A stretch of DNA of 64,000 bases from assembly GCA_949320185.1 (NCBI GenBank), contig CASGHK010000047.1:1-64000 (forward strand), written 5' to 3'. Shown here one piece after another: positions 1 to 64,000 of the stretch (positions within the stretch are counted from its first letter, which is position 1; every line of letters begins with the position of its first letter). This DNA comes from an uncultured Methanomicrobiales archaeon. GTDB lineage: Archaea; Halobacteriota; Methanomicrobia; Methanomicrobiales; Methanospirillaceae. Both the position numbers and the translations under genes were made by a program. The notes beneath the pieces are model-generated. The model saw nothing but the letters and a program-made list of their open reading frames with translations. It was not told where the DNA came from and made no database searches.

Positions 1-1
1 G

Positions 2-619
2 CTCGTCTACACGATCGGGGTGGTCGGGGTGAACGAGATGGTCCAGCACCACTGCGGGGCCCAGCTCCACGAGAGCCGCGAGGCGTTCGTGCTGGCGGTG
101 CGGGCGATGACCGAGCTGGAGCTCTACGCCCGCGAGCTCTCTGCCAAGCACGGGATGACGATCGCCCTCGCGCGGACGCCGGCGGAGACGACCGGGCAGC
201 GGTTCGCGGTGGCGGACCTGCTCGACCGCCGGTTCCGGCCGTGGGCTACCCGCGTGATCAAGGGCGACCTGGAGGACGCCCTCGCCCGGCTCGGGACCTC
301 GAACGACCTGCCGATCTACTACACGAACGGGACCCACGTCGCCCCCGGGGCCCCGGTGCCGCTCGCGAAACGGATGGAGATCGAGCACGTCTTCTTCCCG
401 ATCGTGGACGGGGGCAACATCTTCCACATCTGGCTCGGCGAGCGCCGGCCCGACCCGCGGGGGCTGATGGAGATGGCGTTCAACCTCTGCCGCAAGACCC
501 AGATCGGCTACTTCGCGTTCACCCGCGACCTGACGGTCGCCCTCCGGCAGTTCCGCGAGCACCGGCCGACACCCCGCCTCGAGGGGATCAACCCGGTGGA
601 CGCCCGGGTGCAGGCATAA
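2..619 (+). CDS. nrdD: Anaerobic ribonucleoside-triphosphate reductase, C-terminal part (cut by left window edge)
   Basis: ORF open to the window edge; motifs IYYTNGTHV and FFPIVDGGNIFHIWLGE typical of the NrdD C-terminal region. Confidence 0.85.
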   Translation, partial: LVYTIGVVGVNEMVQHHCGAQLHESREAFVLAVRAMTELELYARELSAKHGMTIALARTPAETTGQRFAVADLLDRRFRPWATRVIKGDLEDALARLGTSNDLPIYYTNGTHVAPGAPVPLAKRMEIEHVFFPIVDGGNIFHIWLGERRPDPRGLMEMAFNLCRKTQIGYFAFTRDLTVALRQFREHRPTPRLEGINPVDARVQA

Positions 620-722
620 TCGCACCGGCGCCGGCCAGGAACGAGAGCCGGCAGCGCCTATCCCCCGATCACCACCTATTTTACCACGGCGCGCCGAGAT
701 GCTATCCGGAGACAGACGAGAC

Positions 723-1037
723 ATGGAGTCCTTACCGGAAGGCGAACAGGTGATCGTCCAGGGAAATGCGAAGTCGGATTTCTTCGGGAAGGGGACGCTC
801 TACCTCACCACCCGTCGGCTGATCTTCGAGGCCGCCGTGGGAGGGCTCCTCTCCCGGTCCACGGAGACGAAGATCGACCAGCCTATCGGGTCGATCGTGT
901 CGTACGGGAGCGCCGGCCGAAAGGCCCTGGAGGTCCACTTCGAGGGGAACATGGAGCCGACGGTGCTCCACGTCGACAACCCCGAGATGTGGGAGGTCGC
1001 GATCAGGACCGTCTTTTTGATGGGCGGCGCGGAATAG
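723..1037 (+). CDS. Small GRAM/PH-like domain protein
   Basis: Protein MESLPEGEQVIVQGNAKSDFFGKGTLYLTTRRLIFEA; 'GTLYLTTRRLIF' is GRAM-like; ATG at 723. Confidence 0.55.
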   Translation: MESLPEGEQVIVQGNAKSDFFGKGTLYLTTRRLIFEAAVGGLLSRSTETKIDQPIGSIVSYGSAGRKALEVHFEGNMEPTVLHVDNPEMWEVAIRTVFLMGGAE

Positions 1038-1132
1038 GGCTGACTGGAACTCTCCGTCATGGGCCGGCACACCGGCAGGAACACCGGGCGGAGCCGGACC
1101 CGCACACCGGGAGCGTGGGGTGGGGCCCCTGT

Positions 1133-1414
1133 TCAGGAGCCCCTGCGGACCAGCCGGACGACGAGCGAGATCCCGACGGCGATGACCGCGAGGAAGAAGA
1201 CCCCGTTCACCAACGGCACGTAGGGGTCGGCCACCCAGTACCGGACCGCATCCTGGACGGCGAAGTAGAGCTGCATCGTCGCGACGAGGACCAGGAGGAG
1301 GACGATCCCCGACAGCCCGGTGACCACGAACGCAGAGAGGGACTCGCGGGTCTCCCGGCGCCGGTCCTCGGTGGAGGACGGCGGCGGCGAGCCGCCGGGA
1401 ACGGGGTCAGCCAT
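1133..1414 (-). CDS. Small two-TM membrane protein
   Basis: Two hydrophobic segments; start overlaps the end of the upstream gene. Confidence 0.55.
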   Translation of the reverse strand: MADPVPGGSPPPSSTEDRRRETRESLSAFVVTGLSGIVLLLVLVATMQLYFAVQDAVRYWVADPYVPLVNGVFFLAVIAVGISLVVRLVRRGS

Positions 1415-2348
1415 GGTTTCGCCTCCACCCGAGGAGGACGAGAGCGAGCGCGGCGAGGGATGCCGGCACGCCGAAGCCCGGTGTACGGGTCGGGACCGGC
1501 ACTGGCACCATCGCCCCGGTCTCCCGGGCCGTGATGAACTCGCCCGTGTCGATCTTTCTCACCGTGAACTCCTGCCCACCGGTCGCGGTCGCGTTCGGAG
1601 CTAGGTTCACCGACCGCGAACCGCGCTCGACGATCACGTCGCCGCTCCAGAGCACGGCTTCGACCTCGTAGTTGTGCTGGTCCGGGACCGAGAGGGTGAC
1701 GTTCCGGGTCACGGTCGCCCCGGGCCGGACCGCGCCGACCGTCGTCCACTGCCGGTCGGCGAGGAGGCGGGCGCTGGCCTCCCGCGCCTTGATCTCGACG
1801 GTGAGGTCGGGGTTCGGACCGGTGCCCTGGTTGGTCAGCTGGACCTCCGTCTCGATCTGCGCCCGGCCGTTCGCGACGCCCCGGACCAGGAAGTCCATGT
1901 CGGTGATCGTGATCGGGGTCCGGGCCGTGTCCGGCGGCAGGCGTTCGAGCGACCGGACCATCACCTCGCCGCCGGTCCCCCGGAGACCTCCGCCGGCCAG
2001 GCTCGCCCGGACCCGGTACGAGCCGCGGCGCGGAAGGGTCAGCTCGTAGGGGACCACGACCGTCGTTCCCGGGGAGATCGGGCCGAACTCCTGGGTTCCT
2101 TCGTGGACGCGGAGGCCGGTCTCGTCGTCGAGTACCTCGATTCGGAGGACGCCGGCGCCGAGCCCTGGGCCCGACCAGTGCTGGACGGTCGTGCTGACGT
2201 TCAGGACGACCTTCCCCGCGGTCACGTTCACGGGTTCGACCGTGATCCCCGTTACGCCGGCTGACCCCTCCTTGAGACAGCCTGCCGCCGTCACCAGGAG
2301 GACGACAGCGACGAGGAGGAGAAGCCAGCGCGGGGAGAACGTCGTCAT
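1407..2348 (-). CDS. Secreted/lipid-anchored protein with PGF-CTERM-like sorting signal
   Basis: N-terminal hydrophobic segment with lipobox-like TAAGC; C-terminus TRTPGFGVPASLAALALVLLGWRRNHG. Confidence 0.65.
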   Translation of the reverse strand: MTTFSPRWLLLLVAVVLLVTAAGCLKEGSAGVTGITVEPVNVTAGKVVLNVSTTVQHWSGPGLGAGVLRIEVLDDETGLRVHEGTQEFGPISPGTTVVVPYELTLPRRGSYRVRASLAGGGLRGTGGEVMVRSLERLPPDTARTPITITDMDFLVRGVANGRAQIETEVQLTNQGTGPNPDLTVEIKAREASARLLADRQWTTVGAVRPGATVTRNVTLSVPDQHNYEVEAVLWSGDVIVERGSRSVNLAPNATATGGQEFTVRKIDTGEFITARETGAMVPVPVPTRTPGFGVPASLAALALVLLGWRRNHG

Positions 2349-2628
2349 GGTGACCTGCCAGTCTTCCCGGTACCGCTTAACTCTTTCTTTTTCGCTCAGG
2401 ATCATCCTTGCAGCCCGGGGAATAGGGGCACCCGCCCAGCCATTGCCTCTACAGACGAACCGCCCTTCTTAAGTCCCTCCCGGCCCCACGCCTGCTCATG
2501 GTACTGGGACCGGTGCCGAACAGGACGGACGGCGCACGAACGGTAACGGGCCTGTTTGCTCCGGGAGGACTGCCGGCGGACGGGCCAGCGTGGCGGTCGA
2601 TCGATCATCAGCCTGCGGGGGAGGTCGC

Positions 2629-3429
2629 GTGGCGCAGCCGGTGAAGATCTCGGTGGTGGAGGACGACCCGATCTTCGCGCGGATCCTGAAGGTGCGGCTC
2701 ACCGGGCTCGGGTACGAGGTCGTGTCGCAGTTCGCCTCGGGCGAGGAGGCGATCCGGTGCCTCCCCGACGCCTGGCCGCACCTGATGATCATGGACATCC
2801 TGATCGAGGGAGGGCTCGACGGCGTGGAGACCTCCCGCGAGATCATGGACCGGTTCCGGATCCCGACGGTCTTCGTCTCCGGGGCGACCGACGAACGGAC
2901 GATCGACCGGGTGAAGACCGTCCCGGGGGCCGAGTTCGTCTCGAAACCCTTCTCGGACGACGACCTCCGGATCGCGATCCGCCTCGCCCTCGCGAAGTAC
3001 CGGTTCGTCCACCAGCTCCGATCGCAGGAGGCCCGCCTCCGCGAGGTGCTGGAGCAGTTCCCCGGCGGGATCGTCGCCACCGACGCCCAGGGGATCATCA
3101 CCTTCGCGAACGCCGGCGCCCGGGCCCTGCTCGGGATCGACTGCCCCGACGGGGCGTCAATCCACCTCCGCGAGGTCCTCCGGCTGACGGACGCCACCGG
3201 GGCGCAGGTGCTCGAGGACCCGTTCGAGAAGGTGCAGCGGGACGGTCGGGCCTGGTGGTTCCCGCCGAACACGGTGCATAATATCGACGACCACGTGAAG
3301 CGGCCGATCTCCGGCAACGCCGGCCCGCTCCTGGACGAGGACGGACGGCCCGCCGGAATGGTCCTCACCCTCTTCCCCCTGGGCCACGAGCAGCGGTTCC
3401 TCCGGTTCCGGCCCGGGGGGACGTTCTGA
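2629..3429 (+). CDS. Response regulator receiver + PAS domain protein
   Basis: Receiver motifs VVEDDPIFARILKVRL, MDILIEGGLDG, VSGATDE, SKPF followed by a PAS-like segment; GTG start at 2629 inferred. Confidence 0.8.
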   Translation: MAQPVKISVVEDDPIFARILKVRLTGLGYEVVSQFASGEEAIRCLPDAWPHLMIMDILIEGGLDGVETSREIMDRFRIPTVFVSGATDERTIDRVKTVPGAEFVSKPFSDDDLRIAIRLALAKYRFVHQLRSQEARLREVLEQFPGGIVATDAQGIITFANAGARALLGIDCPDGASIHLREVLRLTDATGAQVLEDPFEKVQRDGRAWWFPPNTVHNIDDHVKRPISGNAGPLLDEDGRPAGMVLTLFPLGHEQRFLRFRPGGTF

Positions 3430-3660
3430 GACGGCGCCTTTTCGCTCGGCGTCGCGGGGGATGAGCTTCCCTCTTTTCCAGGACAGGCTGGATAGTACCG
3501 GTACCGGCATGCGGGGCGCCATGACCGGTTCGTCGTGAAGGACGAACGCCAGCCATCTCATCCCGTCACCCGGTTGTAACGGGGAGCTCGGGACCCTGTT
3601 TGGGTGAGCACCCTGGCCTCTCTCGTCTCTTGCCGCTGACAACAGGCATCACTTTCAGCA

Positions 3661-3760
3661 GATCGAGCCGATGTCATTAAGAACTGCCCTGGTAGAGAGA
3701 CTATCATATCATGAGGCGCACACAGCTTCTTTCCGCCGGCATTCTCCTGCTGACCCTGGT
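3661..3760 (+). repeat. Duplicated promoter/leader/signal-peptide segment, copy 1
   Basis: gatcga(g/t)ccgatgtcattaagaactgcc(c/t)tggtagagagact(a/g)tcatatcatga.gcgcacacagcttctttc shared with 4820-4919. Confidence 0.85.
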
Positions 3761-4652
3761 CTGCATTGCTTCGACCGTATCCGCCATGAACTATCAGGGG
3801 CCGCCAACCCAAACCATACCCACACCTCCACCCTCCCCCACCACCAACCCCCTGCCTTCCTTCGCTATGTTCCCCCAGTCCGGCCCGGCACCGCACTCAG
3901 TCCTGTTCCTGGACTACACCCCGAACGCCAAGGAGTGGCAGTGGGACTTCGGTGACGGTGGCACCTCCTCACTCCAGTACCCGACGCACATCTACAACAG
4001 GACCGGGCTGTACACCGTCTCCCTGACGGTCACCACCTGGGCGGGCCAGACATCCACGACGACGGAGTACCACTGCATCCGCGTCACCGAGCCCGTTCCG
4101 CCGGCACCGACACCGGTGGCGAACTTCACAGCGAACGCGACGGGGGGCCAGGCACCCCTTGGCGTCCAGTTCACCGACACCTCCAGCCCATCACCGTACC
4201 ACCGGTGGTGGCAGTTCGGTGATGGTGCCACCTCCACCGACGTGAACCCGGTTCACACCTACGAGCGCACCGGCGCCTACACCGTGAACCTGACTGTCTG
4301 GACGCCGATCGGCCAGTCGACCGTCTCTAAGCTGGCGTACGTCACGGTTGGTCCCGACCCACGTGCACCGGTCGCGAACTTCACGATGAGCCGGTCGTTG
4401 GGGGCTGTACCCTTCTTCGTGCGGTTAACGGATACCTCGACCGGAAACCCGACGTCCTGGCGGTGGGAGATCCCGAACCTCGGCTGGACCACGACGCGGA
4501 ATCCCACCCTCTACGTCCGCTCGCCCGGGAACTATGCCTTAACCCTCACCGCGACAAACGCATACGGCTCATCGCAGATGACGAAGAACATCACCGGGAC
4601 CGGTTCTGCGCCGCGGGCCGCGAAGGGTGACGCGGTCAGCTTCGCCGGATAA
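3711..4652 (+). CDS. Secreted protein with three PKD domains
   Basis: Signal peptide; repeated W.WDFGDGGTS...HIY...GLYTVSLTV motifs. Confidence 0.85.
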   Translation: MRRTQLLSAGILLLTLVCIASTVSAMNYQGPPTQTIPTPPPSPTTNPLPSFAMFPQSGPAPHSVLFLDYTPNAKEWQWDFGDGGTSSLQYPTHIYNRTGLYTVSLTVTTWAGQTSTTTEYHCIRVTEPVPPAPTPVANFTANATGGQAPLGVQFTDTSSPSPYHRWWQFGDGATSTDVNPVHTYERTGAYTVNLTVWTPIGQSTVSKLAYVTVGPDPRAPVANFTMSRSLGAVPFFVRLTDTSTGNPTSWRWEIPNLGWTTTRNPTLYVRSPGNYALTLTATNAYGSSQMTKNITGTGSAPRAAKGDAVSFAG

Positions 4653-4819
4653 CCGTCCCCTTTTTCCACCGGCGGGGCCCTGCCGCCGTTTTCTCCTGGA
4701 TGGCTGAAAGCCAACCACCGATCACCATCAGGCTCCATTGAGGGACCGCGGACCCTGTTCTTGGTCCCACTCGGGCAGCGTCCATCTCCTGCCGTCGGGC
4801 ATCCGAACGGTCGTCAGCG

Positions 4820-4919
4820 GATCGATCCGATGTCATTAAGAACTGCCTTGGTAGAGAGACTGTCATATCATGAAGCGCACACAGCTTCTTTCTGCCGGAT
4901 TTCTCCTGCTGGCCCTGCT
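4820..4919 (+). repeat. Duplicated promoter/leader/signal-peptide segment, copy 2
   Basis: Near-identical to 3661-3760. Confidence 0.85.
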
Positions 4920-6555
4920 CTGCACCGCCCTCCCGGCGGCGGCAGCCCCCGCGGACTACCCGTTCCTGCAAAACCTTACGAACGAAGATGGGACGCCGTG
5001 GTCCTACTATTTATACTCGTACGGTGTCGCGGTCAACGCCTCGGGATACATCTTCGTCACTCAGTTTTACGATGAAAGGATCGATGTATTCAATTCGTCC
5101 TTCGGGCACGTTGAAACGTGGTATAGTCCAAGTCCTGCAGGGGTTGCGGTCAACTCGACGGGATACGTCTTCGTTGCGAACAGAGCCTCCAATAAAATCT
5201 CGATCCTGAGTCCATCCAGTGCTGAGGTGGGGGAAATATCGAGCGCTTATGTAAGGCAACCATGGGGCGTGGCGGTTAATACCTCGGACTATCTCTTCAT
5301 CACGAATGACCTGAGAGATAACGTTCAGGTGTTCGACAAGAATAGCGTGCATGTCGCAGAATTCGACGATGGGTTCCCGAATATCAATGCTAGGGCAATC
5401 GCCGTGAACAGCATGGACCAGATCATCGTCGGCTCAATTTATTCACCCTCTCTCAACGTCTTCGACCGGGACTATCGAGCCGTTCGGTCGATCGATACCG
5501 GGTTCAGTGATGTGCGGGGTCTCGCAATTGATGCCGCGGACAACATCATGGTGTCTGGTTTCGACGTTGCTTGGACGCCGTTCAAGGTCTTCTCCCCCAC
5601 CGGGACGTTGATTGGGACGGGATCAGGGATGCCGTTAACGCTTCCGTTTGCGATCGCGGTGAACCGTGCGACAGGCAAGGTCTTCGTCGTCGATCTCAAT
5701 TCTCATTACGTCAGAATCTTCAGCTCGCCCCAGCCCACCCCGACGCCCTCCGGCCCGTCGCCCTCCTTCGCCGCGTACCCCCAGTCCGGCCCGGCACCCC
5801 ACACCGTCCAGTTCCTCGACTACACTCCGAACGCGCAGTCGTGGTCATGGGACTTCGGCGACGGCAGGAGCTCGACACTCCAGTACCCGATGCACACCTA
5901 CACCGCACCTGGCCTCTACACCGTCTCCCTGACGGTCACCACCTGGGCGGGGCAGACGTCCACGAAGACCGAGTACCACTATATCCGGGTCACCGAGCCC
6001 GTCACCCCGGCACCGACGCCGGTGGCGAACTTCACAGCGAACACCACCACCGGATCGGCGCCCCTCGCCGTCCAGTTCACCGACGCCTCCAGCCCAGCGC
6101 CGTACCACCGGTGGTGGCAGTTCGGTGATGGTGCGACCTCCACCGACGCGAACCCGGTGCACACCTACGAGCGCACCGGCGCCTACACCGTGAACCTCAC
6201 CGTCTGGACGCCGATCGGCCAGGCGACCGTCTCGAAGCCGACGTATGTTATAGTCGACGGTGACCCGCGGGTGCCGGAGGCGAACTTCACCCTGAGCCGC
6301 ACCTCCGGCCCGGCACCGCTCTACGTCCGCTTCACCGACACCTCGACCGGCACCCCCACCTCCTGGCGCTGGGACTTCGGCGGGCTCGCCTGGACGACGA
6401 TGCGAAATCCGTCCGTCGTCTTCCGCCAGCCCGGCGTGTACACGGTGACGCTTACCGTCCGCAACCCGTACGGCTGGTCCTCGATGGGAACGAACGTGAC
6501 CGTCACCGGAGGTGCCAGGAGTACCGGCGGGCGGGCGGTCAGCGTCGTCGGGTAG
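4870..6555 (+). CDS. Secreted NHL/beta-propeller-like + PKD domain protein
   Basis: Repeats such as GVAVNSTGYVFVANRASNKISIL, then three PKD modules. Confidence 0.8.
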   Translation: MKRTQLLSAGFLLLALLCTALPAAAAPADYPFLQNLTNEDGTPWSYYLYSYGVAVNASGYIFVTQFYDERIDVFNSSFGHVETWYSPSPAGVAVNSTGYVFVANRASNKISILSPSSAEVGEISSAYVRQPWGVAVNTSDYLFITNDLRDNVQVFDKNSVHVAEFDDGFPNINARAIAVNSMDQIIVGSIYSPSLNVFDRDYRAVRSIDTGFSDVRGLAIDAADNIMVSGFDVAWTPFKVFSPTGTLIGTGSGMPLTLPFAIAVNRATGKVFVVDLNSHYVRIFSSPQPTPTPSGPSPSFAAYPQSGPAPHTVQFLDYTPNAQSWSWDFGDGRSSTLQYPMHTYTAPGLYTVSLTVTTWAGQTSTKTEYHYIRVTEPVTPAPTPVANFTANTTTGSAPLAVQFTDASSPAPYHRWWQFGDGATSTDANPVHTYERTGAYTVNLTVWTPIGQATVSKPTYVIVDGDPRVPEANFTLSRTSGPAPLYVRFTDTSTGTPTSWRWDFGGLAWTTMRNPSVVFRQPGVYTVTLTVRNPYGWSSMGTNVTVTGGARSTGGRAVSVVG

Positions 6556-6644
6556 GTTCCCTCTCTCTCCGCCTTTTTTTCCCGCCCTCTACCTGGTTCC
6601 TCCACGAGGGAAAAAATCGGGATTCCGCACGGTCACCTCGGAAA

Positions 6645-9600
6645 ATGGCAGGACGAACACCTGTATTTATTCCCTCCGCCTTCGACACGGTACGTGTGCC
6701 ACACGTGCAGGTCCAGGAGAGAAGCGGTGTTTCGCCCCCGCCGGTCAGTCGGGATGCAGGTCGCGCGTGCACAGCATCGACCGCGCGAACGCCGTCCTGC
6801 CGGGGCCGGCTCAGGGGATGGGTACCGCCGCACCCCCGGTGCGCCTGGCTCCTCCTTGCCATCCTCTGCCTCTGCCTCGTCGCGCCTGCCGCCGGCGCCG
6901 GGTCCGACCTCTCCCGGGACGATGCCTCGGACCTGGTCCTCTCCCGGGTGCTGGACGGTTCGACCGACGGTCGCTGGGTCTATGTCCGCCCCGAACCGGT
7001 CCCGGCCCGCACCACGGTCGAGACCTGGTACGGCGACATCGTCCTGCCCGAACACGAGGGCTGGCTCTTCTTCATCGACGACCGGCCGATGGCGGGCTGG
7101 GCCCACCCCTGCCGGTACGTCCACGTCTCCAGGGGCGGCGCCGTCACGGTGAAAGAGGCGCTCGGCCCCCCCGAGGAGCTCGCGGCGTGGACCATGCTCG
7201 CCGGCAGCCTCCCCGCGAGCACCGCCACGGTGCGTCGGGCGGTAACCCGTGCAGTACGGTCCACCCTGCCCCCGCACACCGACCCCGACCACAGCTACGC
7301 CGTCCTCGTCAGCGGGGGGGCGAACGCGTACAACAACTGGGAGCGCTACTACAGCGACATCGCATTCATGTACACGACCCTCGTCCGCGACTACGGCTAC
7401 GCGGATGACCACGTCTATGTCCTGATGTCCGACGGCACCGACCCGGCACTCGACCAGCACCGGTACGACGCAACGTACGTCTCGTCAAATCCCGACCTGG
7501 ACGGGGACGGCGACACGGACGTCCAGTACGCCGCGACGAAGGCGAACATCGCGACGGTCTTCTCCCACCTCGGGACCACGCTCGGGCCCGGCGACCAGCT
7601 CTTCATCTTCACGACCGACCACGGCGGCCCGCAGCACAACCCGCAGCAGGGAACGGCCGTCCTGCTGAACCTCTGGGGCTGGGATGAGACTATCACCGAC
7701 GACGAGCTGGCCACCGAGCTCGGCCGGATCGGATCGGCCGTTCCCATTCTCATCACGATGGAGCAGTGCTACAGCGGCGGGTTCATCGACAATCTCGTCC
7801 CCGGTCTTTCCGGCCAGGAGCGGGTCATCGCCACCGCTTCCGACGCCTACCACTCGTCGTACGCGGACTACTTCAGCAAGACCTGGATCTCCGCCGTCGC
7901 GAGTCGTGACCTGGGCGGGAACGCGGTGGACGCCGACGGAAACGGCGACGGGACGGTCTCCATGCAGGAGGCGTTCGCCTACTCGTACCTGAACCGCAAC
8001 CCCCTGGATACGCCCCAGTACAGCGATACCCCCGCGGGGATCGGGAGGTCACGCGCGCTCACCAACCCCTACGACCCGTCCCTCTCCGCCGGCTTTGTCG
8101 CGACACCCACCTTCGGCTACACCTCGCTCCGTGTCCAGTTCAACGACACCTCGACCGGGACGCCCACGGCGTGGGAGTGGGCGTTCGGCGACGGCGGCAC
8201 CTCGAACGAGCAGGAGCCGTCCCATACCTACGCCACCATCGGCACCTACACCGCCACCCTCACCGTCCGGAATGCGACCAACCACGTTTCGGGGCCGGTC
8301 TCCCGGCAGATCACGGTGGCGGACCCTGCCACGCTCGGCGAGGCCGTCGACGCCCCGGAACTCGACTGGTCCTCGACCGCGGACGACCACTGGGTCGTCG
8401 ACCACACGATGACGCACGACGGGGAGGACGCGGCTCGGGCAACAGTCCGGTATGACGGGCCAGCCAACCTCTCCGCCGTCGTCACCGGGCCCGCGACCGT
8501 CTCGTTCTGGTGGAGGGTCTCGGACCCGGTGAACACCGGGGTCTACCTGTACATCGATGATAACCAGGTGGTCCGCTCCCCGAGGACGGCAGGCTGGAAC
8601 CGGTATGAACTCCTCGTCTCGCCCGGCCAGCACACGCTCAGCTGGTTATACCGTGAGTCGTACGTGGCACCGCCGGGCGGAGAAGGGTGGCTCGACCAGG
8701 TCACGATCGGTCCACCACCGGCCCTCGCCGCCGCCTTCGACGCCGACTTCCGCTCGGGGACCGCGCCGTTAACCGTCCAATTCACCGACACCTCCCCCGG
8801 ATTTCCATCCTCGTGGGAGTGGGCGTTCGGGGACGGCGGGACGTCGACCGAGCAGCACCCGTCCCATACCTACACCGCCGCCGGCACCTACACCGTCACC
8901 CTCGTCGTCCGGAACGCGACCGGGAGTGCAGCGGGGCCGGTCTCCCGGCAGATCACGGTGGCGGACCCGTCCACGATCGGCGAGGCGGTCGACGCCCCGG
9001 CACTCGACTGGTCCATGGACCACCTGCTCCCGTGGAACGTCGACCTCGAGACGACGCACGACGGCGAGGACGCGGCACGGTCGGGCGCGATCGGTGACCT
9101 GGCATCATCGAACCTCTCGACCTTCATTTCCGGACCCGCCACGCTCTCGTTCTGGTGGAAGGTCTCCAGCGAATCGGGATACGACCTCCTCTCCGTCCTG
9201 GTGGACGGGAGCTTGGTCGATACAATCTCCGGCGAAGTCGACTGGACCCGGCGCGAGCTCGCGCTCGCTGCAGGCCCGCACACCGTCACCTGGCGGTACA
9301 GCAAGGATACCAACACTGTAGAGGGGATGGACGCGGGATGGGTTGACCGGGTCGGCGTTCTCGCGGCACCGACCCCCGCCGCAGGTCCTTCAGCCTCCTT
9401 TGCCGCGTACCCCCAGTCCGGGACGGCGCCACACACCGTCCAGTTCCTGGACTACACCCCGAACGCGAAGGATTGGTCCTGGGACTTCGGCGACGGCGGC
9501 ACCTCGAACGAAGAGAACCCGGCGCATGTCTACAACCGTTCCGGGCTCTATTCCATCTCCCTCACCGTCACCGATTGGGCCGGGCAGGCAACGACGAAGA

Positions 9601-10187
9601 CGGAGTACCACTTCATCCGGGTCACCGAGCCCGTGACGCCGGCACCGACGCCGGTGGCGAACGTCACGGCGAACACCACCACCGGATCGGCGCCCCTCGC
9701 CGTCCAGTTCACCGACACCTCCAGCCCATCACCGTATCACCGGTGGTGGCAGTTCGGCGATGGTGCCACCTCCACCGATCGTGACCCCGTCCACGTCTAC
9801 GAGCGGACGGGAGCGTACACGGTGAACCTGACCGTCTGGACGGCGATCGGCCAGGTGACCGTCTCGAAGCCGGCGTATGTCATAGTCGACGGTGACCCGC
9901 GGGTGCCGGAGGCGAACTTCACCTTCAGCCGCACCTCCGGCCCGGCGCCGCTCTACGTCCGGTTCACCGACACCTCCACCGGCACCCCCACCTCCTGGCG
10001 CTGGGAATTCGGCGGGCTCGCCTGGACGACGACGAAGAACCCGTCCGTCGTCTTCCGCCAGCCCGGCGTGTACACCGTCACGCTCACCGTCCGCAACCCG
10101 TACGGCTGGTCATCGATGGGAACGAACGTGACCGTCACCGGAGGTGCCAGGAGTACCGGCGGACGGGCGGTCAGCGTCATCGGGTGA
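6645..10187 (+). CDS. Secreted caspase-like C13 family peptidase with PKD and beta-sandwich modules
   Basis: YAVLVSGGANAYNNWERYYSDIAFMY, FTTDHGG (His) and MEQCYSGGF (Cys) dyad motifs; five PKD-type segments and two GEAVDAPxLDWS... modules; true start probably internal to the ORF. Confidence 0.8.
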   Translation: MAGRTPVFIPSAFDTVRVPHVQVQERSGVSPPPVSRDAGRACTASTARTPSCRGRLRGWVPPHPRCAWLLLAILCLCLVAPAAGAGSDLSRDDASDLVLSRVLDGSTDGRWVYVRPEPVPARTTVETWYGDIVLPEHEGWLFFIDDRPMAGWAHPCRYVHVSRGGAVTVKEALGPPEELAAWTMLAGSLPASTATVRRAVTRAVRSTLPPHTDPDHSYAVLVSGGANAYNNWERYYSDIAFMYTTLVRDYGYADDHVYVLMSDGTDPALDQHRYDATYVSSNPDLDGDGDTDVQYAATKANIATVFSHLGTTLGPGDQLFIFTTDHGGPQHNPQQGTAVLLNLWGWDETITDDELATELGRIGSAVPILITMEQCYSGGFIDNLVPGLSGQERVIATASDAYHSSYADYFSKTWISAVASRDLGGNAVDADGNGDGTVSMQEAFAYSYLNRNPLDTPQYSDTPAGIGRSRALTNPYDPSLSAGFVATPTFGYTSLRVQFNDTSTGTPTAWEWAFGDGGTSNEQEPSHTYATIGTYTATLTVRNATNHVSGPVSRQITVADPATLGEAVDAPELDWSSTADDHWVVDHTMTHDGEDAARATVRYDGPANLSAVVTGPATVSFWWRVSDPVNTGVYLYIDDNQVVRSPRTAGWNRYELLVSPGQHTLSWLYRESYVAPPGGEGWLDQVTIGPPPALAAAFDADFRSGTAPLTVQFTDTSPGFPSSWEWAFGDGGTSTEQHPSHTYTAAGTYTVTLVVRNATGSAAGPVSRQITVADPSTIGEAVDAPALDWSMDHLLPWNVDLETTHDGEDAARSGAIGDLASSNLSTFISGPATLSFWWKVSSESGYDLLSVLVDGSLVDTISGEVDWTRRELALAAGPHTVTWRYSKDTNTVEGMDAGWVDRVGVLAAPTPAAGPSASFAAYPQSGTAPHTVQFLDYTPNAKDWSWDFGDGGTSNEENPAHVYNRSGLYSISLTVTDWAGQATTKTEYHFIRVTEPVTPAPTPVANVTANTTTGSAPLAVQFTDTSSPSPYHRWWQFGDGATSTDRDPVHVYERTGAYTVNLTVWTAIGQVTVSKPAYVIVDGDPRVPEANFTFSRTSGPAPLYVRFTDTSTGTPTSWRWEFGGLAWTTTKNPSVVFRQPGVYTVTLTVRNPYGWSSMGTNVTVTGGARSTGGRAVSVIG

Positions 10188-10367
10188 TCACCTCTTTTTA
10201 CCGGCCCGCGGAGAGCGCCAGGCGGTTCTTCTGCCCTATCGTTCCGGGAGAGGGGAAGCCTCTCTCCGTCTTGCACGCGGGGTACGCCCGATCCCGATGA
10301 GGTTTGCCATTCAACCCCAAAGATAAACCAATAAGAAAAAGAATGGCACGATTCTTCATCTAGTATA

Positions 10368-12128
10368 ATGAACCGCACGCCGCTCCTCGTCACTGGCATC
10401 GTGCTGCAGATCCTGCTCCTGACAGTGTCGCCGGCATCCGCCGCACTCGCTGACTATGCCTTCGTCCAGGACCTCACGAGCGCCGGTGGTGGGACATGGA
10501 CGTCCGGTTCCCTGTCGGGTGTTGCGGTCGATACATCGGGACACGTTTATATCAGTCAGCCTGCTTTCAACACGATCGCCGTCTTCAGCCCTTCCTTCCA
10601 CTATCTCACGACCTGGAGTGCTCCAAATCCCAAAGCGATGGCGTTCAACGCGACGGGGTACCTCTTCGTCGTGAACGAGCAGGGCAGGAAGCTCTCGATC
10701 CTGAACCCTTCCGGGACGAAGGTCGATGAAGTCTCACTGGGTTCTGGCTTGCCCCGAGGGGTGGCAATCAACCGGTCGGACTGTATCTTCGTCGCGATTG
10801 AGTCGCCCCCCCAGGTCCAGGTGTACGGCCGGGACGGCTCGCTGATCGAGACGTTCCAACCGGGTTACGTGATCCCCCAGGCAATCACCGTGAACAGCAC
10901 GGACCATATCATCATCGGTTCCCGCGACTCGGGATCCATCCTGGTCTTTGACCGGGATTACCACGTGGTTCAGCCGATCAACACCGGGACCACGGGCATT
11001 CGGGGCCTCGCGATCGATGCCGCGGACAACATCCTCTCCATTGCGGCTCAGGGAACGACATTCCAGGTCTACTCCCCCTCCGGCACGCTGATCGGACAGT
11101 CCACAGGCGTGATGATGTGGCCATCCAGGGGTATCTCCGTGGCACCCTCGGGGAGGGTCGTCGTCAATGATCCTGTAAACAACAGGGTTCGGGTCTTTCA
11201 ACCACCGCAAATCGAACCCACATTCACATTCACCCTCACACTCACGTCCACGACCACACTCACGTCCACGACCACACTCACGCCAACCCTGACACCCCTG
11301 CCCACACCCACCACCAGGCCTTCCCCCTCCTTCATCGCCTATCCCCAGTCCGGCCCGGCACCGCACTCCGTCCTGTTCCTGGACTACACCCCGAACGCAA
11401 AGGCGTGGCAGTGGGACTTCGGCGACGGCGGCACCTCGTACGAACAGTACCCGACCCACACCTACACCACTACCGGTCTCTACACCGTATCCCTGACGGT
11501 CACCGACTGGACGGGGAAGACGTCCACAAAGACGGAGTACCACTGCATCCGCGTCACCGAGCCCGTCGGGCCGGCACCGACGCCGGTGGCGAACTTCACA
11601 GCGAACACCACCACCGGATCGGCGCCACTCGCCGTCCAGTTCACCGACACCTCCAGCCCATCACCGTACCACCGGTGGTGGCAGTTCGGCGATGGTTCCA
11701 CCTCCACCGATCGTGACCCCGTCCATGTCTACGAGAGCGCAAGCGCGTACACGGTGAACCTCACCGTCTGGACGCCGCTCGGCCGGGCGACCGTCTCGAG
11801 GCCCGCGTACATCGTCGTCGAGGGTGACCCGCGGGTGCCCCAGGCGAACTGGACGGCAAGCCGGCTCTCCGGCCCGGCGCCGCTCTACGTCAAGTTCTCC
11901 GACACCTCCTCCGGCACCCCCACCTGCTGGCGCTGGGACTTCGGCGGGCTCGCCTGGACGACGATGCGGAGCCCGTCTGTCATCTTCCGCCGGCCCGGCG
12001 CGTACACCGTGACGCTCACCGTCCGGAACCAGTACGGCTGGTCCTCGTTCGGGACGAACGTGACCGTCACCGGCACCGCGGGGACCACCCGGGGCGCCGG
12101 CGATCGGCCGGTGAGCGTCGTCGGGTGA
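10368..12128 (+). CDS. Secreted NHL/beta-propeller-like + PKD domain protein
   Basis: Same architecture as 4870-6555; Thr-rich linker FTFTLTLTSTTTLTSTTTLTPTLTP. Confidence 0.8.
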   Translation: MNRTPLLVTGIVLQILLLTVSPASAALADYAFVQDLTSAGGGTWTSGSLSGVAVDTSGHVYISQPAFNTIAVFSPSFHYLTTWSAPNPKAMAFNATGYLFVVNEQGRKLSILNPSGTKVDEVSLGSGLPRGVAINRSDCIFVAIESPPQVQVYGRDGSLIETFQPGYVIPQAITVNSTDHIIIGSRDSGSILVFDRDYHVVQPINTGTTGIRGLAIDAADNILSIAAQGTTFQVYSPSGTLIGQSTGVMMWPSRGISVAPSGRVVVNDPVNNRVRVFQPPQIEPTFTFTLTLTSTTTLTSTTTLTPTLTPLPTPTTRPSPSFIAYPQSGPAPHSVLFLDYTPNAKAWQWDFGDGGTSYEQYPTHTYTTTGLYTVSLTVTDWTGKTSTKTEYHCIRVTEPVGPAPTPVANFTANTTTGSAPLAVQFTDTSSPSPYHRWWQFGDGSTSTDRDPVHVYESASAYTVNLTVWTPLGRATVSRPAYIVVEGDPRVPQANWTASRLSGPAPLYVKFSDTSSGTPTCWRWDFGGLAWTTMRSPSVIFRRPGAYTVTLTVRNQYGWSSFGTNVTVTGTAGTTRGAGDRPVSVVG

Positions 12129-12499
12129 GGCTCTCCCCCTCGTTCTCGAACGCAGCCGACAGGGCCTCCCCGTCCCGCAGGGTGAACGCTTCTCGCTGCG
12201 GGCACCGCCCACCGGGTGCCCAGACCGACGACCGTTCATGAGGCTGAGTCCCCCAGGTGAACGCTCAACCGGCAGTGACCCTAAGAACCAGCAATTGGTG
12301 GTTAATACGGTCTGAAGGTCACACACGGTTACCTTATTGTAACCGACAAATTTTTCGTCATAAAACGAAATTTCATCGTATGCTCCACATTTCCTCGGCT
12401 TCAAGTCAAGGTTCGGTTCAAGGCGAATCGGAAGGTTCTTTTCGCAAACCGGGGGTGTGTGTCTTCGCAGTGTTGCCCGGATCCCTCTTTCTTGGGGCC

Positions 12500-12880
12500 G
12501 TCATCGTCCCGCTTGCCTCAGCCCTCCTCGCTGGGTTCCAGGAGTTCTACCTGCCCCTGCCCGAAAGCCAGACTCAGGACGCCTTCGTCTCCATCCGGAC
12601 CGGGCCTACCGAGTCGATGCCCAACATCGCTGGGGGCACGGCGAGCGCCGATAACACCGTCATCTATTACGACCACCGGGAGAACGGCCTGGGCGGACTC
12701 GAGCGGCGGCATGGTCATGGGCGATACGTACGTCTTCGATCGCCAACCAGTAGAACGGGGTCTGGCGTGTCGACCTCTGCTCGTGCGCGAACGGCGAATC
12801 GATCAGGGCTGGCGACTCGGACGCATAGGACCTCGGGAATCAAACTCTCGCTGGCTGAAACCGTCCGAATGATCAAATCC
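12500..12880 (+). pseudogene. Truncated, frameshifted copy of the N-terminal region of the giant surface protein
   Basis: LAGFQEFYLPLPESQTQDAFVSIRTG...GGTASADNTVIYYDHRENGL aligns with LPAGFQEFYLPLQANITQDAFVYVSRS...GVTASADNTVVYYDHWENGL at 13156 onward; similarity then changes frame and decays. Confidence 0.75.
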
Positions 12881-13110
12881 CTCTCCTGCCGGTTCCGTCG
12901 TTTCGGGCACATGGGTACGGATCAGCTCAGGGATTTGCATCTCGATCGAAACAGGTACTGTTCACGAGATCCCTCGCGGTCTTCTCGAGTAACGATAAAG
13001 TTCGATGATGCCGAAACTAATAATCACGTAAAAAATTCACTTCATTGTCGCACCATTAGCCGTAACCGGACACGAAACCTGGAGTTGCTTTCATGATGAG
13101 ACCATAATAT

Positions 13111-16100
13111 CTGTTTTTCCTCGCCCTGATCACCCTGTCGCTCGCCTGCCCCATCGTGTCGGCCCTCCCTGCGGGCTTCCAGGAGTTCTACCTTCCGCTC
13201 CAGGCGAACATCACCCAGGACGCCTTCGTCTATGTCAGCAGGTCCACGGAGACGACGATCGGGGCGAACATGCACTATATCGTGGGGGTAACAGCGAGCG
13301 CTGACAACACCGTCGTCTATTATGACCACTGGGAGAACGGGTTGCAGACGGGCACCGGTGCCGACGAGATTGTCCGTCTGAACAAGGGGCAGATCTACGT
13401 CTTCGAGGCCTCGAACGTCCCTGCCAACAACCGTGGGACCTCGATCAAGTACGACGGAGGCGACCGGATCTTCGTCTCCGGGAGCCTGCTGCAACTGGTG
13501 GTCTCGACCTGGCCTGAGTCGATAGGGACCGTGCTCTCGGACGCCTGGGAGATCTATCCGACCAAGGCATGGAACACCCAGTACATCGTTCCCGTCGGAC
13601 AGGACATCGGCGCGACGGCGAACTACGCCGACTTCTCGATGACCACGATTCAGGTGATGTCGGCCACGAACGGCAACACCGTCACGATCTCGCCCCCGGG
13701 GTCGTCTCCGACGACGGTCACGCTCAACCAGGGCCAGGCTTACTCCTTCACCGTTGCGAAGGCGGGGACATCGGTGACGGGGACAGCGCCGGTCCAGGTC
13801 CAGATCATCGCTGGGGACAACGCTAATAATATCCGGTACTCGATGCGGGGCTACACGATCACGCCCCGGCAGTACTGGGGCACGAGTTACTATGCGCCGG
13901 TACCGAGCTGGCCCTCACGAACGATCAGCTCAACAACCTATACCCCTGATACGGACCTCTTCCTGTACAACCCCAATTTAGCGGCGATCACGGTCCAGTA
14001 CCAGACCCGGGTCGGATCAGGCTCGTTCTCGATCCCCGCGGGCTCGACGAAATCGTTCTACGAGATGACGAATGGCTACGTCCCCACGAGCTCGGGCGTC
14101 TACCTCAGTTCCAGCTCGATCTTCTGGGGCATCGGTTCCTGCGATACGAGGTCCGCCACCTTCGACTGGGCGTACTCGCTCGTCCCCGAGCAATTCCTCG
14201 GGACCGACAACTACATCAGCTGGGCGCCGGGGACACGGGACAAGAGCGCGAACCATTCCCCCGTTTTCATCACGGCGACAACGAACCGCACCACGGTATA
14301 CGTGTATTACGCCCCCGACGACGGGGTTCCCGACCAGACCTTCAACCTGGACCGCCTGCAGTCGATCGAGGTCTTCGACCCGGACAACGACAACTCGGGG
14401 ATGCACGTCGTGAGCACGGCCCCTGTGGCGATGGCCTGGGGCCAGAGCCCGAGAGTGGCAGGCACAGGCGACCCGAGCCTCGACATGGGCTACACGACGC
14501 TCCCCCTCCCGACGGAGTGGATCGATATCTCGCTCGATCTCGAGAAGACCGCCGAGCCCACCCAGATCCGGGTCGGCGGCGAGACAACCTTTACGCTCAA
14601 CATCACGGTCCCCAGCACCGCCGGCGCCCCCGTCGCGGACCTCTCGATCGTGGACAAACTCCCACCGGGCTGGCAGTACGTCCCGGGGAGCACGAAGGTG
14701 GACGGGATCGCGTTCCCCGATCCCGCCCCGGTCACCGGGAACCTGAATGCGGGGTACACGCTGACCTGGAACGGCACGGGGACCCTGGTGCAGGGATCGA
14801 AACGGGTCCTCGCGTTCCGCGCTCTCTCGACGGCGTCGGTCAGTGCGTTCTTCCCGAACCGGAACGTCGCCTCGGTCACGGGGACCTCGGTCGGTGCGAC
14901 GCTCACGGCTGACTCGGACGCCTTCGTCACGTTCGACAACTCCCTGCCCGGGATCAATATCGCGAAGAGCGGCCCCGCTTCGGCGAGGATCGGTGAGGAG
15001 ATCCAGTACACGTTCATTGTCACGAACACCGGCAACCTCACGCTCTCGAACGTGACCGTGAACGACGAACTCCTCGGCGGGAACATCACGGGCCCGGTGA
15101 GGGGCGATGATGGGGACGGGCGCCTCAACACCACCGAGGTCTGGGTCTATGAGAAGAACTACACGGTCCCGATGGGCGCCCCCAACCCGCTGGAGAACAC
15201 CGCGGTCGCCACCGCCGACTACCAGGGAATCCCGACGAGCGACCTCGACGATTATCGCATAACTCTCGACATCGCCCCCGGGATCAATCTTGCGAAGGAG
15301 GGGCCAGCTTCGACCCGGATCGGCGAGGAGATCACGTACACATTCAACGTCACGAACACCGGCAACGTGCCACTCAGGAACGTAACGGTGGTCGATGAAC
15401 AGCTCGGAGGAAAAATCACCGGGCCGGTGAGCGGCGATGACGGTGACGGCTTCCTCGAGCTTGGAGAGGAGTGGTACTACACGGCGACCTACACCGTCCC
15501 TGACGACGCTCCCAACCCCATCATCAACAATGCCACGGTGAGTGGTGACTACCTGGGAGCCCAGGCCATCGACACTGATCCTCACACCACGACACTCGAC
15601 ATCGCCCCGGGGATCAACCTGGCGAAGGAAGGGCCGGCAACGGCACGGATCGGCGAGACGATCACCTACACCTTCAACGTCACGAACACCGGCAATGTCC
15701 CCCTGAGGAACGTTACGGTGAACGATCCGCTCCCCGGTCTCACGGTCTCCGGGCCGGAGAAAGGGAGCGACGGCAACGACGTCCTCGACATCAACGAGAC
15801 CTGGAACTACACCGCGACCTACACCGTCCCCGTCGGCGCCCCCAACCCACTCGAGAATATTGCAACCGCCGCTGCCGACTACGAGGGAGTCCCAGTTCAG
15901 GACACCGATGGCCACACCACGACCCTCGATATCGCACCCGTGATCAAGCTCGTCAAGAACGGCCTGAGGTCGGCTCAGATCGACGAGACGATCACCTACA
16001 CCTTCAACGTCACGAACATCGGCAATGTCCCCCTGAGGAACGTCACGGTGGACGACCCGCTCCCCGGTCTCACCATCTCCGGGCCGGAAAAAGGGAGCGA

Positions 16101-19100
16101 CGGCAACGACGTCCTCGACATCAACGAGACCTGGAACTACACCGCGACCTACACGGTCCGGGACGGCGACCCGAACCCGCTTGAGAACAACGCCACAGTG
16201 ACCGGCGACTACGAGGGCAGGCAGGTTCACGACACGGACGATTTCTCAGTACCGTTCGACCTCGCCCCCGGGCTGAAACTCGTCAAGGTAGGTCCCGCCT
16301 CTGCCAAGATCGACGAGGAGATCACGTTCGAGTTCATACTGACGAACACCGGCAACGTCCCGCTCTCGAACGTGACGGTCACCGACCCGCTCCCCGGCAT
16401 CACGATCGATCCGAAACCAGACGGCGATCTCAACAACGACAAGGTGCTGGACCTCACGGAGATCTGGCGCTACAACGCGTCCTACAGAGTGCCGGCCGAT
16501 GCACCGAACCCGGTCCTGAACAACGCCACGGCAACGGGGGACTATCGCGGGAACGCCGCAACGGATAGCGACGAACACGCCGTGACCCTCAACATCGCCC
16601 CCGACATCAACCTGGAGAAGGAAGGACCTGCCTCCGCCACGATCGGCGAGACGATCACCTATACCTTCAATGTCACGAACACCGGCAACGTGCCACTCAG
16701 GAACGTGATGGTCACCGACCCGCTACCTGGTGTCACGATCAATCCGACGCCAGCCGGCGATCTCAACAACGACCAGGTGCTGGACCTCACGGAGACATGG
16801 CGCTACACCGCGACCTATACCGTACCTTCCGGCGCACCCAATCCAATCCCGAACACGGCGACGGCCCGGGGCGATTATCAGGGGCTGCCAGCCGAAGATT
16901 CCGATCCCCACGCTGTCACGCTCAATCTGGCCCCGGGGATCCAGGTCGCGAAGTCCGGTCCGGCCTCTGCTGTGATCGGTGAGGAGATCACCTACACCTT
17001 CAACGTCACGAACATCGGCAACGTCCCACTCTCGAACGTGATAGTGAACGACCCGCTCCTCGGCGGCAACGTTCCGGGGCTGCCGAGCGGGGACGATGGA
17101 GACAATGTCCTGGAGGTTGGTGAGATTTGGAACTACACCGCGACTTACATCGTCCCAACGGGCGCACACAACCCACTCGTGAACCATGCAACGGCCACGG
17201 GAGTCTACGAGGAGACATCCGCCCAGGCGTATGACGCTCACACCACGACACTCAACATCGCACCCGCAATCAACATCGCCAAGTACGGTCCCAGCTCTGC
17301 CCGGATCGGTGACGAGATCACCTACACCTTCAACGTAACAAACGCGGGCAACGTCCCACTCTCAAACGTGATAGTGAAGGATCCCCTCCTTGGCGGCACT
17401 GTCCTCGGGCCAGAATCCGGTGATGACGGCGATGGCGTCCTGGAGCTCGACGAGTCCTGGAACTACAGCGCAACGTACACCGTACCTGCCGGCGCACCGA
17501 ACCCTCTGGTCAACACGGTGACGGCTTCGGGTGATTACGAGGGTCATTCGGTCCACACCGATGACTATGCTGTGACTCTCAACCTCGCCCCCGGCATTCA
17601 CCTGGCGAAGGAGGGACCCGCATCCGCGACCATCGGCCAGACGATCACCTACACGTTCACCGTCACGAACACCGGCAACGTCCCGCTCTCGAACGTGACG
17701 CTCACCGACCCGCTCCCCGGCATCACGATCGATCCGACACCGGACGGCGATCTCAACAACGACAAGGTGCTGGACCTCACGGAGACATGGCGCTACACCG
17801 CGACCTACATCGTCCCCACAGGCGCACCCAATCCAATCCCGAACACGGCGACAGTGACAGGCGACTATCGCGGGGATACCGCGACGGACAGCGACGACCA
17901 TACGGTCACCCTCGACATCGGGCCCGGGATCAACCTGGCGAAGGAGGGACCCGCATCCGCGACGATCGGCCAGACGATCACCTACACGTTCACCGTCACG
18001 AACACCGGCAACGTCCCGCTCTCGAACGTGACGCTCACCGACCCGCTCCCCGGCATCACGATCGATCCGACACCAGGCGGCGATCTCAACAACGACAAGG
18101 TGCTGGACCTCACGGAGACCTGGAACTACACCGCCACCTACACCGTACCTTCCGGCGCACCCAATCCAATCCCGAACACGGCGACTGTGATAGGCGACCA
18201 TCGCGGGGATACCGCGACCGACAGCGACGACCACTCGGTCACCCTCAACATCGGACCCGGGATCAACCTGGCGAAGGAGGGACCCGCATCAGCGATCATC
18301 GGCCAGACGATCACCTACACGTTCACCGTCACGAACACCGGCAACGTGCCACTCAGGAACGTGACGGTCACCGATCCACTCCCCGGCATCACGATCGATC
18401 CGACGCCAGACGGCGATCTCAACAACGACAAGGTGCTGGACCTCACGGAGACCTGGAACTACACCGCGACCTACACCGTCCCAACGGGCGCACCCAACCC
18501 AATCCCGAATACGGCGACGGTGACAGGCGATTATCGCGGGCATACCGCGACGGACAGCGACGACCACACGGTCACCCTCAACATCGCCCCTGAGATCAAC
18601 GTCGTGAAGACCGGTCCGGCAACAGCCGGTATCGGTGACAAGGTGACCTACACATTCACGGTCACGAACAGCGGAGAGGTCCCCCTCGCCAACCTGAGTG
18701 TCACCGATAATGTTGCCGGAACGGCGACCTACCAGTCGGGCGATACCAACGCAGATAACAGGCTGGACCACACCGAAACCTGGATCTACACCGTCGACTG
18801 GACGGTGGCAGCCACACCAGACCCGCTGCTCAACACTGTCACGGCGAGCGGCCAGTACGGAGGAGAGACCTACACAGATAAGGACGAACACAGTCTTGAC
18901 GTCCTCAGCTCGGGAATCAACGTCACGAAGACCGGGCCGGCAACAGCCGGTATCGGCGACAAGGTGACCTACACATTCACGGTCACGAACAGCGGAGAGG
19001 TCCCCCTCGCCAACCTGAGTGTCACCGATAATGTTGCCGGAACGCCGACCTACCAGTCGGGCGATACCAACGCAGATGGCAGGCTGGATAACACCGAAAC

Positions 19101-21648
19101 CTGGATCTACACCGTCGACTGGAGGGTGGCAGCCACACCAGACCCGCTGCTCAACACCGTCACAGCAAGCGGCCAGTACGGAGGAGTGACCTACACAGAT
19201 AAGGACGAACACAGTCTTGACGTCCTCGAGCCAGGTCCAGCGCCAGCCATCCTACTCGAGAAGTCCGGGCCGGCGACGGCATACATCGGTGAGAAGATCA
19301 CGTACACGTTCAAACTCACGAACACAGGCAGTGTCCCGCTCACCAGCGTGACGATTACCGACCCGATGCTCGGCGGGGTGATCCCCGGGCCGACAGGCGG
19401 CGACCTCGACAATGATCAGGTGCTGGACCTCGGCGAGTCCTGGATCTACTCCGCCACGTACACCGTTCCGGCCGATGCACCCGTCACGCTCAGGAACTCG
19501 GCGGTCGCGAGAGCGATCAGTGGGGGGACAGAGACCCTGACCGCCGACTCCAGTGACACCCGAATCCTCGGGCCGGCGCCGAGCCCGTCGGTCACCGTCC
19601 TGCCCAGCGAGACTGCCACGCTCGAACCGAACGTGACCGTGACCGCAACCGTGACACCGACAGTTACCACAACACCGACGGCAACCATGGAACCCAACCA
19701 GACAGCAACCGCAACCACAACACCGACGGCAACCATGGAACCCAACCAGACGGCAACTGCAACCACCACACCGGGCACAACCATGGAACCCAACCAGACG
19801 GCAACCACAAATGTCACTCAGACCCAGACCGTCGAACCCAGCGGGACCACCACAGTCGAGCCGAACCAGACCGCAACCGCAAACACCACGTCGACCATAA
19901 CCACGACACCGACCGCAACAACGACCAGGACACCGACCATCACCACGACGGTGACACAGACGCCTTCCAAGACGCCGACCATCACGGTGACAACGACACC
20001 GAAAGGAACTCCCGCCAAGACACCAACCGCGACAGTGACCAAGACTCCGACAAAGACAACCGTGGTGCCCACCAAGACACCTACGACCCCGTCCACCCCC
20101 GAGGGCAAGCCCAACACCGGCAAGACCACGGTCCCGACCACAAAGGTCCCGACCGGACAGACGACCTGGCCCACCACGACCGACACACCACCCGGGTCGA
20201 GCACTCCGACCAAAACGACGGTTCCAGGGACCCCAGACGAACCCTCCGGGCCGGTCATACCGCCGGTGGCGACACCGTCCACGACAATCGTCACCACGCT
20301 CCCATCAACCGAACCGACGGCGTCACCAACGCGCACGGGAACGGCAACAGGCACTCCGTCTCTGGCGCCCACGGGCACGCAGACCGGGACTCCGACTCCT
20401 GTGGTCACGATCCAGCCCGATCTCTGCCCGGTCCTGCCCGTTCCGACCGGACCGGTCACCGTGATCGACCGTTCGACCGTGATCACAGCGCCCGGGTTCT
20501 ACGCCCTGGGCGCGGGAGTGGTGAACACGACAGCCCTCGTCTGGCTTGACATCCGGGCATCGGACGTCACCATCGACGGGATGGGCCGGAGAATCGATGG
20601 TGTCGACCGGTCCGGTTCATACGGTATCAGGGTGCGCGGAGATGGAATCCTCTCGAACGTCACCATCCATAACCTGACGGTGACCGACTTCGCGTACGGG
20701 ATCGCATTCGAGAACGTGAAGTTCGGTCACATCGTCGGTATCGAAGCCTCATCGAACACCTACGATGGGATCCTGGTTGTCGGCGGACATGACAACCGGA
20801 TCGAGTGCAGCATCATCGACCGAGACGACGACGGGATCAACCTGGTCTCGACCGACCGCGCGTTCATCACCCACAACATCGTGACCGAGAACGTCCGCGG
20901 GTCCGGGATTCACCTCTCCATGGGGTGCGACGAGGCGACCCTGCTCGGCAATTACATCGCTGGGAACGATGAGGGGATCGAGATCGATGGCGCTTCGAAG
21001 ACCGTGGTTCGTGCCAACCGGATCCTCTCGAGCCGGTACTACGGCCTGAACCTGACGACGGCTCAGGACCTCACAATCGTCGACAACCACTTCAGTAACG
21101 TGGCAAACCTCCGCGTTCCGACCGGACCGTTCTCCGGGACCTGGTATCTCGATCCTGTCGTGGGTCCGAACGTGATGGGCAACCGGTATCTCGGCGGCAA
21201 CTACTGGGGCACGCCCGACAGGACCGGGTTCTCCGACACGACGCCTGACGCGAACAAAGACGGGTTCGTTGACGGGAGCTACCAGCTCCCGGGAGGACTC
21301 GGCGAAGACCGGTTCCCACTCGGCCCCCCCCTCTCCTCCACGGGGGACACCTACAGCCCGGGACCGACCGGCACATTCGACCAGGCTGACTCCGGTAGCG
21401 ACCCGTCCGTTGACACCAACACCCGAGCTGACGAGGGAGTGAACACCACCTTACCGGAAAAAACGGCCCCTAACGCGAACGCTAAGACCACAAAGACCAC
21501 GGCATTGCCGGGGCGGAGCCCGGCAGAGCAGGCCACACCGGGGACCGCGGAAGAGGCTACGCCGCCCACGCTGGCTCCGGGCTTTGGCATGGTCCTGGCA
21601 CTGGCCGCCTGTGGTTGTGTGGCGACGCGCTTCATGCGGAGAGGCTGA
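13111..21648 (+). CDS. Giant surface protein: N-terminal IgGFc-binding-like region, about 14 DUF11-like repeats, Thr/Pro-rich stalk, parallel beta-helix (NosD-like) domain, PGF-CTERM
   Basis: ORF track 13156..21648 (2830 aa). Signal-peptide-like sequence YLFFLALITLSLACPIVSA lies just upstream in frame, after an in-frame TAA at 13105. Repeats K.GPASA.IGE.ITYTFNVTNTGNVPL; C-terminus PPTLAPGFGMVLALAACGCVATRFMRRG. Confidence 0.8.
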   Translation: MFFLALITLSLACPIVSALPAGFQEFYLPLQANITQDAFVYVSRSTETTIGANMHYIVGVTASADNTVVYYDHWENGLQTGTGADEIVRLNKGQIYVFEASNVPANNRGTSIKYDGGDRIFVSGSLLQLVVSTWPESIGTVLSDAWEIYPTKAWNTQYIVPVGQDIGATANYADFSMTTIQVMSATNGNTVTISPPGSSPTTVTLNQGQAYSFTVAKAGTSVTGTAPVQVQIIAGDNANNIRYSMRGYTITPRQYWGTSYYAPVPSWPSRTISSTTYTPDTDLFLYNPNLAAITVQYQTRVGSGSFSIPAGSTKSFYEMTNGYVPTSSGVYLSSSSIFWGIGSCDTRSATFDWAYSLVPEQFLGTDNYISWAPGTRDKSANHSPVFITATTNRTTVYVYYAPDDGVPDQTFNLDRLQSIEVFDPDNDNSGMHVVSTAPVAMAWGQSPRVAGTGDPSLDMGYTTLPLPTEWIDISLDLEKTAEPTQIRVGGETTFTLNITVPSTAGAPVADLSIVDKLPPGWQYVPGSTKVDGIAFPDPAPVTGNLNAGYTLTWNGTGTLVQGSKRVLAFRALSTASVSAFFPNRNVASVTGTSVGATLTADSDAFVTFDNSLPGINIAKSGPASARIGEEIQYTFIVTNTGNLTLSNVTVNDELLGGNITGPVRGDDGDGRLNTTEVWVYEKNYTVPMGAPNPLENTAVATADYQGIPTSDLDDYRITLDIAPGINLAKEGPASTRIGEEITYTFNVTNTGNVPLRNVTVVDEQLGGKITGPVSGDDGDGFLELGEEWYYTATYTVPDDAPNPIINNATVSGDYLGAQAIDTDPHTTTLDIAPGINLAKEGPATARIGETITYTFNVTNTGNVPLRNVTVNDPLPGLTVSGPEKGSDGNDVLDINETWNYTATYTVPVGAPNPLENIATAAADYEGVPVQDTDGHTTTLDIAPVIKLVKNGLRSAQIDETITYTFNVTNIGNVPLRNVTVDDPLPGLTISGPEKGSDGNDVLDINETWNYTATYTVRDGDPNPLENNATVTGDYEGRQVHDTDDFSVPFDLAPGLKLVKVGPASAKIDEEITFEFILTNTGNVPLSNVTVTDPLPGITIDPKPDGDLNNDKVLDLTEIWRYNASYRVPADAPNPVLNNATATGDYRGNAATDSDEHAVTLNIAPDINLEKEGPASATIGETITYTFNVTNTGNVPLRNVMVTDPLPGVTINPTPAGDLNNDQVLDLTETWRYTATYTVPSGAPNPIPNTATARGDYQGLPAEDSDPHAVTLNLAPGIQVAKSGPASAVIGEEITYTFNVTNIGNVPLSNVIVNDPLLGGNVPGLPSGDDGDNVLEVGEIWNYTATYIVPTGAHNPLVNHATATGVYEETSAQAYDAHTTTLNIAPAINIAKYGPSSARIGDEITYTFNVTNAGNVPLSNVIVKDPLLGGTVLGPESGDDGDGVLELDESWNYSATYTVPAGAPNPLVNTVTASGDYEGHSVHTDDYAVTLNLAPGIHLAKEGPASATIGQTITYTFTVTNTGNVPLSNVTLTDPLPGITIDPTPDGDLNNDKVLDLTETWRYTATYIVPTGAPNPIPNTATVTGDYRGDTATDSDDHTVTLDIGPGINLAKEGPASATIGQTITYTFTVTNTGNVPLSNVTLTDPLPGITIDPTPGGDLNNDKVLDLTETWNYTATYTVPSGAPNPIPNTATVIGDHRGDTATDSDDHSVTLNIGPGINLAKEGPASAIIGQTITYTFTVTNTGNVPLRNVTVTDPLPGITIDPTPDGDLNNDKVLDLTETWNYTATYTVPTGAPNPIPNTATVTGDYRGHTATDSDDHTVTLNIAPEINVVKTGPATAGIGDKVTYTFTVTNSGEVPLANLSVTDNVAGTATYQSGDTNADNRLDHTETWIYTVDWTVAATPDPLLNTVTASGQYGGETYTDKDEHSLDVLSSGINVTKTGPATAGIGDKVTYTFTVTNSGEVPLANLSVTDNVAGTPTYQSGDTNADGRLDNTETWIYTVDWRVAATPDPLLNTVTASGQYGGVTYTDKDEHSLDVLEPGPAPAILLEKSGPATAYIGEKITYTFKLTNTGSVPLTSVTITDPMLGGVIPGPTGGDLDNDQVLDLGESWIYSATYTVPADAPVTLRNSAVARAISGGTETLTADSSDTRILGPAPSPSVTVLPSETATLEPNVTVTATVTPTVTTTPTATMEPNQTATATTTPTATMEPNQTATATTTPGTTMEPNQTATTNVTQTQTVEPSGTTTVEPNQTATANTTSTITTTPTATTTRTPTITTTVTQTPSKTPTITVTTTPKGTPAKTPTATVTKTPTKTTVVPTKTPTTPSTPEGKPNTGKTTVPTTKVPTGQTTWPTTTDTPPGSSTPTKTTVPGTPDEPSGPVIPPVATPSTTIVTTLPSTEPTASPTRTGTATGTPSLAPTGTQTGTPTPVVTIQPDLCPVLPVPTGPVTVIDRSTVITAPGFYALGAGVVNTTALVWLDIRASDVTIDGMGRRIDGVDRSGSYGIRVRGDGILSNVTIHNLTVTDFAYGIAFENVKFGHIVGIEASSNTYDGILVVGGHDNRIECSIIDRDDDGINLVSTDRAFITHNIVTENVRGSGIHLSMGCDEATLLGNYIAGNDEGIEIDGASKTVVRANRILSSRYYGLNLTTAQDLTIVDNHFSNVANLRVPTGPFSGTWYLDPVVGPNVMGNRYLGGNYWGTPDRTGFSDTTPDANKDGFVDGSYQLPGGLGEDRFPLGPPLSSTGDTYSPGPTGTFDQADSGSDPSVDTNTRADEGVNTTLPEKTAPNANAKTTKTTALPGRSPAEQATPGTAEEATPPTLAPGFGMVLALAACGCVATRFMRRG
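14950..19570 (+). repeat. Tandem DUF11-type repeats (roughly 330 bp period) within the giant gene
   Basis: 14 occurrences of the 'xINLAKEGPASAxIGExITYTF' motif counted by eye. Confidence 0.85.
19600..20430 (+). repeat. Thr/Pro-rich low-complexity stalk with TMEPNQTATATTTP repeats
   Basis: accatggaacccaaccagac(a/g)gcaac repeated three times; strongly Thr/Pro-biased translation. Confidence 0.85.
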
Positions 21649-21756
21649 AATCCTCCCCATTATCATCTTCGCCCCGCGTTGCACGGCTATTAAGCCGGTC
21701 CCGCTCCTATCGGAGGCATGGCACCGGGCGGAGGACCGCCGGCGCCTGAGGCATAC

Positions 21757-22236
21757 ATGATACGCTACAACTCGGTTGTCCTCTTCAGCGAGGATGTGCC
21801 CCGCCTGCGCGACTTCTACCACGATCTCTTCGGCCTCGAGGTCCAGCTGGACCTCGGTGGGATGGTGAGTTTCACCTGCGGCATCTCGATCTGGGAGATG
21901 GACGGTGTCCGCGAGATGGTCTACGATGGGCTCGAACCCTCGACGGTTGAGCGGCCCCGCCAGGAGTGCTACTTCGAGACCGACGAGATCGAGGGCTTTA
22001 TCGAGAGGCTCGGGGGCAGAGTCCGGCTCGCTCACCCGATGAAGACCGCCCCCTGGCAGCAGCGCGTCATCCGGTTCTATGACCCAGACGGTAACCTTAT
22101 CGAGGTGGGGGAGGCGATGGACGCGGTCGTCCGAAGGCTTGCGGCCGATGGCAAGACGGCCGACGAGGTCGCCGCACTCACGCTGATGCCGTCCGAGTTC
22201 GTGAACGCCGTGCTCGGGGGTGGCGTGAATGCCTGA
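21757..22236 (+). CDS. VOC family (glyoxalase/bleomycin-resistance-like) protein
   Basis: MIRYNSVVLFSEDVPRLRDFYHDLFGLEVQLDLGGMVSF ... VIRFYDPDGNLIEVGE. Confidence 0.8.
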   Translation: MIRYNSVVLFSEDVPRLRDFYHDLFGLEVQLDLGGMVSFTCGISIWEMDGVREMVYDGLEPSTVERPRQECYFETDEIEGFIERLGGRVRLAHPMKTAPWQQRVIRFYDPDGNLIEVGEAMDAVVRRLAADGKTADEVAALTLMPSEFVNAVLGGGVNA

Positions 22237-22750
22237 CCCGGTCACGACCTGCCAGAGCTGCGGGATGCCGCTCGCCGCTCCGGGCGACCGGGGAACAGAG
22301 AACGACGGCACGCCGAGTCCGTACTACTGCCGGTACTGCTACCGGGACGGCGCCTTTGCCGAGCCCGGCATCACCATCGAGCGAATGGCCGAGCGGGGAG
22401 GCGAGATGATGTCGACGATGTTCCAGATCCCGCCGGAACGGGCCCGGGCCTTCACCCTCCAGCAGCTCCGTTCCCTCCTCCGCTGGAGTGGCCGGCTGGT
22501 CCCCTCCTGTGGGAGCTGTGGTATGCCCCTCCAGGAGACGGGCGACGCCGGTACCGAGGCGGACGGGAGTCCGAGCACCCGTTACTGTGTCCACTGCTAT
22601 CGGGACGGTGCCTTCACCCAGCCCGACCTCACCCGCGAGACGATGATCGAGCAGTACGCCCCACTCCTCGCGAACGAGCTCGGGATGCCGCTCGAGCAGG
22701 CGCGGGTGATGGTCACCGCTTTCACCGCGACCCTTCCCCGATGGGGCTAG
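22229..22750 (+). CDS. Protein with two tandem putative zinc-ribbon domains
   Basis: CQSCGMPLAAPGDRGTENDGTPSPYYCRYCYRDGAF and CGSCGMPLQETGDAGTEADGSPSTRYCVHCYRDGAF. Confidence 0.8.
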   Translation: MPDPVTTCQSCGMPLAAPGDRGTENDGTPSPYYCRYCYRDGAFAEPGITIERMAERGGEMMSTMFQIPPERARAFTLQQLRSLLRWSGRLVPSCGSCGMPLQETGDAGTEADGSPSTRYCVHCYRDGAFTQPDLTRETMIEQYAPLLANELGMPLEQARVMVTAFTATLPRWG

Positions 22751-22815
22751 AGGTCCGCACCCTTTTTGCCGGAGGGCCGGCGTCGAAAAAGAGAGAGGTG
22801 GAGGAGATCGAGGGG

Positions 22816-23757
22816 TTACCGGGCGCGGGTGGACCCATCCGAGAGGGTCTGGGCCCCCCGGGAGTTGCCGCCGAACTGGTTCGACCCGATCTTTAAGTTC
22901 TGGCTCTGGATCGCCCAGAGGGCATAGTCACCGTTCTTCGAGACGGTGTTGCTGTTGATCGTGCAGTGGTCCGAGTCGAAGAGGACCATGCCCGACTGCG
23001 TGTGGGACGTCACCTGGTTGGAGGTAATCGTGTTCCCGGACGAGTAGTCAAGGAAGACCCCGTGGTCCTTGTTCCCCGAGACGCGATTGCCCTTGAGGGT
23101 GTTCCCGGTGGTGAAGTCCACGTACAGGCCCATTCGACCGTTGCCGTTCACGGTGTTGTCGAGGACGCTGTTGCCCTTCGAGTCATAGACGACCCCCGTC
23201 GAGGTCCGCCCAGTAGAAGCGAGCCAGAGACCCATCTCGCGGTTGTTGGAGATGGTGTTGGCCCGGATCGTGTTGCCGGAGCACTTTGACCAGACGTAGA
23301 GGCCCTGCATGTTCCCGCTCACCGTGCAGCCGGAGATGACGTTGTTGTTCGATTCGCGGAGGCTGATGCCCGCCCGCGTGTTGCTCGTTGAGGTGACAGA
23401 CTCGATCCGCCCGTTGTTCACGTTCTTGAAGTAGATGCCATCGTACCAGTCCTGGACGCGGACGTTCTTGATCGTGACGCCGGTGAGCGTCTTCCCGCCC
23501 TTGTTGACGAGTATACCGAAGCTGCCAGAGGCGTCCTTCCCGCGGATGGTGTAACCCCTTCCATCGATCGTGACGCCGGACGACTGGACCTGGATCGCAG
23601 GGGATGAACCGCCCGTGATGTCCTTCGCGAGGACATAGGTGCCAGGCGATGAAATGACAGTCGGGCCGGTGATGGTCGTCGCACCGAGAACCGCGGGGAT
23701 TGCCGCGATCAGGACCAGCGCAACGAGACCGGACCTCAAAATCAGGCTGTTCTTCAT
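22816..23757 (-). CDS. Secreted NosD-like right-handed parallel beta-helix protein
   Basis: Signal peptide; VTIDGRGYTIRG, GIYFKNVNNGRIESVTSTSNTRAGISLRESNNNVISGCTVSGN. Confidence 0.85.
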   Translation of the reverse strand: MKNSLILRSGLVALVLIAAIPAVLGATTITGPTVISSPGTYVLAKDITGGSSPAIQVQSSGVTIDGRGYTIRGKDASGSFGILVNKGGKTLTGVTIKNVRVQDWYDGIYFKNVNNGRIESVTSTSNTRAGISLRESNNNVISGCTVSGNMQGLYVWSKCSGNTIRANTISNNREMGLWLASTGRTSTGVVYDSKGNSVLDNTVNGNGRMGLYVDFTTGNTLKGNRVSGNKDHGVFLDYSSGNTITSNQVTSHTQSGMVLFDSDHCTINSNTVSKNGDYALWAIQSQNLKIGSNQFGGNSRGAQTLSDGSTRAR

Positions 23758-23822
23758 GCAACCCTTTCGGTTGCAGATGACCCTATAAACCCTTTCCTTT
23801 CTTCGATAGAGTCTTTTTGTGA

Positions 23823-24203
23823 TTACTCGAAGGTCGAATTCTCAGCAATGCATATATACTTTCTTGTGATTGTGACGATCCTCGTAATGTACGCGCGCAT
23901 GGATCTTCGCGGATCGGATGGTGCGGATGACGAGGTGCCGCACCCCCTCTCCCCCTCGCCGTGTGATGTGGGTCGAACTCCCACGTCTGTATCAAACCGG
24001 GCAACGATCTGGTCCCAGTCGAGCGATGGATCGAACGAATAGAAAAGCTCTTGCCCAGCCTCCTCGACCTTGAACCCGAGCGGCTCCACGGAGCCGAACC
24101 CCGCCGGACCGGCGAGGGTGTACCGGACCCGCACGACCGGGACGAGGACCCGTCCACCGACGATGACCGGGTCTCCGAGCCGAACCCCGTCACGGCTGAT
24201 CAC
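23823..24203 (-). CDS. Small GerW/YtfJ-like protein, possibly with an aberrant C-terminus
   Basis: DGVRLGDPVIVGGRVLVPVVRVRY resembles the GerW-like GEPIVMGDRVMVPISGYGFG upstream; GTG start overlaps the DUF2953 stop. Confidence 0.45.
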   Translation of the reverse strand: MISRDGVRLGDPVIVGGRVLVPVVRVRYTLAGPAGFGSVEPLGFKVEEAGQELFYSFDPSLDWDQIVARFDTDVGVRPTSHGEGERGCGTSSSAPSDPRRSMRAYITRIVTITRKYICIAENSTFE

Positions 24204-24889
24204 TGCCGGGCCTCCCGGACCAGGGCACGGACTTCTGGGCGGATCGCGAGCCGGAGCACCGGGACGAGGACCCGGATCGGAGAGCGGACCCGGACCTCGC
24301 CCCGGGCGTCCCAGTCCAGGAACGGGCCGTTGAAGACCGGAGTCGCGTTCAGGCAGAGCCAGGGTTGGACCGCGAGCGCCCCCCGGAGCGCCATCAACAG
24401 GCCGACCGTCTCCCCCGTCGTCGCTGCGTCCCCTGTCCCGACTGCGAGGTCGAGGCGGAGACGGAGGCGGGTCTGCCGCAGGGCGGTGATCGCCACGCGC
24501 TGAACCGCCGGCCGGAGCCGAAGGAGGAGACCGAGCACCCGGAGCGCCCGGCCGAGCGTCGCCATCGGGCGAGCCGCCGGCCCCTTGGCGGGTGCTGTCG
24601 TCGTCGTGGTTTCCACCGCAGTTTCCATACTGCGCTTCTCCTGACCCGCTCCTTTCTCCTTCTCTCCCGGGACCGGGAGGCGTACGGCGATGCCCGGGAG
24701 GCAGACCTCGAGCCGTCGTTCTCCGTCATCCTGCCGGAAACGGGCGCCGACGACCCCCCAGCTCACCTCCGCCGACGCCCGCTTCGGGACGGACCGGACG
24801 GTCGCCACGATCGGGACGAAGGTCAGGTACAGCAGGGCGATGACGACAAGGACCACCACGAGGACCGCAAGCGTCAGCAGGACCGGCAT
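24200..24889 (-). CDS. DUF2953-like membrane-associated protein
   Basis: N-terminal TM, then basic linker and GDAATTGETVGLLMALRGAL; position between GerW-like genes. Confidence 0.6.
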   Translation of the reverse strand: MPVLLTLAVLVVVLVVIALLYLTFVPIVATVRSVPKRASAEVSWGVVGARFRQDDGERRLEVCLPGIAVRLPVPGEKEKGAGQEKRSMETAVETTTTTAPAKGPAARPMATLGRALRVLGLLLRLRPAVQRVAITALRQTRLRLRLDLAVGTGDAATTGETVGLLMALRGALAVQPWLCLNATPVFNGPFLDWDARGEVRVRSPIRVLVPVLRLAIRPEVRALVREARQ

Positions 24890-24922
24890 GAGTCAAAGAG
24901 AGGGGAGAGGGGGGACCTGGGC

Positions 24923-25369
24923 TCAGGACTCGGAGGACGGGGGTTCGATCTCCTCTTCGAACCTCGCCACCGGGGAGGTGGATGCCGCGGACCGCTTCGA
25001 GGTGATCGCATCGATCACCTGGGGCACGAGCGAAGACGAGAGCGTCCCGACGACCTCGGCCAGCTCGGACTTCTTCTTGAGGAGGTGGACCTGCACCCCC
25101 GTCGGGCCGGCGACCGTCCCGTCCAGGACGACGACCGCGATCGGGTTGACGCCCGCGGCCGCTCCGACCGCCGAGCCGTCACCGCCCGCACCCTCCTGGC
25201 CCTCACCAGCCGTACCGTGGCCGGCACCGCCCCCGAAGCCGAACCCGTACCCCGAGATCGGGACCATAACCCGATCGCCCATCACGATCGGCTCGCCGAC
25301 CACGTTCTTCGTCGAGATCAGCCGTTCGAGTTCGAGGACGGCCGTCCGGATCATCTCTTCGCCAGACAT
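24923..25369 (-). CDS. GerW/YtfJ family protein
   Basis: STKNVVGEPIVMGDRVMVPISGYGFGFGGG ... NPIAVVVLDG. Confidence 0.75.
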   Translation of the reverse strand: MSGEEMIRTAVLELERLISTKNVVGEPIVMGDRVMVPISGYGFGFGGGAGHGTAGEGQEGAGGDGSAVGAAAGVNPIAVVVLDGTVAGPTGVQVHLLKKKSELAEVVGTLSSSLVPQVIDAITSKRSAASTSPVARFEEEIEPPSSES

Positions 25370-25518
25370 CTTGGAACCTCGTCCTATTAACGGCACGATG
25401 ATATAAAAAAAATTCGTACCGTTCCCTGGACCCTTTGCGGCCCTCTGACCCTCTTTCAGCCGATCCGGGCCCTCTCGGAAGGAGAATGCATAAAGGGTCG
25501 CGGCTCCCAAGGGCTCTC

Positions 25519-26388
25519 ATGACAGACGGGGACTGCCCCGCGGACGGGATCGACTGGGTCGAGGTCTGGCGCTGCCGACAACAGCGCCAGCGAACCGCGC
25601 GCAACTACATAGACGGTCGGCACCTCTGGAGCCGGGAGGAGAACGCCCGGCGCTACGACGCCTCCTCCCGGGACGAGTACGGCCCGCGGGTGACCGAAAC
25701 GATCGCCGGCCTCCCGCTCTCGCCCTCCGCCCGGGTGCTCGACATCGGGTCCGGGCCCGGGACGCTCGCCCTCCCTATCGCCCCACGGGTCCGCGAGGTC
25801 GTCGCCGTCGAACCGGCAAAGGGCATGACGGCCGTCCTCGCCGAGCACCTGGAGCGGGACGGGATCAAGAATGTCCGGATCGTCCAGAAGCGCTGGGAGG
25901 ACATCGATATAGTCGTCGACCTGGACCCGCCCTATGAGATCGTGATCGCCTCGTTCTCCGTCACGATGGAGGAGATCGACAAGGCGGTCCGAAAGATGGA
26001 CGCGGTTGCCGCCCCCGGGGGCATGATCGCGCTCTACTGGTTCCTCGACCCCTCCTTCTACGACCTCGCCTCGGAGGCGCTCTGGCCCGAGCTCCACGAC
26101 AGTCCGTACCGAGGGGGGCCCCGGGCAGACCTCCTCTTCCTCATCCTGGTCCAGCTCGGGTTCCTCCCCCGGGTCGAGGTGCTCGAGTTCGAGCGGACCT
26201 ATCGGTTCGCCACGATGGACGAGGCGATCGAGCATTTCGCACCCCACTTCAGCATCGAGGACGAACGTGGACGCGGCCTCCTCCGCTCCTATCTCGAAGG
26301 GGTTGCCCGGCCCGGGACCGGGGGCGAAATCGTGCTGTCCCACCCCTCGCGGTACGCTCGGGTCTGGTGGCAGAAGTCTCGGGTATGA
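25519..26388 (+). CDS. Class I SAM-dependent methyltransferase
   Basis: VLDIGSGPGTLALPIAPRVREVVAVEPAKGM. Confidence 0.8.
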   Translation: MTDGDCPADGIDWVEVWRCRQQRQRTARNYIDGRHLWSREENARRYDASSRDEYGPRVTETIAGLPLSPSARVLDIGSGPGTLALPIAPRVREVVAVEPAKGMTAVLAEHLERDGIKNVRIVQKRWEDIDIVVDLDPPYEIVIASFSVTMEEIDKAVRKMDAVAAPGGMIALYWFLDPSFYDLASEALWPELHDSPYRGGPRADLLFLILVQLGFLPRVEVLEFERTYRFATMDEAIEHFAPHFSIEDERGRGLLRSYLEGVARPGTGGEIVLSHPSRYARVWWQKSRV

Positions 26389-26461
26389 AGGAGCTGAAAA
26401 CCCCCCCTTGCAGGTCGGTTTATATCGCGGGGGACCGAACCTTCTGGATAGCGCGCGATCC

Positions 26462-28921
26462 ATGAAGCTTCGGTCCCGCACCCTCCTCGCCCTCGCACTC
26501 CTGCTGGCCATCGCCACGGTAGCGATCAGCGGTTATGTCCTCATCTTCAGTCTGGACAACTACAGTGATCTCGAGCGCGAGTACATGACGCAGGACCTGG
26601 ACCAGGCCCGGCACCGGATCACAGAGAAGTCGGCCACAATATCGGCCATCGTCAGCGACTGGGGGCCGTGGGACGATACCTGGGAGTTCGTCAACGGGAG
26701 CCGACCGGACTACGTCAGGAGCAACCTTATGCCCGAGGTCACGGTGTTCCACAACCTCCGTGTCGACCTGATCTTGATCCTCGACCGCGGAGGGGAGGTC
26801 ATCTACGCCGGGGCCTACGACCAGGCCAACCGGAGCATGATGCCGGTCCCTGCGGCGATCGCTGCGCAGCTGACTCCCGGGAGCCCGCTCCTGAACACGA
26901 CCGACCCGAGGGGAGAGACGAGCGGGATACTGATGGTCGAGGACCGACCCATGGCCATCGCATCCCGCCCGATCGTCAGGACCGACTTCTCCGGCGACCC
27001 GCAGGGCGTGGTGATCATGGGCGCGTACTTGGACCCGGACACCGTGGTCCCACCCCTACCCGACCAGGATCGTTCACTCCGATTCATCCCTGCGGACGAT
27101 CCCGCCCTTGCGGCGCTTCCCCTCTCCGCGCCAGGAGCGGGGATGACCGGCCCTCGGACCGAGGTGCGTATCATCGACCAGGATACGGTCGCCGGGTACG
27201 CCCTGATCCAGGATATTGATGGTAAGGACGCTCTCGTCCTGGAGCTCATCAAACCGCGGAGTATCTATCATCAGGGGATCAACACCACCTTCCAGTTCGT
27301 CATGATCCTTCTCGGCATCTGGCTCTGCTCGGGCATCGTCGGCCTTGTTTCGCTCGATCGCCTGGTCCTCTCGAGACTCGGGGCGCTCCGGGAGCAGGTC
27401 AGGTCCGCCGTCGTGGACGCGGATGCCTCGAGACGGATCGAGATCGGGGGGAACGACGAGTTCTCCGCTCTTGCCGGCGATATCAACCGGAGCCTCGAGG
27501 CCATCTACACCACCCAACGCCAGCTCCAAGCGAGCGAGATGCGGTTCCGCCAGATGGCCGACCTGCTCCCCCAGATCGTCTTCGAGCTGGACACACAAGG
27601 CCGGCTGACCTACATCAACAGGATGGGCTCCGAGACCTTCGGCCTGACCCCCGAGGTGCTCGCGCTCCACCCGCTCGTCGAGACCTTCATCGCCCCCGAA
27701 GACCGCGAGCGCCTGCTCAGGAACCGGGGGATGGCCACAAGTGGCGGGACATCGCCTGGAGAAATCTACACCATGCTTCGGCAGGACGGGACACCGCTCC
27801 GGGTCATGGTCAACGCCGCGGCCATCGTCGAAAACGGCGTCTTCCAGGGGGTGCGCGGCAGCATGATCGACCTCTCTGACCGCCTGGTCCTCGAGGAAGC
27901 ACTCCGCGAGAGCGAGGAGAAGTACCGGGCGCTTACAGAGAGCAACCCCGACGTGCTCTTCTCGGCCGATCTGGACGGGGTCGTGACCTACATATCGCCC
28001 CAGGTTAACCGGTACGGCTATCTCGAGGAGGACCTCGTCGGCTCCTCGATCTTATCTATCATCCATCAAGACGAGCGACCCGGGATCGCCGCCGACCTTA
28101 AGAGAGAGATCCTCAACACCGCTCAGTACGGGGCGACATTCAGGATCAACGACCGCTGGGAGAACATCTTCTGGGTCGAAGCGAAGAGCTTCGTGCGCCT
28201 CGATTCGTTCGGCACGCCGATCGGGATCTACGGCGTGCTCCGGGACATCTCCGAGCGAAAGCGGGCCGAGGAGGCGATCGAGCTCGCGAACAAGAAGCTG
28301 AACCTGATGAACAACATCACCCGGCACGACATTCTCAACACCATCACGGGCCTCCTCGGGTGCGTGGACATGACAAATGCAACCGATTCAGCCGACGAGC
28401 GGCGGGTCCTGCTTCAGGACATCAGGCATCTAACGAACCAGATCCAGCGGCAGATCGCGTTCACCAAGGAGTATCAGGAGGTTGGGGTCCACCTGCCGCG
28501 GTGGCAGAACGTAATCGAGACTCTCCAGCGGGTCAAGTCCGCCTTCGAGCGAGATGTCGAGTTCATGATCGACCTGGTGAACGCGGAGATTTATGCGGAT
28601 CCTCTGCTTGAGAAGGTCTTCTACAACCTTGTCGACAATGCGATTCGCTACGGCGAGAAGGTCACGACCATCCGGTTTTTCCTCCTCATCTCGGACGAGG
28701 GGCTCACGCTCGTCTGCGAGGACGACGGAGTGGGGGTTGCAGAGGGGCTCAAGCAGGTCATCTTCGAGCGAGGCGTGGGCAAGAACACGGGCATGGGCCT
28801 CTTCCTGAGCCGGGAGATCCTCGGGATCACCAGGATCAGCATCTCCGAGAACGGTGTCCCGGGGCAGGGGGCGCGGTTCGAGATCTTCACCCCGCGTGGC
28901 ACCTATCGGTTCGTCAAGTGA
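26462..28921 (+). CDS. Membrane sensor histidine kinase (CHASE4-like, HAMP, PAS/PAC, HATPase)
   Basis: Two TM segments; WGPWDDTWEFV; PAS ESEEKYRALTESNPDVLFSADLDG; H-box NNITRHDILNTITG; N-box YNLVDNAIRYG. Confidence 0.85.
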   Translation: MKLRSRTLLALALLLAIATVAISGYVLIFSLDNYSDLEREYMTQDLDQARHRITEKSATISAIVSDWGPWDDTWEFVNGSRPDYVRSNLMPEVTVFHNLRVDLILILDRGGEVIYAGAYDQANRSMMPVPAAIAAQLTPGSPLLNTTDPRGETSGILMVEDRPMAIASRPIVRTDFSGDPQGVVIMGAYLDPDTVVPPLPDQDRSLRFIPADDPALAALPLSAPGAGMTGPRTEVRIIDQDTVAGYALIQDIDGKDALVLELIKPRSIYHQGINTTFQFVMILLGIWLCSGIVGLVSLDRLVLSRLGALREQVRSAVVDADASRRIEIGGNDEFSALAGDINRSLEAIYTTQRQLQASEMRFRQMADLLPQIVFELDTQGRLTYINRMGSETFGLTPEVLALHPLVETFIAPEDRERLLRNRGMATSGGTSPGEIYTMLRQDGTPLRVMVNAAAIVENGVFQGVRGSMIDLSDRLVLEEALRESEEKYRALTESNPDVLFSADLDGVVTYISPQVNRYGYLEEDLVGSSILSIIHQDERPGIAADLKREILNTAQYGATFRINDRWENIFWVEAKSFVRLDSFGTPIGIYGVLRDISERKRAEEAIELANKKLNLMNNITRHDILNTITGLLGCVDMTNATDSADERRVLLQDIRHLTNQIQRQIAFTKEYQEVGVHLPRWQNVIETLQRVKSAFERDVEFMIDLVNAEIYADPLLEKVFYNLVDNAIRYGEKVTTIRFFLLISDEGLTLVCEDDGVGVAEGLKQVIFERGVGKNTGMGLFLSREILGITRISISENGVPGQGARFEIFTPRGTYRFVK

Positions 28922-28982
28922 GCTTATACGGAATGAGGATGGATGTTAGAGAGAACGCGAGAGATTGCAGCCGGAGCGTGAC

Positions 28983-29351
28983 ATGTCAAAGGGATCCATA
29001 CTGGTCGTCGAAGACGACGACATCATCGCAAAGGTGCTGGACTGGCGGCTGAAGAACCTCGGGTACGCGGTCAGCGGCCGCGCGTCGACGGGGGCCGAGG
29101 CCATGGAGTTGCTGGTCAGCCAGAAGCCCGACCTCGTCCTGATGGACATCAACATCAAGGGAGAGATCGATGGGATCGAGACGGCGTCGATGATCAAGAA
29201 GGGATTCAGTATACCCGTCGTCTACGTCACCTCACACTCCGACGGCCCGACCCTCGAGCGGGCGAAGGCGACGAAACCGGACGGCTTCATCATCAAGCCG
29301 TTCGGAGACGACGACCTGAGGGTCGCGATCGACCTCGCCCTCTGTGGGTAG
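28983..29351 (+). CDS. Single-domain response regulator
   Basis: ILVVEDDDIIAKVLDWRL, VLMDINIKGEIDG, VYVTSHSD, IIKPF. Confidence 0.85.
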   Translation: MSKGSILVVEDDDIIAKVLDWRLKNLGYAVSGRASTGAEAMELLVSQKPDLVLMDINIKGEIDGIETASMIKKGFSIPVVYVTSHSDGPTLERAKATKPDGFIIKPFGDDDLRVAIDLALCG

Positions 29352-29411
29352 GGTTGGCATACAGGGGGCCGATGGCCCGGAAAAAAAGGGAGCCGGCGCC
29401 CAACCAAAAGG

Positions 29412-30614
29412 TCAGGTGACCGGCTGCCGGGCCTCGATTGCCAGCGCCGGGCGGTCCGCGAGCGATGCGATGAACCGCTCGATCCGGTTGACCGCCTCGA
29501 CCAGGTCCTCGTGCGAGACGGCGTAGGCGCAGCGGACGTGCCCGGCGCCGCCCTCGCCGAAGACCGAACCCGGAACGACGGCGACGTGCTCTTCGGCCAG
29601 GAGCTGCTCGGCGAACTCCACGTCGGTGAGCCCGGTCGACTCGATCGACGGGAATGCGTAGAACGCCCCCTCCGGCATGTGGCACACGAGACCGGCCCGG
29701 TTCAGCCCCTCGACAAAGAGATTTCGCCGGAGGCGATAGGCCTCGATCATCGCGTCCTTCTCCGCCTTGGCCGAGCGAAGCGCTGCGAGCGCCGCCACCT
29801 GGCCCATGCTCGGGGCGCAGAGCATCACGTACTGGTGGATCTTGAGGGCGGCGTCCGCGAGCTCCGGAGGGGCGCAGAGGTATCCGATCCGCCAACCGGT
29901 CATCGCGTAGGCCTTCGAGAACCCGTTCAGGGTGATCGTCCGCTCACGGAGCGTGCCGATCGTCGCCGCCGGCACGTGGGCCTGCTCGTAGCTCAGCTCC
30001 GAGTAGACCTCGTCCGAGAGGAGGACCAGGTCGTGGTCCTCCACCACGTCCGCCACCGCCTTCAGGTCGGACGCGGTCATGACGCCTCCCGTGGGGTTGT
30101 TGGGGAAGTTCATGATCAGGGCCTTCGTCCTCGGTGTCACCCGCTCGGTCAGCTGATCGGGGACCAGGCGGAACCGGTCCCGCTCGAGGCACGGCACCGG
30201 CACCGGGACGCCGCCCGCCAGGGTGACACACGGGGCGTAGGAGACGTACGACGGCTGGGCGACGAGCACCTCGTCCCCCGGGTCCGTGACCGCCCGGATC
30301 GCGATATCGAGACCCTCCGAGACCCCGGTGGTGATGATCATCTCGGTTTCGGGGTCGTAACAGAGCCCGAAGTCCCGCGCGAGGTCGTCCGCGATCTGCT
30401 CGCGGAGGGCCGGCATTCCCCGGTTCGATGTGTACGAAGTCTGACCCTGTTCGAGGGCGACCATGCAGGCGTCGATCGCCTTCCAGGGGGTCGAGAAGTC
30501 GGGCTCTCCAACGCCAAGGCTGATCACATCGTCCATGGTCTGGACCAGGTCGAAGAACCGCCGGATCCCCGAGGGGGGGATCATCCGGGCCGCCCGTGAG
30601 ACTGGGTCGCGCAT
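29412..30614 (-). CDS. Class I/II PLP-dependent aminotransferase
   Basis: SLGVGEPDFSTPW, NFPNNPTGGVM, LNGFSKAYAMTGWRIGY. Confidence 0.9.
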   Translation of the reverse strand: MRDPVSRAARMIPPSGIRRFFDLVQTMDDVISLGVGEPDFSTPWKAIDACMVALEQGQTSYTSNRGMPALREQIADDLARDFGLCYDPETEMIITTGVSEGLDIAIRAVTDPGDEVLVAQPSYVSYAPCVTLAGGVPVPVPCLERDRFRLVPDQLTERVTPRTKALIMNFPNNPTGGVMTASDLKAVADVVEDHDLVLLSDEVYSELSYEQAHVPAATIGTLRERTITLNGFSKAYAMTGWRIGYLCAPPELADAALKIHQYVMLCAPSMGQVAALAALRSAKAEKDAMIEAYRLRRNLFVEGLNRAGLVCHMPEGAFYAFPSIESTGLTDVEFAEQLLAEEHVAVVPGSVFGEGGAGHVRCAYAVSHEDLVEAVNRIERFIASLADRPALAIEARQPVT

Positions 30615-30624
30615 GGTCCCTCCC

Positions 30625-31128
30625 CTAGAACGAGAATGGCTGACGTTCGCCGCCGCCGTCGCGACCGAGCATCAGCGTCCCGTTCTCTTTGTACGACTTC
30701 ATGATGATGTGCGTCGCGGTCTCGCGAATCCGCTCCATCGGGGCGATGTGCTCGGAGACGAACCGGGCGATCTCCTGCATGTCCCTGCCCGTGACCAGGA
30801 CGTGGAGGTCGTAGGTGCCGGTGATCAGCCGAACGGACCGGACCTCCTCGAAACGGGCGATTCTCTCCGCCAGCCGGTCGTAGCCGTGATCCCGCTCGGG
30901 CGAGACCTTCAGCTCGATGATCGCCGAGACCTCCGCCTGGCCGGAGCTGCTCCGGTCCACGATCGCGGTGAATCGCCGGATCACGCCCTCCGCCTGGAGG
31001 GTGCGGATCCGCTCTTCGACCTCGGCGGCCGGAACCCCGAGCATCGCGGCGAGCTCCGGCGTCGGGATGCGACTGTTCTCCTCGAGCAGGTGTACGAGCG
31101 TTGTATCGGTTGCGTTCATGATTTCCAT
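30625..31128 (-). CDS. Lrp/AsnC family transcriptional regulator
   Basis: MNATDTTLVHLLEENSRIPTPELAAMLGVPAAEVEERIRTLQAEGVIRRFTAIVD; start overlaps the cdc6 stop. Confidence 0.85.
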   Translation of the reverse strand: MEIMNATDTTLVHLLEENSRIPTPELAAMLGVPAAEVEERIRTLQAEGVIRRFTAIVDRSSSGQAEVSAIIELKVSPERDHGYDRLAERIARFEEVRSVRLITGTYDLHVLVTGRDMQEIARFVSEHIAPMERIRETATHIIMKSYKENGTLMLGRDGGGERQPFSF

Positions 31129-32426
31129 CACCACCGGAGTGTCTTCTTGACCCAGGTCTTGTCCATCTGGGCGAGGCCCTGTCCGGTCAACCGAGGGTCC
31201 TTCGTGATGACCTCCTGGATCTTGCCCGAGTTCGCATCGAACCACATCTCCTTGGTCCGGCCGTAGCGTCCGCGCGAGACAACCCGCGTGTTGATCACGC
31301 CGAGCATGTTCAGCTCGCTGATGAGGTCGGTGATCCGCCGGTTGGTCAGGACGTCCAGTTCGAGCGCTGCCGCCACCTCCTGGTAGACCCTGCAGACCTC
31401 GCCCGAGGTGAAGATCGCCTGACCGAGCTGCTCTAGCAGGATCATCGAGTAGAGCACAACCTTCGACTGGGTCGGCAGAGTGGAGATGCACTCGATCATC
31501 GAGTCGGTCTCGATCTTCGCCTGGGCCAACTTGACGTGCCGTTCCCCAACCTCCTGGGCTGACTCGCGCTCGGCGAGTTCCCCCGAGATACGGAGGAGGT
31601 CGAGGGCTCTCCGAGCATCGCCGTGCTCCTGCGCCGCAAGCGCCGCGCAGAGCGGGATCACCCCCTCGTCGAGAGTGTTCTCCATGAACGCCCCCTCTGC
31701 GCGCTGCAGGAGGATATCGCAGAGCTGCGGAGCGTTGTACGGAGGAAAGACGATCTCCTCCTCGGAGAGCGAGGAGAGGACCCGGGGGTCGAGGAAGTCC
31801 TTGAAGGAGAGGTCGTTGGAGATCCCGATGATGCAGACCTTGGAGGCCTTCAGGTCCGAGTTGATCCGGGTCAGGTTGTAGAGCGTATCATCACCGCTCT
31901 TCTTGACGAGCTTGTCGATCTCGTCGAGCACAATGACGAGCACCCCACCTCGTGCTTCGAGCTGGTTCTTCAACTCGAGATAGACCTGGTCGGTCGGCCA
32001 GCCGGTCATCGGGATGTGGGGTCGGAGCTTATCCGACGAGATCTCCTCCGGGTGCTCGATGTCCTTCGCGATCTGTGCGAGCACCCGGTACTGGGTGTCG
32101 ATCACCTCGCAGTTGATGTGCACCACCGTGCAGAGCGAGGTCTGGTTCGAGGCCGACTCGAGCTCGCTCCCGACGTACCGGACGCACGCTGTCTTTCCGG
32201 TCCCGGTTTTGCCGTAGATCAGGATGTTGGACGGCGTCTCATTCCGGAGAGAAGGAGCAAGAATTGAGGCAATCTCATTGATTTGAGGCATCCGGTGCGG
32301 TAGAATCTGGGGACGGTACGAGTGCCGCAGCACCTCCCGGTTTCTGAAGATCCGCGCATGCTCGGTCAGGTACTTCTTGAAGAGACCGAGAGAAGGATTC
32401 TCACTGGGCGGGGGGTCCTGAGTCAT
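31128..32426 (-). CDS. cdc6: Orc1/Cdc6 replication initiator (AAA+ / winged helix)
   Basis: NILIYGKTGTGKTACVRYV Walker A, VIVLDEIDKL Walker B, IIGISNDLSFKDFLDPRVLSSLSEEEIVFPPYNAPQLCDIL. Confidence 0.95.
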   Translation of the reverse strand: MTQDPPPSENPSLGLFKKYLTEHARIFRNREVLRHSYRPQILPHRMPQINEIASILAPSLRNETPSNILIYGKTGTGKTACVRYVGSELESASNQTSLCTVVHINCEVIDTQYRVLAQIAKDIEHPEEISSDKLRPHIPMTGWPTDQVYLELKNQLEARGGVLVIVLDEIDKLVKKSGDDTLYNLTRINSDLKASKVCIIGISNDLSFKDFLDPRVLSSLSEEEIVFPPYNAPQLCDILLQRAEGAFMENTLDEGVIPLCAALAAQEHGDARRALDLLRISGELAERESAQEVGERHVKLAQAKIETDSMIECISTLPTQSKVVLYSMILLEQLGQAIFTSGEVCRVYQEVAAALELDVLTNRRITDLISELNMLGVINTRVVSRGRYGRTKEMWFDANSGKIQEVITKDPRLTGQGLAQMDKTWVKKTLRW

Positions 32427-32432
32427 GTGCAC

Positions 32433-33537
32433 TGGAAGTTGTACATTTGCATTCGGTCTCTATTAAGGTGATCCAGCTCATCGACCGTGGTTTCGAGAAC
32501 CCCCCTGTTTCCAGTGGAGTATCCGGAGTGCCGTTGTTGAACCGCGATCTTCTCCAATCCGATTCGTATGGGCGAGGACCCCATCGTTTCCACTGGAGGT
32601 CGATCTCAGATCGGGATCCACCGGTGCGGAAACGGATTCAGCGGAGTGTCGCAACCGACGTCGGGTATCCTTCATGCAAAAGAGAGAACCGATCGATCTC
32701 GTGATCGGGGATCCGACCCCCACCCCTTTGTTTCCTGTGGAACGTGTGGAGACGAGGATGACGATCTCGTCCTCTATATCATGAGAACGAGCATTTGGTA
32801 ATTATCGCTCTTCGACTACAAAAACCTGATCAGAAAACAGACCGAAAATTCACAGTAAAACGGGTGACATACCGGAAAACCAAGGTCCGAACCGGAAAAA
32901 GTTCATCGAAAACTGTCGTTTTGGACGGTGATAGGAGCGGTCGATCGGGCACGACCCGGGTGATAAGACCGGAGCAGGATAGAAAAAGACTCGAATACCC
33001 GTGATCGGAAAACCGGAAAAGTACGATCAAACCGGATCAAGAGAGAGAACGAACCACTCTTCGAGTGTGGTTCTACCCTCGGCAGGACAGGATCGACCAC
33101 CCGTAAATGGTCGATCGTACCAGTGGAGAGGCGCCATTGCCATCATGGAAACTCGAACATTTAATGGAGAAGGAAGAGTGGTCGAGCGACGTACGGCTCT
33201 GCACCACCAGCTCATCTCTCCTGATCCAGCCCGATCCAGGCCTGTCAGTTGTGGGATCGAAAGACCATATTCGACGATTTTTGACGATCTCTCGTGAATT
33301 CGAGCGTAGCGTTCAAGACCTGGAGCCTCTCCTCCTCTCTTATCTGTTTGCCAGATCACGCTCTGCACCAGTGCCTGCTATCATCCTTGGATTTTCCACT
33401 GGAAACGAAGGGGTACCCCTCAAACGTCGCGGATTGGTGAAAGCAGGAGCGTGGGCAGGCGTTTCAACCCGGCACCGAAATCGGAGCGATCCAGGTACGA
33501 TCCCCCCTCACGCGGGCTGGAACCTTCATCAACGATC
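32433..33537. other. Probable chromosomal replication origin (oriC) with ORB-like elements
   Basis: Intergenic region upstream of cdc6; ORB-like ccccctgtttccagtggag, ccccatcgtttccactggag, cccctttgtttcctgtggaac in one orientation and ttttccactggaaacgaaggggta in the other, flanking an AT-rich stretch. Confidence 0.85.
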
Positions 33538-34044
33538 ATGGACCATGGATCTTTCATGGATCCGACGCATCGAGGACCAGTTGAGGTCCGGGCAGGGGTC
33601 ATCACGGTCTCCTCGACACGCACGGAGGCGACCGATTCGAGCGGAGCACTGATTCGGGAGCGGTTCGAGACCGCTGGACACCGGGTCACGTACAGCACGA
33701 TCGTCCCCGACACCCGGATCGAGATCCGACGTGCGATCCTGCAGGCGCTGGAGTCGGCGAACTGCATCGTACTCTCGGGGGGTACGGGTCTGACCCACGA
33801 CGACTGCACGATCGAGGCGGTCTCTCCGCTCTACGAGAAGGCGATCGACGGGTTCGGCGAGGTCTTCCGGTCCAGGAGCCTCGCGGAGATCGGGACTGCA
33901 GCGATGCTCTCGCGTGCCTCCGCCGGTATCATCGCGGGTGCCGTGGTCTTCTGTATCCCCGGGTCCACCGGGGCGGCGCGCCTCGCCCTCGATGACCTGA
34001 TCCTCCCCGAGGTCGGTCACATCCTGACCCACGCGAACCGCTGA
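33538..34044 (+). CDS. moaB: Molybdenum cofactor biosynthesis protein MoaB/MogA family
   Basis: AGVITVSSTRTEATDSSGALIRERFETAGH, IVLSGGTGLTHDDCTIEAV, IPGSTGAARLALDDLILPEVGHI. Confidence 0.9.
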   Translation: MDHGSFMDPTHRGPVEVRAGVITVSSTRTEATDSSGALIRERFETAGHRVTYSTIVPDTRIEIRRAILQALESANCIVLSGGTGLTHDDCTIEAVSPLYEKAIDGFGEVFRSRSLAEIGTAAMLSRASAGIIAGAVVFCIPGSTGAARLALDDLILPEVGHILTHANR

Positions 34045-34158
34045 TCAGGACGAGAGGTGGGCAGGTACGACCGACCTGTGGGTTGCACCGTCTGAACCGG
34101 CGGGCCCCTGTGATGACCTGGAGCCCGGACCGCCCACCGGTCCGGCTGTCTGCTCCGG

Positions 34159-34662
34159 TCACCGGTTCGCGTCGAGAAGGGCGACGCGCTCGAGCACCAG
34201 TTCATTGAGCCGATCCTCCCCGACGGTACCGAGCTCCTCGGGTGTGATCCCGAAGAGCTCGCAGAGCCTTTCGCGGTGCCCCGGGGACGGTACGTCCGGC
34301 TCGGGGACGAAAGTGACGAGCCGCTCGAGCTCGCTCCAGGCGTCGCCTTCCGGCTCGGAGACGGTGACGTAGCAGCGGTTCTCGCCCGCGTGCAGGCCGA
34401 ATGTCCTGCCGATCCGGGTCTGGCGTGAGCCCGACGCGTAGAGCAGGGCCTCCATCTCGAGGCTCCGGGCGATCATCTCGCCCCGTTCGAAGGAGCGGAC
34501 CGCGTGGCGGACGGCGGAGAGGGCGTGCTCCTGTCCGGCCATCCTGTCCGCGTCGAAGAGGACGATCCGGGTCCCGGTCACCTCCCCGATCTCCCGGACG
34601 GTCGCGAGGAACCGGTCCGGTTCGTCGACAGACGCGGTCGCATATCGGATCTTAAACTGCAT
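34159..34662 (-). CDS. KEOPS complex subunit Cgi121
   Basis: Length, IARSLEMEALLYASGSRQTRIGRTFGL motif, adjacency to hel308. Confidence 0.75.
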   Translation of the reverse strand: MQFKIRYATASVDEPDRFLATVREIGEVTGTRIVLFDADRMAGQEHALSAVRHAVRSFERGEMIARSLEMEALLYASGSRQTRIGRTFGLHAGENRCYVTVSEPEGDAWSELERLVTFVPEPDVPSPGHRERLCELFGITPEELGTVGEDRLNELVLERVALLDANR

Positions 34663-34667
34663 ATGTA

Positions 34668-36881
34668 TCACTCGAACTGGTGGAGCGATGCCTGGCGCGG
34701 GCCCGTCCGGGGCCGCTCCGCACTCTCCCCGAGCCCCCTCTTCGTGCCGCCGGTGCTGTCGGCTTCCGATCCTGGTCCCTCACCAGGGCCGGTGCGGTCC
34801 TTCTCCGCGAACTGGGCGAAGACCTGGTCCGCAATCCCCCTGCCGAGGATCCGGGCGACCTCGTCGTGCCCGGCCCGTCGCACCGCCTCGGGGTCGACGA
34901 GTCCGTTCGTGAAGAGCCGGCGGGCGCGCACCCGCCCGATCCCCCGGAGGCGGACCAGAGGGAGGAGCTCGCGGCGGATCCCGTGCGCAACGCAGAGCTC
35001 CAAATCCGCCACCTCCCGTTCGAACTCGGGCCGGAACATCCTGGCGAGCCGTGCCGCCGCGTGCACCAGCCAGGCGATGTTCGTCACCGTCGAGTGGATG
35101 TCGCCCGGCGCCACCTCGTATCGCTCGCAGATCGTCTCCTCGGAGGCCTCCCCGATATAATCGTTCAGTAACAGGGCGGTCTTGAGTGCGCGGTAGAACG
35201 ACTCCTGGTCCTCCCAGGGGAACTCCATCCAGAGCTCGTCCTCGCGCTCGTACGCGAACCGCGAGAGCCCCTCCATGTCACGCGCCTTCACGAAGAGCGC
35301 CGGCATGTCCGGGGTCGCCGAGAGGACATGGAGGAGGCCGACGTCCGAGTACTCCTCCGTCTCCTGGAGGGCGAAGGTGATCGCCTCGGCCGTCAGCGGG
35401 TCGACGTAGAGGCGCGAGACCAGGCTCCCGTACTCGGTCGGTTCGTATCTGCCCGAGAGGTCCGAGATCATCTCGGCGTCGAGCAGGAAGAGGAGGGCCT
35501 CATCGATCGACGGTTCGAGGGCCGTCGTGTTCCGGTGGGTGTAGCCGTAGAAGGTTGTCTGCATGAACGCGCCGAGTTCCTCCTGGGTCCGGGCGAACCG
35601 GGTCGCGACCAGGGAGAGGACGTGGCCAGCGAGCACCCCCGGGTCCCCGCAGTGGGAGACGATCGGCTCCGGCGGGGCGTCGATATAGCGCTCGAAGAGC
35701 TCGTCGATTGCCTCCTCCGACTTCGCTATGAGCACCGCCTCGCCATAGGGGTCGAGGTGGGGACGGCCCGCTCGTCCGGCCATCTGGTGGTACTCCTGGA
35801 CCGGGATCGGGACCATGCCCTGGCCACCCGAGAACCGGAAGCAGTCCCGGACCACCACCCGGCGCGCCGGGAGGTTCAGGCCAGCGGCGAGCGTCGGGGT
35901 CGAGGCGATGCACCGGATCGCTCCACTCCGGAACCCGTCCTCGACCAGGTCTCGGTACTCCCGCCGGAGGCCGGCGTGGTGGAATGCAGCTCCCCGGGAA
36001 ACGCAGGCGGCGAGAGTCCGGTCGAGCTCGGTGACTGCCAGGTCGGTGATCCGGTGCGCCAGGTCGGCGAGCGCCGGCTCCTTGGAACGGATCGCTGATG
36101 CGGCGCGCTTCGCGAATCCCTCGGCGTTCCGCCGGGAGTTGACGAAGACCAGACTCTGGCCGCCTTCGGCGATCGTGTCCAGGCAGAGGTTCAGATCGTC
36201 CGACTTCGAAGCGGTCGCGTCGACCTCCCGGCAGCCGTCATGAAACCGGATCTGCCCCCGGAAGTAGACCCCCTGCCGGAGACGGACCGGCCGCCAGTCC
36301 GAGGCGACGAGCGCTGCGTCCAGCCATCCGGCGAGGGCCGCGGGGTTCCCGATCGTGGCGGAGAGCCCGATCACCTGGAGCGACGGGTTGAGCCGGCGCA
36401 GCTTCGCGATCACCAGCTCCAGGGTGGCGCCGCGGTCCGGTGAGCCGACCAGGTGGACCTCGTCCACGACGAGAAGGGCGACATCCGCGAGCCAGGGGGT
36501 CCGGTTCCGGAGGAGGGAATCGACCTTCTCCGAGGTGGCGACCACGATCTCGAACCGGCCCAGGTGGTCGTCGCGCCGGTCGTAATCGCCGGTTGCGATC
36601 CCGACCCGCGCACCCGTAGAGAACTCGGTATACTTCTCGGCGGCGAGGGCCCGGAGCGGGACGATGTAGAGGCAGGTGCCCCCCCGAGCAATCGCGGCGT
36701 GCATGGCCAGCTCGGCCACGAGCGTCTTGCCCGATGCCGTCGGGATCGAGACCAGGAGGTTCCTCTTCTCAAGGAGGCCCTGTTCTACACAGGCAGCCTG
36801 CGGGGGGTAGAGGTCCGTGATCCCCCGCGCGGCGTACCGATCGATGAGATCGGCCGGGACAGGGAGGTCAGCGAGCCTCAT
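34668..36881 (-). CDS. Hel308/Hjm-type ATP-dependent DNA helicase
   Basis: PPQAACVEQGLLEKRNLLVSIPTASGKTLVAELAM, VVDEVHLVGSPDRG, QMAGRAGRPHLDPYGEAVLI, HhH-like VRLRGIGRVRARRLF. Confidence 0.93.
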   Translation of the reverse strand: MRLADLPVPADLIDRYAARGITDLYPPQAACVEQGLLEKRNLLVSIPTASGKTLVAELAMHAAIARGGTCLYIVPLRALAAEKYTEFSTGARVGIATGDYDRRDDHLGRFEIVVATSEKVDSLLRNRTPWLADVALLVVDEVHLVGSPDRGATLELVIAKLRRLNPSLQVIGLSATIGNPAALAGWLDAALVASDWRPVRLRQGVYFRGQIRFHDGCREVDATASKSDDLNLCLDTIAEGGQSLVFVNSRRNAEGFAKRAASAIRSKEPALADLAHRITDLAVTELDRTLAACVSRGAAFHHAGLRREYRDLVEDGFRSGAIRCIASTPTLAAGLNLPARRVVVRDCFRFSGGQGMVPIPVQEYHQMAGRAGRPHLDPYGEAVLIAKSEEAIDELFERYIDAPPEPIVSHCGDPGVLAGHVLSLVATRFARTQEELGAFMQTTFYGYTHRNTTALEPSIDEALLFLLDAEMISDLSGRYEPTEYGSLVSRLYVDPLTAEAITFALQETEEYSDVGLLHVLSATPDMPALFVKARDMEGLSRFAYEREDELWMEFPWEDQESFYRALKTALLLNDYIGEASEETICERYEVAPGDIHSTVTNIAWLVHAAARLARMFRPEFEREVADLELCVAHGIRRELLPLVRLRGIGRVRARRLFTNGLVDPEAVRRAGHDEVARILGRGIADQVFAQFAEKDRTGPGEGPGSEADSTGGTKRGLGESAERPRTGPRQASLHQFE

Positions 36882-36884
36882 GAA

Positions 36885-36972
36885 GACCCCTTCTTCGCCA
36901 GTGGAGCGACGAAGAGGCGCCGCCGGTTCGGGGTATCGGTGGTGAAAAACACGGTATTGGTCTCCAGTGGAA
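36885..36972. promoter_or_regulatory. Two ORB-like sequences in the hel308/KH intergenic gap
   Basis: ccccttcttcgccagtggagcg (36887-36908) and tctccagtggaac (36961-36973). Confidence 0.45.
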
Positions 36973-37001
36973 CCGCTCCCGGAGATCGTCTCGCTCTCGC
37001 C

Positions 37002-37541
37002 TCAATAATAGTAACTGATCATGTCGGCCTTCGCTTCCTTCCGCTTCCGGTCGAGGTAGGCGAAGACCGACTCGTGCGGGACGCCGCGGATCAGCATGTC
37101 AATCGCTCCCCGCGCGTCCTTCACCTGCTCGGGCAGGCCGATCATCGCGACCGTCTTACCCTGGACCGAGAGGTGGGTCGAGGTCATGTGCTCGATCTGC
37201 TCGCGGGCCTTGCCATCCCGGCCGATGATCCGTCCCCGGAGCCGGTCGAGCTGCCGCGGGGTGTCCGCGACCCCCGCGAGGTCGATCTGCTCGAAGACCA
37301 GGTCCTCGTCCTCGATCAACCGGAACGCATTCTCGGGGGAGAACCCCCTGCCGATCGCCTGGACCACCGAGGCGGCGATCAGCACCCGGACCGGGTCCTC
37401 GCCCTCGATCGTGACGAGCCCCTCCTCCGAGTCAATAGATATGGCGCTCTCCGTTCTCTCCTCGATGTTGCGCTTGGTCGCTCCGCTCTTTCCGATCAGG
37501 ACCCCTATCCGGTTCCCGGCAATCTTCAACTCCTGCTGCAT
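37002..37541 (-). CDS. KH-domain RNA-binding protein (archaeal Dim2/Krr1-like)
   Basis: IGVLIGKSGATKRNIEERT and GRIIGRDGKAREQIEHMTSTHLSV. Confidence 0.85.
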   Translation of the reverse strand: MQQELKIAGNRIGVLIGKSGATKRNIEERTESAISIDSEEGLVTIEGEDPVRVLIAASVVQAIGRGFSPENAFRLIEDEDLVFEQIDLAGVADTPRQLDRLRGRIIGRDGKAREQIEHMTSTHLSVQGKTVAMIGLPEQVKDARGAIDMLIRGVPHESVFAYLDRKRKEAKADMISYYY

Positions 37542-37551
37542 CTCGTTACCT

Positions 37552-38355
37552 CTATCGCTCTCTCTCGCCCGCGAGGACCGCTTCGAGCGGGATCCCGGTC
37601 GTCTCGGCAAAGACCTCGAACTCGGACTGAACCGCGCAGTGCTCTCCGAAGAAACGGTTGACGTTCCGGATGTCGCGCATCAGGAACCGGAGCGCCTGCG
37701 GGTGGTCCGGGGTCACGGACTGCCCCATGTCGATGACGTACACCTGATCGCCGACGAGTATATTAAATTCGCTCAGATCCGCGTGGACCAGTCTTGCCTC
37801 ACCATAGAGCCGGCGGATGAATGCCAGCACGGTTGCATACATCGATGCTGGGTCGTCCATCGCCACCTCCTTCAACCGGGGATACGGCCGTTCGTCCTCG
37901 CCGAGGAACTCCATCAACAGGATGTTCCGGTCGAACGAGAGCGGTTCTGGCACCGAAAGGCCGGCGTCGTGAGCCCGTTTCAGGTTCGCGAACTCCTTTC
38001 TCGTCCACGTGAAGATCACCTCTTTCCGGGTCTTGCGGACCGAGGAGAACCTCCGATCCCCCTGGAGGTAGACCGACATGGTGTTGAAGTTCGCGGTCTG
38101 GATCCGGTAGATCTTGACCGCGACGTCGCGCTCGCCCGCCTCGGCGAGGTAGACGTTCGCCTCCTTTCCGGTCGAGATCGCCCCCCCTATCGCCGAGAGG
38201 CGCTTCTTGTGGACCAGTTTGTACAGGGCGAGGAGGGTGACCTCGTCGAAGACGTCGTCCCGCACCTTGAACTCGTCGGCGTCCTTGACCCGGACGCCGT
38301 GCGCCTCGAGTTCGCGGTCGAACCGGTCCTCGTCCCCCCGTTTCATTGTCTTCAC
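37552..38355 (-). CDS. RIO1 family serine kinase
   Basis: GGAISTGKEANVYLAEAGERDVAVKIYRI, LVHADLSEFNILVGDQVYVIDMGQSV. Confidence 0.93.
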   Translation of the reverse strand: MKTMKRGDEDRFDRELEAHGVRVKDADEFKVRDDVFDEVTLLALYKLVHKKRLSAIGGAISTGKEANVYLAEAGERDVAVKIYRIQTANFNTMSVYLQGDRRFSSVRKTRKEVIFTWTRKEFANLKRAHDAGLSVPEPLSFDRNILLMEFLGEDERPYPRLKEVAMDDPASMYATVLAFIRRLYGEARLVHADLSEFNILVGDQVYVIDMGQSVTPDHPQALRFLMRDIRNVNRFFGEHCAVQSEFEVFAETTGIPLEAVLAGERER

Positions 38356-39293
38356 CCGAGGTACTCGCGGACCGGCATGAGGAGCTCGACCATCGCCTCG
38401 CCCGCCGCCTTCTTCAGGTCAGCCGGGTGGACCTCGCCGGCAGCGTACGCGGCCTCGAGGACCTTGTAGGAGTCGAAGACCCGGTCCCCGCCGAACTTCT
38501 CGGGCCTCCGGATCTCGAGCCGGCCCTGGCGCGGGAAGACGTGGTGCTGGAGGAGTCCGAGCACTGGGTTCTCGTCGATGCCCGGCGGGCAGAAGGCCTT
38601 CTGGAGCTTCTTCCGGATCGCCTCCTCGCTCTCGGCGACCGAGATGTAGTTGCCCTGTGACGAGGACATCTTCTTGCCGTCAAGCCCGTTCAGGATCGGG
38701 GTGTGGAGGCAGACCGGGGCCCGGTATCCCAGTTCGGGCAGAAACTCGCGGGCGAGCATGTGGATCTTCCGCTGGTCGATCCCGCCGACCGCCGCGTCGA
38801 CCCCGAGCGCCATGATGTCGACCATCTGCATGAGCGGGTAGACCATCTGCGAGACGGTCGGGTTCTCCATCGCCCGTCCCACCTCGTCCATCGACCGTCG
38901 GGCGCGGGCGAGGGTGACCGACTGGGACGACTGGAGGACCGGGATCATGTAGTCCCGTTCGAGCTGGAGCTCGGTCCCGAGCACATACTCAACGTCGGTG
39001 AGGCCCAGCCCCTCGAAGCAGCGGCGGTTGTACTCGGCGAGCTCGCGTACCTCGGCCATCGTCCCTTTCCGGTTCAGGAACGCGTGGAGGTCGGCGAGCA
39101 GGACGACGACTTCGAAGCCGGCCTCTTGAAGGTCGATCAGCTTATTAACGGTCACCATGTGGCCGAGGTGGACCTCCCCCGAAGGCTCGTAACCGGCGTA
39201 AACCCGCTTCTTCGGCCGGTCGAGAAGCGCGCGGAGCTCGTCGTCGGTCACGACCTCGACCGTGTTCCGCGTTGCCAGGGTATACGCATCCAT
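38352..39293 (-). CDS. tyrS: Tyrosyl-tRNA synthetase
   Basis: YAGYEPSGEVHLGHM, GVDAAVGGIDQRKIHMLARE, DGKKMSSSQGN. Confidence 0.93.
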   Translation of the reverse strand: MDAYTLATRNTVEVVTDDELRALLDRPKKRVYAGYEPSGEVHLGHMVTVNKLIDLQEAGFEVVVLLADLHAFLNRKGTMAEVRELAEYNRRCFEGLGLTDVEYVLGTELQLERDYMIPVLQSSQSVTLARARRSMDEVGRAMENPTVSQMVYPLMQMVDIMALGVDAAVGGIDQRKIHMLAREFLPELGYRAPVCLHTPILNGLDGKKMSSSQGNYISVAESEEAIRKKLQKAFCPPGIDENPVLGLLQHHVFPRQGRLEIRRPEKFGGDRVFDSYKVLEAAYAAGEVHPADLKKAAGEAMVELLMPVREYLG

Positions 39294-39435
39294 GCCAGTA
39301 CCTTGGACGAGAGAGGCATTAGGGTTACTCGTCCGGTCTCCCTCCGTTCGTCCTTTCGCCAGAATACGAAGCTTGATATCCTCAGTTGAAGACGAACTTC
39401 CTCGTCGAACTATTGCCTTCGCGGCGGGTGACGGG

Positions 39436-42400
39436 ATGACGTACCTCCTTTATGTCGACGACGAACCCGATCTCCTGGAGCTGACCCGGCTCTTTCTCGA
39501 ACGCTCGGGAGAGTTCGTCGTCATCACCTGTGTCTCCGCCCGCGAGGCGCTCGAGTCCCCATGTCTCGAACGCTGCGATGCGATCGTCTCCGACTACCAG
39601 ATGCCGGAGATGGACGGGATCGCGTTCCTCAAGGCGGTCCGGGAGCGGCGGATAGACGTCCCGTTCATACTCTTCACCGGGCGCGGGCGCGAGGAGGTGG
39701 TGATCGAGGCGATCAACAACGGGGCGGACTTCTACCTCCAGAAGGGTGGCGATCCCCGCGCCCAGTTCGCCGAGCTGGTCCACAAGGTCCGTCAGGCGCT
39801 CAGTCGGCGGCGCACCGAGGCGGCCCTCAACGAGACCGAGAAGCGGCTCGGCGACATCATCAACTTCCTCCCGGACGCGACCTTCGCGATCGACCGGGAG
39901 GGCCGGGTGATCGCCTGGAACCGGGCGGTCGAGGAACTGACCGGGATCAGGGCCAGCGAGATCATGGGCGAGGCGGACTACGCCTACGCCGTCCCGTTTT
40001 ACGGAAAGCGGCGCCCAATTCTGATCGACCTGGTCCTCAACCCTGAGGTTGCCCCGGATCAGGGGTACGACAACGTCGTCCGTCGGGGCGACGTCCTCAG
40101 CGCTGACACGGCCCTCCCCCGTCCGAAGGGGAGGCCGACGACGCTGAGGGGTATGGCAAGCCCGCTCTACGACCGGGAGGGCTCTCTTGTCGGCGCGATC
40201 GAGTCGGTCCGCGATATCTCCGACCTCAAAAGGGTCGAGGCCGAGCTCCGGGAGTCCGAGGAGAAGTACCGGCTGGCCGCTGACCTCTCCGGTCTGGTGG
40301 TCTACGACAGCGACCTCTCGACCGGGAAGGGTGTCATCGCCGGTGCGATCCGGGCGGTGCTCGGCCTCGAGCCGGGGGAGGAGTCGGCACTGGACACCTT
40401 CGGCGCCTGGATGGACCGGGTCCACCCCGACGACCTGCCAGGGGTGCTCGCCGCTCTGGGTGAGAAGGACGCCCCTGCGACGAGCTACTCGGTGGAATAC
40501 CGGTTTCGGGCGCGGACCGGGACCTGGATCCCGATCGAGGATACGGGGGGCGTCCTCTTTGACGGGGCGGGCCGGCCGGCCCGGAGGATCGGAACCCTTC
40601 GGAACCTGTCGAAGAGGAAGGAGCAGGAGGAGGCCCTCCGGCGGAGCGAGGAGAAGTACCGGGGGCTGGTCGAGCGGATCTCCGACTTCGTGCTTCTGTT
40701 CGACCACGATCTCTCCCTGACCTACGCCTCACCCTCGTTCGTCGCCCTCTCAGGGAGTGACCTCGATCATCGCCGGGGCTCGCCGCTCCCCCTCGACGCG
40801 CTCGAAGAGTCCGGGCGCATGGCCGTGCTCGATGCGTTCAAACGGCTCCAGGCACTCGAGCCGGTCGGACAGGTCGAGGTCTCCCTCCGGATCCGGAACA
40901 GGGAGCCGATCGTCATCGAGTTCAACGGCACCCCGATACATCGGGACGGCGTCTTTTTGGGTGCACAGATCGTTGGGCATGACATCACGGCCCTCCGCAC
41001 CGCCCAGGAACGGTTGCAGGCCGCACACGATGAACTCCTTACCGCCGAGGCCGACCTCAGGAGACAGGTGGACGCTCTGAAGAGGAGCGAACAGCAGGCA
41101 TCGGAGAACGAGGTGAGGTTCCGGGCGATCTTCGAGCACAGCCCGTACGCGATCTCGATCACGGGCCCAACCGGCACCTACCTGGCGGTCAACCGGGCTT
41201 TCGAACGGGACAGCGGCCATTCGTCCGCCGAGGCGATCGGCCGGACACCGGTCGAGATCGGCCTGATGTCCAGGGAGGTGTACCAACAGATCGGCCAGGA
41301 GCTCCTGCTGAAGGGAAGGGTGGAGCAGATCCCGTTCACCACTAGGCGGGCGAACGGTGAGGAGGGCCATGCCCTCATCTCCGCGATCTGGATCGTCTAC
41401 GACAATACGCCGGCTGTGATGGCGATCGTGATCGACATCACCGAGCAGACCCGGGCTGAGCAGACGATCCGGAAGAAGAACGAGGAGATCGACCGGTTCT
41501 TCTCGACGAGCCTCGACCTCTTCTGCATCGCCGACACGGGCGGCCATTTTCGCCGCCTGAACCGGGAGTGGGAGGCGACGCTGGGGTATACGACGGAGGA
41601 ACTCCTGGGGCGACGATTCCTGGATTTCGTTCACCCCGACGACCTCGAGGCCACGATCGAGGCGATCGCCGCCCTCGACGAGCAGCGGCCGGTACTGAAC
41701 TTTACGAACCGGTACCGCCCACCGTGACGGGTCGTACCGCTGGATCGAATGGCGGTCCATGCCGATGGGGAACCTGATCTACGCCTCCGCCCGCGATATC
41801 ACCGACCGGCACGAGGCAGCTGCCCGGGCATCCCGGATCAGCGCGTTGAAGCAGGAGCTGATCCACAGCGCCCCGCTCGAGGAGCGGCTCGGTCGGATCA
41901 CCGATGCGGTCGTCGAGATCTTCGATGCAGACTTCGCGCGGGTCTGGCTTGTCGGGCCCGGGGACCTCTGCACCAGCGGTTGCACCCATGCAGCGGCCCC
42001 TGGCGGTCTCCATGGGTGCCCGGATCGCACCGCCTGCCTGCACCTGGTCGCCAGCTCGGGACGGTACGACCGGACCGACGGCAGTCATCGCCGCGTCCCG
42101 ATGGGAGCGTACAAGATCGGGCAGATCGCGAGCGGCGACCTCCCCGAGTTCCTGACAAACGATGTCCAGCACGACACGCGAGTGCACGACCAGGAATGGG
42201 CCGTATCGCTCGGACTGGTCTCCTTTGCGGGCTTTCGTCTGATCAGTACCGGGGGGGCACCGATCGGCGTCCTTGCCGTCTTCTCACGACATATCATCTC
42301 CGAGCCGGAGTTCGCCCTGCTCCAGGACCTGGCGACCACTGCGTCGCAGGTGATCCGGACGGGGACGATCGAGAGGGCACTCCGCCAGAGCGAGCACCAG

Positions 42401-43399
42401 TACCGGTCCATCATCGAGAACGTCGAGGACGGCTATATCCGGTCCAACCGGGAGGGACGGCTCGTCCTGGTCAACCCTTCGGCGGCAGAGATGCTCGGGT
42501 ACGCCTCGCCCGACGACCTCCGGGGCCTCTCGGCCGAAGCGATCTACCGGTCGGTGGAGGACCGGGCGGTCCTCCTTCGTCGCGTGCAGGAGACCGATCA
42601 CGTCCGGGACTTCGAGATCGAGATGGAGAGGCGAGACGGTTCCTCGTTCTGGGCATCGGTCAACGCCCATAAGATCCTGGACGACGACGGTTCGTACGTC
42701 GGGATGGAGGGTTTCGTGCGCGATATCACGGAGCGCCGGAGGATGGAGACCGCCGTCCGCGAGGCGAACCGGAAGCTGAACCTGCTCAACAGCATCACCC
42801 GGCACGACATGGCCAACCAGCTGACGGTCCTGGAGGGGTTCGTGAACCTTGCTGCAGACAACACCGCCTCGCCCCGTGCCGACGAGTACCTTGAGAAGGT
42901 CAGGTCGGCGGCCCGGACGATCGAACGCCAGCTCGAGTTCACGAAGACCTACCAGGAACTCGGCGTTCGTGCCCCGACCTGGGTGAGGATCGAGGGTCTC
43001 GTTGAGGGACCGACGCCGGTACCGGTGGAGCTCCGGGAGGAGTGCAGGGGTTGGGAGGTCTTTGCCGACCCGATGGTGACACTCGTCTCGGCGAACCTGC
43101 TCGACAATGCCGTGCGCCACGGGGAAGGGGTGACGAGGGTCGTCGTCGGGTGCAGGGAGGGCTCTGGAGGGCTCGTTATCATGGTCCAGGACGACGGCGT
43201 CGGGATCCCGCACGAGGAGAAGGAGCGGATCTTTCAGAAGGGGGTCGGTCGGAACACCGGCCTGGGGCTCTTTCTCGTCCGGGAGATCCTCGGGATCACG
43301 GAGATCGCGATCCGGGAGAATGGCGAGCCCGGTGCCGGGGCCCGGTTCGAGATCGTGGTGCCCCGGGGCTCCTACCGGAGGGCTACCACTCCCGCCTGA
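39436..43399 (+). pseudogene. Receiver + multi-PAS (and GAF-like) histidine kinase interrupted by a one-base frameshift
   Basis: ORFs 39262..41727 and 41759..43399; removing one C at 41718-41720 restores ...NFTNRYRHRDGSYRWIEWRSMPMGNLIYASARDITDRH...; C-terminal SITRHDMANQLT and LLDNAVRHGEG kinase boxes. Confidence 0.8.
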
Positions 43400-43495
43400 T
43401 CCTCCCCCGTTCCTGAACGATGGTCTGGAAAGGGGGGTCGGGATCGTCGCATCCCCAAGACGGGGACATCCTGCCGATTGCCTATCGACCGGGCT

Positions 43496-44521
43496 TTACT
43501 TCACCGCGACGAACCCGAGCGCTTGCTCGGTCATGCGGATCGACTCCGCCGCCGGTACGTCGGATGCCATCGCGCGGATCGCGTCGACGTTCTCGACCAC
43601 GACGTCCGCCTCCTGGTGGATGGCCTGGAAGAGCCAGAGCTCGGTACCGTCGACGACCGAGATCGACTCCTCGAAGACCCCGTTCTCCCACATGTCCGAC
43701 CTGGGACGGCCGATGTCCTGCATGTGCTCTTTTAACTCCGCGGAGGACTTGATCCCCGCTGCCCTGTTGATCAGGCCGATCCTCGAGTGGCCCCGGAAGA
43801 GTTCGATCACCTGCTCGCGGGTCGCGGGTCTCTTCAGCGACATCTGGACCGTGTGCATGTGCATGAACGTGGTTGGGACGATCATCGCCCCCGTCGTGAT
43901 GTTGATGTGTGGCAGGACCGACTGGACGTCCGGCCCGTGGTGGCTCGGGAGCGTCACGGGGTCGAGCACGATTGCGTCGATCGGTCCCCGCTTGATATCC
44001 CCGGGGTCTCCACCGCGCCGCACCATGACGGCCCTGACCTTCTCGACGCCGATCGCCCGGTCGACCTCGTTGATCACCCGGACGAGCCCGGTCGTGTTGC
44101 AGGAGACGACACGGACGAACTGCCGGCCCTTCGCCTCGTCGTAGTTGACCGATGAGTTGAACGAGAACCCGGTGGTCGCGTGCTTCTCTCCGCCCTGGTA
44201 GATCGCCCGAACCCCGTGCTCCTCGTACATGGGCTTGTTCTTCAACCCGACTCCTCCTGGGGTTGCGTCAACCACGATGTCGGCCTTCGCGATCATGTCG
44301 ACGACTGTGCCGGCGATAGGGACGCCAGCGGTCTCGAAGTCGGGACGCTTCGCAAGGTCCGCGATGTAGAGGGGGTAGCCCCGTGCCTTCGCGACGTAGG
44401 CGTCTGCGTTCATCGAGGTCTTCGAGACCCCCACGATCTCCATATCGGGCTGGCAGGCGACTGCGTCCGCGACGCGCTTGCCGATTGTCCCGTACCCGTT
44501 GATAGCGACTTTAATGGTCAT
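43496..44521 (-). CDS. gap: Type II (archaeal) glyceraldehyde-3-phosphate dehydrogenase
   Basis: VAINGYGTIGKRVADAV, SCNTTGLVRVINEVD, HMHTVQM. Confidence 0.93.
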   Translation of the reverse strand: MTIKVAINGYGTIGKRVADAVACQPDMEIVGVSKTSMNADAYVAKARGYPLYIADLAKRPDFETAGVPIAGTVVDMIAKADIVVDATPGGVGLKNKPMYEEHGVRAIYQGGEKHATTGFSFNSSVNYDEAKGRQFVRVVSCNTTGLVRVINEVDRAIGVEKVRAVMVRRGGDPGDIKRGPIDAIVLDPVTLPSHHGPDVQSVLPHINITTGAMIVPTTFMHMHTVQMSLKRPATREQVIELFRGHSRIGLINRAAGIKSSAELKEHMQDIGRPRSDMWENGVFEESISVVDGTELWLFQAIHQEADVVVENVDAIRAMASDVPAAESIRMTEQALGFVAVK

Positions 44522-44736
44522 GGCCTTCCCCTTCCCGGTCCCCCTGACCGCCTCCCGGTACGACGGAGGTGCCGGGTGCTCGTGGGGGGATCTGTACCAC
44601 GTCAGTTAACGGGGGGATTCGATTTATGTTTTATCAATCGCTCCTGCTGGGAAAGGATGGGGAGGCCCGATTGAGCCCGGCGCAGTTCCCATGACAATGA
44701 ATATCCCGTCGCCGGCCATCGTATCGTCCGATCGTC

Positions 44737-44910
44737 ATGGTTCACCCGAACCGAGTCCTTCTTTTCGTGCTGGGCGTCCTCGCGCTGGGACTTCGCCGGC
44801 CTCGCCGAACGGCGATGAAGAGCCCTCCGTCGTCTTCCGCTAGTCCGGCGAGTATACGGTCACGCTCACCGTGTCGAATGCATAGGGGAGTTCGAGCGTG
44901 ACATGAAGCA
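44737..44910 (+). pseudogene. Relic of a terminal PKD domain
   Basis: cgcgctgggacttcgccggcctcgcc...ccctccgtcgtcttccgctagtccggcgagtatacggtcacgctcaccgt matches the last PKD module of the 4870-6555, 6645-10187 and 10368-12128 genes, with a stop and frameshifts. Confidence 0.75.
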
Positions 44911-44982
44911 TGACCGTGATGGCCACCGCCGCCCGAACGCGGGTATCAGTCGAGGTTTTCGGCTGATCTCCTCCGCCACCCT

Positions 44983-45489
44983 TCAGAGATAATCGGCCTG
45001 GACCGCGACGACCTCGGTGGAGTCGGCGGCGGCTGCGTACCGCTCGAGGAGCTCCTGGTTCAGGACCAGGAAGTGGGGTCCCCAGCGGAACGCGTTCATC
45101 AGGGCCCGGGCTTGCTCGGGCTCGCCCAAGATCCAGCAGGCGGCGGAGAGCGCCTCCGCCGAGGAGAGGCGGAGGGGCCGACCGTAGTTGGTCGGGTTCG
45201 CCGCGACCAGGTATGGAAGGGCCCTGTGGTGGCGCCAGTGTGCGAAGACACCGGCGTCTAGCACCTCCCAGGAACAGTCGAGGGCGGTCACCGAGCGGAT
45301 CGCCCCCCCCTTCACCGGCGCGTCGGCCGGCGAAAGGGCCTGCTCGGCGGTGGGGTCCAGCACGAGCGTCGACCGCGGCACCCGCTCAGGCCGGTCCAGG
45401 ACACGGACGAGGCCGGCCCGCCCGAGCCGGACCACCGTGCACTTTTTTGGAGCGCAGGTGTTGTCACGGTAGGCAAGGAGGGGGATCAT
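44983..45489 (-). CDS. Tsr3-type 16S rRNA aminocarboxypropyltransferase (DUF367)
   Basis: CAPKKCTVVRLGR, LDCSWEVLD, LPYLVAANPTNYGRPLRLSSAEALSAA, FRWGPHFLVLNQELLERY. Confidence 0.9.
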   Translation of the reverse strand: MIPLLAYRDNTCAPKKCTVVRLGRAGLVRVLDRPERVPRSTLVLDPTAEQALSPADAPVKGGAIRSVTALDCSWEVLDAGVFAHWRHHRALPYLVAANPTNYGRPLRLSSAEALSAACWILGEPEQARALMNAFRWGPHFLVLNQELLERYAAAADSTEVVAVQADYL

Positions 45490-45518
45490 CTATACCCGTC
45501 TCGCCCCCACCCTCCATA

Positions 45519-46394
45519 ATGTACGTGCTCGCCGCCCCATGCCTTCTCGACCCCTCCCTTCGGGCCGAGGGGATCACCTCGGACGAAGACCGGGCGGCCT
45601 TCGCCCGGGCGCTCGAGCGCTGCGCCGAGTTCGGGATCGAGGTCGTCCCCCTCCCCTGCCCCGAGACCCTCCACCTGGGCCGTCCCCGTCCCCCGGGTCC
45701 GTTCCGGGGCCGGCTCGACACGCCGGGTTTCGAGGCGCTCCTCGACCGCCTCGAGGAGGAGGTCCGGGCACTGATCGCCGGGCGGGGCCCGCCGCTCTGC
45801 ATCGTTGGAGTCGACTCCTCCCCCTGCTGCGGGGTCAACCGGCACTTCTTCGATGAGGACCGTCAGCCCGGGAGGGGGACATGGCTCGCCCGGTTCTCCG
45901 CGATCCCCGCCGTCGACGTACATACGTTCGCATGCTACCGTCTCTACCTCGCTGCCCCGCTCTTTTCGGCAGCCGAACGGGAGTTCAACGCCCGGCTCGC
46001 TGTGTTCCTCCGGGAGCGGCACTACCGGGTCGTTCTCCCCCAGGAGCTCGGGGACGACGAAGCCGTCCGGGGCGAGGGGGAGCTGTACCAGCTCTACGAC
46101 CGCCTCGTCGCCGGGCTCGAGGGGGCCGACGTCGTCGTCGCGGTGATCGACGGCGCGGACGCCGATTCGGGGACCGCCTGGGAGATGGGGTACGCCACCG
46201 CCCGGTCCTTTCCGGTGATCGCGCTCAGGACCGACTTTCGGCGGGTTGGGGACCACGAGCGGGTCAACCTGATGCTCGAGTGTTCGTCAACGATCGCCGG
46301 CTCGTTCGACGAGCTGGCAGCTCTGCTCGGAGAACGGTTGGATAAGCAAGAAAAGGGGGGTTACCAGGCCTCGGGGAAGGCCATGTTGGTGTAG
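45519..46394 (+). CDS. Fusion: TudS-related (DUF523/CD3072-like) desulfidase-type domain + nucleoside 2-deoxyribosyltransferase
   Basis: N-terminus APCLLDPSLRAEG, PLPCPETLHLGRPR, VGVDSSPCCGVNRHFF; C-terminus YLAAPLFSAAEREFNARL ... VIDGADADSGTAWEMGYA. Confidence 0.75.
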   Translation: MYVLAAPCLLDPSLRAEGITSDEDRAAFARALERCAEFGIEVVPLPCPETLHLGRPRPPGPFRGRLDTPGFEALLDRLEEEVRALIAGRGPPLCIVGVDSSPCCGVNRHFFDEDRQPGRGTWLARFSAIPAVDVHTFACYRLYLAAPLFSAAEREFNARLAVFLRERHYRVVLPQELGDDEAVRGEGELYQLYDRLVAGLEGADVVVAVIDGADADSGTAWEMGYATARSFPVIALRTDFRRVGDHERVNLMLECSSTIAGSFDELAALLGERLDKQEKGGYQASGKAMLV

Positions 46395-46855
46395 ATATCC
46401 TCGAGCCGGGCCTTGTGCCCACGCTCCATCGCGGCAAGCTCGGTGAAGAGCTTCTTCTGCTCGGCGTCTTCGGTCGCGTTCGCGAGACCGGTGTACATCT
46501 GCATCGCCTCGAGTTCCTTCTTGATCGCGAGGACCAGGCCGTCGATCGGCTTCAGGTCGGGGGTGAACGGCGGGGATGCCACCGAATCGGCGACCTTGTA
46601 GTCCCTGGTGGTCGAGAAGCCGAGCGAGGTGTAGTCCTTTGTCAGCATCTTCTGGAGGAACTCACGGTGGCTGGTCTCGTCTCCGGCCAGCTCCTTGAAG
46701 AGCGACTTCAGGTTCGCATCCTGGACCTTCTCAGCGACCGTGTTGTAGAACGAGTAGGCCTCGACCTCGCGATCGATCGCCAGTGTGATGATCTTGCGGT
46801 ATTCTTCTGGAGTCATGACTAATGACAACCTCCGTTGCAAACTACTGTTCTGCAT
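46361..46855 (-). CDS. Rubrerythrin/ferritin-like diiron protein
   Basis: AIDREVEAYSFYNTVAEK, LAGDETSHREFL, AIKKELEAMQMY, LAAMERGHKARLE. Confidence 0.88.
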   Translation of the reverse strand: MQNSSLQRRLSLVMTPEEYRKIITLAIDREVEAYSFYNTVAEKVQDANLKSLFKELAGDETSHREFLQKMLTKDYTSLGFSTTRDYKVADSVASPPFTPDLKPIDGLVLAIKKELEAMQMYTGLANATEDAEQKKLFTELAAMERGHKARLEDIYTNMAFPEAW

Positions 46856-46928
46856 CGGGATATTTAATTGAATGGTATCGTCAGTTTGATACGGCTACCT
46901 CAACGACGACCTATTTTTTAAATAACAT

Positions 46929-46942
46929 GGAACCTAAATTCT
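46929..46942 (+). promoter_or_regulatory. Imperfect NrpR-type operator upstream of amt copy 1
   Basis: GGAA-CCTAAA-TTCT directly after the TATA-like tttaaata. Confidence 0.45.
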
Positions 46943-47036
46943 TTCTTATAGTCGCCCAGACCGCGTGTGCCGGGGCCGGGAGGAAGAGAAGGGGATGGTA
47001 GAAGATACGAAGTGCCGGTACGGGGTGAGCCGGTAA

Positions 47037-48239
47037 GTGGCCCTCGACACGGGGACGACGGCATGGTTGCTCGTCTCGACCGCGCTCGTGATCCTGATGA
47101 CACCCGGGGTCGGGCTCTTTTATGGCGGGATGGTGAGGAAGAAGAACTTCATCTCGATGATCGCGCTCTCGCTCGTCGCGCTCTCGCTCGTGAGCCTCCA
47201 GTGGGTCCTTATCGGCTACACGCTCGTCTTCGGCCACGATATCGGCGGTCTGATCGGAGGGCTCGAGCATCTCGGGCTCGCGGGGGTCGGCCTCGACCCG
47301 GGGGACGGGACCTATCCGCCGATCCTCTTTGCCGCGTTCCACCTTGCCTTCGCCGCGGTGACGCTCGCCGTCATCACCTCCGCCGTCGCTGAACGGATCA
47401 AGCTCAGTTCGTTTCTCGTGCTCGGGTTGCTCTGGACCACGCTCGTCTACGATCCCCTCGCTCACTGGGCGTGGGGAGGGGGCTGGGCCCAGTCCCTCGG
47501 GCTCCTGGACTTCGCCGGCGGCACCGTGGTCGAGATCAACTCGGGGTTCTCGGCCCTTGCCCTCGCCCTCGTGATCGGGAAGAGGGTCGGGTTCGGGCAG
47601 CACTCGATGGAGCCGCACAACATCCCGATGGCCCTTCTCGGCGGCGGGCTCCTCTGGTTCGGCTGGTTCGGGTTCAACGCCGGGTCCGCCCTCGCCGCGG
47701 ATGGCATAGCGGCGAACGCCTTCCTGGTCACCAACACCGCCGCTGCTGCCGGCGCGATGGCATGGCTCCTCGTCTCCTGGCTCTATGGCCGCCCCGCATC
47801 CCTTGGCATGATCACGGGCGGGGTGGCAGGACTCGTTGCGATTACACCCGCTGCTGGTTTCGTTACGGTCCCCGCCTCGATCCTGATTGGCGGGGTCGCG
47901 GGCATCCTCTGCTACGGCGCGATGGTCTGGAGGCTCCGCCGGCAGTATGACGAGTCGCTTGACGCCTTCGCGGTCCACGGAGTGGGTGGGCTCTGGGGCA
48001 CGGTGATGACCGGGATCCTCGCTGCCACCGCGGTCAACCAGTTTCCCGGCCTCCTGGAGGGGGGCATCCACCAATGCCTGGTGAATATGAGTGCAGCCCT
48101 CGTCGCCGTCGTCTATGCGTTCGGTGTCACCTACCTGATCGCGCTCGCGGTCGACCGGTTGATGGGCCTCCGGGTCACCGAGGAGGAGGAGTACGTCGGC
48201 CTTGATATCTCGCAGCACGGCGAGCGGATCTCGTACTAG
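47037..48239 (+). CDS. amt: Ammonium transporter (Amt)
   Basis: [59 protein letters not shown] start. Confidence 0.95.
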
Positions 48240-48276
48240 CAATCTTTTTCTCGTGCCGCCCCCTGATCTGACAGGA

Positions 48277-48486
48277 ATGTCTTTCGAACGCGTATTCGCC
48301 CTTATCACCCTCATGGCCGTCGTGGTGGGTGCCGCCCTTGGTGCCGGCTGCCTCGGTGAGTCCGCCCCCGATTCGGGCGGCAGTGTGACCGGGTCTCCGA
48401 CGTCCGGCGCCGGTGAGACGCTGGGAGGCACGACCGCCCCTACCAGCGCGACGACGATCCCGATCCCGATCCCGGTCGGGAGCTGA
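48277..48486 (+). CDS. Small putative lipoprotein
   Basis: Signal sequence with lipobox-like ALGAGC, Ser/Thr/Gly-rich remainder. Confidence 0.5.
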   Translation: MSFERVFALITLMAVVVGAALGAGCLGESAPDSGGSVTGSPTSGAGETLGGTTAPTSATTIPIPIPVGS

Positions 48487-48490
48487 TCCC

Positions 48491-48943
48491 ATGGTCAGAC
48501 GCAGGCGGACGAGGGTACCACGTGCCGTCCTGCTCGGGCTCCTCGGCGCTCTCCTGCTCGGCGCTGGTTGTTTTACCCCTATTTTGGCGTTCCCCGGAGG
48601 GGGGTATGCAACCCTTCTCGGGGGGAGCTCGGTCCCGGCCCGGATGATTCTCGTCGGGGCCATCGCCTCCATTGTGCTCGTCCTCCTCGCCCGGAGGCGG
48701 GCCCTCCTGATCACTGGCTCGTTCTCGGGTTTGATGGTCCTCCTCGAGTTCTTTTCCCGGCGGGACGCGCTCCTTCCCCTGCCCACGAGCGGCTCGCCGG
48801 TGGAGACCGTCCTCGCCTCGTTCTCCAGCGAGTGGGGGTGGGGCCTCCTCGTCCTCGGTACGGTGTTCCTTCTCATCGCCGGAGCCCTCCCTGCACGCTC
48901 ACGGCGCGTGCCTCCTTCCGAGAAGGCCAATCGACGGCGCTGA
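48491..48943 (+). CDS. Integral membrane protein, about four TM segments
   Basis: Hydrophobic segments; ATG 5 nt after the preceding ORF. Confidence 0.6.
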   Translation: MVRRRRTRVPRAVLLGLLGALLLGAGCFTPILAFPGGGYATLLGGSSVPARMILVGAIASIVLVLLARRRALLITGSFSGLMVLLEFFSRRDALLPLPTSGSPVETVLASFSSEWGWGLLVLGTVFLLIAGALPARSRRVPPSEKANRRR

Positions 48944-48995
48944 CCCCGTATTCTCTTGTCCGAATATGTTTCGGATACAAAAGTATTATCACTGT

Positions 48996-49156
48996 AATGA
49001 TTAATCATTGCAAAACTTGGAGGCGTCTGGAATTCGTCGCGAAGAGTGCCGCGGCCCATGAGGTGGCGACCACCGGGCCCACGAGATGGAGACGAAGGCA
49101 GGGCCTTGAGGCTCCAGGACCGACCTTGAGAGCACCCGCCCCGTGATACGGGCGGG
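48996..49156 (+). promoter_or_regulatory. Structured acs promoter/leader region
   Basis: Palindrome aatgattaatcatt 48996-49009; hairpins at 49053-49079 and 49135-49156. Confidence 0.5.
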
Positions 49157-49182
49157 ACGAGTGCGATAGATGAGAGAGACCC

Positions 49183-51081
49183 ATGGAAGAGGATTTCGAT
49201 GTCCGGCTGGCCGAGGAAGTCAAGTACTACCGGCCGGCACCCGAGTACCGTGAGAAGGCCTGGACCAGCGACTACGAAGCGGCCTATGCCGGGTTCATCG
49301 AGGACCCGGAGGGGTTCTGGGAGGCGGAGGCCCGAGAACTCGAGTGGTTCCGGGAGTGGGACGAGGTCCTGCGCTGGGACTACCCATATGCGCAGTGGTT
49401 CGTCGGTGCCCGCCTCAACATCACCCACAACTGCCTGGACAGGCACATCACCGACCACCGGCGCAACAAGGTGGCCCTGATCTGGCGTGGGGACGAGGGC
49501 GAGGAGCGGATCTACACCTACTACAAGCTCTGGCGCGAGGTGAACCGTTTCGCAAACGGCCTCCGCTCCCTGGGAGTGAATAAGGGTGACCGGGTCTGTA
49601 TTTACATGCCCGTGGTCCCCGAGCAGACGATCGCGATGCTCGCCTGCGCCCGGATCGGCGCCATCCACTCGGTCGTCTTCGGCGGGTTCGGGGCGCAGGC
49701 GGTCGCCACGCGCCTCAACGACGCCCAGGCGCGAGTTGTCATCACCGCCGACGTCGGGATGCGGCGGGGGAAACGGATCCCGCTGATCACGATTGTCCAG
49801 GAGGCCGTGATCGACGCCCCCTCGGTCGAGCGGATCGTGGTCCTGCGGCGGCAGCTCGACCACCCGGTCCCCATCCACGAGGAACGGGAGGTCGACTTCT
49901 ATGAACTGATGGAGGGCCAGTCCTTCGAGTGTGAACCCGAGGTGATGGACGCGGAAGACCCGTTCTTCATCCTCTACACCTCTGGATCGACCGGCGCTCC
50001 CAAGGGGATCGTCCACACCTGCGGCGGGTACATGGTAGGGGCGCACTACACCACGCGGCATGTCTTCGACTTCAAGGACAACGACGTCTACTGGTGCACG
50101 GCCGATCCCGGGTGGATTACGGGCCACTCCTACGTCGTCTACGGCCCGTTGATGGTCGGCGGCACGGTCGTGATCGCCGAGACGACCCCCGACTACCCCG
50201 ATCCAGGGTCGTTCTGGGAGATCGTCGAGGACCTGGGCGTCACCATCTTCTACACGGCTCCGACCGCGATCCGGATGTTCATGAAGGTCGGGGAGGAGTG
50301 GCCCAACAAGTACGACCTCCGGTCGCTCAGGGTGCTCGGTTCGGTCGGCGAGCCGCTCAATCCAGAGGCCTTCGAGTGGTTCTACCGGGTGATCGGCAAG
50401 CAGCGCTGCCCGGTCGTCGACACCTGGTGGCAGACCGAGACGGGGATGCAGATGATCACGACCATGGTCGGCGAGCCGATGCGCCCCGGGTTCGCCGGCC
50501 GGTCGATCCCCGGCGTCGTCGCCGATGTGGTGAACCGCAACGGGGAGCCGGTCCCTGCGGGAACGGGTGGGTTCCTGGTGATCCGGAAGCCCTGGCCCGC
50601 GATGCTCCGGACCGTCTACAACAACGACCAGCGGTACCGACAGTACTGGGAGACGATCCCGGGCTGCTACATCGCCGGCGACCTGGCCGTGAAGGGGCGA
50701 GACGGCTACATCATGGTGATCGGCCGAGCCGACGACGTGATCATCATCTCGGGCCACAACATCGGCACCGCCGAGGTCGAGTCCGCGCTCGTCTCGCACC
50801 ACGCGGTGGCAGAGGCGGCCGTGATCGGGAAGCCGGACCCGATGAAGGGGAACGCGATCAAGGCGTTCGTGATCCTGAAACTGGGCCAGACTCCCTCGGA
50901 CCGGCTCGAGAAGGACCTGGTCTACCAGGTCAGGATGATGCTCGGCCCGTTCGCGGTGCCGTCCGAGATCGAGTTCGTGGACGCCCTCCCAAAGACCCGG
51001 TCCGGAAAGATCATGCGCCGGGTCCTCAAGGCCCGCGAGCTCGGGGTCGACCCGGGCGACCTCTCTACCCTGGAGGAGTAG
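49183..51081 (+). CDS. acs: Acetyl-CoA synthetase, AMP-forming
   Basis: YTSGSTGAPKGIVHTCGGY, WWQTETGMQMITTM, KTRSGKIMRRVLKA. Confidence 0.95.
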   Translation: MEEDFDVRLAEEVKYYRPAPEYREKAWTSDYEAAYAGFIEDPEGFWEAEARELEWFREWDEVLRWDYPYAQWFVGARLNITHNCLDRHITDHRRNKVALIWRGDEGEERIYTYYKLWREVNRFANGLRSLGVNKGDRVCIYMPVVPEQTIAMLACARIGAIHSVVFGGFGAQAVATRLNDAQARVVITADVGMRRGKRIPLITIVQEAVIDAPSVERIVVLRRQLDHPVPIHEEREVDFYELMEGQSFECEPEVMDAEDPFFILYTSGSTGAPKGIVHTCGGYMVGAHYTTRHVFDFKDNDVYWCTADPGWITGHSYVVYGPLMVGGTVVIAETTPDYPDPGSFWEIVEDLGVTIFYTAPTAIRMFMKVGEEWPNKYDLRSLRVLGSVGEPLNPEAFEWFYRVIGKQRCPVVDTWWQTETGMQMITTMVGEPMRPGFAGRSIPGVVADVVNRNGEPVPAGTGGFLVIRKPWPAMLRTVYNNDQRYRQYWETIPGCYIAGDLAVKGRDGYIMVIGRADDVIIISGHNIGTAEVESALVSHHAVAEAAVIGKPDPMKGNAIKAFVILKLGQTPSDRLEKDLVYQVRMMLGPFAVPSEIEFVDALPKTRSGKIMRRVLKARELGVDPGDLSTLEE

Positions 51082-51085
51082 GCGG

Positions 51086-52327
51086 ATGGCGGACCCCTCC
51101 CCCACCCTCTTCGGCATGCCGGCCGAACGTGGTCGCTGGGTCTTCGTCCTGCTCGGGCTCGTCATCAACCTCGCTATCGGGTCCATCTACGCCTGGTCAG
51201 TCTTTCGCAAGCCGCTCGAGGCGACATTCGGCGTCGGGGCGACAGAGAGCCTCTTCCCGTTCGTCGTCTTCCTCGCGGTCTTCGCCCTCGGGATGCCCCT
51301 CGTCGGCAGCCTCCTCGACCGGTACGGCCCCCGTCTTCTCGCGGTCGGCGGAGGGTTGATCGTCGGGGCGGGCTGGCTGCTCGGATCGCAGTCCACCTCG
51401 ATGACCATGCTGACCCTTGCATACGGCCTGATCGGCGGGGCCGGGGTCGGGATTGTCTACAACTGCCCGATCGCGGTCGCCGCCCGCTGGTTCCCCGACC
51501 GCCGGGGGCTCGCCGTGGGATTGGCCGTCCTGGGATTCGGCCTCTCCCCGCTCGTCTCTGCCCCGCTCGCGAACGCGCTTATCGCATCGATCGGACCGCT
51601 CACGACGATGGCCTGGGTGGGAGCGGCGGCCCTGGTTGTGATCGTCCTCGCCGGCCTCCCCCTCCGGTTCCCACCCGCCGGCTGGGCACCCGCCGGCTGG
51701 ACCCCGACGGCAGCTCAGGTCTGCACCCGGGACCTGACACGGTCCGAGATGGTCCGGACCGGTGCGTTCTGGGGCCTCTGGCTCTGTTTCTTCATCGGCA
51801 CGGTCGCCGGCCTGATGGCGATCGGGATCGCCTCGCCGGTCGGCCAGGAGGTCTTCCTCCTCCCGGCGGCGACGGCGGCAGCGCTGGTGGGGGTCTTCGC
51901 GGTCTTCAACGGGATTGGCCGCCCCCTCTTCGGGGCGCTCGTCGACCGTATCGGGACGCGGACGACCGCGGTCGCGAACCTCGCCCTGATCGCGGCAGCG
52001 GCCCTCCTCCTCTGGGCCGGCTCCACGGGCGGGGGGACAACTGTCTACGTGATCGGTTTCGCCGCCCTCTGGCTCTGCCTCGGCGGCTGGCTCGCGATCG
52101 CGCCGGCCTGCACCGCCGCGTACTGCGGTACCCGGTATTACGGCCCGAACTACGGGCTCGTCTTCACTGCCTATGGGGTCGGCGCGATCGTCGGAAACCT
52201 GCTCGCCGGGACGCTCCGCGATCTGGTCGGGTCGTACACCGCGGTCTTCCTCCCGGTGGCGGGGCTCGCGCTACTCGGCGTCGGGATCGCGGCGCTGCTC
52301 CTTCGGCCTCCGGTCGGCACGGCCTGA
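51086..52327 (+). CDS. OFA family MFS transporter
   Basis: 12-TM profile; LVINLAIGSIYAWSVFRKPLEATFG, GAGVGIVYNCPIAVAARWFPDRRGLAVGLAVLGFGLS. Confidence 0.88.
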   Translation: MADPSPTLFGMPAERGRWVFVLLGLVINLAIGSIYAWSVFRKPLEATFGVGATESLFPFVVFLAVFALGMPLVGSLLDRYGPRLLAVGGGLIVGAGWLLGSQSTSMTMLTLAYGLIGGAGVGIVYNCPIAVAARWFPDRRGLAVGLAVLGFGLSPLVSAPLANALIASIGPLTTMAWVGAAALVVIVLAGLPLRFPPAGWAPAGWTPTAAQVCTRDLTRSEMVRTGAFWGLWLCFFIGTVAGLMAIGIASPVGQEVFLLPAATAAALVGVFAVFNGIGRPLFGALVDRIGTRTTAVANLALIAAAALLLWAGSTGGGTTVYVIGFAALWLCLGGWLAIAPACTAAYCGTRYYGPNYGLVFTAYGVGAIVGNLLAGTLRDLVGSYTAVFLPVAGLALLGVGIAALLLRPPVGTA

Positions 52328-52402
52328 GAACCAATTTTTTCCCCTGTTCGGGAGGATGGACAGGTTAAACGATGGGTGTTAATGGTTAATTTTAATATCG
52401 AT

Positions 52403-52416
52403 GGAATACAACTTCC
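52403..52416 (+). promoter_or_regulatory. NrpR-type operator upstream of amt copy 2
   Basis: Perfect GGAA-TACAAC-TTCC following TATA-like ttttaatat. Confidence 0.75.
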
Positions 52417-52464
52417 TTCCTAGTGGGTGGCGGAGAATGCCACCCCCAGTGAGGTTGACAGAGA

Positions 52465-54391
<1,927 letters not shown>

Positions 54392-54498
54392 CCGGACCCA
54401 CCCCACCCTCCAACTCTCCTTCCCCTCTTCTCTTCGTACACCACCGTCGGCCCGCTCGAACCGAGCGTTCAAGTCCCGTCCGGTTCAACCATCTTCGC

Positions 54499-55275
54499 AT
54501 GCGGGTCACGGCCCTCTCCTCGGGCTCAAAGGGCAACTCGGTCCTGGTCGAGGGCGCAAGTGGTAGCCTCATTGTCGACGCCGGGCTCTCCGCCCGAGAC
54601 CTCCTCCAGCGGGTCATCGCTGCCGGCGCCGATCCCGGCGCGATCCAGGCAGTCCTCGTGACCCACGAGCACACGGACCACGTCCGCGGGCTGGACGCAT
54701 TCGCGAAGCGTCTCGACCTCCCGGTCTACGGGACCCCCGGCACCGTCACCGAGTTCCTGCTCCACCGGAAGTCCACGCGGCGACCGGTAGAGACTCATGC
54801 TGTCCGGACCTGTGAGCGGTTCACAGTCGGCGAGTTCACCATCGAGCCACTGCCCCTCTCGCACGACGCCCGCGAGCCCTGCGGGTATGCGATCGAGGCG
54901 GGCGGGGCCCGTCTCGGGTACTGCACGGACACGGGCGTCGTCCCGGACCAAGTCCGCCAGCGCCTTTCCTGCTGTGACGCGCTCGTGCTGGAGGCGAACC
55001 ACTGCCCGAGGATGCTTGAGGAGGGGCCCTACCCGGCGATGCTGAAGCGCCGGATCCGCTCGCGGCGCGGCCACCTCTCGAACGAGCAGACGGCCGATCT
55101 TCTTCGCTCGTTCTCCGGAGACCTCGCCGCCGTGATGCTCGCCCACCTCTCGGAGACCAACAATACCCCCGAGCGGGCCCGTTCAACGGTCGAGCAGGCG
55201 TTCGGCCTCTTCTCCTCCGACCTCCAGCTCTCGATCGCGCTCCAGCAGACGATCTCCGCCCCGATGGTGATATAG
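54499..55275 (+). CDS. MBL-fold metallo-hydrolase (YycJ/WalJ-like)
   Basis: SSGSKGNSVLVEGASGSLIVDAGLSARDLLQR, VTHEHTDHVRGL, HLSETNNTPE. Confidence 0.88.
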   Translation: MRVTALSSGSKGNSVLVEGASGSLIVDAGLSARDLLQRVIAAGADPGAIQAVLVTHEHTDHVRGLDAFAKRLDLPVYGTPGTVTEFLLHRKSTRRPVETHAVRTCERFTVGEFTIEPLPLSHDAREPCGYAIEAGGARLGYCTDTGVVPDQVRQRLSCCDALVLEANHCPRMLEEGPYPAMLKRRIRSRRGHLSNEQTADLLRSFSGDLAAVMLAHLSETNNTPERARSTVEQAFGLFSSDLQLSIALQQTISAPMVI

Positions 55276-56949
55276 GTGGAGTTCGCCGAGTTCGCCCTCG
55301 TCTGCGAGCGGCTCGAAGCGCTCGCGGGCCGGCTCGAGATGCGCGACCTGGTCGCCTCGCTCCTCCCCGGGCTCGGAGAGGCGGAGCTCCCGGTCTTCAT
55401 TCGGTTCGTCCAGGGCCGGGTCTTTCCGGACTGGTCCTCCGAGAAGCTGGGGATCGGTCCGAACCTCCTCTACGAGGCGGTCGCCTACGTCGCGGGCCGG
55501 AAGCGAGCCGACGTCGTCCGGCTTGTGAACGAGACCGGCGACGCGGGGCTCGCGGTCGAGCGTCTGCTCGAGCGGCGGCAGCAGTCCTCGTTCTTCTCCG
55601 ACTCCATGTCGCTCGCCGAGGTCCACGCCCTCCTGGTCCGCGTCGCGTCGAGCGCCGGCCCCCAGTCCCAGCAGGCGAAGATGCGTCTCCTCCGGCAGGG
55701 CTTCGGGGCGATGACTCCGCTTGAGGCCCGTTACTTCGCCCGGCTCGTCCTCGCCGAGCTCAGGATCGGCATCGGCGAGGGGACGGTCCGCGACGCGATC
55801 GCGGTCGCTTTTGGAGTCGACCCGGCCCTAGTCGAGCACGCCCAGCAGGCGAAGAACGACCTGGGCGAGGTCGCTCTCCTCGCTCGCGAGGGGCCCGCCT
55901 CGCTCGAGGCGGTCTCGATCGTCCCGTTCCGGCCGGTCCGCCTGATGCTCGCTCAGCAGGGGACGATCGCGCAGCAGCTCGCGGACTTTGGCCCGGTCGC
56001 CGTGGAGTACAAGTACGACGGCTCGCGGATCCAGTTCCACCGGCTCGGAAAGGTCGGTCGGTGCTGGTCGCGCCGGCTCGAGGAGGTGACCCATGCCCTC
56101 CCCGAGGTGGTCGAGTCCCTCCTCGCGGCGACCCACGGCGACGTCATCCTGGATGCCGAGGTGGTCGCCGTCGGCCCCGACGGGCGCCCACTCCCGTTCC
56201 AGACCGTGCTCCGCCGGTTCCGCCGAAAGCACGGCGTCGCCGAGGCCCGCGAGGCGATCACGCTCGTCCCTCGCGTCTTCGATTGCCTCTGGGCCGACGG
56301 TGAGACCCTGCTGGACCGCCCGCTCGCCGAGCGGCGGGCCCGGCTCGAGGCCCTCCTTATCGACCACCTCGCGCCCCAGCAGGTGCTCGGCGACGTGGAG
56401 AGTGTCCAGGCTGTTTACGAACAGGCCCTCACCGACGGGCACGAGGGGGTTATGTTGAAGCTCCCCGGTTCGCCGTACACCCCGGGGGCGCGGGGCCGTG
56501 CCTGGATCAAGATCAAACCCGAGGCCGAGACCCTCGACCTCGCCGTCATCGGCGCGGGGTGGGGCGAGGGCCGGCGGGCCGGCGCCTTCGGTACGTACGA
56601 GCTCGCGGTTCAGGATAGAGGTCGCCTTCTCCCCGTAGGAAGGGTCGCAACGGGCATGACTGATGAGGACCTCGCTTCACTCCATGCCCTGGTCCAGGAC
56701 CTCGTGATCGCCGAGTCGGGCGCCTCGGTCACTCTCGAGCCCGGGGTGGTCTTCGAGGTCGGATACTCCGAGATCCAGGCGAGCCCCACCTATGCGAGCG
56801 GGTACGCCCTCCGCTTCCCGCGCTTCGTCCGGGTCCGTGAGGACAAGGGGGTCGATGAGGTGGAGACCCTCGAGAGCCTCGAGGAGCGGTACCTGGCGCA
56901 GACCACTCGAACCGGCGCGGACGCACACAGAGACGACCCCACATCCTGA
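55276..56949 (+). CDS. lig: Archaeal ATP-dependent DNA ligase
   Basis: EYKYDGSRIQFHRLG, ILDAEVVAVGPDGRPLPFQTVLRR, EGVMLKLPGSPYTPGARGRAWIKIKPE; GTG start. Confidence 0.95.
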   Translation: MEFAEFALVCERLEALAGRLEMRDLVASLLPGLGEAELPVFIRFVQGRVFPDWSSEKLGIGPNLLYEAVAYVAGRKRADVVRLVNETGDAGLAVERLLERRQQSSFFSDSMSLAEVHALLVRVASSAGPQSQQAKMRLLRQGFGAMTPLEARYFARLVLAELRIGIGEGTVRDAIAVAFGVDPALVEHAQQAKNDLGEVALLAREGPASLEAVSIVPFRPVRLMLAQQGTIAQQLADFGPVAVEYKYDGSRIQFHRLGKVGRCWSRRLEEVTHALPEVVESLLAATHGDVILDAEVVAVGPDGRPLPFQTVLRRFRRKHGVAEAREAITLVPRVFDCLWADGETLLDRPLAERRARLEALLIDHLAPQQVLGDVESVQAVYEQALTDGHEGVMLKLPGSPYTPGARGRAWIKIKPEAETLDLAVIGAGWGEGRRAGAFGTYELAVQDRGRLLPVGRVATGMTDEDLASLHALVQDLVIAESGASVTLEPGVVFEVGYSEIQASPTYASGYALRFPRFVRVREDKGVDEVETLESLEERYLAQTTRTGADAHRDDPTS

Positions 56950-57040
56950 TCGCAGGGGAGGGCCGGGCCGGAAGATAGATCCCGGCAGGTCCCCGAACAT
57001 CCCGGAAAGCCTTATTTTCTCGTACACCAACCGGCGCAGC

Positions 57041-58537
57041 ATGCCCCGGACCCCTTGCATCGCCCTCCTCGCCCTCCTCGTCCTGTTGCTCGTCCCGGCG
57101 GCCTCGTCCGAGCCGTCCATTGCTCTCCTCTCCGTACCATCCCCCGGGAGCACCCAGGACTGGGTAGCCGGGATGGTCGAGGACGCGGCCTCCGCCGACT
57201 GGTGCGTCGTCCTCTACGTCCAGGTGGACGGTCGATGGTGGGGTCCAAAGCCGACTTGGATGGAGCCCCTCACCCCAATCCGGTCCGACGGCCTCTGGAA
57301 CGCCACCTTTGCCACGGGCGGCAACGACCTGGCGGCGACCCGATTCGCCGCTTATCTCCTCCCCCGGATCGCCGTCGGGGGTTCCGTCCCGCCGGAGCTG
57401 AACGGGGCGTCAGCCCTTCCGTTCTCACTCGACCAGTACCCGCATGACGAACGAGCGCGGCCGATATCGGCGCATCGGGCGACTCCCAATTTCGCCCGAA
57501 ACAACACCGACCTCGTGGGGCTCTGCGTCGGCCCCTACCTGAACGGCGAACGCCCCGGTGAGACGGTCCTCTCCGCCTCCGTTCTTCGTTCGAGGCTCAC
57601 GGTCGTCGCACCCCGCGCTACCTGGCTCCGGTGCTACGGCGTCGAGGACGGCCTCGAGGAGTTCGGGGCGATCACGCATGCTCTTGGCCGGAGGGCGGCG
57701 GTCGGCGCCTGGCTCTCCATCGACCCCGCGGCGAACCGGCGCTCCCTCCTCGCCCTCGTCGAGTGCGGGCAATCAGGGGGCGCGGATCTATTGATCGTCG
57801 GGAGCGAGTGCCTGCTCCGCGGGGACCTCTCGGAGCGGGATCTGGCCGCCTGCCTCGAGTGGGTCCGTAGAGAGGTCCCGGGGGTCCCGATTGCGACAGC
57901 GGACGGGTACGCGGAGCTCCTGGCCCACCCGGCTGTGGTCGAGGCCTCGGACCTCCTCGTTGTCCACGTCTACCCGTTCTGGGAGGGTGTCGACGTCGCA
58001 GCGGCCCCGGCCCGGACGGTGGCCGCCTGGGAGTCGGTGACGGCCGTGGCCGGAGGGCGGACCGTGGTGATCGGCGAGCTCGGCTGGCCGGACGCCGGCG
58101 GGCCGAATGGCCAGTCGATCCCCTCGAAGGAGAACGCCGTGCGGTACCTCCACGAGACCACGGCGCTCCTCGATGCCCACGGGGTGCCTTACTTCTACTT
58201 TTCGGCGTTCGATGAGGCATGGAAGATCGCGGAGCCCGGCGGGGTGGGGCCCCACTGGGGGATCTGGACCGGGGACCTGGCGCAGAAATCGGGCCGTCTC
58301 CCCCCTCCCGTCTCCCTGCTCCTCGTCTCGGGTGGTTCGGCCCGGCCGCAGGACCGGGACGGGGACGGGCTCGTCGAGGACGTCAACGGCAATGGCCGGG
58401 CCGACTTCGCGGACGTGGTCCTTTTCTTCAACCAGATGGACTGGATCGCAGCGAACGAGCCGATCGCCGCCTTCGACTACAACGGAAACGGCCGGATCGA
58501 CTTCGCGGACGTCGTCCGCCTCTTCGACCGGCTCTAG
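57041..58537 (+). CDS. Secreted GH17-like glycoside hydrolase with C-terminal dockerin-type EF-hand pair
   Basis: Signal peptide; LLVVHVYPFWEGVD and VIGELGWPDAGGPNG; DRDGDGLVEDVNGNGRADFADVVLFFNQM ... FDYNGNGRIDFADVVRLFDRL. Confidence 0.75.
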   Translation: MPRTPCIALLALLVLLLVPAASSEPSIALLSVPSPGSTQDWVAGMVEDAASADWCVVLYVQVDGRWWGPKPTWMEPLTPIRSDGLWNATFATGGNDLAATRFAAYLLPRIAVGGSVPPELNGASALPFSLDQYPHDERARPISAHRATPNFARNNTDLVGLCVGPYLNGERPGETVLSASVLRSRLTVVAPRATWLRCYGVEDGLEEFGAITHALGRRAAVGAWLSIDPAANRRSLLALVECGQSGGADLLIVGSECLLRGDLSERDLAACLEWVRREVPGVPIATADGYAELLAHPAVVEASDLLVVHVYPFWEGVDVAAAPARTVAAWESVTAVAGGRTVVIGELGWPDAGGPNGQSIPSKENAVRYLHETTALLDAHGVPYFYFSAFDEAWKIAEPGGVGPHWGIWTGDLAQKSGRLPPPVSLLLVSGGSARPQDRDGDGLVEDVNGNGRADFADVVLFFNQMDWIAANEPIAAFDYNGNGRIDFADVVRLFDRL

Positions 58538-58654
58538 TCCCCATCGATCGGCGGGGGACAAAGAGGCGTATCTACTCCTCCCCCCTCCGGGCCAGGCGGG
58601 CCTTCGGCCGTTGCAGACCGCCACGGTCAAGAGACCGCAGGTCGATCCTGTACC

Positions 58655-59887
58655 ATGAGGGATCCCTCCGATCTGCCCGGGTTCGATTCACCTGTTCGCC
58701 GCCACCTGGAAGCGCTCGCGGCCTTCGGGGAGCGACCGACGGGCTCCATGGCGAATCGCCAGGTCGAGGCATACCTTGAAGAGGCTCTTGCGGCCGCCGG
58801 GTGCAGGGTCGAACGCCTCGCCTTCCCCTGCGTAGACTGGCGGGGAGACCGGGCGATCTGTCGATGTGGCGTCCACGACCTCCTCGTTGTCGCGAACCCG
58901 TACAGCCCATCCTGTGAGGTCGAGACGGAGGTCATCGCTGCCTCAACGGACGCCGAACTCACGACGCTTGACGACGCGCCGGGGAAGATCGTCGTACTCC
59001 ACGGCACCCTCTCGACCACGCCCTGGATGCCAGCCGAGTTCCCGTTCTACGCGGACGAGGAGGCCCAGGCCCGGGTCCGCCTGCTCAGGGAGATGGGGCC
59101 AGCAGCTGTTGTCACGGTCTCGCCCCGCGAGGACTATCCCGTGCCCGTGATCATCGACGGGTCGTTGTGCATCCCCTCGTGTACGGTCGGGCCGGTGGCG
59201 GGATCACGTCTCCTCGCCTCCGGCGCCGGACCGGTCCGACTCACCCTCGAGACCGAAACCCGGCCGGCTGAAGCGTCGGACGTGATCGGACGGCTCGGCG
59301 GCGACGGGCCGTGTATCGTGCTCTCGGCCCACCTCGACACCAAACATTACACACCCGGAGCCCTCGACAACGCGACCGGCACCGCGGTCCTGCTCGCCCT
59401 GTCCGCCCGCCTCGTCGTCGACCCGCCCTGTCCCCTGGAGTTCGTCCTCTTCAACGGCGAGGAGCATTACGCGGCGCCGGGCGAGGTCGCCTACATCGAG
59501 GCCGGCCGCCTCGACCCTGCGAGAGTCCGGCTCGCGATCAACCTGGACGGCATCGGCCTCTTGGGATATCCCGCCAGCATCGCGCTCTTCGGGAGCTCAC
59601 CCGCCCTCGAGGCGGCGGTCCATGCAATCCTCGCCGATCACCCGGACCTGGTCGAGGTCGACCCCTGGCCCGCGGGGGACCACATGGTCTTCTGGATGCG
59701 GGGGGTGCCGAGCATGGCCATCTCGAGCGCGGCACCTCCCGAAGCGCTCGATCTCGTGCTCCACACCCCGACCGACACGCCCGACAAGGTAGACGCAGCC
59801 CTGGTCGCGCGGACGGCTGATGCAATCGAGGACCTTGTCCGGGCAGTCGCACGCTCTCTCGGCCTCTCCGCTGCCCTGTCCCCTTAA
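58655..59887 (+). CDS. M28 family peptidase
   Basis: IVLSAHLDTKHYTPGALDNATGTAVLLALS, FVLFNGEEHYAAPGEVAYIEA. Confidence 0.88.
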   Translation: MRDPSDLPGFDSPVRRHLEALAAFGERPTGSMANRQVEAYLEEALAAAGCRVERLAFPCVDWRGDRAICRCGVHDLLVVANPYSPSCEVETEVIAASTDAELTTLDDAPGKIVVLHGTLSTTPWMPAEFPFYADEEAQARVRLLREMGPAAVVTVSPREDYPVPVIIDGSLCIPSCTVGPVAGSRLLASGAGPVRLTLETETRPAEASDVIGRLGGDGPCIVLSAHLDTKHYTPGALDNATGTAVLLALSARLVVDPPCPLEFVLFNGEEHYAAPGEVAYIEAGRLDPARVRLAINLDGIGLLGYPASIALFGSSPALEAAVHAILADHPDLVEVDPWPAGDHMVFWMRGVPSMAISSAAPPEALDLVLHTPTDTPDKVDAALVARTADAIEDLVRAVARSLGLSAALSP

Positions 59888-60624
59888 TCCGCCCGCCGCA
59901 TCAGGTAGAAGACGTAGCCGAAGACCCCGGGGAAGGTCTCGAAGAGGCGTATCTCCTCCTCCACCTCCCGGACCAGGTCCGCCTCCCTTGTGGTCATCGC
60001 CCGGCCTCTCCACTCCGCTATCCTTTCATGCTGCGGGATGAAGAACGTCTCCCAGGCCTCGACGGGGAGGAGCACCGAGCCGAGCCAATGGTATCCCGCA
60101 GCCCGGACGGCACCCTCGTTCTCCGAGATCGTCCGCATCCCCGGGTATGCACGCTCCCAGTACTCCCGCACCCCCCGCGGCGGGTCATCGACGAGCCAGG
60201 ACATCTCCGAGACAACCACGTAGCCACCCGGAGCGAGGAGTTCGCGCCACGCGGAGAGCCCCAGGTCGAACCCGACTGAATAGACAGCTCCCTCGGACCA
60301 GATGAGGTCGAATGGTCCATACCCTGGCGGTATCGCGTCCATCGAGGCCTCCAACGTCCGGATCCGATCGGCGAGCCCCGCCCGCTCCGCCCGGAGGGTG
60401 AGCCGGTCGAGGAACTCGGGGACCCGGTCGACCGCCGTGATGGTCGCCCCGAGCCGCGCCAGGACGAGGGAGGCGGCCCCGGTCCCACAGCCCATGTCGG
60501 CGACCCGTGGGGATGGGGGAAGGTCGAGGAGGGAGAAGAGGTGCTCTCTGTACCGGTCGTCCCCTGGCCCCTCGCGCGGGAGGCCGAGGAAGAAGGAGAC
60601 GATCGTCTCGATGTACGGGTCCAT
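59884..60624 (-). CDS. Class I SAM-dependent methyltransferase
   Basis: VADMGCGTGAASLVLARLGATITAVDRVPEFLDRL. Confidence 0.85.
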   Translation of the reverse strand: MDPYIETIVSFFLGLPREGPGDDRYREHLFSLLDLPPSPRVADMGCGTGAASLVLARLGATITAVDRVPEFLDRLTLRAERAGLADRIRTLEASMDAIPPGYGPFDLIWSEGAVYSVGFDLGLSAWRELLAPGGYVVVSEMSWLVDDPPRGVREYWERAYPGMRTISENEGAVRAAGYHWLGSVLLPVEAWETFFIPQHERIAEWRGRAMTTREADLVREVEEEIRLFETFPGVFGYVFYLMRRAD

Positions 60625-60658
60625 ACAGGAAGAACGAGCGTCCAGAACGATACATCAG

Positions 60659-61657
60659 TCACCAGCGCCCGCGCCGCCGGACTCCGTTCGTCTCCACTGC
60701 TTGTATCGGTCCGAGCCCGTGCGCCGCCCGGGTGCCGGCGACCACCAGGCGCATCCCGGTCGAGACCAGGTCCTGGTGGCGGTGGAGCCCCTGTCGCCAG
60801 GCGGGCGGGATCCCCTGGTGGCCGTACAAGGCTCCGGCAAGCTGCCCCGCCACGGCCCCGGCGGTATCCGCGTCCTCGCCCAGGTTGACCGCTGCGAGGA
60901 TGACCTCCTCGAACGATCTTCCGCGGGAGAAGGCCCAGAGCGCGGCCTCCAGGCAGTCGACGGCGCCGCCTCCGGCCCGGATCTCGGGTGGCTCACGCGT
61001 CAGGAACGAACCCGCCGCTACGCGGGCGATGGCGGGGCAGAGCGGCTCCTCGTCCCAGAACCCGGGTCCCGGAGCAAAGTGGGGGACGATCAGCTCCTCG
61101 CGCCCGGCCCCGTGGATGGCGCTGACCAGGAGAGCGGCGAAGAAGCGACAGGCGTCCACCGACTCCCGGGCCGCGTGGGTGGTCCGGCTCATCTCTGCGG
61201 CCGCCTCGACCGCCCGCGCCGGGTCCATCGCCCAGAAGATCGGGACGGGGGCCAGGCGCATCAGCGACCCGTTCCCGGGAGTGAGCCCAACCGCGGGCCC
61301 CGCGACCGTCGCCCCGGTACGGAGAAAGACTTCGAGGGCGCGGCGTGTCGTGGTCCCGATGTCCAGGCAGACGCCCGTCGGGGCCATGTATCCCTCCCGC
61401 CAGTAGCGGACGTAGCGCTGGAGCTGGTCGGCCGGGTCCATTCTACCGCACACGATCAGGCTCTCCGCCACGCAGAGGGTGAGGGCTGTATCATCTGTCC
61501 AGTACCCTGCGGGCAGGTTCATCACCCCGCCGGGGCGGTATTCGGTGACCGGCTCGAACGTGCCTGGCTTCATGAACTCGACCGGCGCTCCGAGGGCGTC
61601 TCCAACCGCGAGCCCCACGAGGGCGCCGAGGGCCGCGTCGTGAACGTCGATCGCCAT
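60659..61657 (-). CDS. ADP-ribosylglycohydrolase family protein
   Basis: ALVGLAVGDALGAPVEFM, YWTDDTALTLCVAESL, NLGEDADTAGAVAGQLAGALYG. Confidence 0.93.
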   Translation of the reverse strand: MAIDVHDAALGALVGLAVGDALGAPVEFMKPGTFEPVTEYRPGGVMNLPAGYWTDDTALTLCVAESLIVCGRMDPADQLQRYVRYWREGYMAPTGVCLDIGTTTRRALEVFLRTGATVAGPAVGLTPGNGSLMRLAPVPIFWAMDPARAVEAAAEMSRTTHAARESVDACRFFAALLVSAIHGAGREELIVPHFAPGPGFWDEEPLCPAIARVAAGSFLTREPPEIRAGGGAVDCLEAALWAFSRGRSFEEVILAAVNLGEDADTAGAVAGQLAGALYGHQGIPPAWRQGLHRHQDLVSTGMRLVVAGTRAAHGLGPIQAVETNGVRRRGRW

Positions 61658-61771
61658 GACAGACCGTTTGTCATGGTCTATAAAAAGGACGTCGAAACGG
61701 TCCTGGCCCGGTAGCCCCCGCAGGTGGGCCGGGCAGAAAGGCTTCTGGAGGTGTATGGACGAAGGGGGGGA

Positions 61772-62230
61772 TCATCCGGTTGCCGGAGGAGCGCCGGGAG
61801 CGCCGCCCGGTGGTCCCCTCGCAGGCATGGAGCTGTCCGGAGGGGTGCCGTTCGGCCATGCTCCTCCAGGCCCCCCATCGGGCGGAGTGCCGTTCAAAAG
61901 CGCGGCATCCGGCGGTGCCCCGGCAGGTGGTGTCCCGTTGGGGCGGAAACCGGCGGGGGGTTCGCCGTCGGGCCGTGTCCCGTTCGGGGCCAATCCCTGC
62001 TCCGGATTCTCGTCGGGGGGGTGTATCTCTGTCCTGTTCCCGGCCGATGACGGACCGTTGGCCGTCGGGGTTGACCCCTGGGGGGCCACCGTTGCGGGGC
62101 TCGACTCACTGGACGGGCTCTCAGTGCAACCGGCGATGCAGATGCAGCAGGCGAGCAGCCCCCCGACGGCGATGGCGAACAGGGCTGCTCGTCGTTTCCT
62201 CTTGCTTCCGGGCGTGATTGTGTTCATCAT
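61772..62230 (-). CDS. Putative lipoprotein with Pro/Gly-rich NGTPPxG repeats
   Basis: Signal/lipobox LLACCICIAGC; repeated NGTPP(D/A)G motifs. Confidence 0.6.
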   Translation of the reverse strand: MMNTITPGSKRKRRAALFAIAVGGLLACCICIAGCTESPSSESSPATVAPQGSTPTANGPSSAGNRTEIHPPDENPEQGLAPNGTRPDGEPPAGFRPNGTPPAGAPPDAALLNGTPPDGGPGGAWPNGTPPDSSMPARGPPGGAPGAPPATG

Positions 62231-62544
62231 ATCTCTCTCCTGGATCCCTAATCAGGGAAGGAGGGCGTCCTCGGCCCTCTCCTCTCTTCCGGTCGTCCCG
62301 GTACGTCGTCTCACTCTCCTCTCCTGTTCATTACCTATCGGGCTCTCTCTCTTTTCCGGTCGCTGCTTCACCTCCTCCTCGGGCAGTGTGGGTTCTTTTA
62401 GAGAGCGGATGTCCGGGGAGGACGGTCCCGCAGTCCCCAGATTACCTGTGTGGTGATGTAACATAAACTTTACTTTATGTCTGGTTATATTGACTATAAT
62501 CCGCGAGTTTCTCACCTTTTTTGGTCATCCGGCCGGCCTGAAGG

Positions 62545-63702
62545 TCAGAAGAAGTCGCTGAGCGTCCGCTCGGCCCGTATCCTCGGTAGGAGGGTCGACT
62601 TCTCCCGCCACGACGCGTCCCCGTAGTGGCGGTCGAGCGCCGCCGCCCCATCGGCGAGGGTTGCGAACCGTTCGGGCGGCGAGCGCATGGCCTCGAGCGC
62701 GGCCTCACGAACGACCCAGGTGCCGAGCGGGGCCCAGTATTCACCGGTCACCGACCGGAGCACGAGGGCTCGGGCCTGCCGGCGGATCGAGACCAGGTAC
62801 TCTGTCACCGCCAGGCGGGCCGAGTAGTAGGCCCCGGCGATCGGCGAGTAGCCGGCCTTGGTCTTCCCCTCTCCATCCACCGTCACGGAGTCGAAGTCAT
62901 GGGTCCAGAGGCTGTGGGCCCGCCAGCACTCGATCATCTCGTACTGCCACCCCCCGGGAGCGAGCAGTACCGCGATCGTATTGCCGTAGAGGGTGTGGGA
63001 GAAGACGAGCACCTCCTCGATCGATGGGTACCGTGCGAGCTCCTTCTTCTGCGCCTTTCCGATGGTGTCGTCGACTGCGGTGATCGCCCAGCGGGTGGGT
63101 ACCACCCGGGGGTGCTTGCCGAGGACGCCGGCGGAGAGGAGATTGGTGAGATGGTAGACGTCCACGTCTGCCCGGTAGAGCTCTGCAAGCCCCTCCGATG
63201 CGGAGAGGTCCGTATCGGACGTTACCCGGTCGACTGCGCGGGGCACGACCGGGTTGTCCAGGACGTCGAGCGCCCGGACGGGCCCGGAGCGTCCCACCGG
63301 GGTGAGGACGCCGTCGAACCGGAGGTCGAAGTCGACCGGGCGGGAGAAGGCGACCTCGACATCGACTGGCCGTGCCGAGAGGGCCACCTCGGCCATCGCG
63401 TCCTGAACCCGGGTCACAGGGGCCCGCGCCGCGATCGTCGCCGCCCGAAGGTTCACCACGTCGTCGAGTGAGAGGCCCCGCGCGATCCAGGTCGACGGCC
63501 GATCCTCGTCGGCGAGGAGGAGGGGGCCTCCCTGGACCGCAGGGTAGCCGTACGAGCCGACGAAGACGGACGGCGCCGCGCCCATGTAGGAACTGACCGG
63601 CTTCGTTCCCACCCGCGCCAGGAACCGGGCGGTGATAGGGCATCGCGGCAGGCCGCAGAGCCCCTTTCCCTTGCAGCTCGAGCAGAGCATCCCGCCGTCC
63701 AT
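62545..63702 (-). CDS. Archaeal DNA repair protein of the NreA family
   Basis: N-terminal CSSCKGKGLCGLPRCPI; YGYPAVQGGPLL; VFSHTLYGNTIAVLLAPGGWQYEMIECW; C-terminal ERTLSDFF. Confidence 0.85.
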   Translation of the reverse strand: MDGGMLCSSCKGKGLCGLPRCPITARFLARVGTKPVSSYMGAAPSVFVGSYGYPAVQGGPLLLADEDRPSTWIARGLSLDDVVNLRAATIAARAPVTRVQDAMAEVALSARPVDVEVAFSRPVDFDLRFDGVLTPVGRSGPVRALDVLDNPVVPRAVDRVTSDTDLSASEGLAELYRADVDVYHLTNLLSAGVLGKHPRVVPTRWAITAVDDTIGKAQKKELARYPSIEEVLVFSHTLYGNTIAVLLAPGGWQYEMIECWRAHSLWTHDFDSVTVDGEGKTKAGYSPIAGAYYSARLAVTEYLVSIRRQARALVLRSVTGEYWAPLGTWVVREAALEAMRSPPERFATLADGAAALDRHYGDASWREKSTLLPRIRAERTLSDFF

Positions 63703-64000
63703 CACCCGATCACCCGCACCCGGTCCCCGAGGTACCGCAGGACACCGGCGACGAACTCCTCCCAGGCGACCGGTCCGCCGTCCAGGCGAGCGGCCAGCTC
63801 GCATCCCAGGTCGTCGTCCCGCTCACCGACCGCCTCGACCACAACCGATCCTGGTGCTCCCTCCCCGGCGAGCAGGCCGTCCCTGTCCCCATCGGTGACT
63901 CCGAAGACCGGGAGGTCCAGGTGGACCCCGAGGTGGAGAAGGACCGCCGTCGTGTCGTCGCCGACCGCGAGCACCCCGCAGACGTCGTCATCGAGCCCCC
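63702..64000 (-). CDS. DUF2117-like protein (cut by right window edge)
   Basis: GLDDDVCGVLAVGDDTTAVLLHLGVHLDLPVFGVTDGDRDGLL; frame open to the window edge. Confidence 0.55.
   Translation of the reverse strand, partial: GLDDDVCGVLAVGDDTTAVLLHLGVHLDLPVFGVTDGDRDGLLAGEGAPGSVVVEAVGERDDDLGCELAARLDGGPVAWEEFVAGVLRYLGDRVRVIG

Follow-up and report, generated by a model that had tools for sequence, protein, structure and literature searches.

A predicted orc1-adjacent replication origin in a Methanomicrobiales archaeon and a conserved module inside its inner ORB

The intergenic DNA between an orc1/cdc6 gene and a moaB-like gene in an uncultured Methanomicrobiales archaeon raises two questions: does chromosome replication start here, and if so, does the site hold anything that other archaeal origins do not? 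The window analysed is a stretch of 64,000 nucleotides of one contig, to which all coordinates refer. From its sequence, the intergenic region is predicted to be the chromosomal replication origin (oriC), with a probability of about 0.93; this figure applies to the origin and not to the role of the module described below. Judged by the features that can be tested, the predicted locus belongs to the orc1-adjacent origins of the oriC1 type and is ordinary among them. Provisionally, only the module is new and not the type of origin. An experimentally mapped origin for this methanogen group was not found in the literature, and the predicted oriC is useful chiefly for annotating the group.

The initiator gene and its ORBs

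The features of the locus are collected in Table 1. The solved chains nearest to the Orc1/Cdc6 product are 2QBY_A and 2V1U_A, which are Sulfolobus Orc1-1 and Aeropyrum ORC1, respectively. Relatives of the gene are found in records from the Methanomicrobiales (Methanoregula, Methanolinea, Methanoculleus and similar), and an initiator gene of this type directly adjoins the ORBs, as is seen in oriC1-type origins. On the other side, the true start of the moaB-like gene is uncertain and lies at about 33538-33556, with the profile match running from residue 45 onward. Open reading frames within the intergenic DNA were considered as genes and rejected, as they have no Pfam match and their span lies mostly in a segment that is unconserved within the genus. 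Two short stretches hardly vary within the genus: the ~40 bp that immediately precede cdc6 (32433-32473) and CTGGAACCTTC upstream of the moaB-like gene (33517-33527). Both are probably promoter or leader sequence.

Table 1. Coordinates of the features of the predicted origin and its surroundings in the window
Feature	Position	Strand	Evidence and remarks
orc1/cdc6 initiator gene, Orc1-1 type	31128..32432	(-)	434 aa; NCBIfam NF001625 E=5.3e-177; Pfam Cdc6_C + Cdc6_lid
ORB1	32500-32521	(-)	24.0 bits; closest to cdc6, G-string toward the gene; kept in 7/7 same-genus genomes
ORB2	32579-32600	(-)	27.9 bits; fits published Methanomicrobia ORB expression exactly; kept in 7/7 same-genus genomes
ORB3	32723-32744	(-)	32.5 bits; inner cdc6-side ORB; kept in 7/7 same-genus genomes as CCCCCACCCC or a near variant
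Probable duplex unwinding element	32745..32861		GC 41%; low nearest-neighbour stability; conserved block in same-genus alignment
Inverted repeat GACGAG...CTCGTC	32751..32771		Directly inside ORB3; position conserved in the order, sequence differs between genera
Box 1, AGCATTTGGTAATT	32790..32803	(+)	45 bp inside ORB3; order consensus AGCCATTTGTAAAT; window joint score 20.7
Box 2, GACTACAAAAACCTGATC	32814..32831	(+)	Order-wide matrix; order consensus ACTATAAAAATTAATCGA
Lineage-variable spacer, ~520 bp	32866..33385		Unconserved within the genus
ORB4	33392-33413	(+)	32.9 bits; moaB side, opposite orientation; exact Ori-Finder 2 motif; kept in 7/7 same-genus genomes
Palindrome AGGGGTACCCCT	33409..33420		ORB4 G-string and its inverted copy
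moaB-like gene	33451..34044	(+)	MoCF_biosynth PF00994 1.5e-29; bounds the origin
Degenerate ORB-like satellite	36887..36908	(-)	12.1 bits; directly before the hel308 start codon

Written as 22-bp sites with the G-string last, the ORBs form a set of three minus-strand sites on the cdc6 side and one plus-strand site on the moaB side, with all G-strings pointing outward. The strings quoted in the preliminary description were all found: CCCCCCTGTTTCCAGTGGAG at 32500, CCCCATCGTTTCCACTGGAG at 32579, CCCCTTTGTTTCCTGTGGAAC at 32723, TTTTCCACTGGAAACGAAGGGG at 33392, AGGGGTACCCCT at 33409 and ACCAGTGGAG at 33119. The last of these had been put forward as a weaker site; its score is not that of an ORB and it sits in a segment that is absent from or unconserved in the other genomes of the genus, so that the claim falls away. 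The 12-bp palindrome said to contain the ORB4 G-string is present. Its core, GGGGTnCCCC in GGGGTACCCC, occurs in six of the seven same-genus genomes and is not general across the order. The G-string of ORB3 is followed by TGGGGG, which is mostly kept within the genus.

The four ORBs stand well clear of chance. They were scored with a 22-bp matrix whose 193 training sites come from the DNA upstream of cdc6 in relatives outside the window's own genus, and the next-best score in the 64 kb is 12.1 bits. When the same matrix was run over 60 Markov-1 random sequences of 64 kb, the mean maximum was 7.5 bits and the highest 18.0. A search of the whole 2.12-Mb assembly for TTCCASTGGAAACNNNGGGG with at most one mismatch returned the four ORBs only, and the reversed pattern, used as a control, gave no match. 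The Methanomicrobia ORB expression published with Ori-Finder 2/DoriC is TCCA[GC]T[GT]GAAA[CT][AG]A[AT]GGGGT (PMC4164010); ORB2 and ORB4 fit it exactly. Here, as in oriC1-type origins, multiple ORBs match the consensus of the clade.

The layout is also conserved. Each of the seven genomes of the genus has three minus-strand ORBs and one plus-strand ORB. At least one ORB site within one mismatch is present in 199 of the 232 genomes of the order, for which the reversed control gave nearly none. Among the 68 loci of the order whose upstream DNA extends to 1 kb or more, the patterns read from the gene outward are '--+' (47), '--++' (9), '---+' (7), '---+++' (2) and '--+-+', '-+' and '-' (1 each). 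The gap between ORB3 and ORB4 is 647 bp in the window, and the inner gap ranges from 104 to 896 bp in the order. The preliminary description had proposed opposed ORBs around an unwinding region beside orc1/cdc6, and this arrangement is borne out by the Orc1-1-type gene and by the order-wide conservation of both sites and orientation.

The unwinding region and the case for an origin

An AT-rich core between the ORBs had also been described, and this holds in part. The GC content falls to 41% at 32750-32849, against ~65% for the whole window, but the intergenic DNA is not uniform and is 47-57% GC over most of the remainder. The 50-bp windows of lowest stability in the intergenic region begin at 32772-32811; by nearest-neighbour values, the stability here ranks among the lowest ~0.5-0.8% for the 64 kb. 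The origin did not stand out, however, when melting was compared over the whole window, as less stable spots occur at other places in it. In the seven-genome alignment, a conserved block runs from ORB3 to ~32831. The spacer beyond it (32866-33385) is missing from four of the genomes (G213, G214, G216 and G218) and is replaced by unrelated sequence or tandem repeats in two others (G215 and G217). The unwinding region is thus probably confined to ~100 bp beside ORB3 and does not take up the whole gap between ORB3 and ORB4. Tandem repeats fill the spacer of G217, where repeats of ~43 bp with ORB-like cores lie within the origin spacer, 696-824 bp upstream of cdc6 (L011, on contig G217:C36).

Inverted ORBs that flank an AT-rich unwinding region are characteristic of oriC1-type origins and are found here and in the relatives. 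The same is true of Haloarcula hispanica oriC1, where an AT-rich region lies between two inverted ORBs with G-strings (PMC3936714). Predicted Methanomicrobia origins in Ori-Finder 2/DoriC likewise are intergenic, beside cdc6, and carry the ORB expression with its G-string; in the part of that account available, the ORB motif alone is given, and the hairpin and two-box module described below are not there (PMC4164010).

The preliminary description had looked to GC skew over the genome for a signal at this locus. In two closed relatives such a signal is present, weak but rightly placed, on or close to the orthologous locus, whereas neither the 64-kb window nor the full 137-kb contig shows a switch at the origin. 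Skew was computed on 40 sampled stretches of 20 kb in each relative. In G158 (2,542,943 bp, with cdc6 at position 349), the half that follows the locus has a skew of +0.0065 and the half that precedes it one of -0.0084 (permutation p 0.005), and the cumulative minimum falls at the orthologous locus, with p=0.20 for the amplitude alone. In G197 (2,922,917 bp, with ORBs at either end of the record), the corresponding values are +0.0143 and -0.0100 (p 0.0026), and the sampled, detrended cumulative minimum is ~0.2 Mb into the first half. As the permutations ignore autocorrelation, the skew is supportive and not decisive.

A purely regulatory role for the ORBs must be weighed here. The sites could form an Orc1-dependent control region for cdc6 and moaB, with replication starting elsewhere; ORB1 is indeed near the cdc6 start, and ORB-like sites are known away from origins, as in the hel308 satellite and at G000:C7:22815. 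Against this, the ORBs are inverted around the least stable intergenic DNA in a layout conserved across the order, the skew changes polarity at the orthologous locus in both closed genomes and the assembly contains no further ORB cluster. We regard a regulatory role alone as very improbable.

How the predicted origin would work follows from established studies of Orc1-1. These show that one Orc1 binds each ORB with fixed polarity, that inverted ORBs direct MCM to the DUE and that replication is bidirectional (PMC12141716, PMC4010727). By analogy with the solved homologues, Orc1 from the neighbouring gene would bind each ORB in the window with fixed polarity. As the ORBs are opposed across the unwinding region with their G-strings outward, Orc1 on ORB3 and ORB4 would bring MCM to the DNA inside ORB3. 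The helicases would then be placed on the AT-rich stretch just inside that site, melting would begin beside ORB3 with the assistance of the module, and two forks would leave. ORB1 and ORB2 lie shortly before cdc6, and Orc1 bound to them may in addition control its own gene.

A hairpin and two-box module inside ORB3

In almost every locus, a module consisting of a hairpin and two boxes is found directly inside the innermost ORB on the cdc6 side. Its spacing is constrained: within ~40 bp of the ORB comes an inverted repeat, then AGCCATTTGTAAT, then 9-13 bp, then ACTATAwAAAnnnATCGA. The inverted repeat is carried by the order-wide data, as the window has a short stem of 6 bp that by itself falls short of significance (p~0.13). 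At the position of the repeat, the mean DNA-fold z across the order is -2.2 relative to dinucleotide shuffles and -2.8 relative to mononucleotide shuffles. Control values lie between ~0 and -0.6 for other offsets; they are -0.24 and -0.03 on the two sides of the plus-strand ORB and -0.44 inside ORB1, so that among the offsets compared the hairpin signal is confined to the inside of the inner ORB. Among 66 loci, 30 have a best stem with p<=0.05, where ~3 would be expected. Strict-register covariation of the stem among the seven sequences of the genus is modest to weak.

An inverted repeat is also known from the ORBs of H. hispanica oriC1, where it acts as an enhancer (PMC3936714). There, the repeat is G-rich and split over both ORBs, whereas the repeat described here is a local hairpin inside one ORB and its sequence is genus-specific. 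The palindrome of the window differs as well, since GGGGTACCCC lies outside ORB4 and the Haloarcula enhancer repeat lies inside the ORBs (PMC3936714).

Box 1 is at +40 to +49 from the inner ORB and box 2 follows after a gap of ~9-13 bp in almost every locus; the letters ACTAnA..AA of box 2 are invariant in all seven same-genus genomes. Motif training gave 9.2 and 11.5 bits for the two boxes, and shuffled sequences at most 6.3 and 6.7. The boxes were then scored with a joint matrix held out block by block, over ~2,900 positions on both strands. The best hit was at the expected place, at rank 1, in 61 of 63 loci, and the window's own boxes rank 1 of 2,446 positions when held out. In 800 kb of the G158 chromosome, both strands included, three scores of at least 15 and none of at least 18 were obtained, which rules out the module as a common promoter or nucleoid-protein site. 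Outside the order, the matrix places a hit at rank 1-4 of 4,510 and at the same offset in seven loci from other families of the phylum (L156, L162, L163, L164, L166, L168 and L170). The matrix search did not find the module in families f8, f15 and f17 or in some loci of f7.

An AT-rich composition could by itself account for the module. If so, the module would be DNA favoured for melting, without a sequence-specific partner. The AT-rich box 2 and the lowest stability of the intergenic DNA in this region speak for it, but box 1 holds G and C at fixed positions, the spacing is constrained and rank 1 in 61 of 63 held-out loci was reached even though these intergenic regions contain much AT-rich DNA. 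This explanation, which bears on the module alone, is unlikely.

A promoter is another alternative for the module alone and is compatible with the locus as an origin. Here, box 2 would be a TATA box on the minus strand and box 1 the start, 24-25 bp downstream of it; the transcript would run toward cdc6 and have a hairpin at its 5' end. The alternative is real because the distance between the box starts, ~24-26 bp, fits TATA-to-start spacing, and in most genera box 2 looks like TATATAA. Six of the seven same-genus genomes, however, have a box 2 that resembles ACTACAAAAA or ACTAGAAAAA, which is a poor TATA box. Neither strand is preferred in RNA folding (p=0.13), for which reason an RNA hairpin was rejected, and a crude test finds another TATA-like hexamer closer to cdc6 in 56 of 85 loci. 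We consider a promoter unlikely.

Instead, we think it somewhat more probable than not, by analogy with ucm/UBP in Sulfolobus, that the module eases local opening of the DNA and/or binds a factor that helps MCM to start. Going further, we tentatively propose that origins of the Methanomicrobiales, and apparently of some other Halobacteriota, could contain an undescribed replicator element, a counterpart of ucm that is read by an origin-activation factor. In this equally tentative view, the element would comprise the sequence-variable inverted repeat together with the two-box motif and its fixed spacing, inside the ORB on the cdc6 side. A description of the module was not found among openly licensed papers, and its novelty is provisional.

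The comparison with Sulfolobus is one of description and not of sequence letters. In oriC1 of that genus, inverted ORBs surround a DUE that contains a short conserved motif, ucm, which is essential in vivo (PMC12141716); mutations in it abolish oriC1 firing (PMC12141716). A short conserved motif inside the DUE is present here too. In Sulfolobus, the ORB3-DUE-ORB2 unit is 130 bp with ucm midway, whereas here two boxes and an inverted repeat sit beside one ORB. A ucm-type motif has hundreds of further chromosomal sites, in contrast to the few high scores of the module in the 800 kb of G158. According to the same source, the ubp gene is a recent acquisition in Desulfurococcales and Sulfolobales, and that 2025 paper raises the question of whether other archaeal lineages have analogous factors (PMC12141716). 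Origin melting and MCM activation are unsettled in archaea, and the module is of more importance than the origin itself. As a 14-bp and an 18-bp target with constrained spacing, it can be tested by mutation and by DNA-affinity purification.

ORB-like sites and a second Orc1/Cdc6-like gene

The assembly is 84% complete, so that a second origin could be missing from it. It does contain a second Orc1/Cdc6-like gene (G000:C49:47801-48814, L148), which is 29% identical and has related copies in the genus. This gene was considered as the mark of a second origin and rejected, as no ORB-like site above 2 bits was found in the 17 kb around it.

The satellite before hel308 has counterparts in relatives. 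There, an ORB half-site, AGTGGAA..AAGGGG, precedes the hel308 start at ~+4.0 to +4.5 kb from cdc6 (L013, L014, L033, L052, L073, L077-L083, L089 and L090), and in many relatives the copy at this place is stronger than that in the window. The half-site may tie Orc1 to the expression of hel308.

Most of a set of Methanoculleus-type loci (L070, L073, L074, L076-L085 and L088-L090) carry a second inverted pair of ORBs. The pair lies past the cdc6 block, away from the origin, at ~-3.06 and -3.28 kb, with the two sites ~214 bp apart across a GC-rich spacer, and is possibly an Orc1 titration site. It recalls the ORB cluster downstream in H. hispanica, oriC2D, in being a further inverted set beyond cdc6, but it consists of two ORBs only and is absent from the window (PMC3936714). 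Finally, an isolated and strong ORB-like site of 20.8 bits, without a G-string, is found elsewhere in the assembly (G000:C7:22815-22834, L149:4814), where the nearby open reading frames are mobile-element-like.
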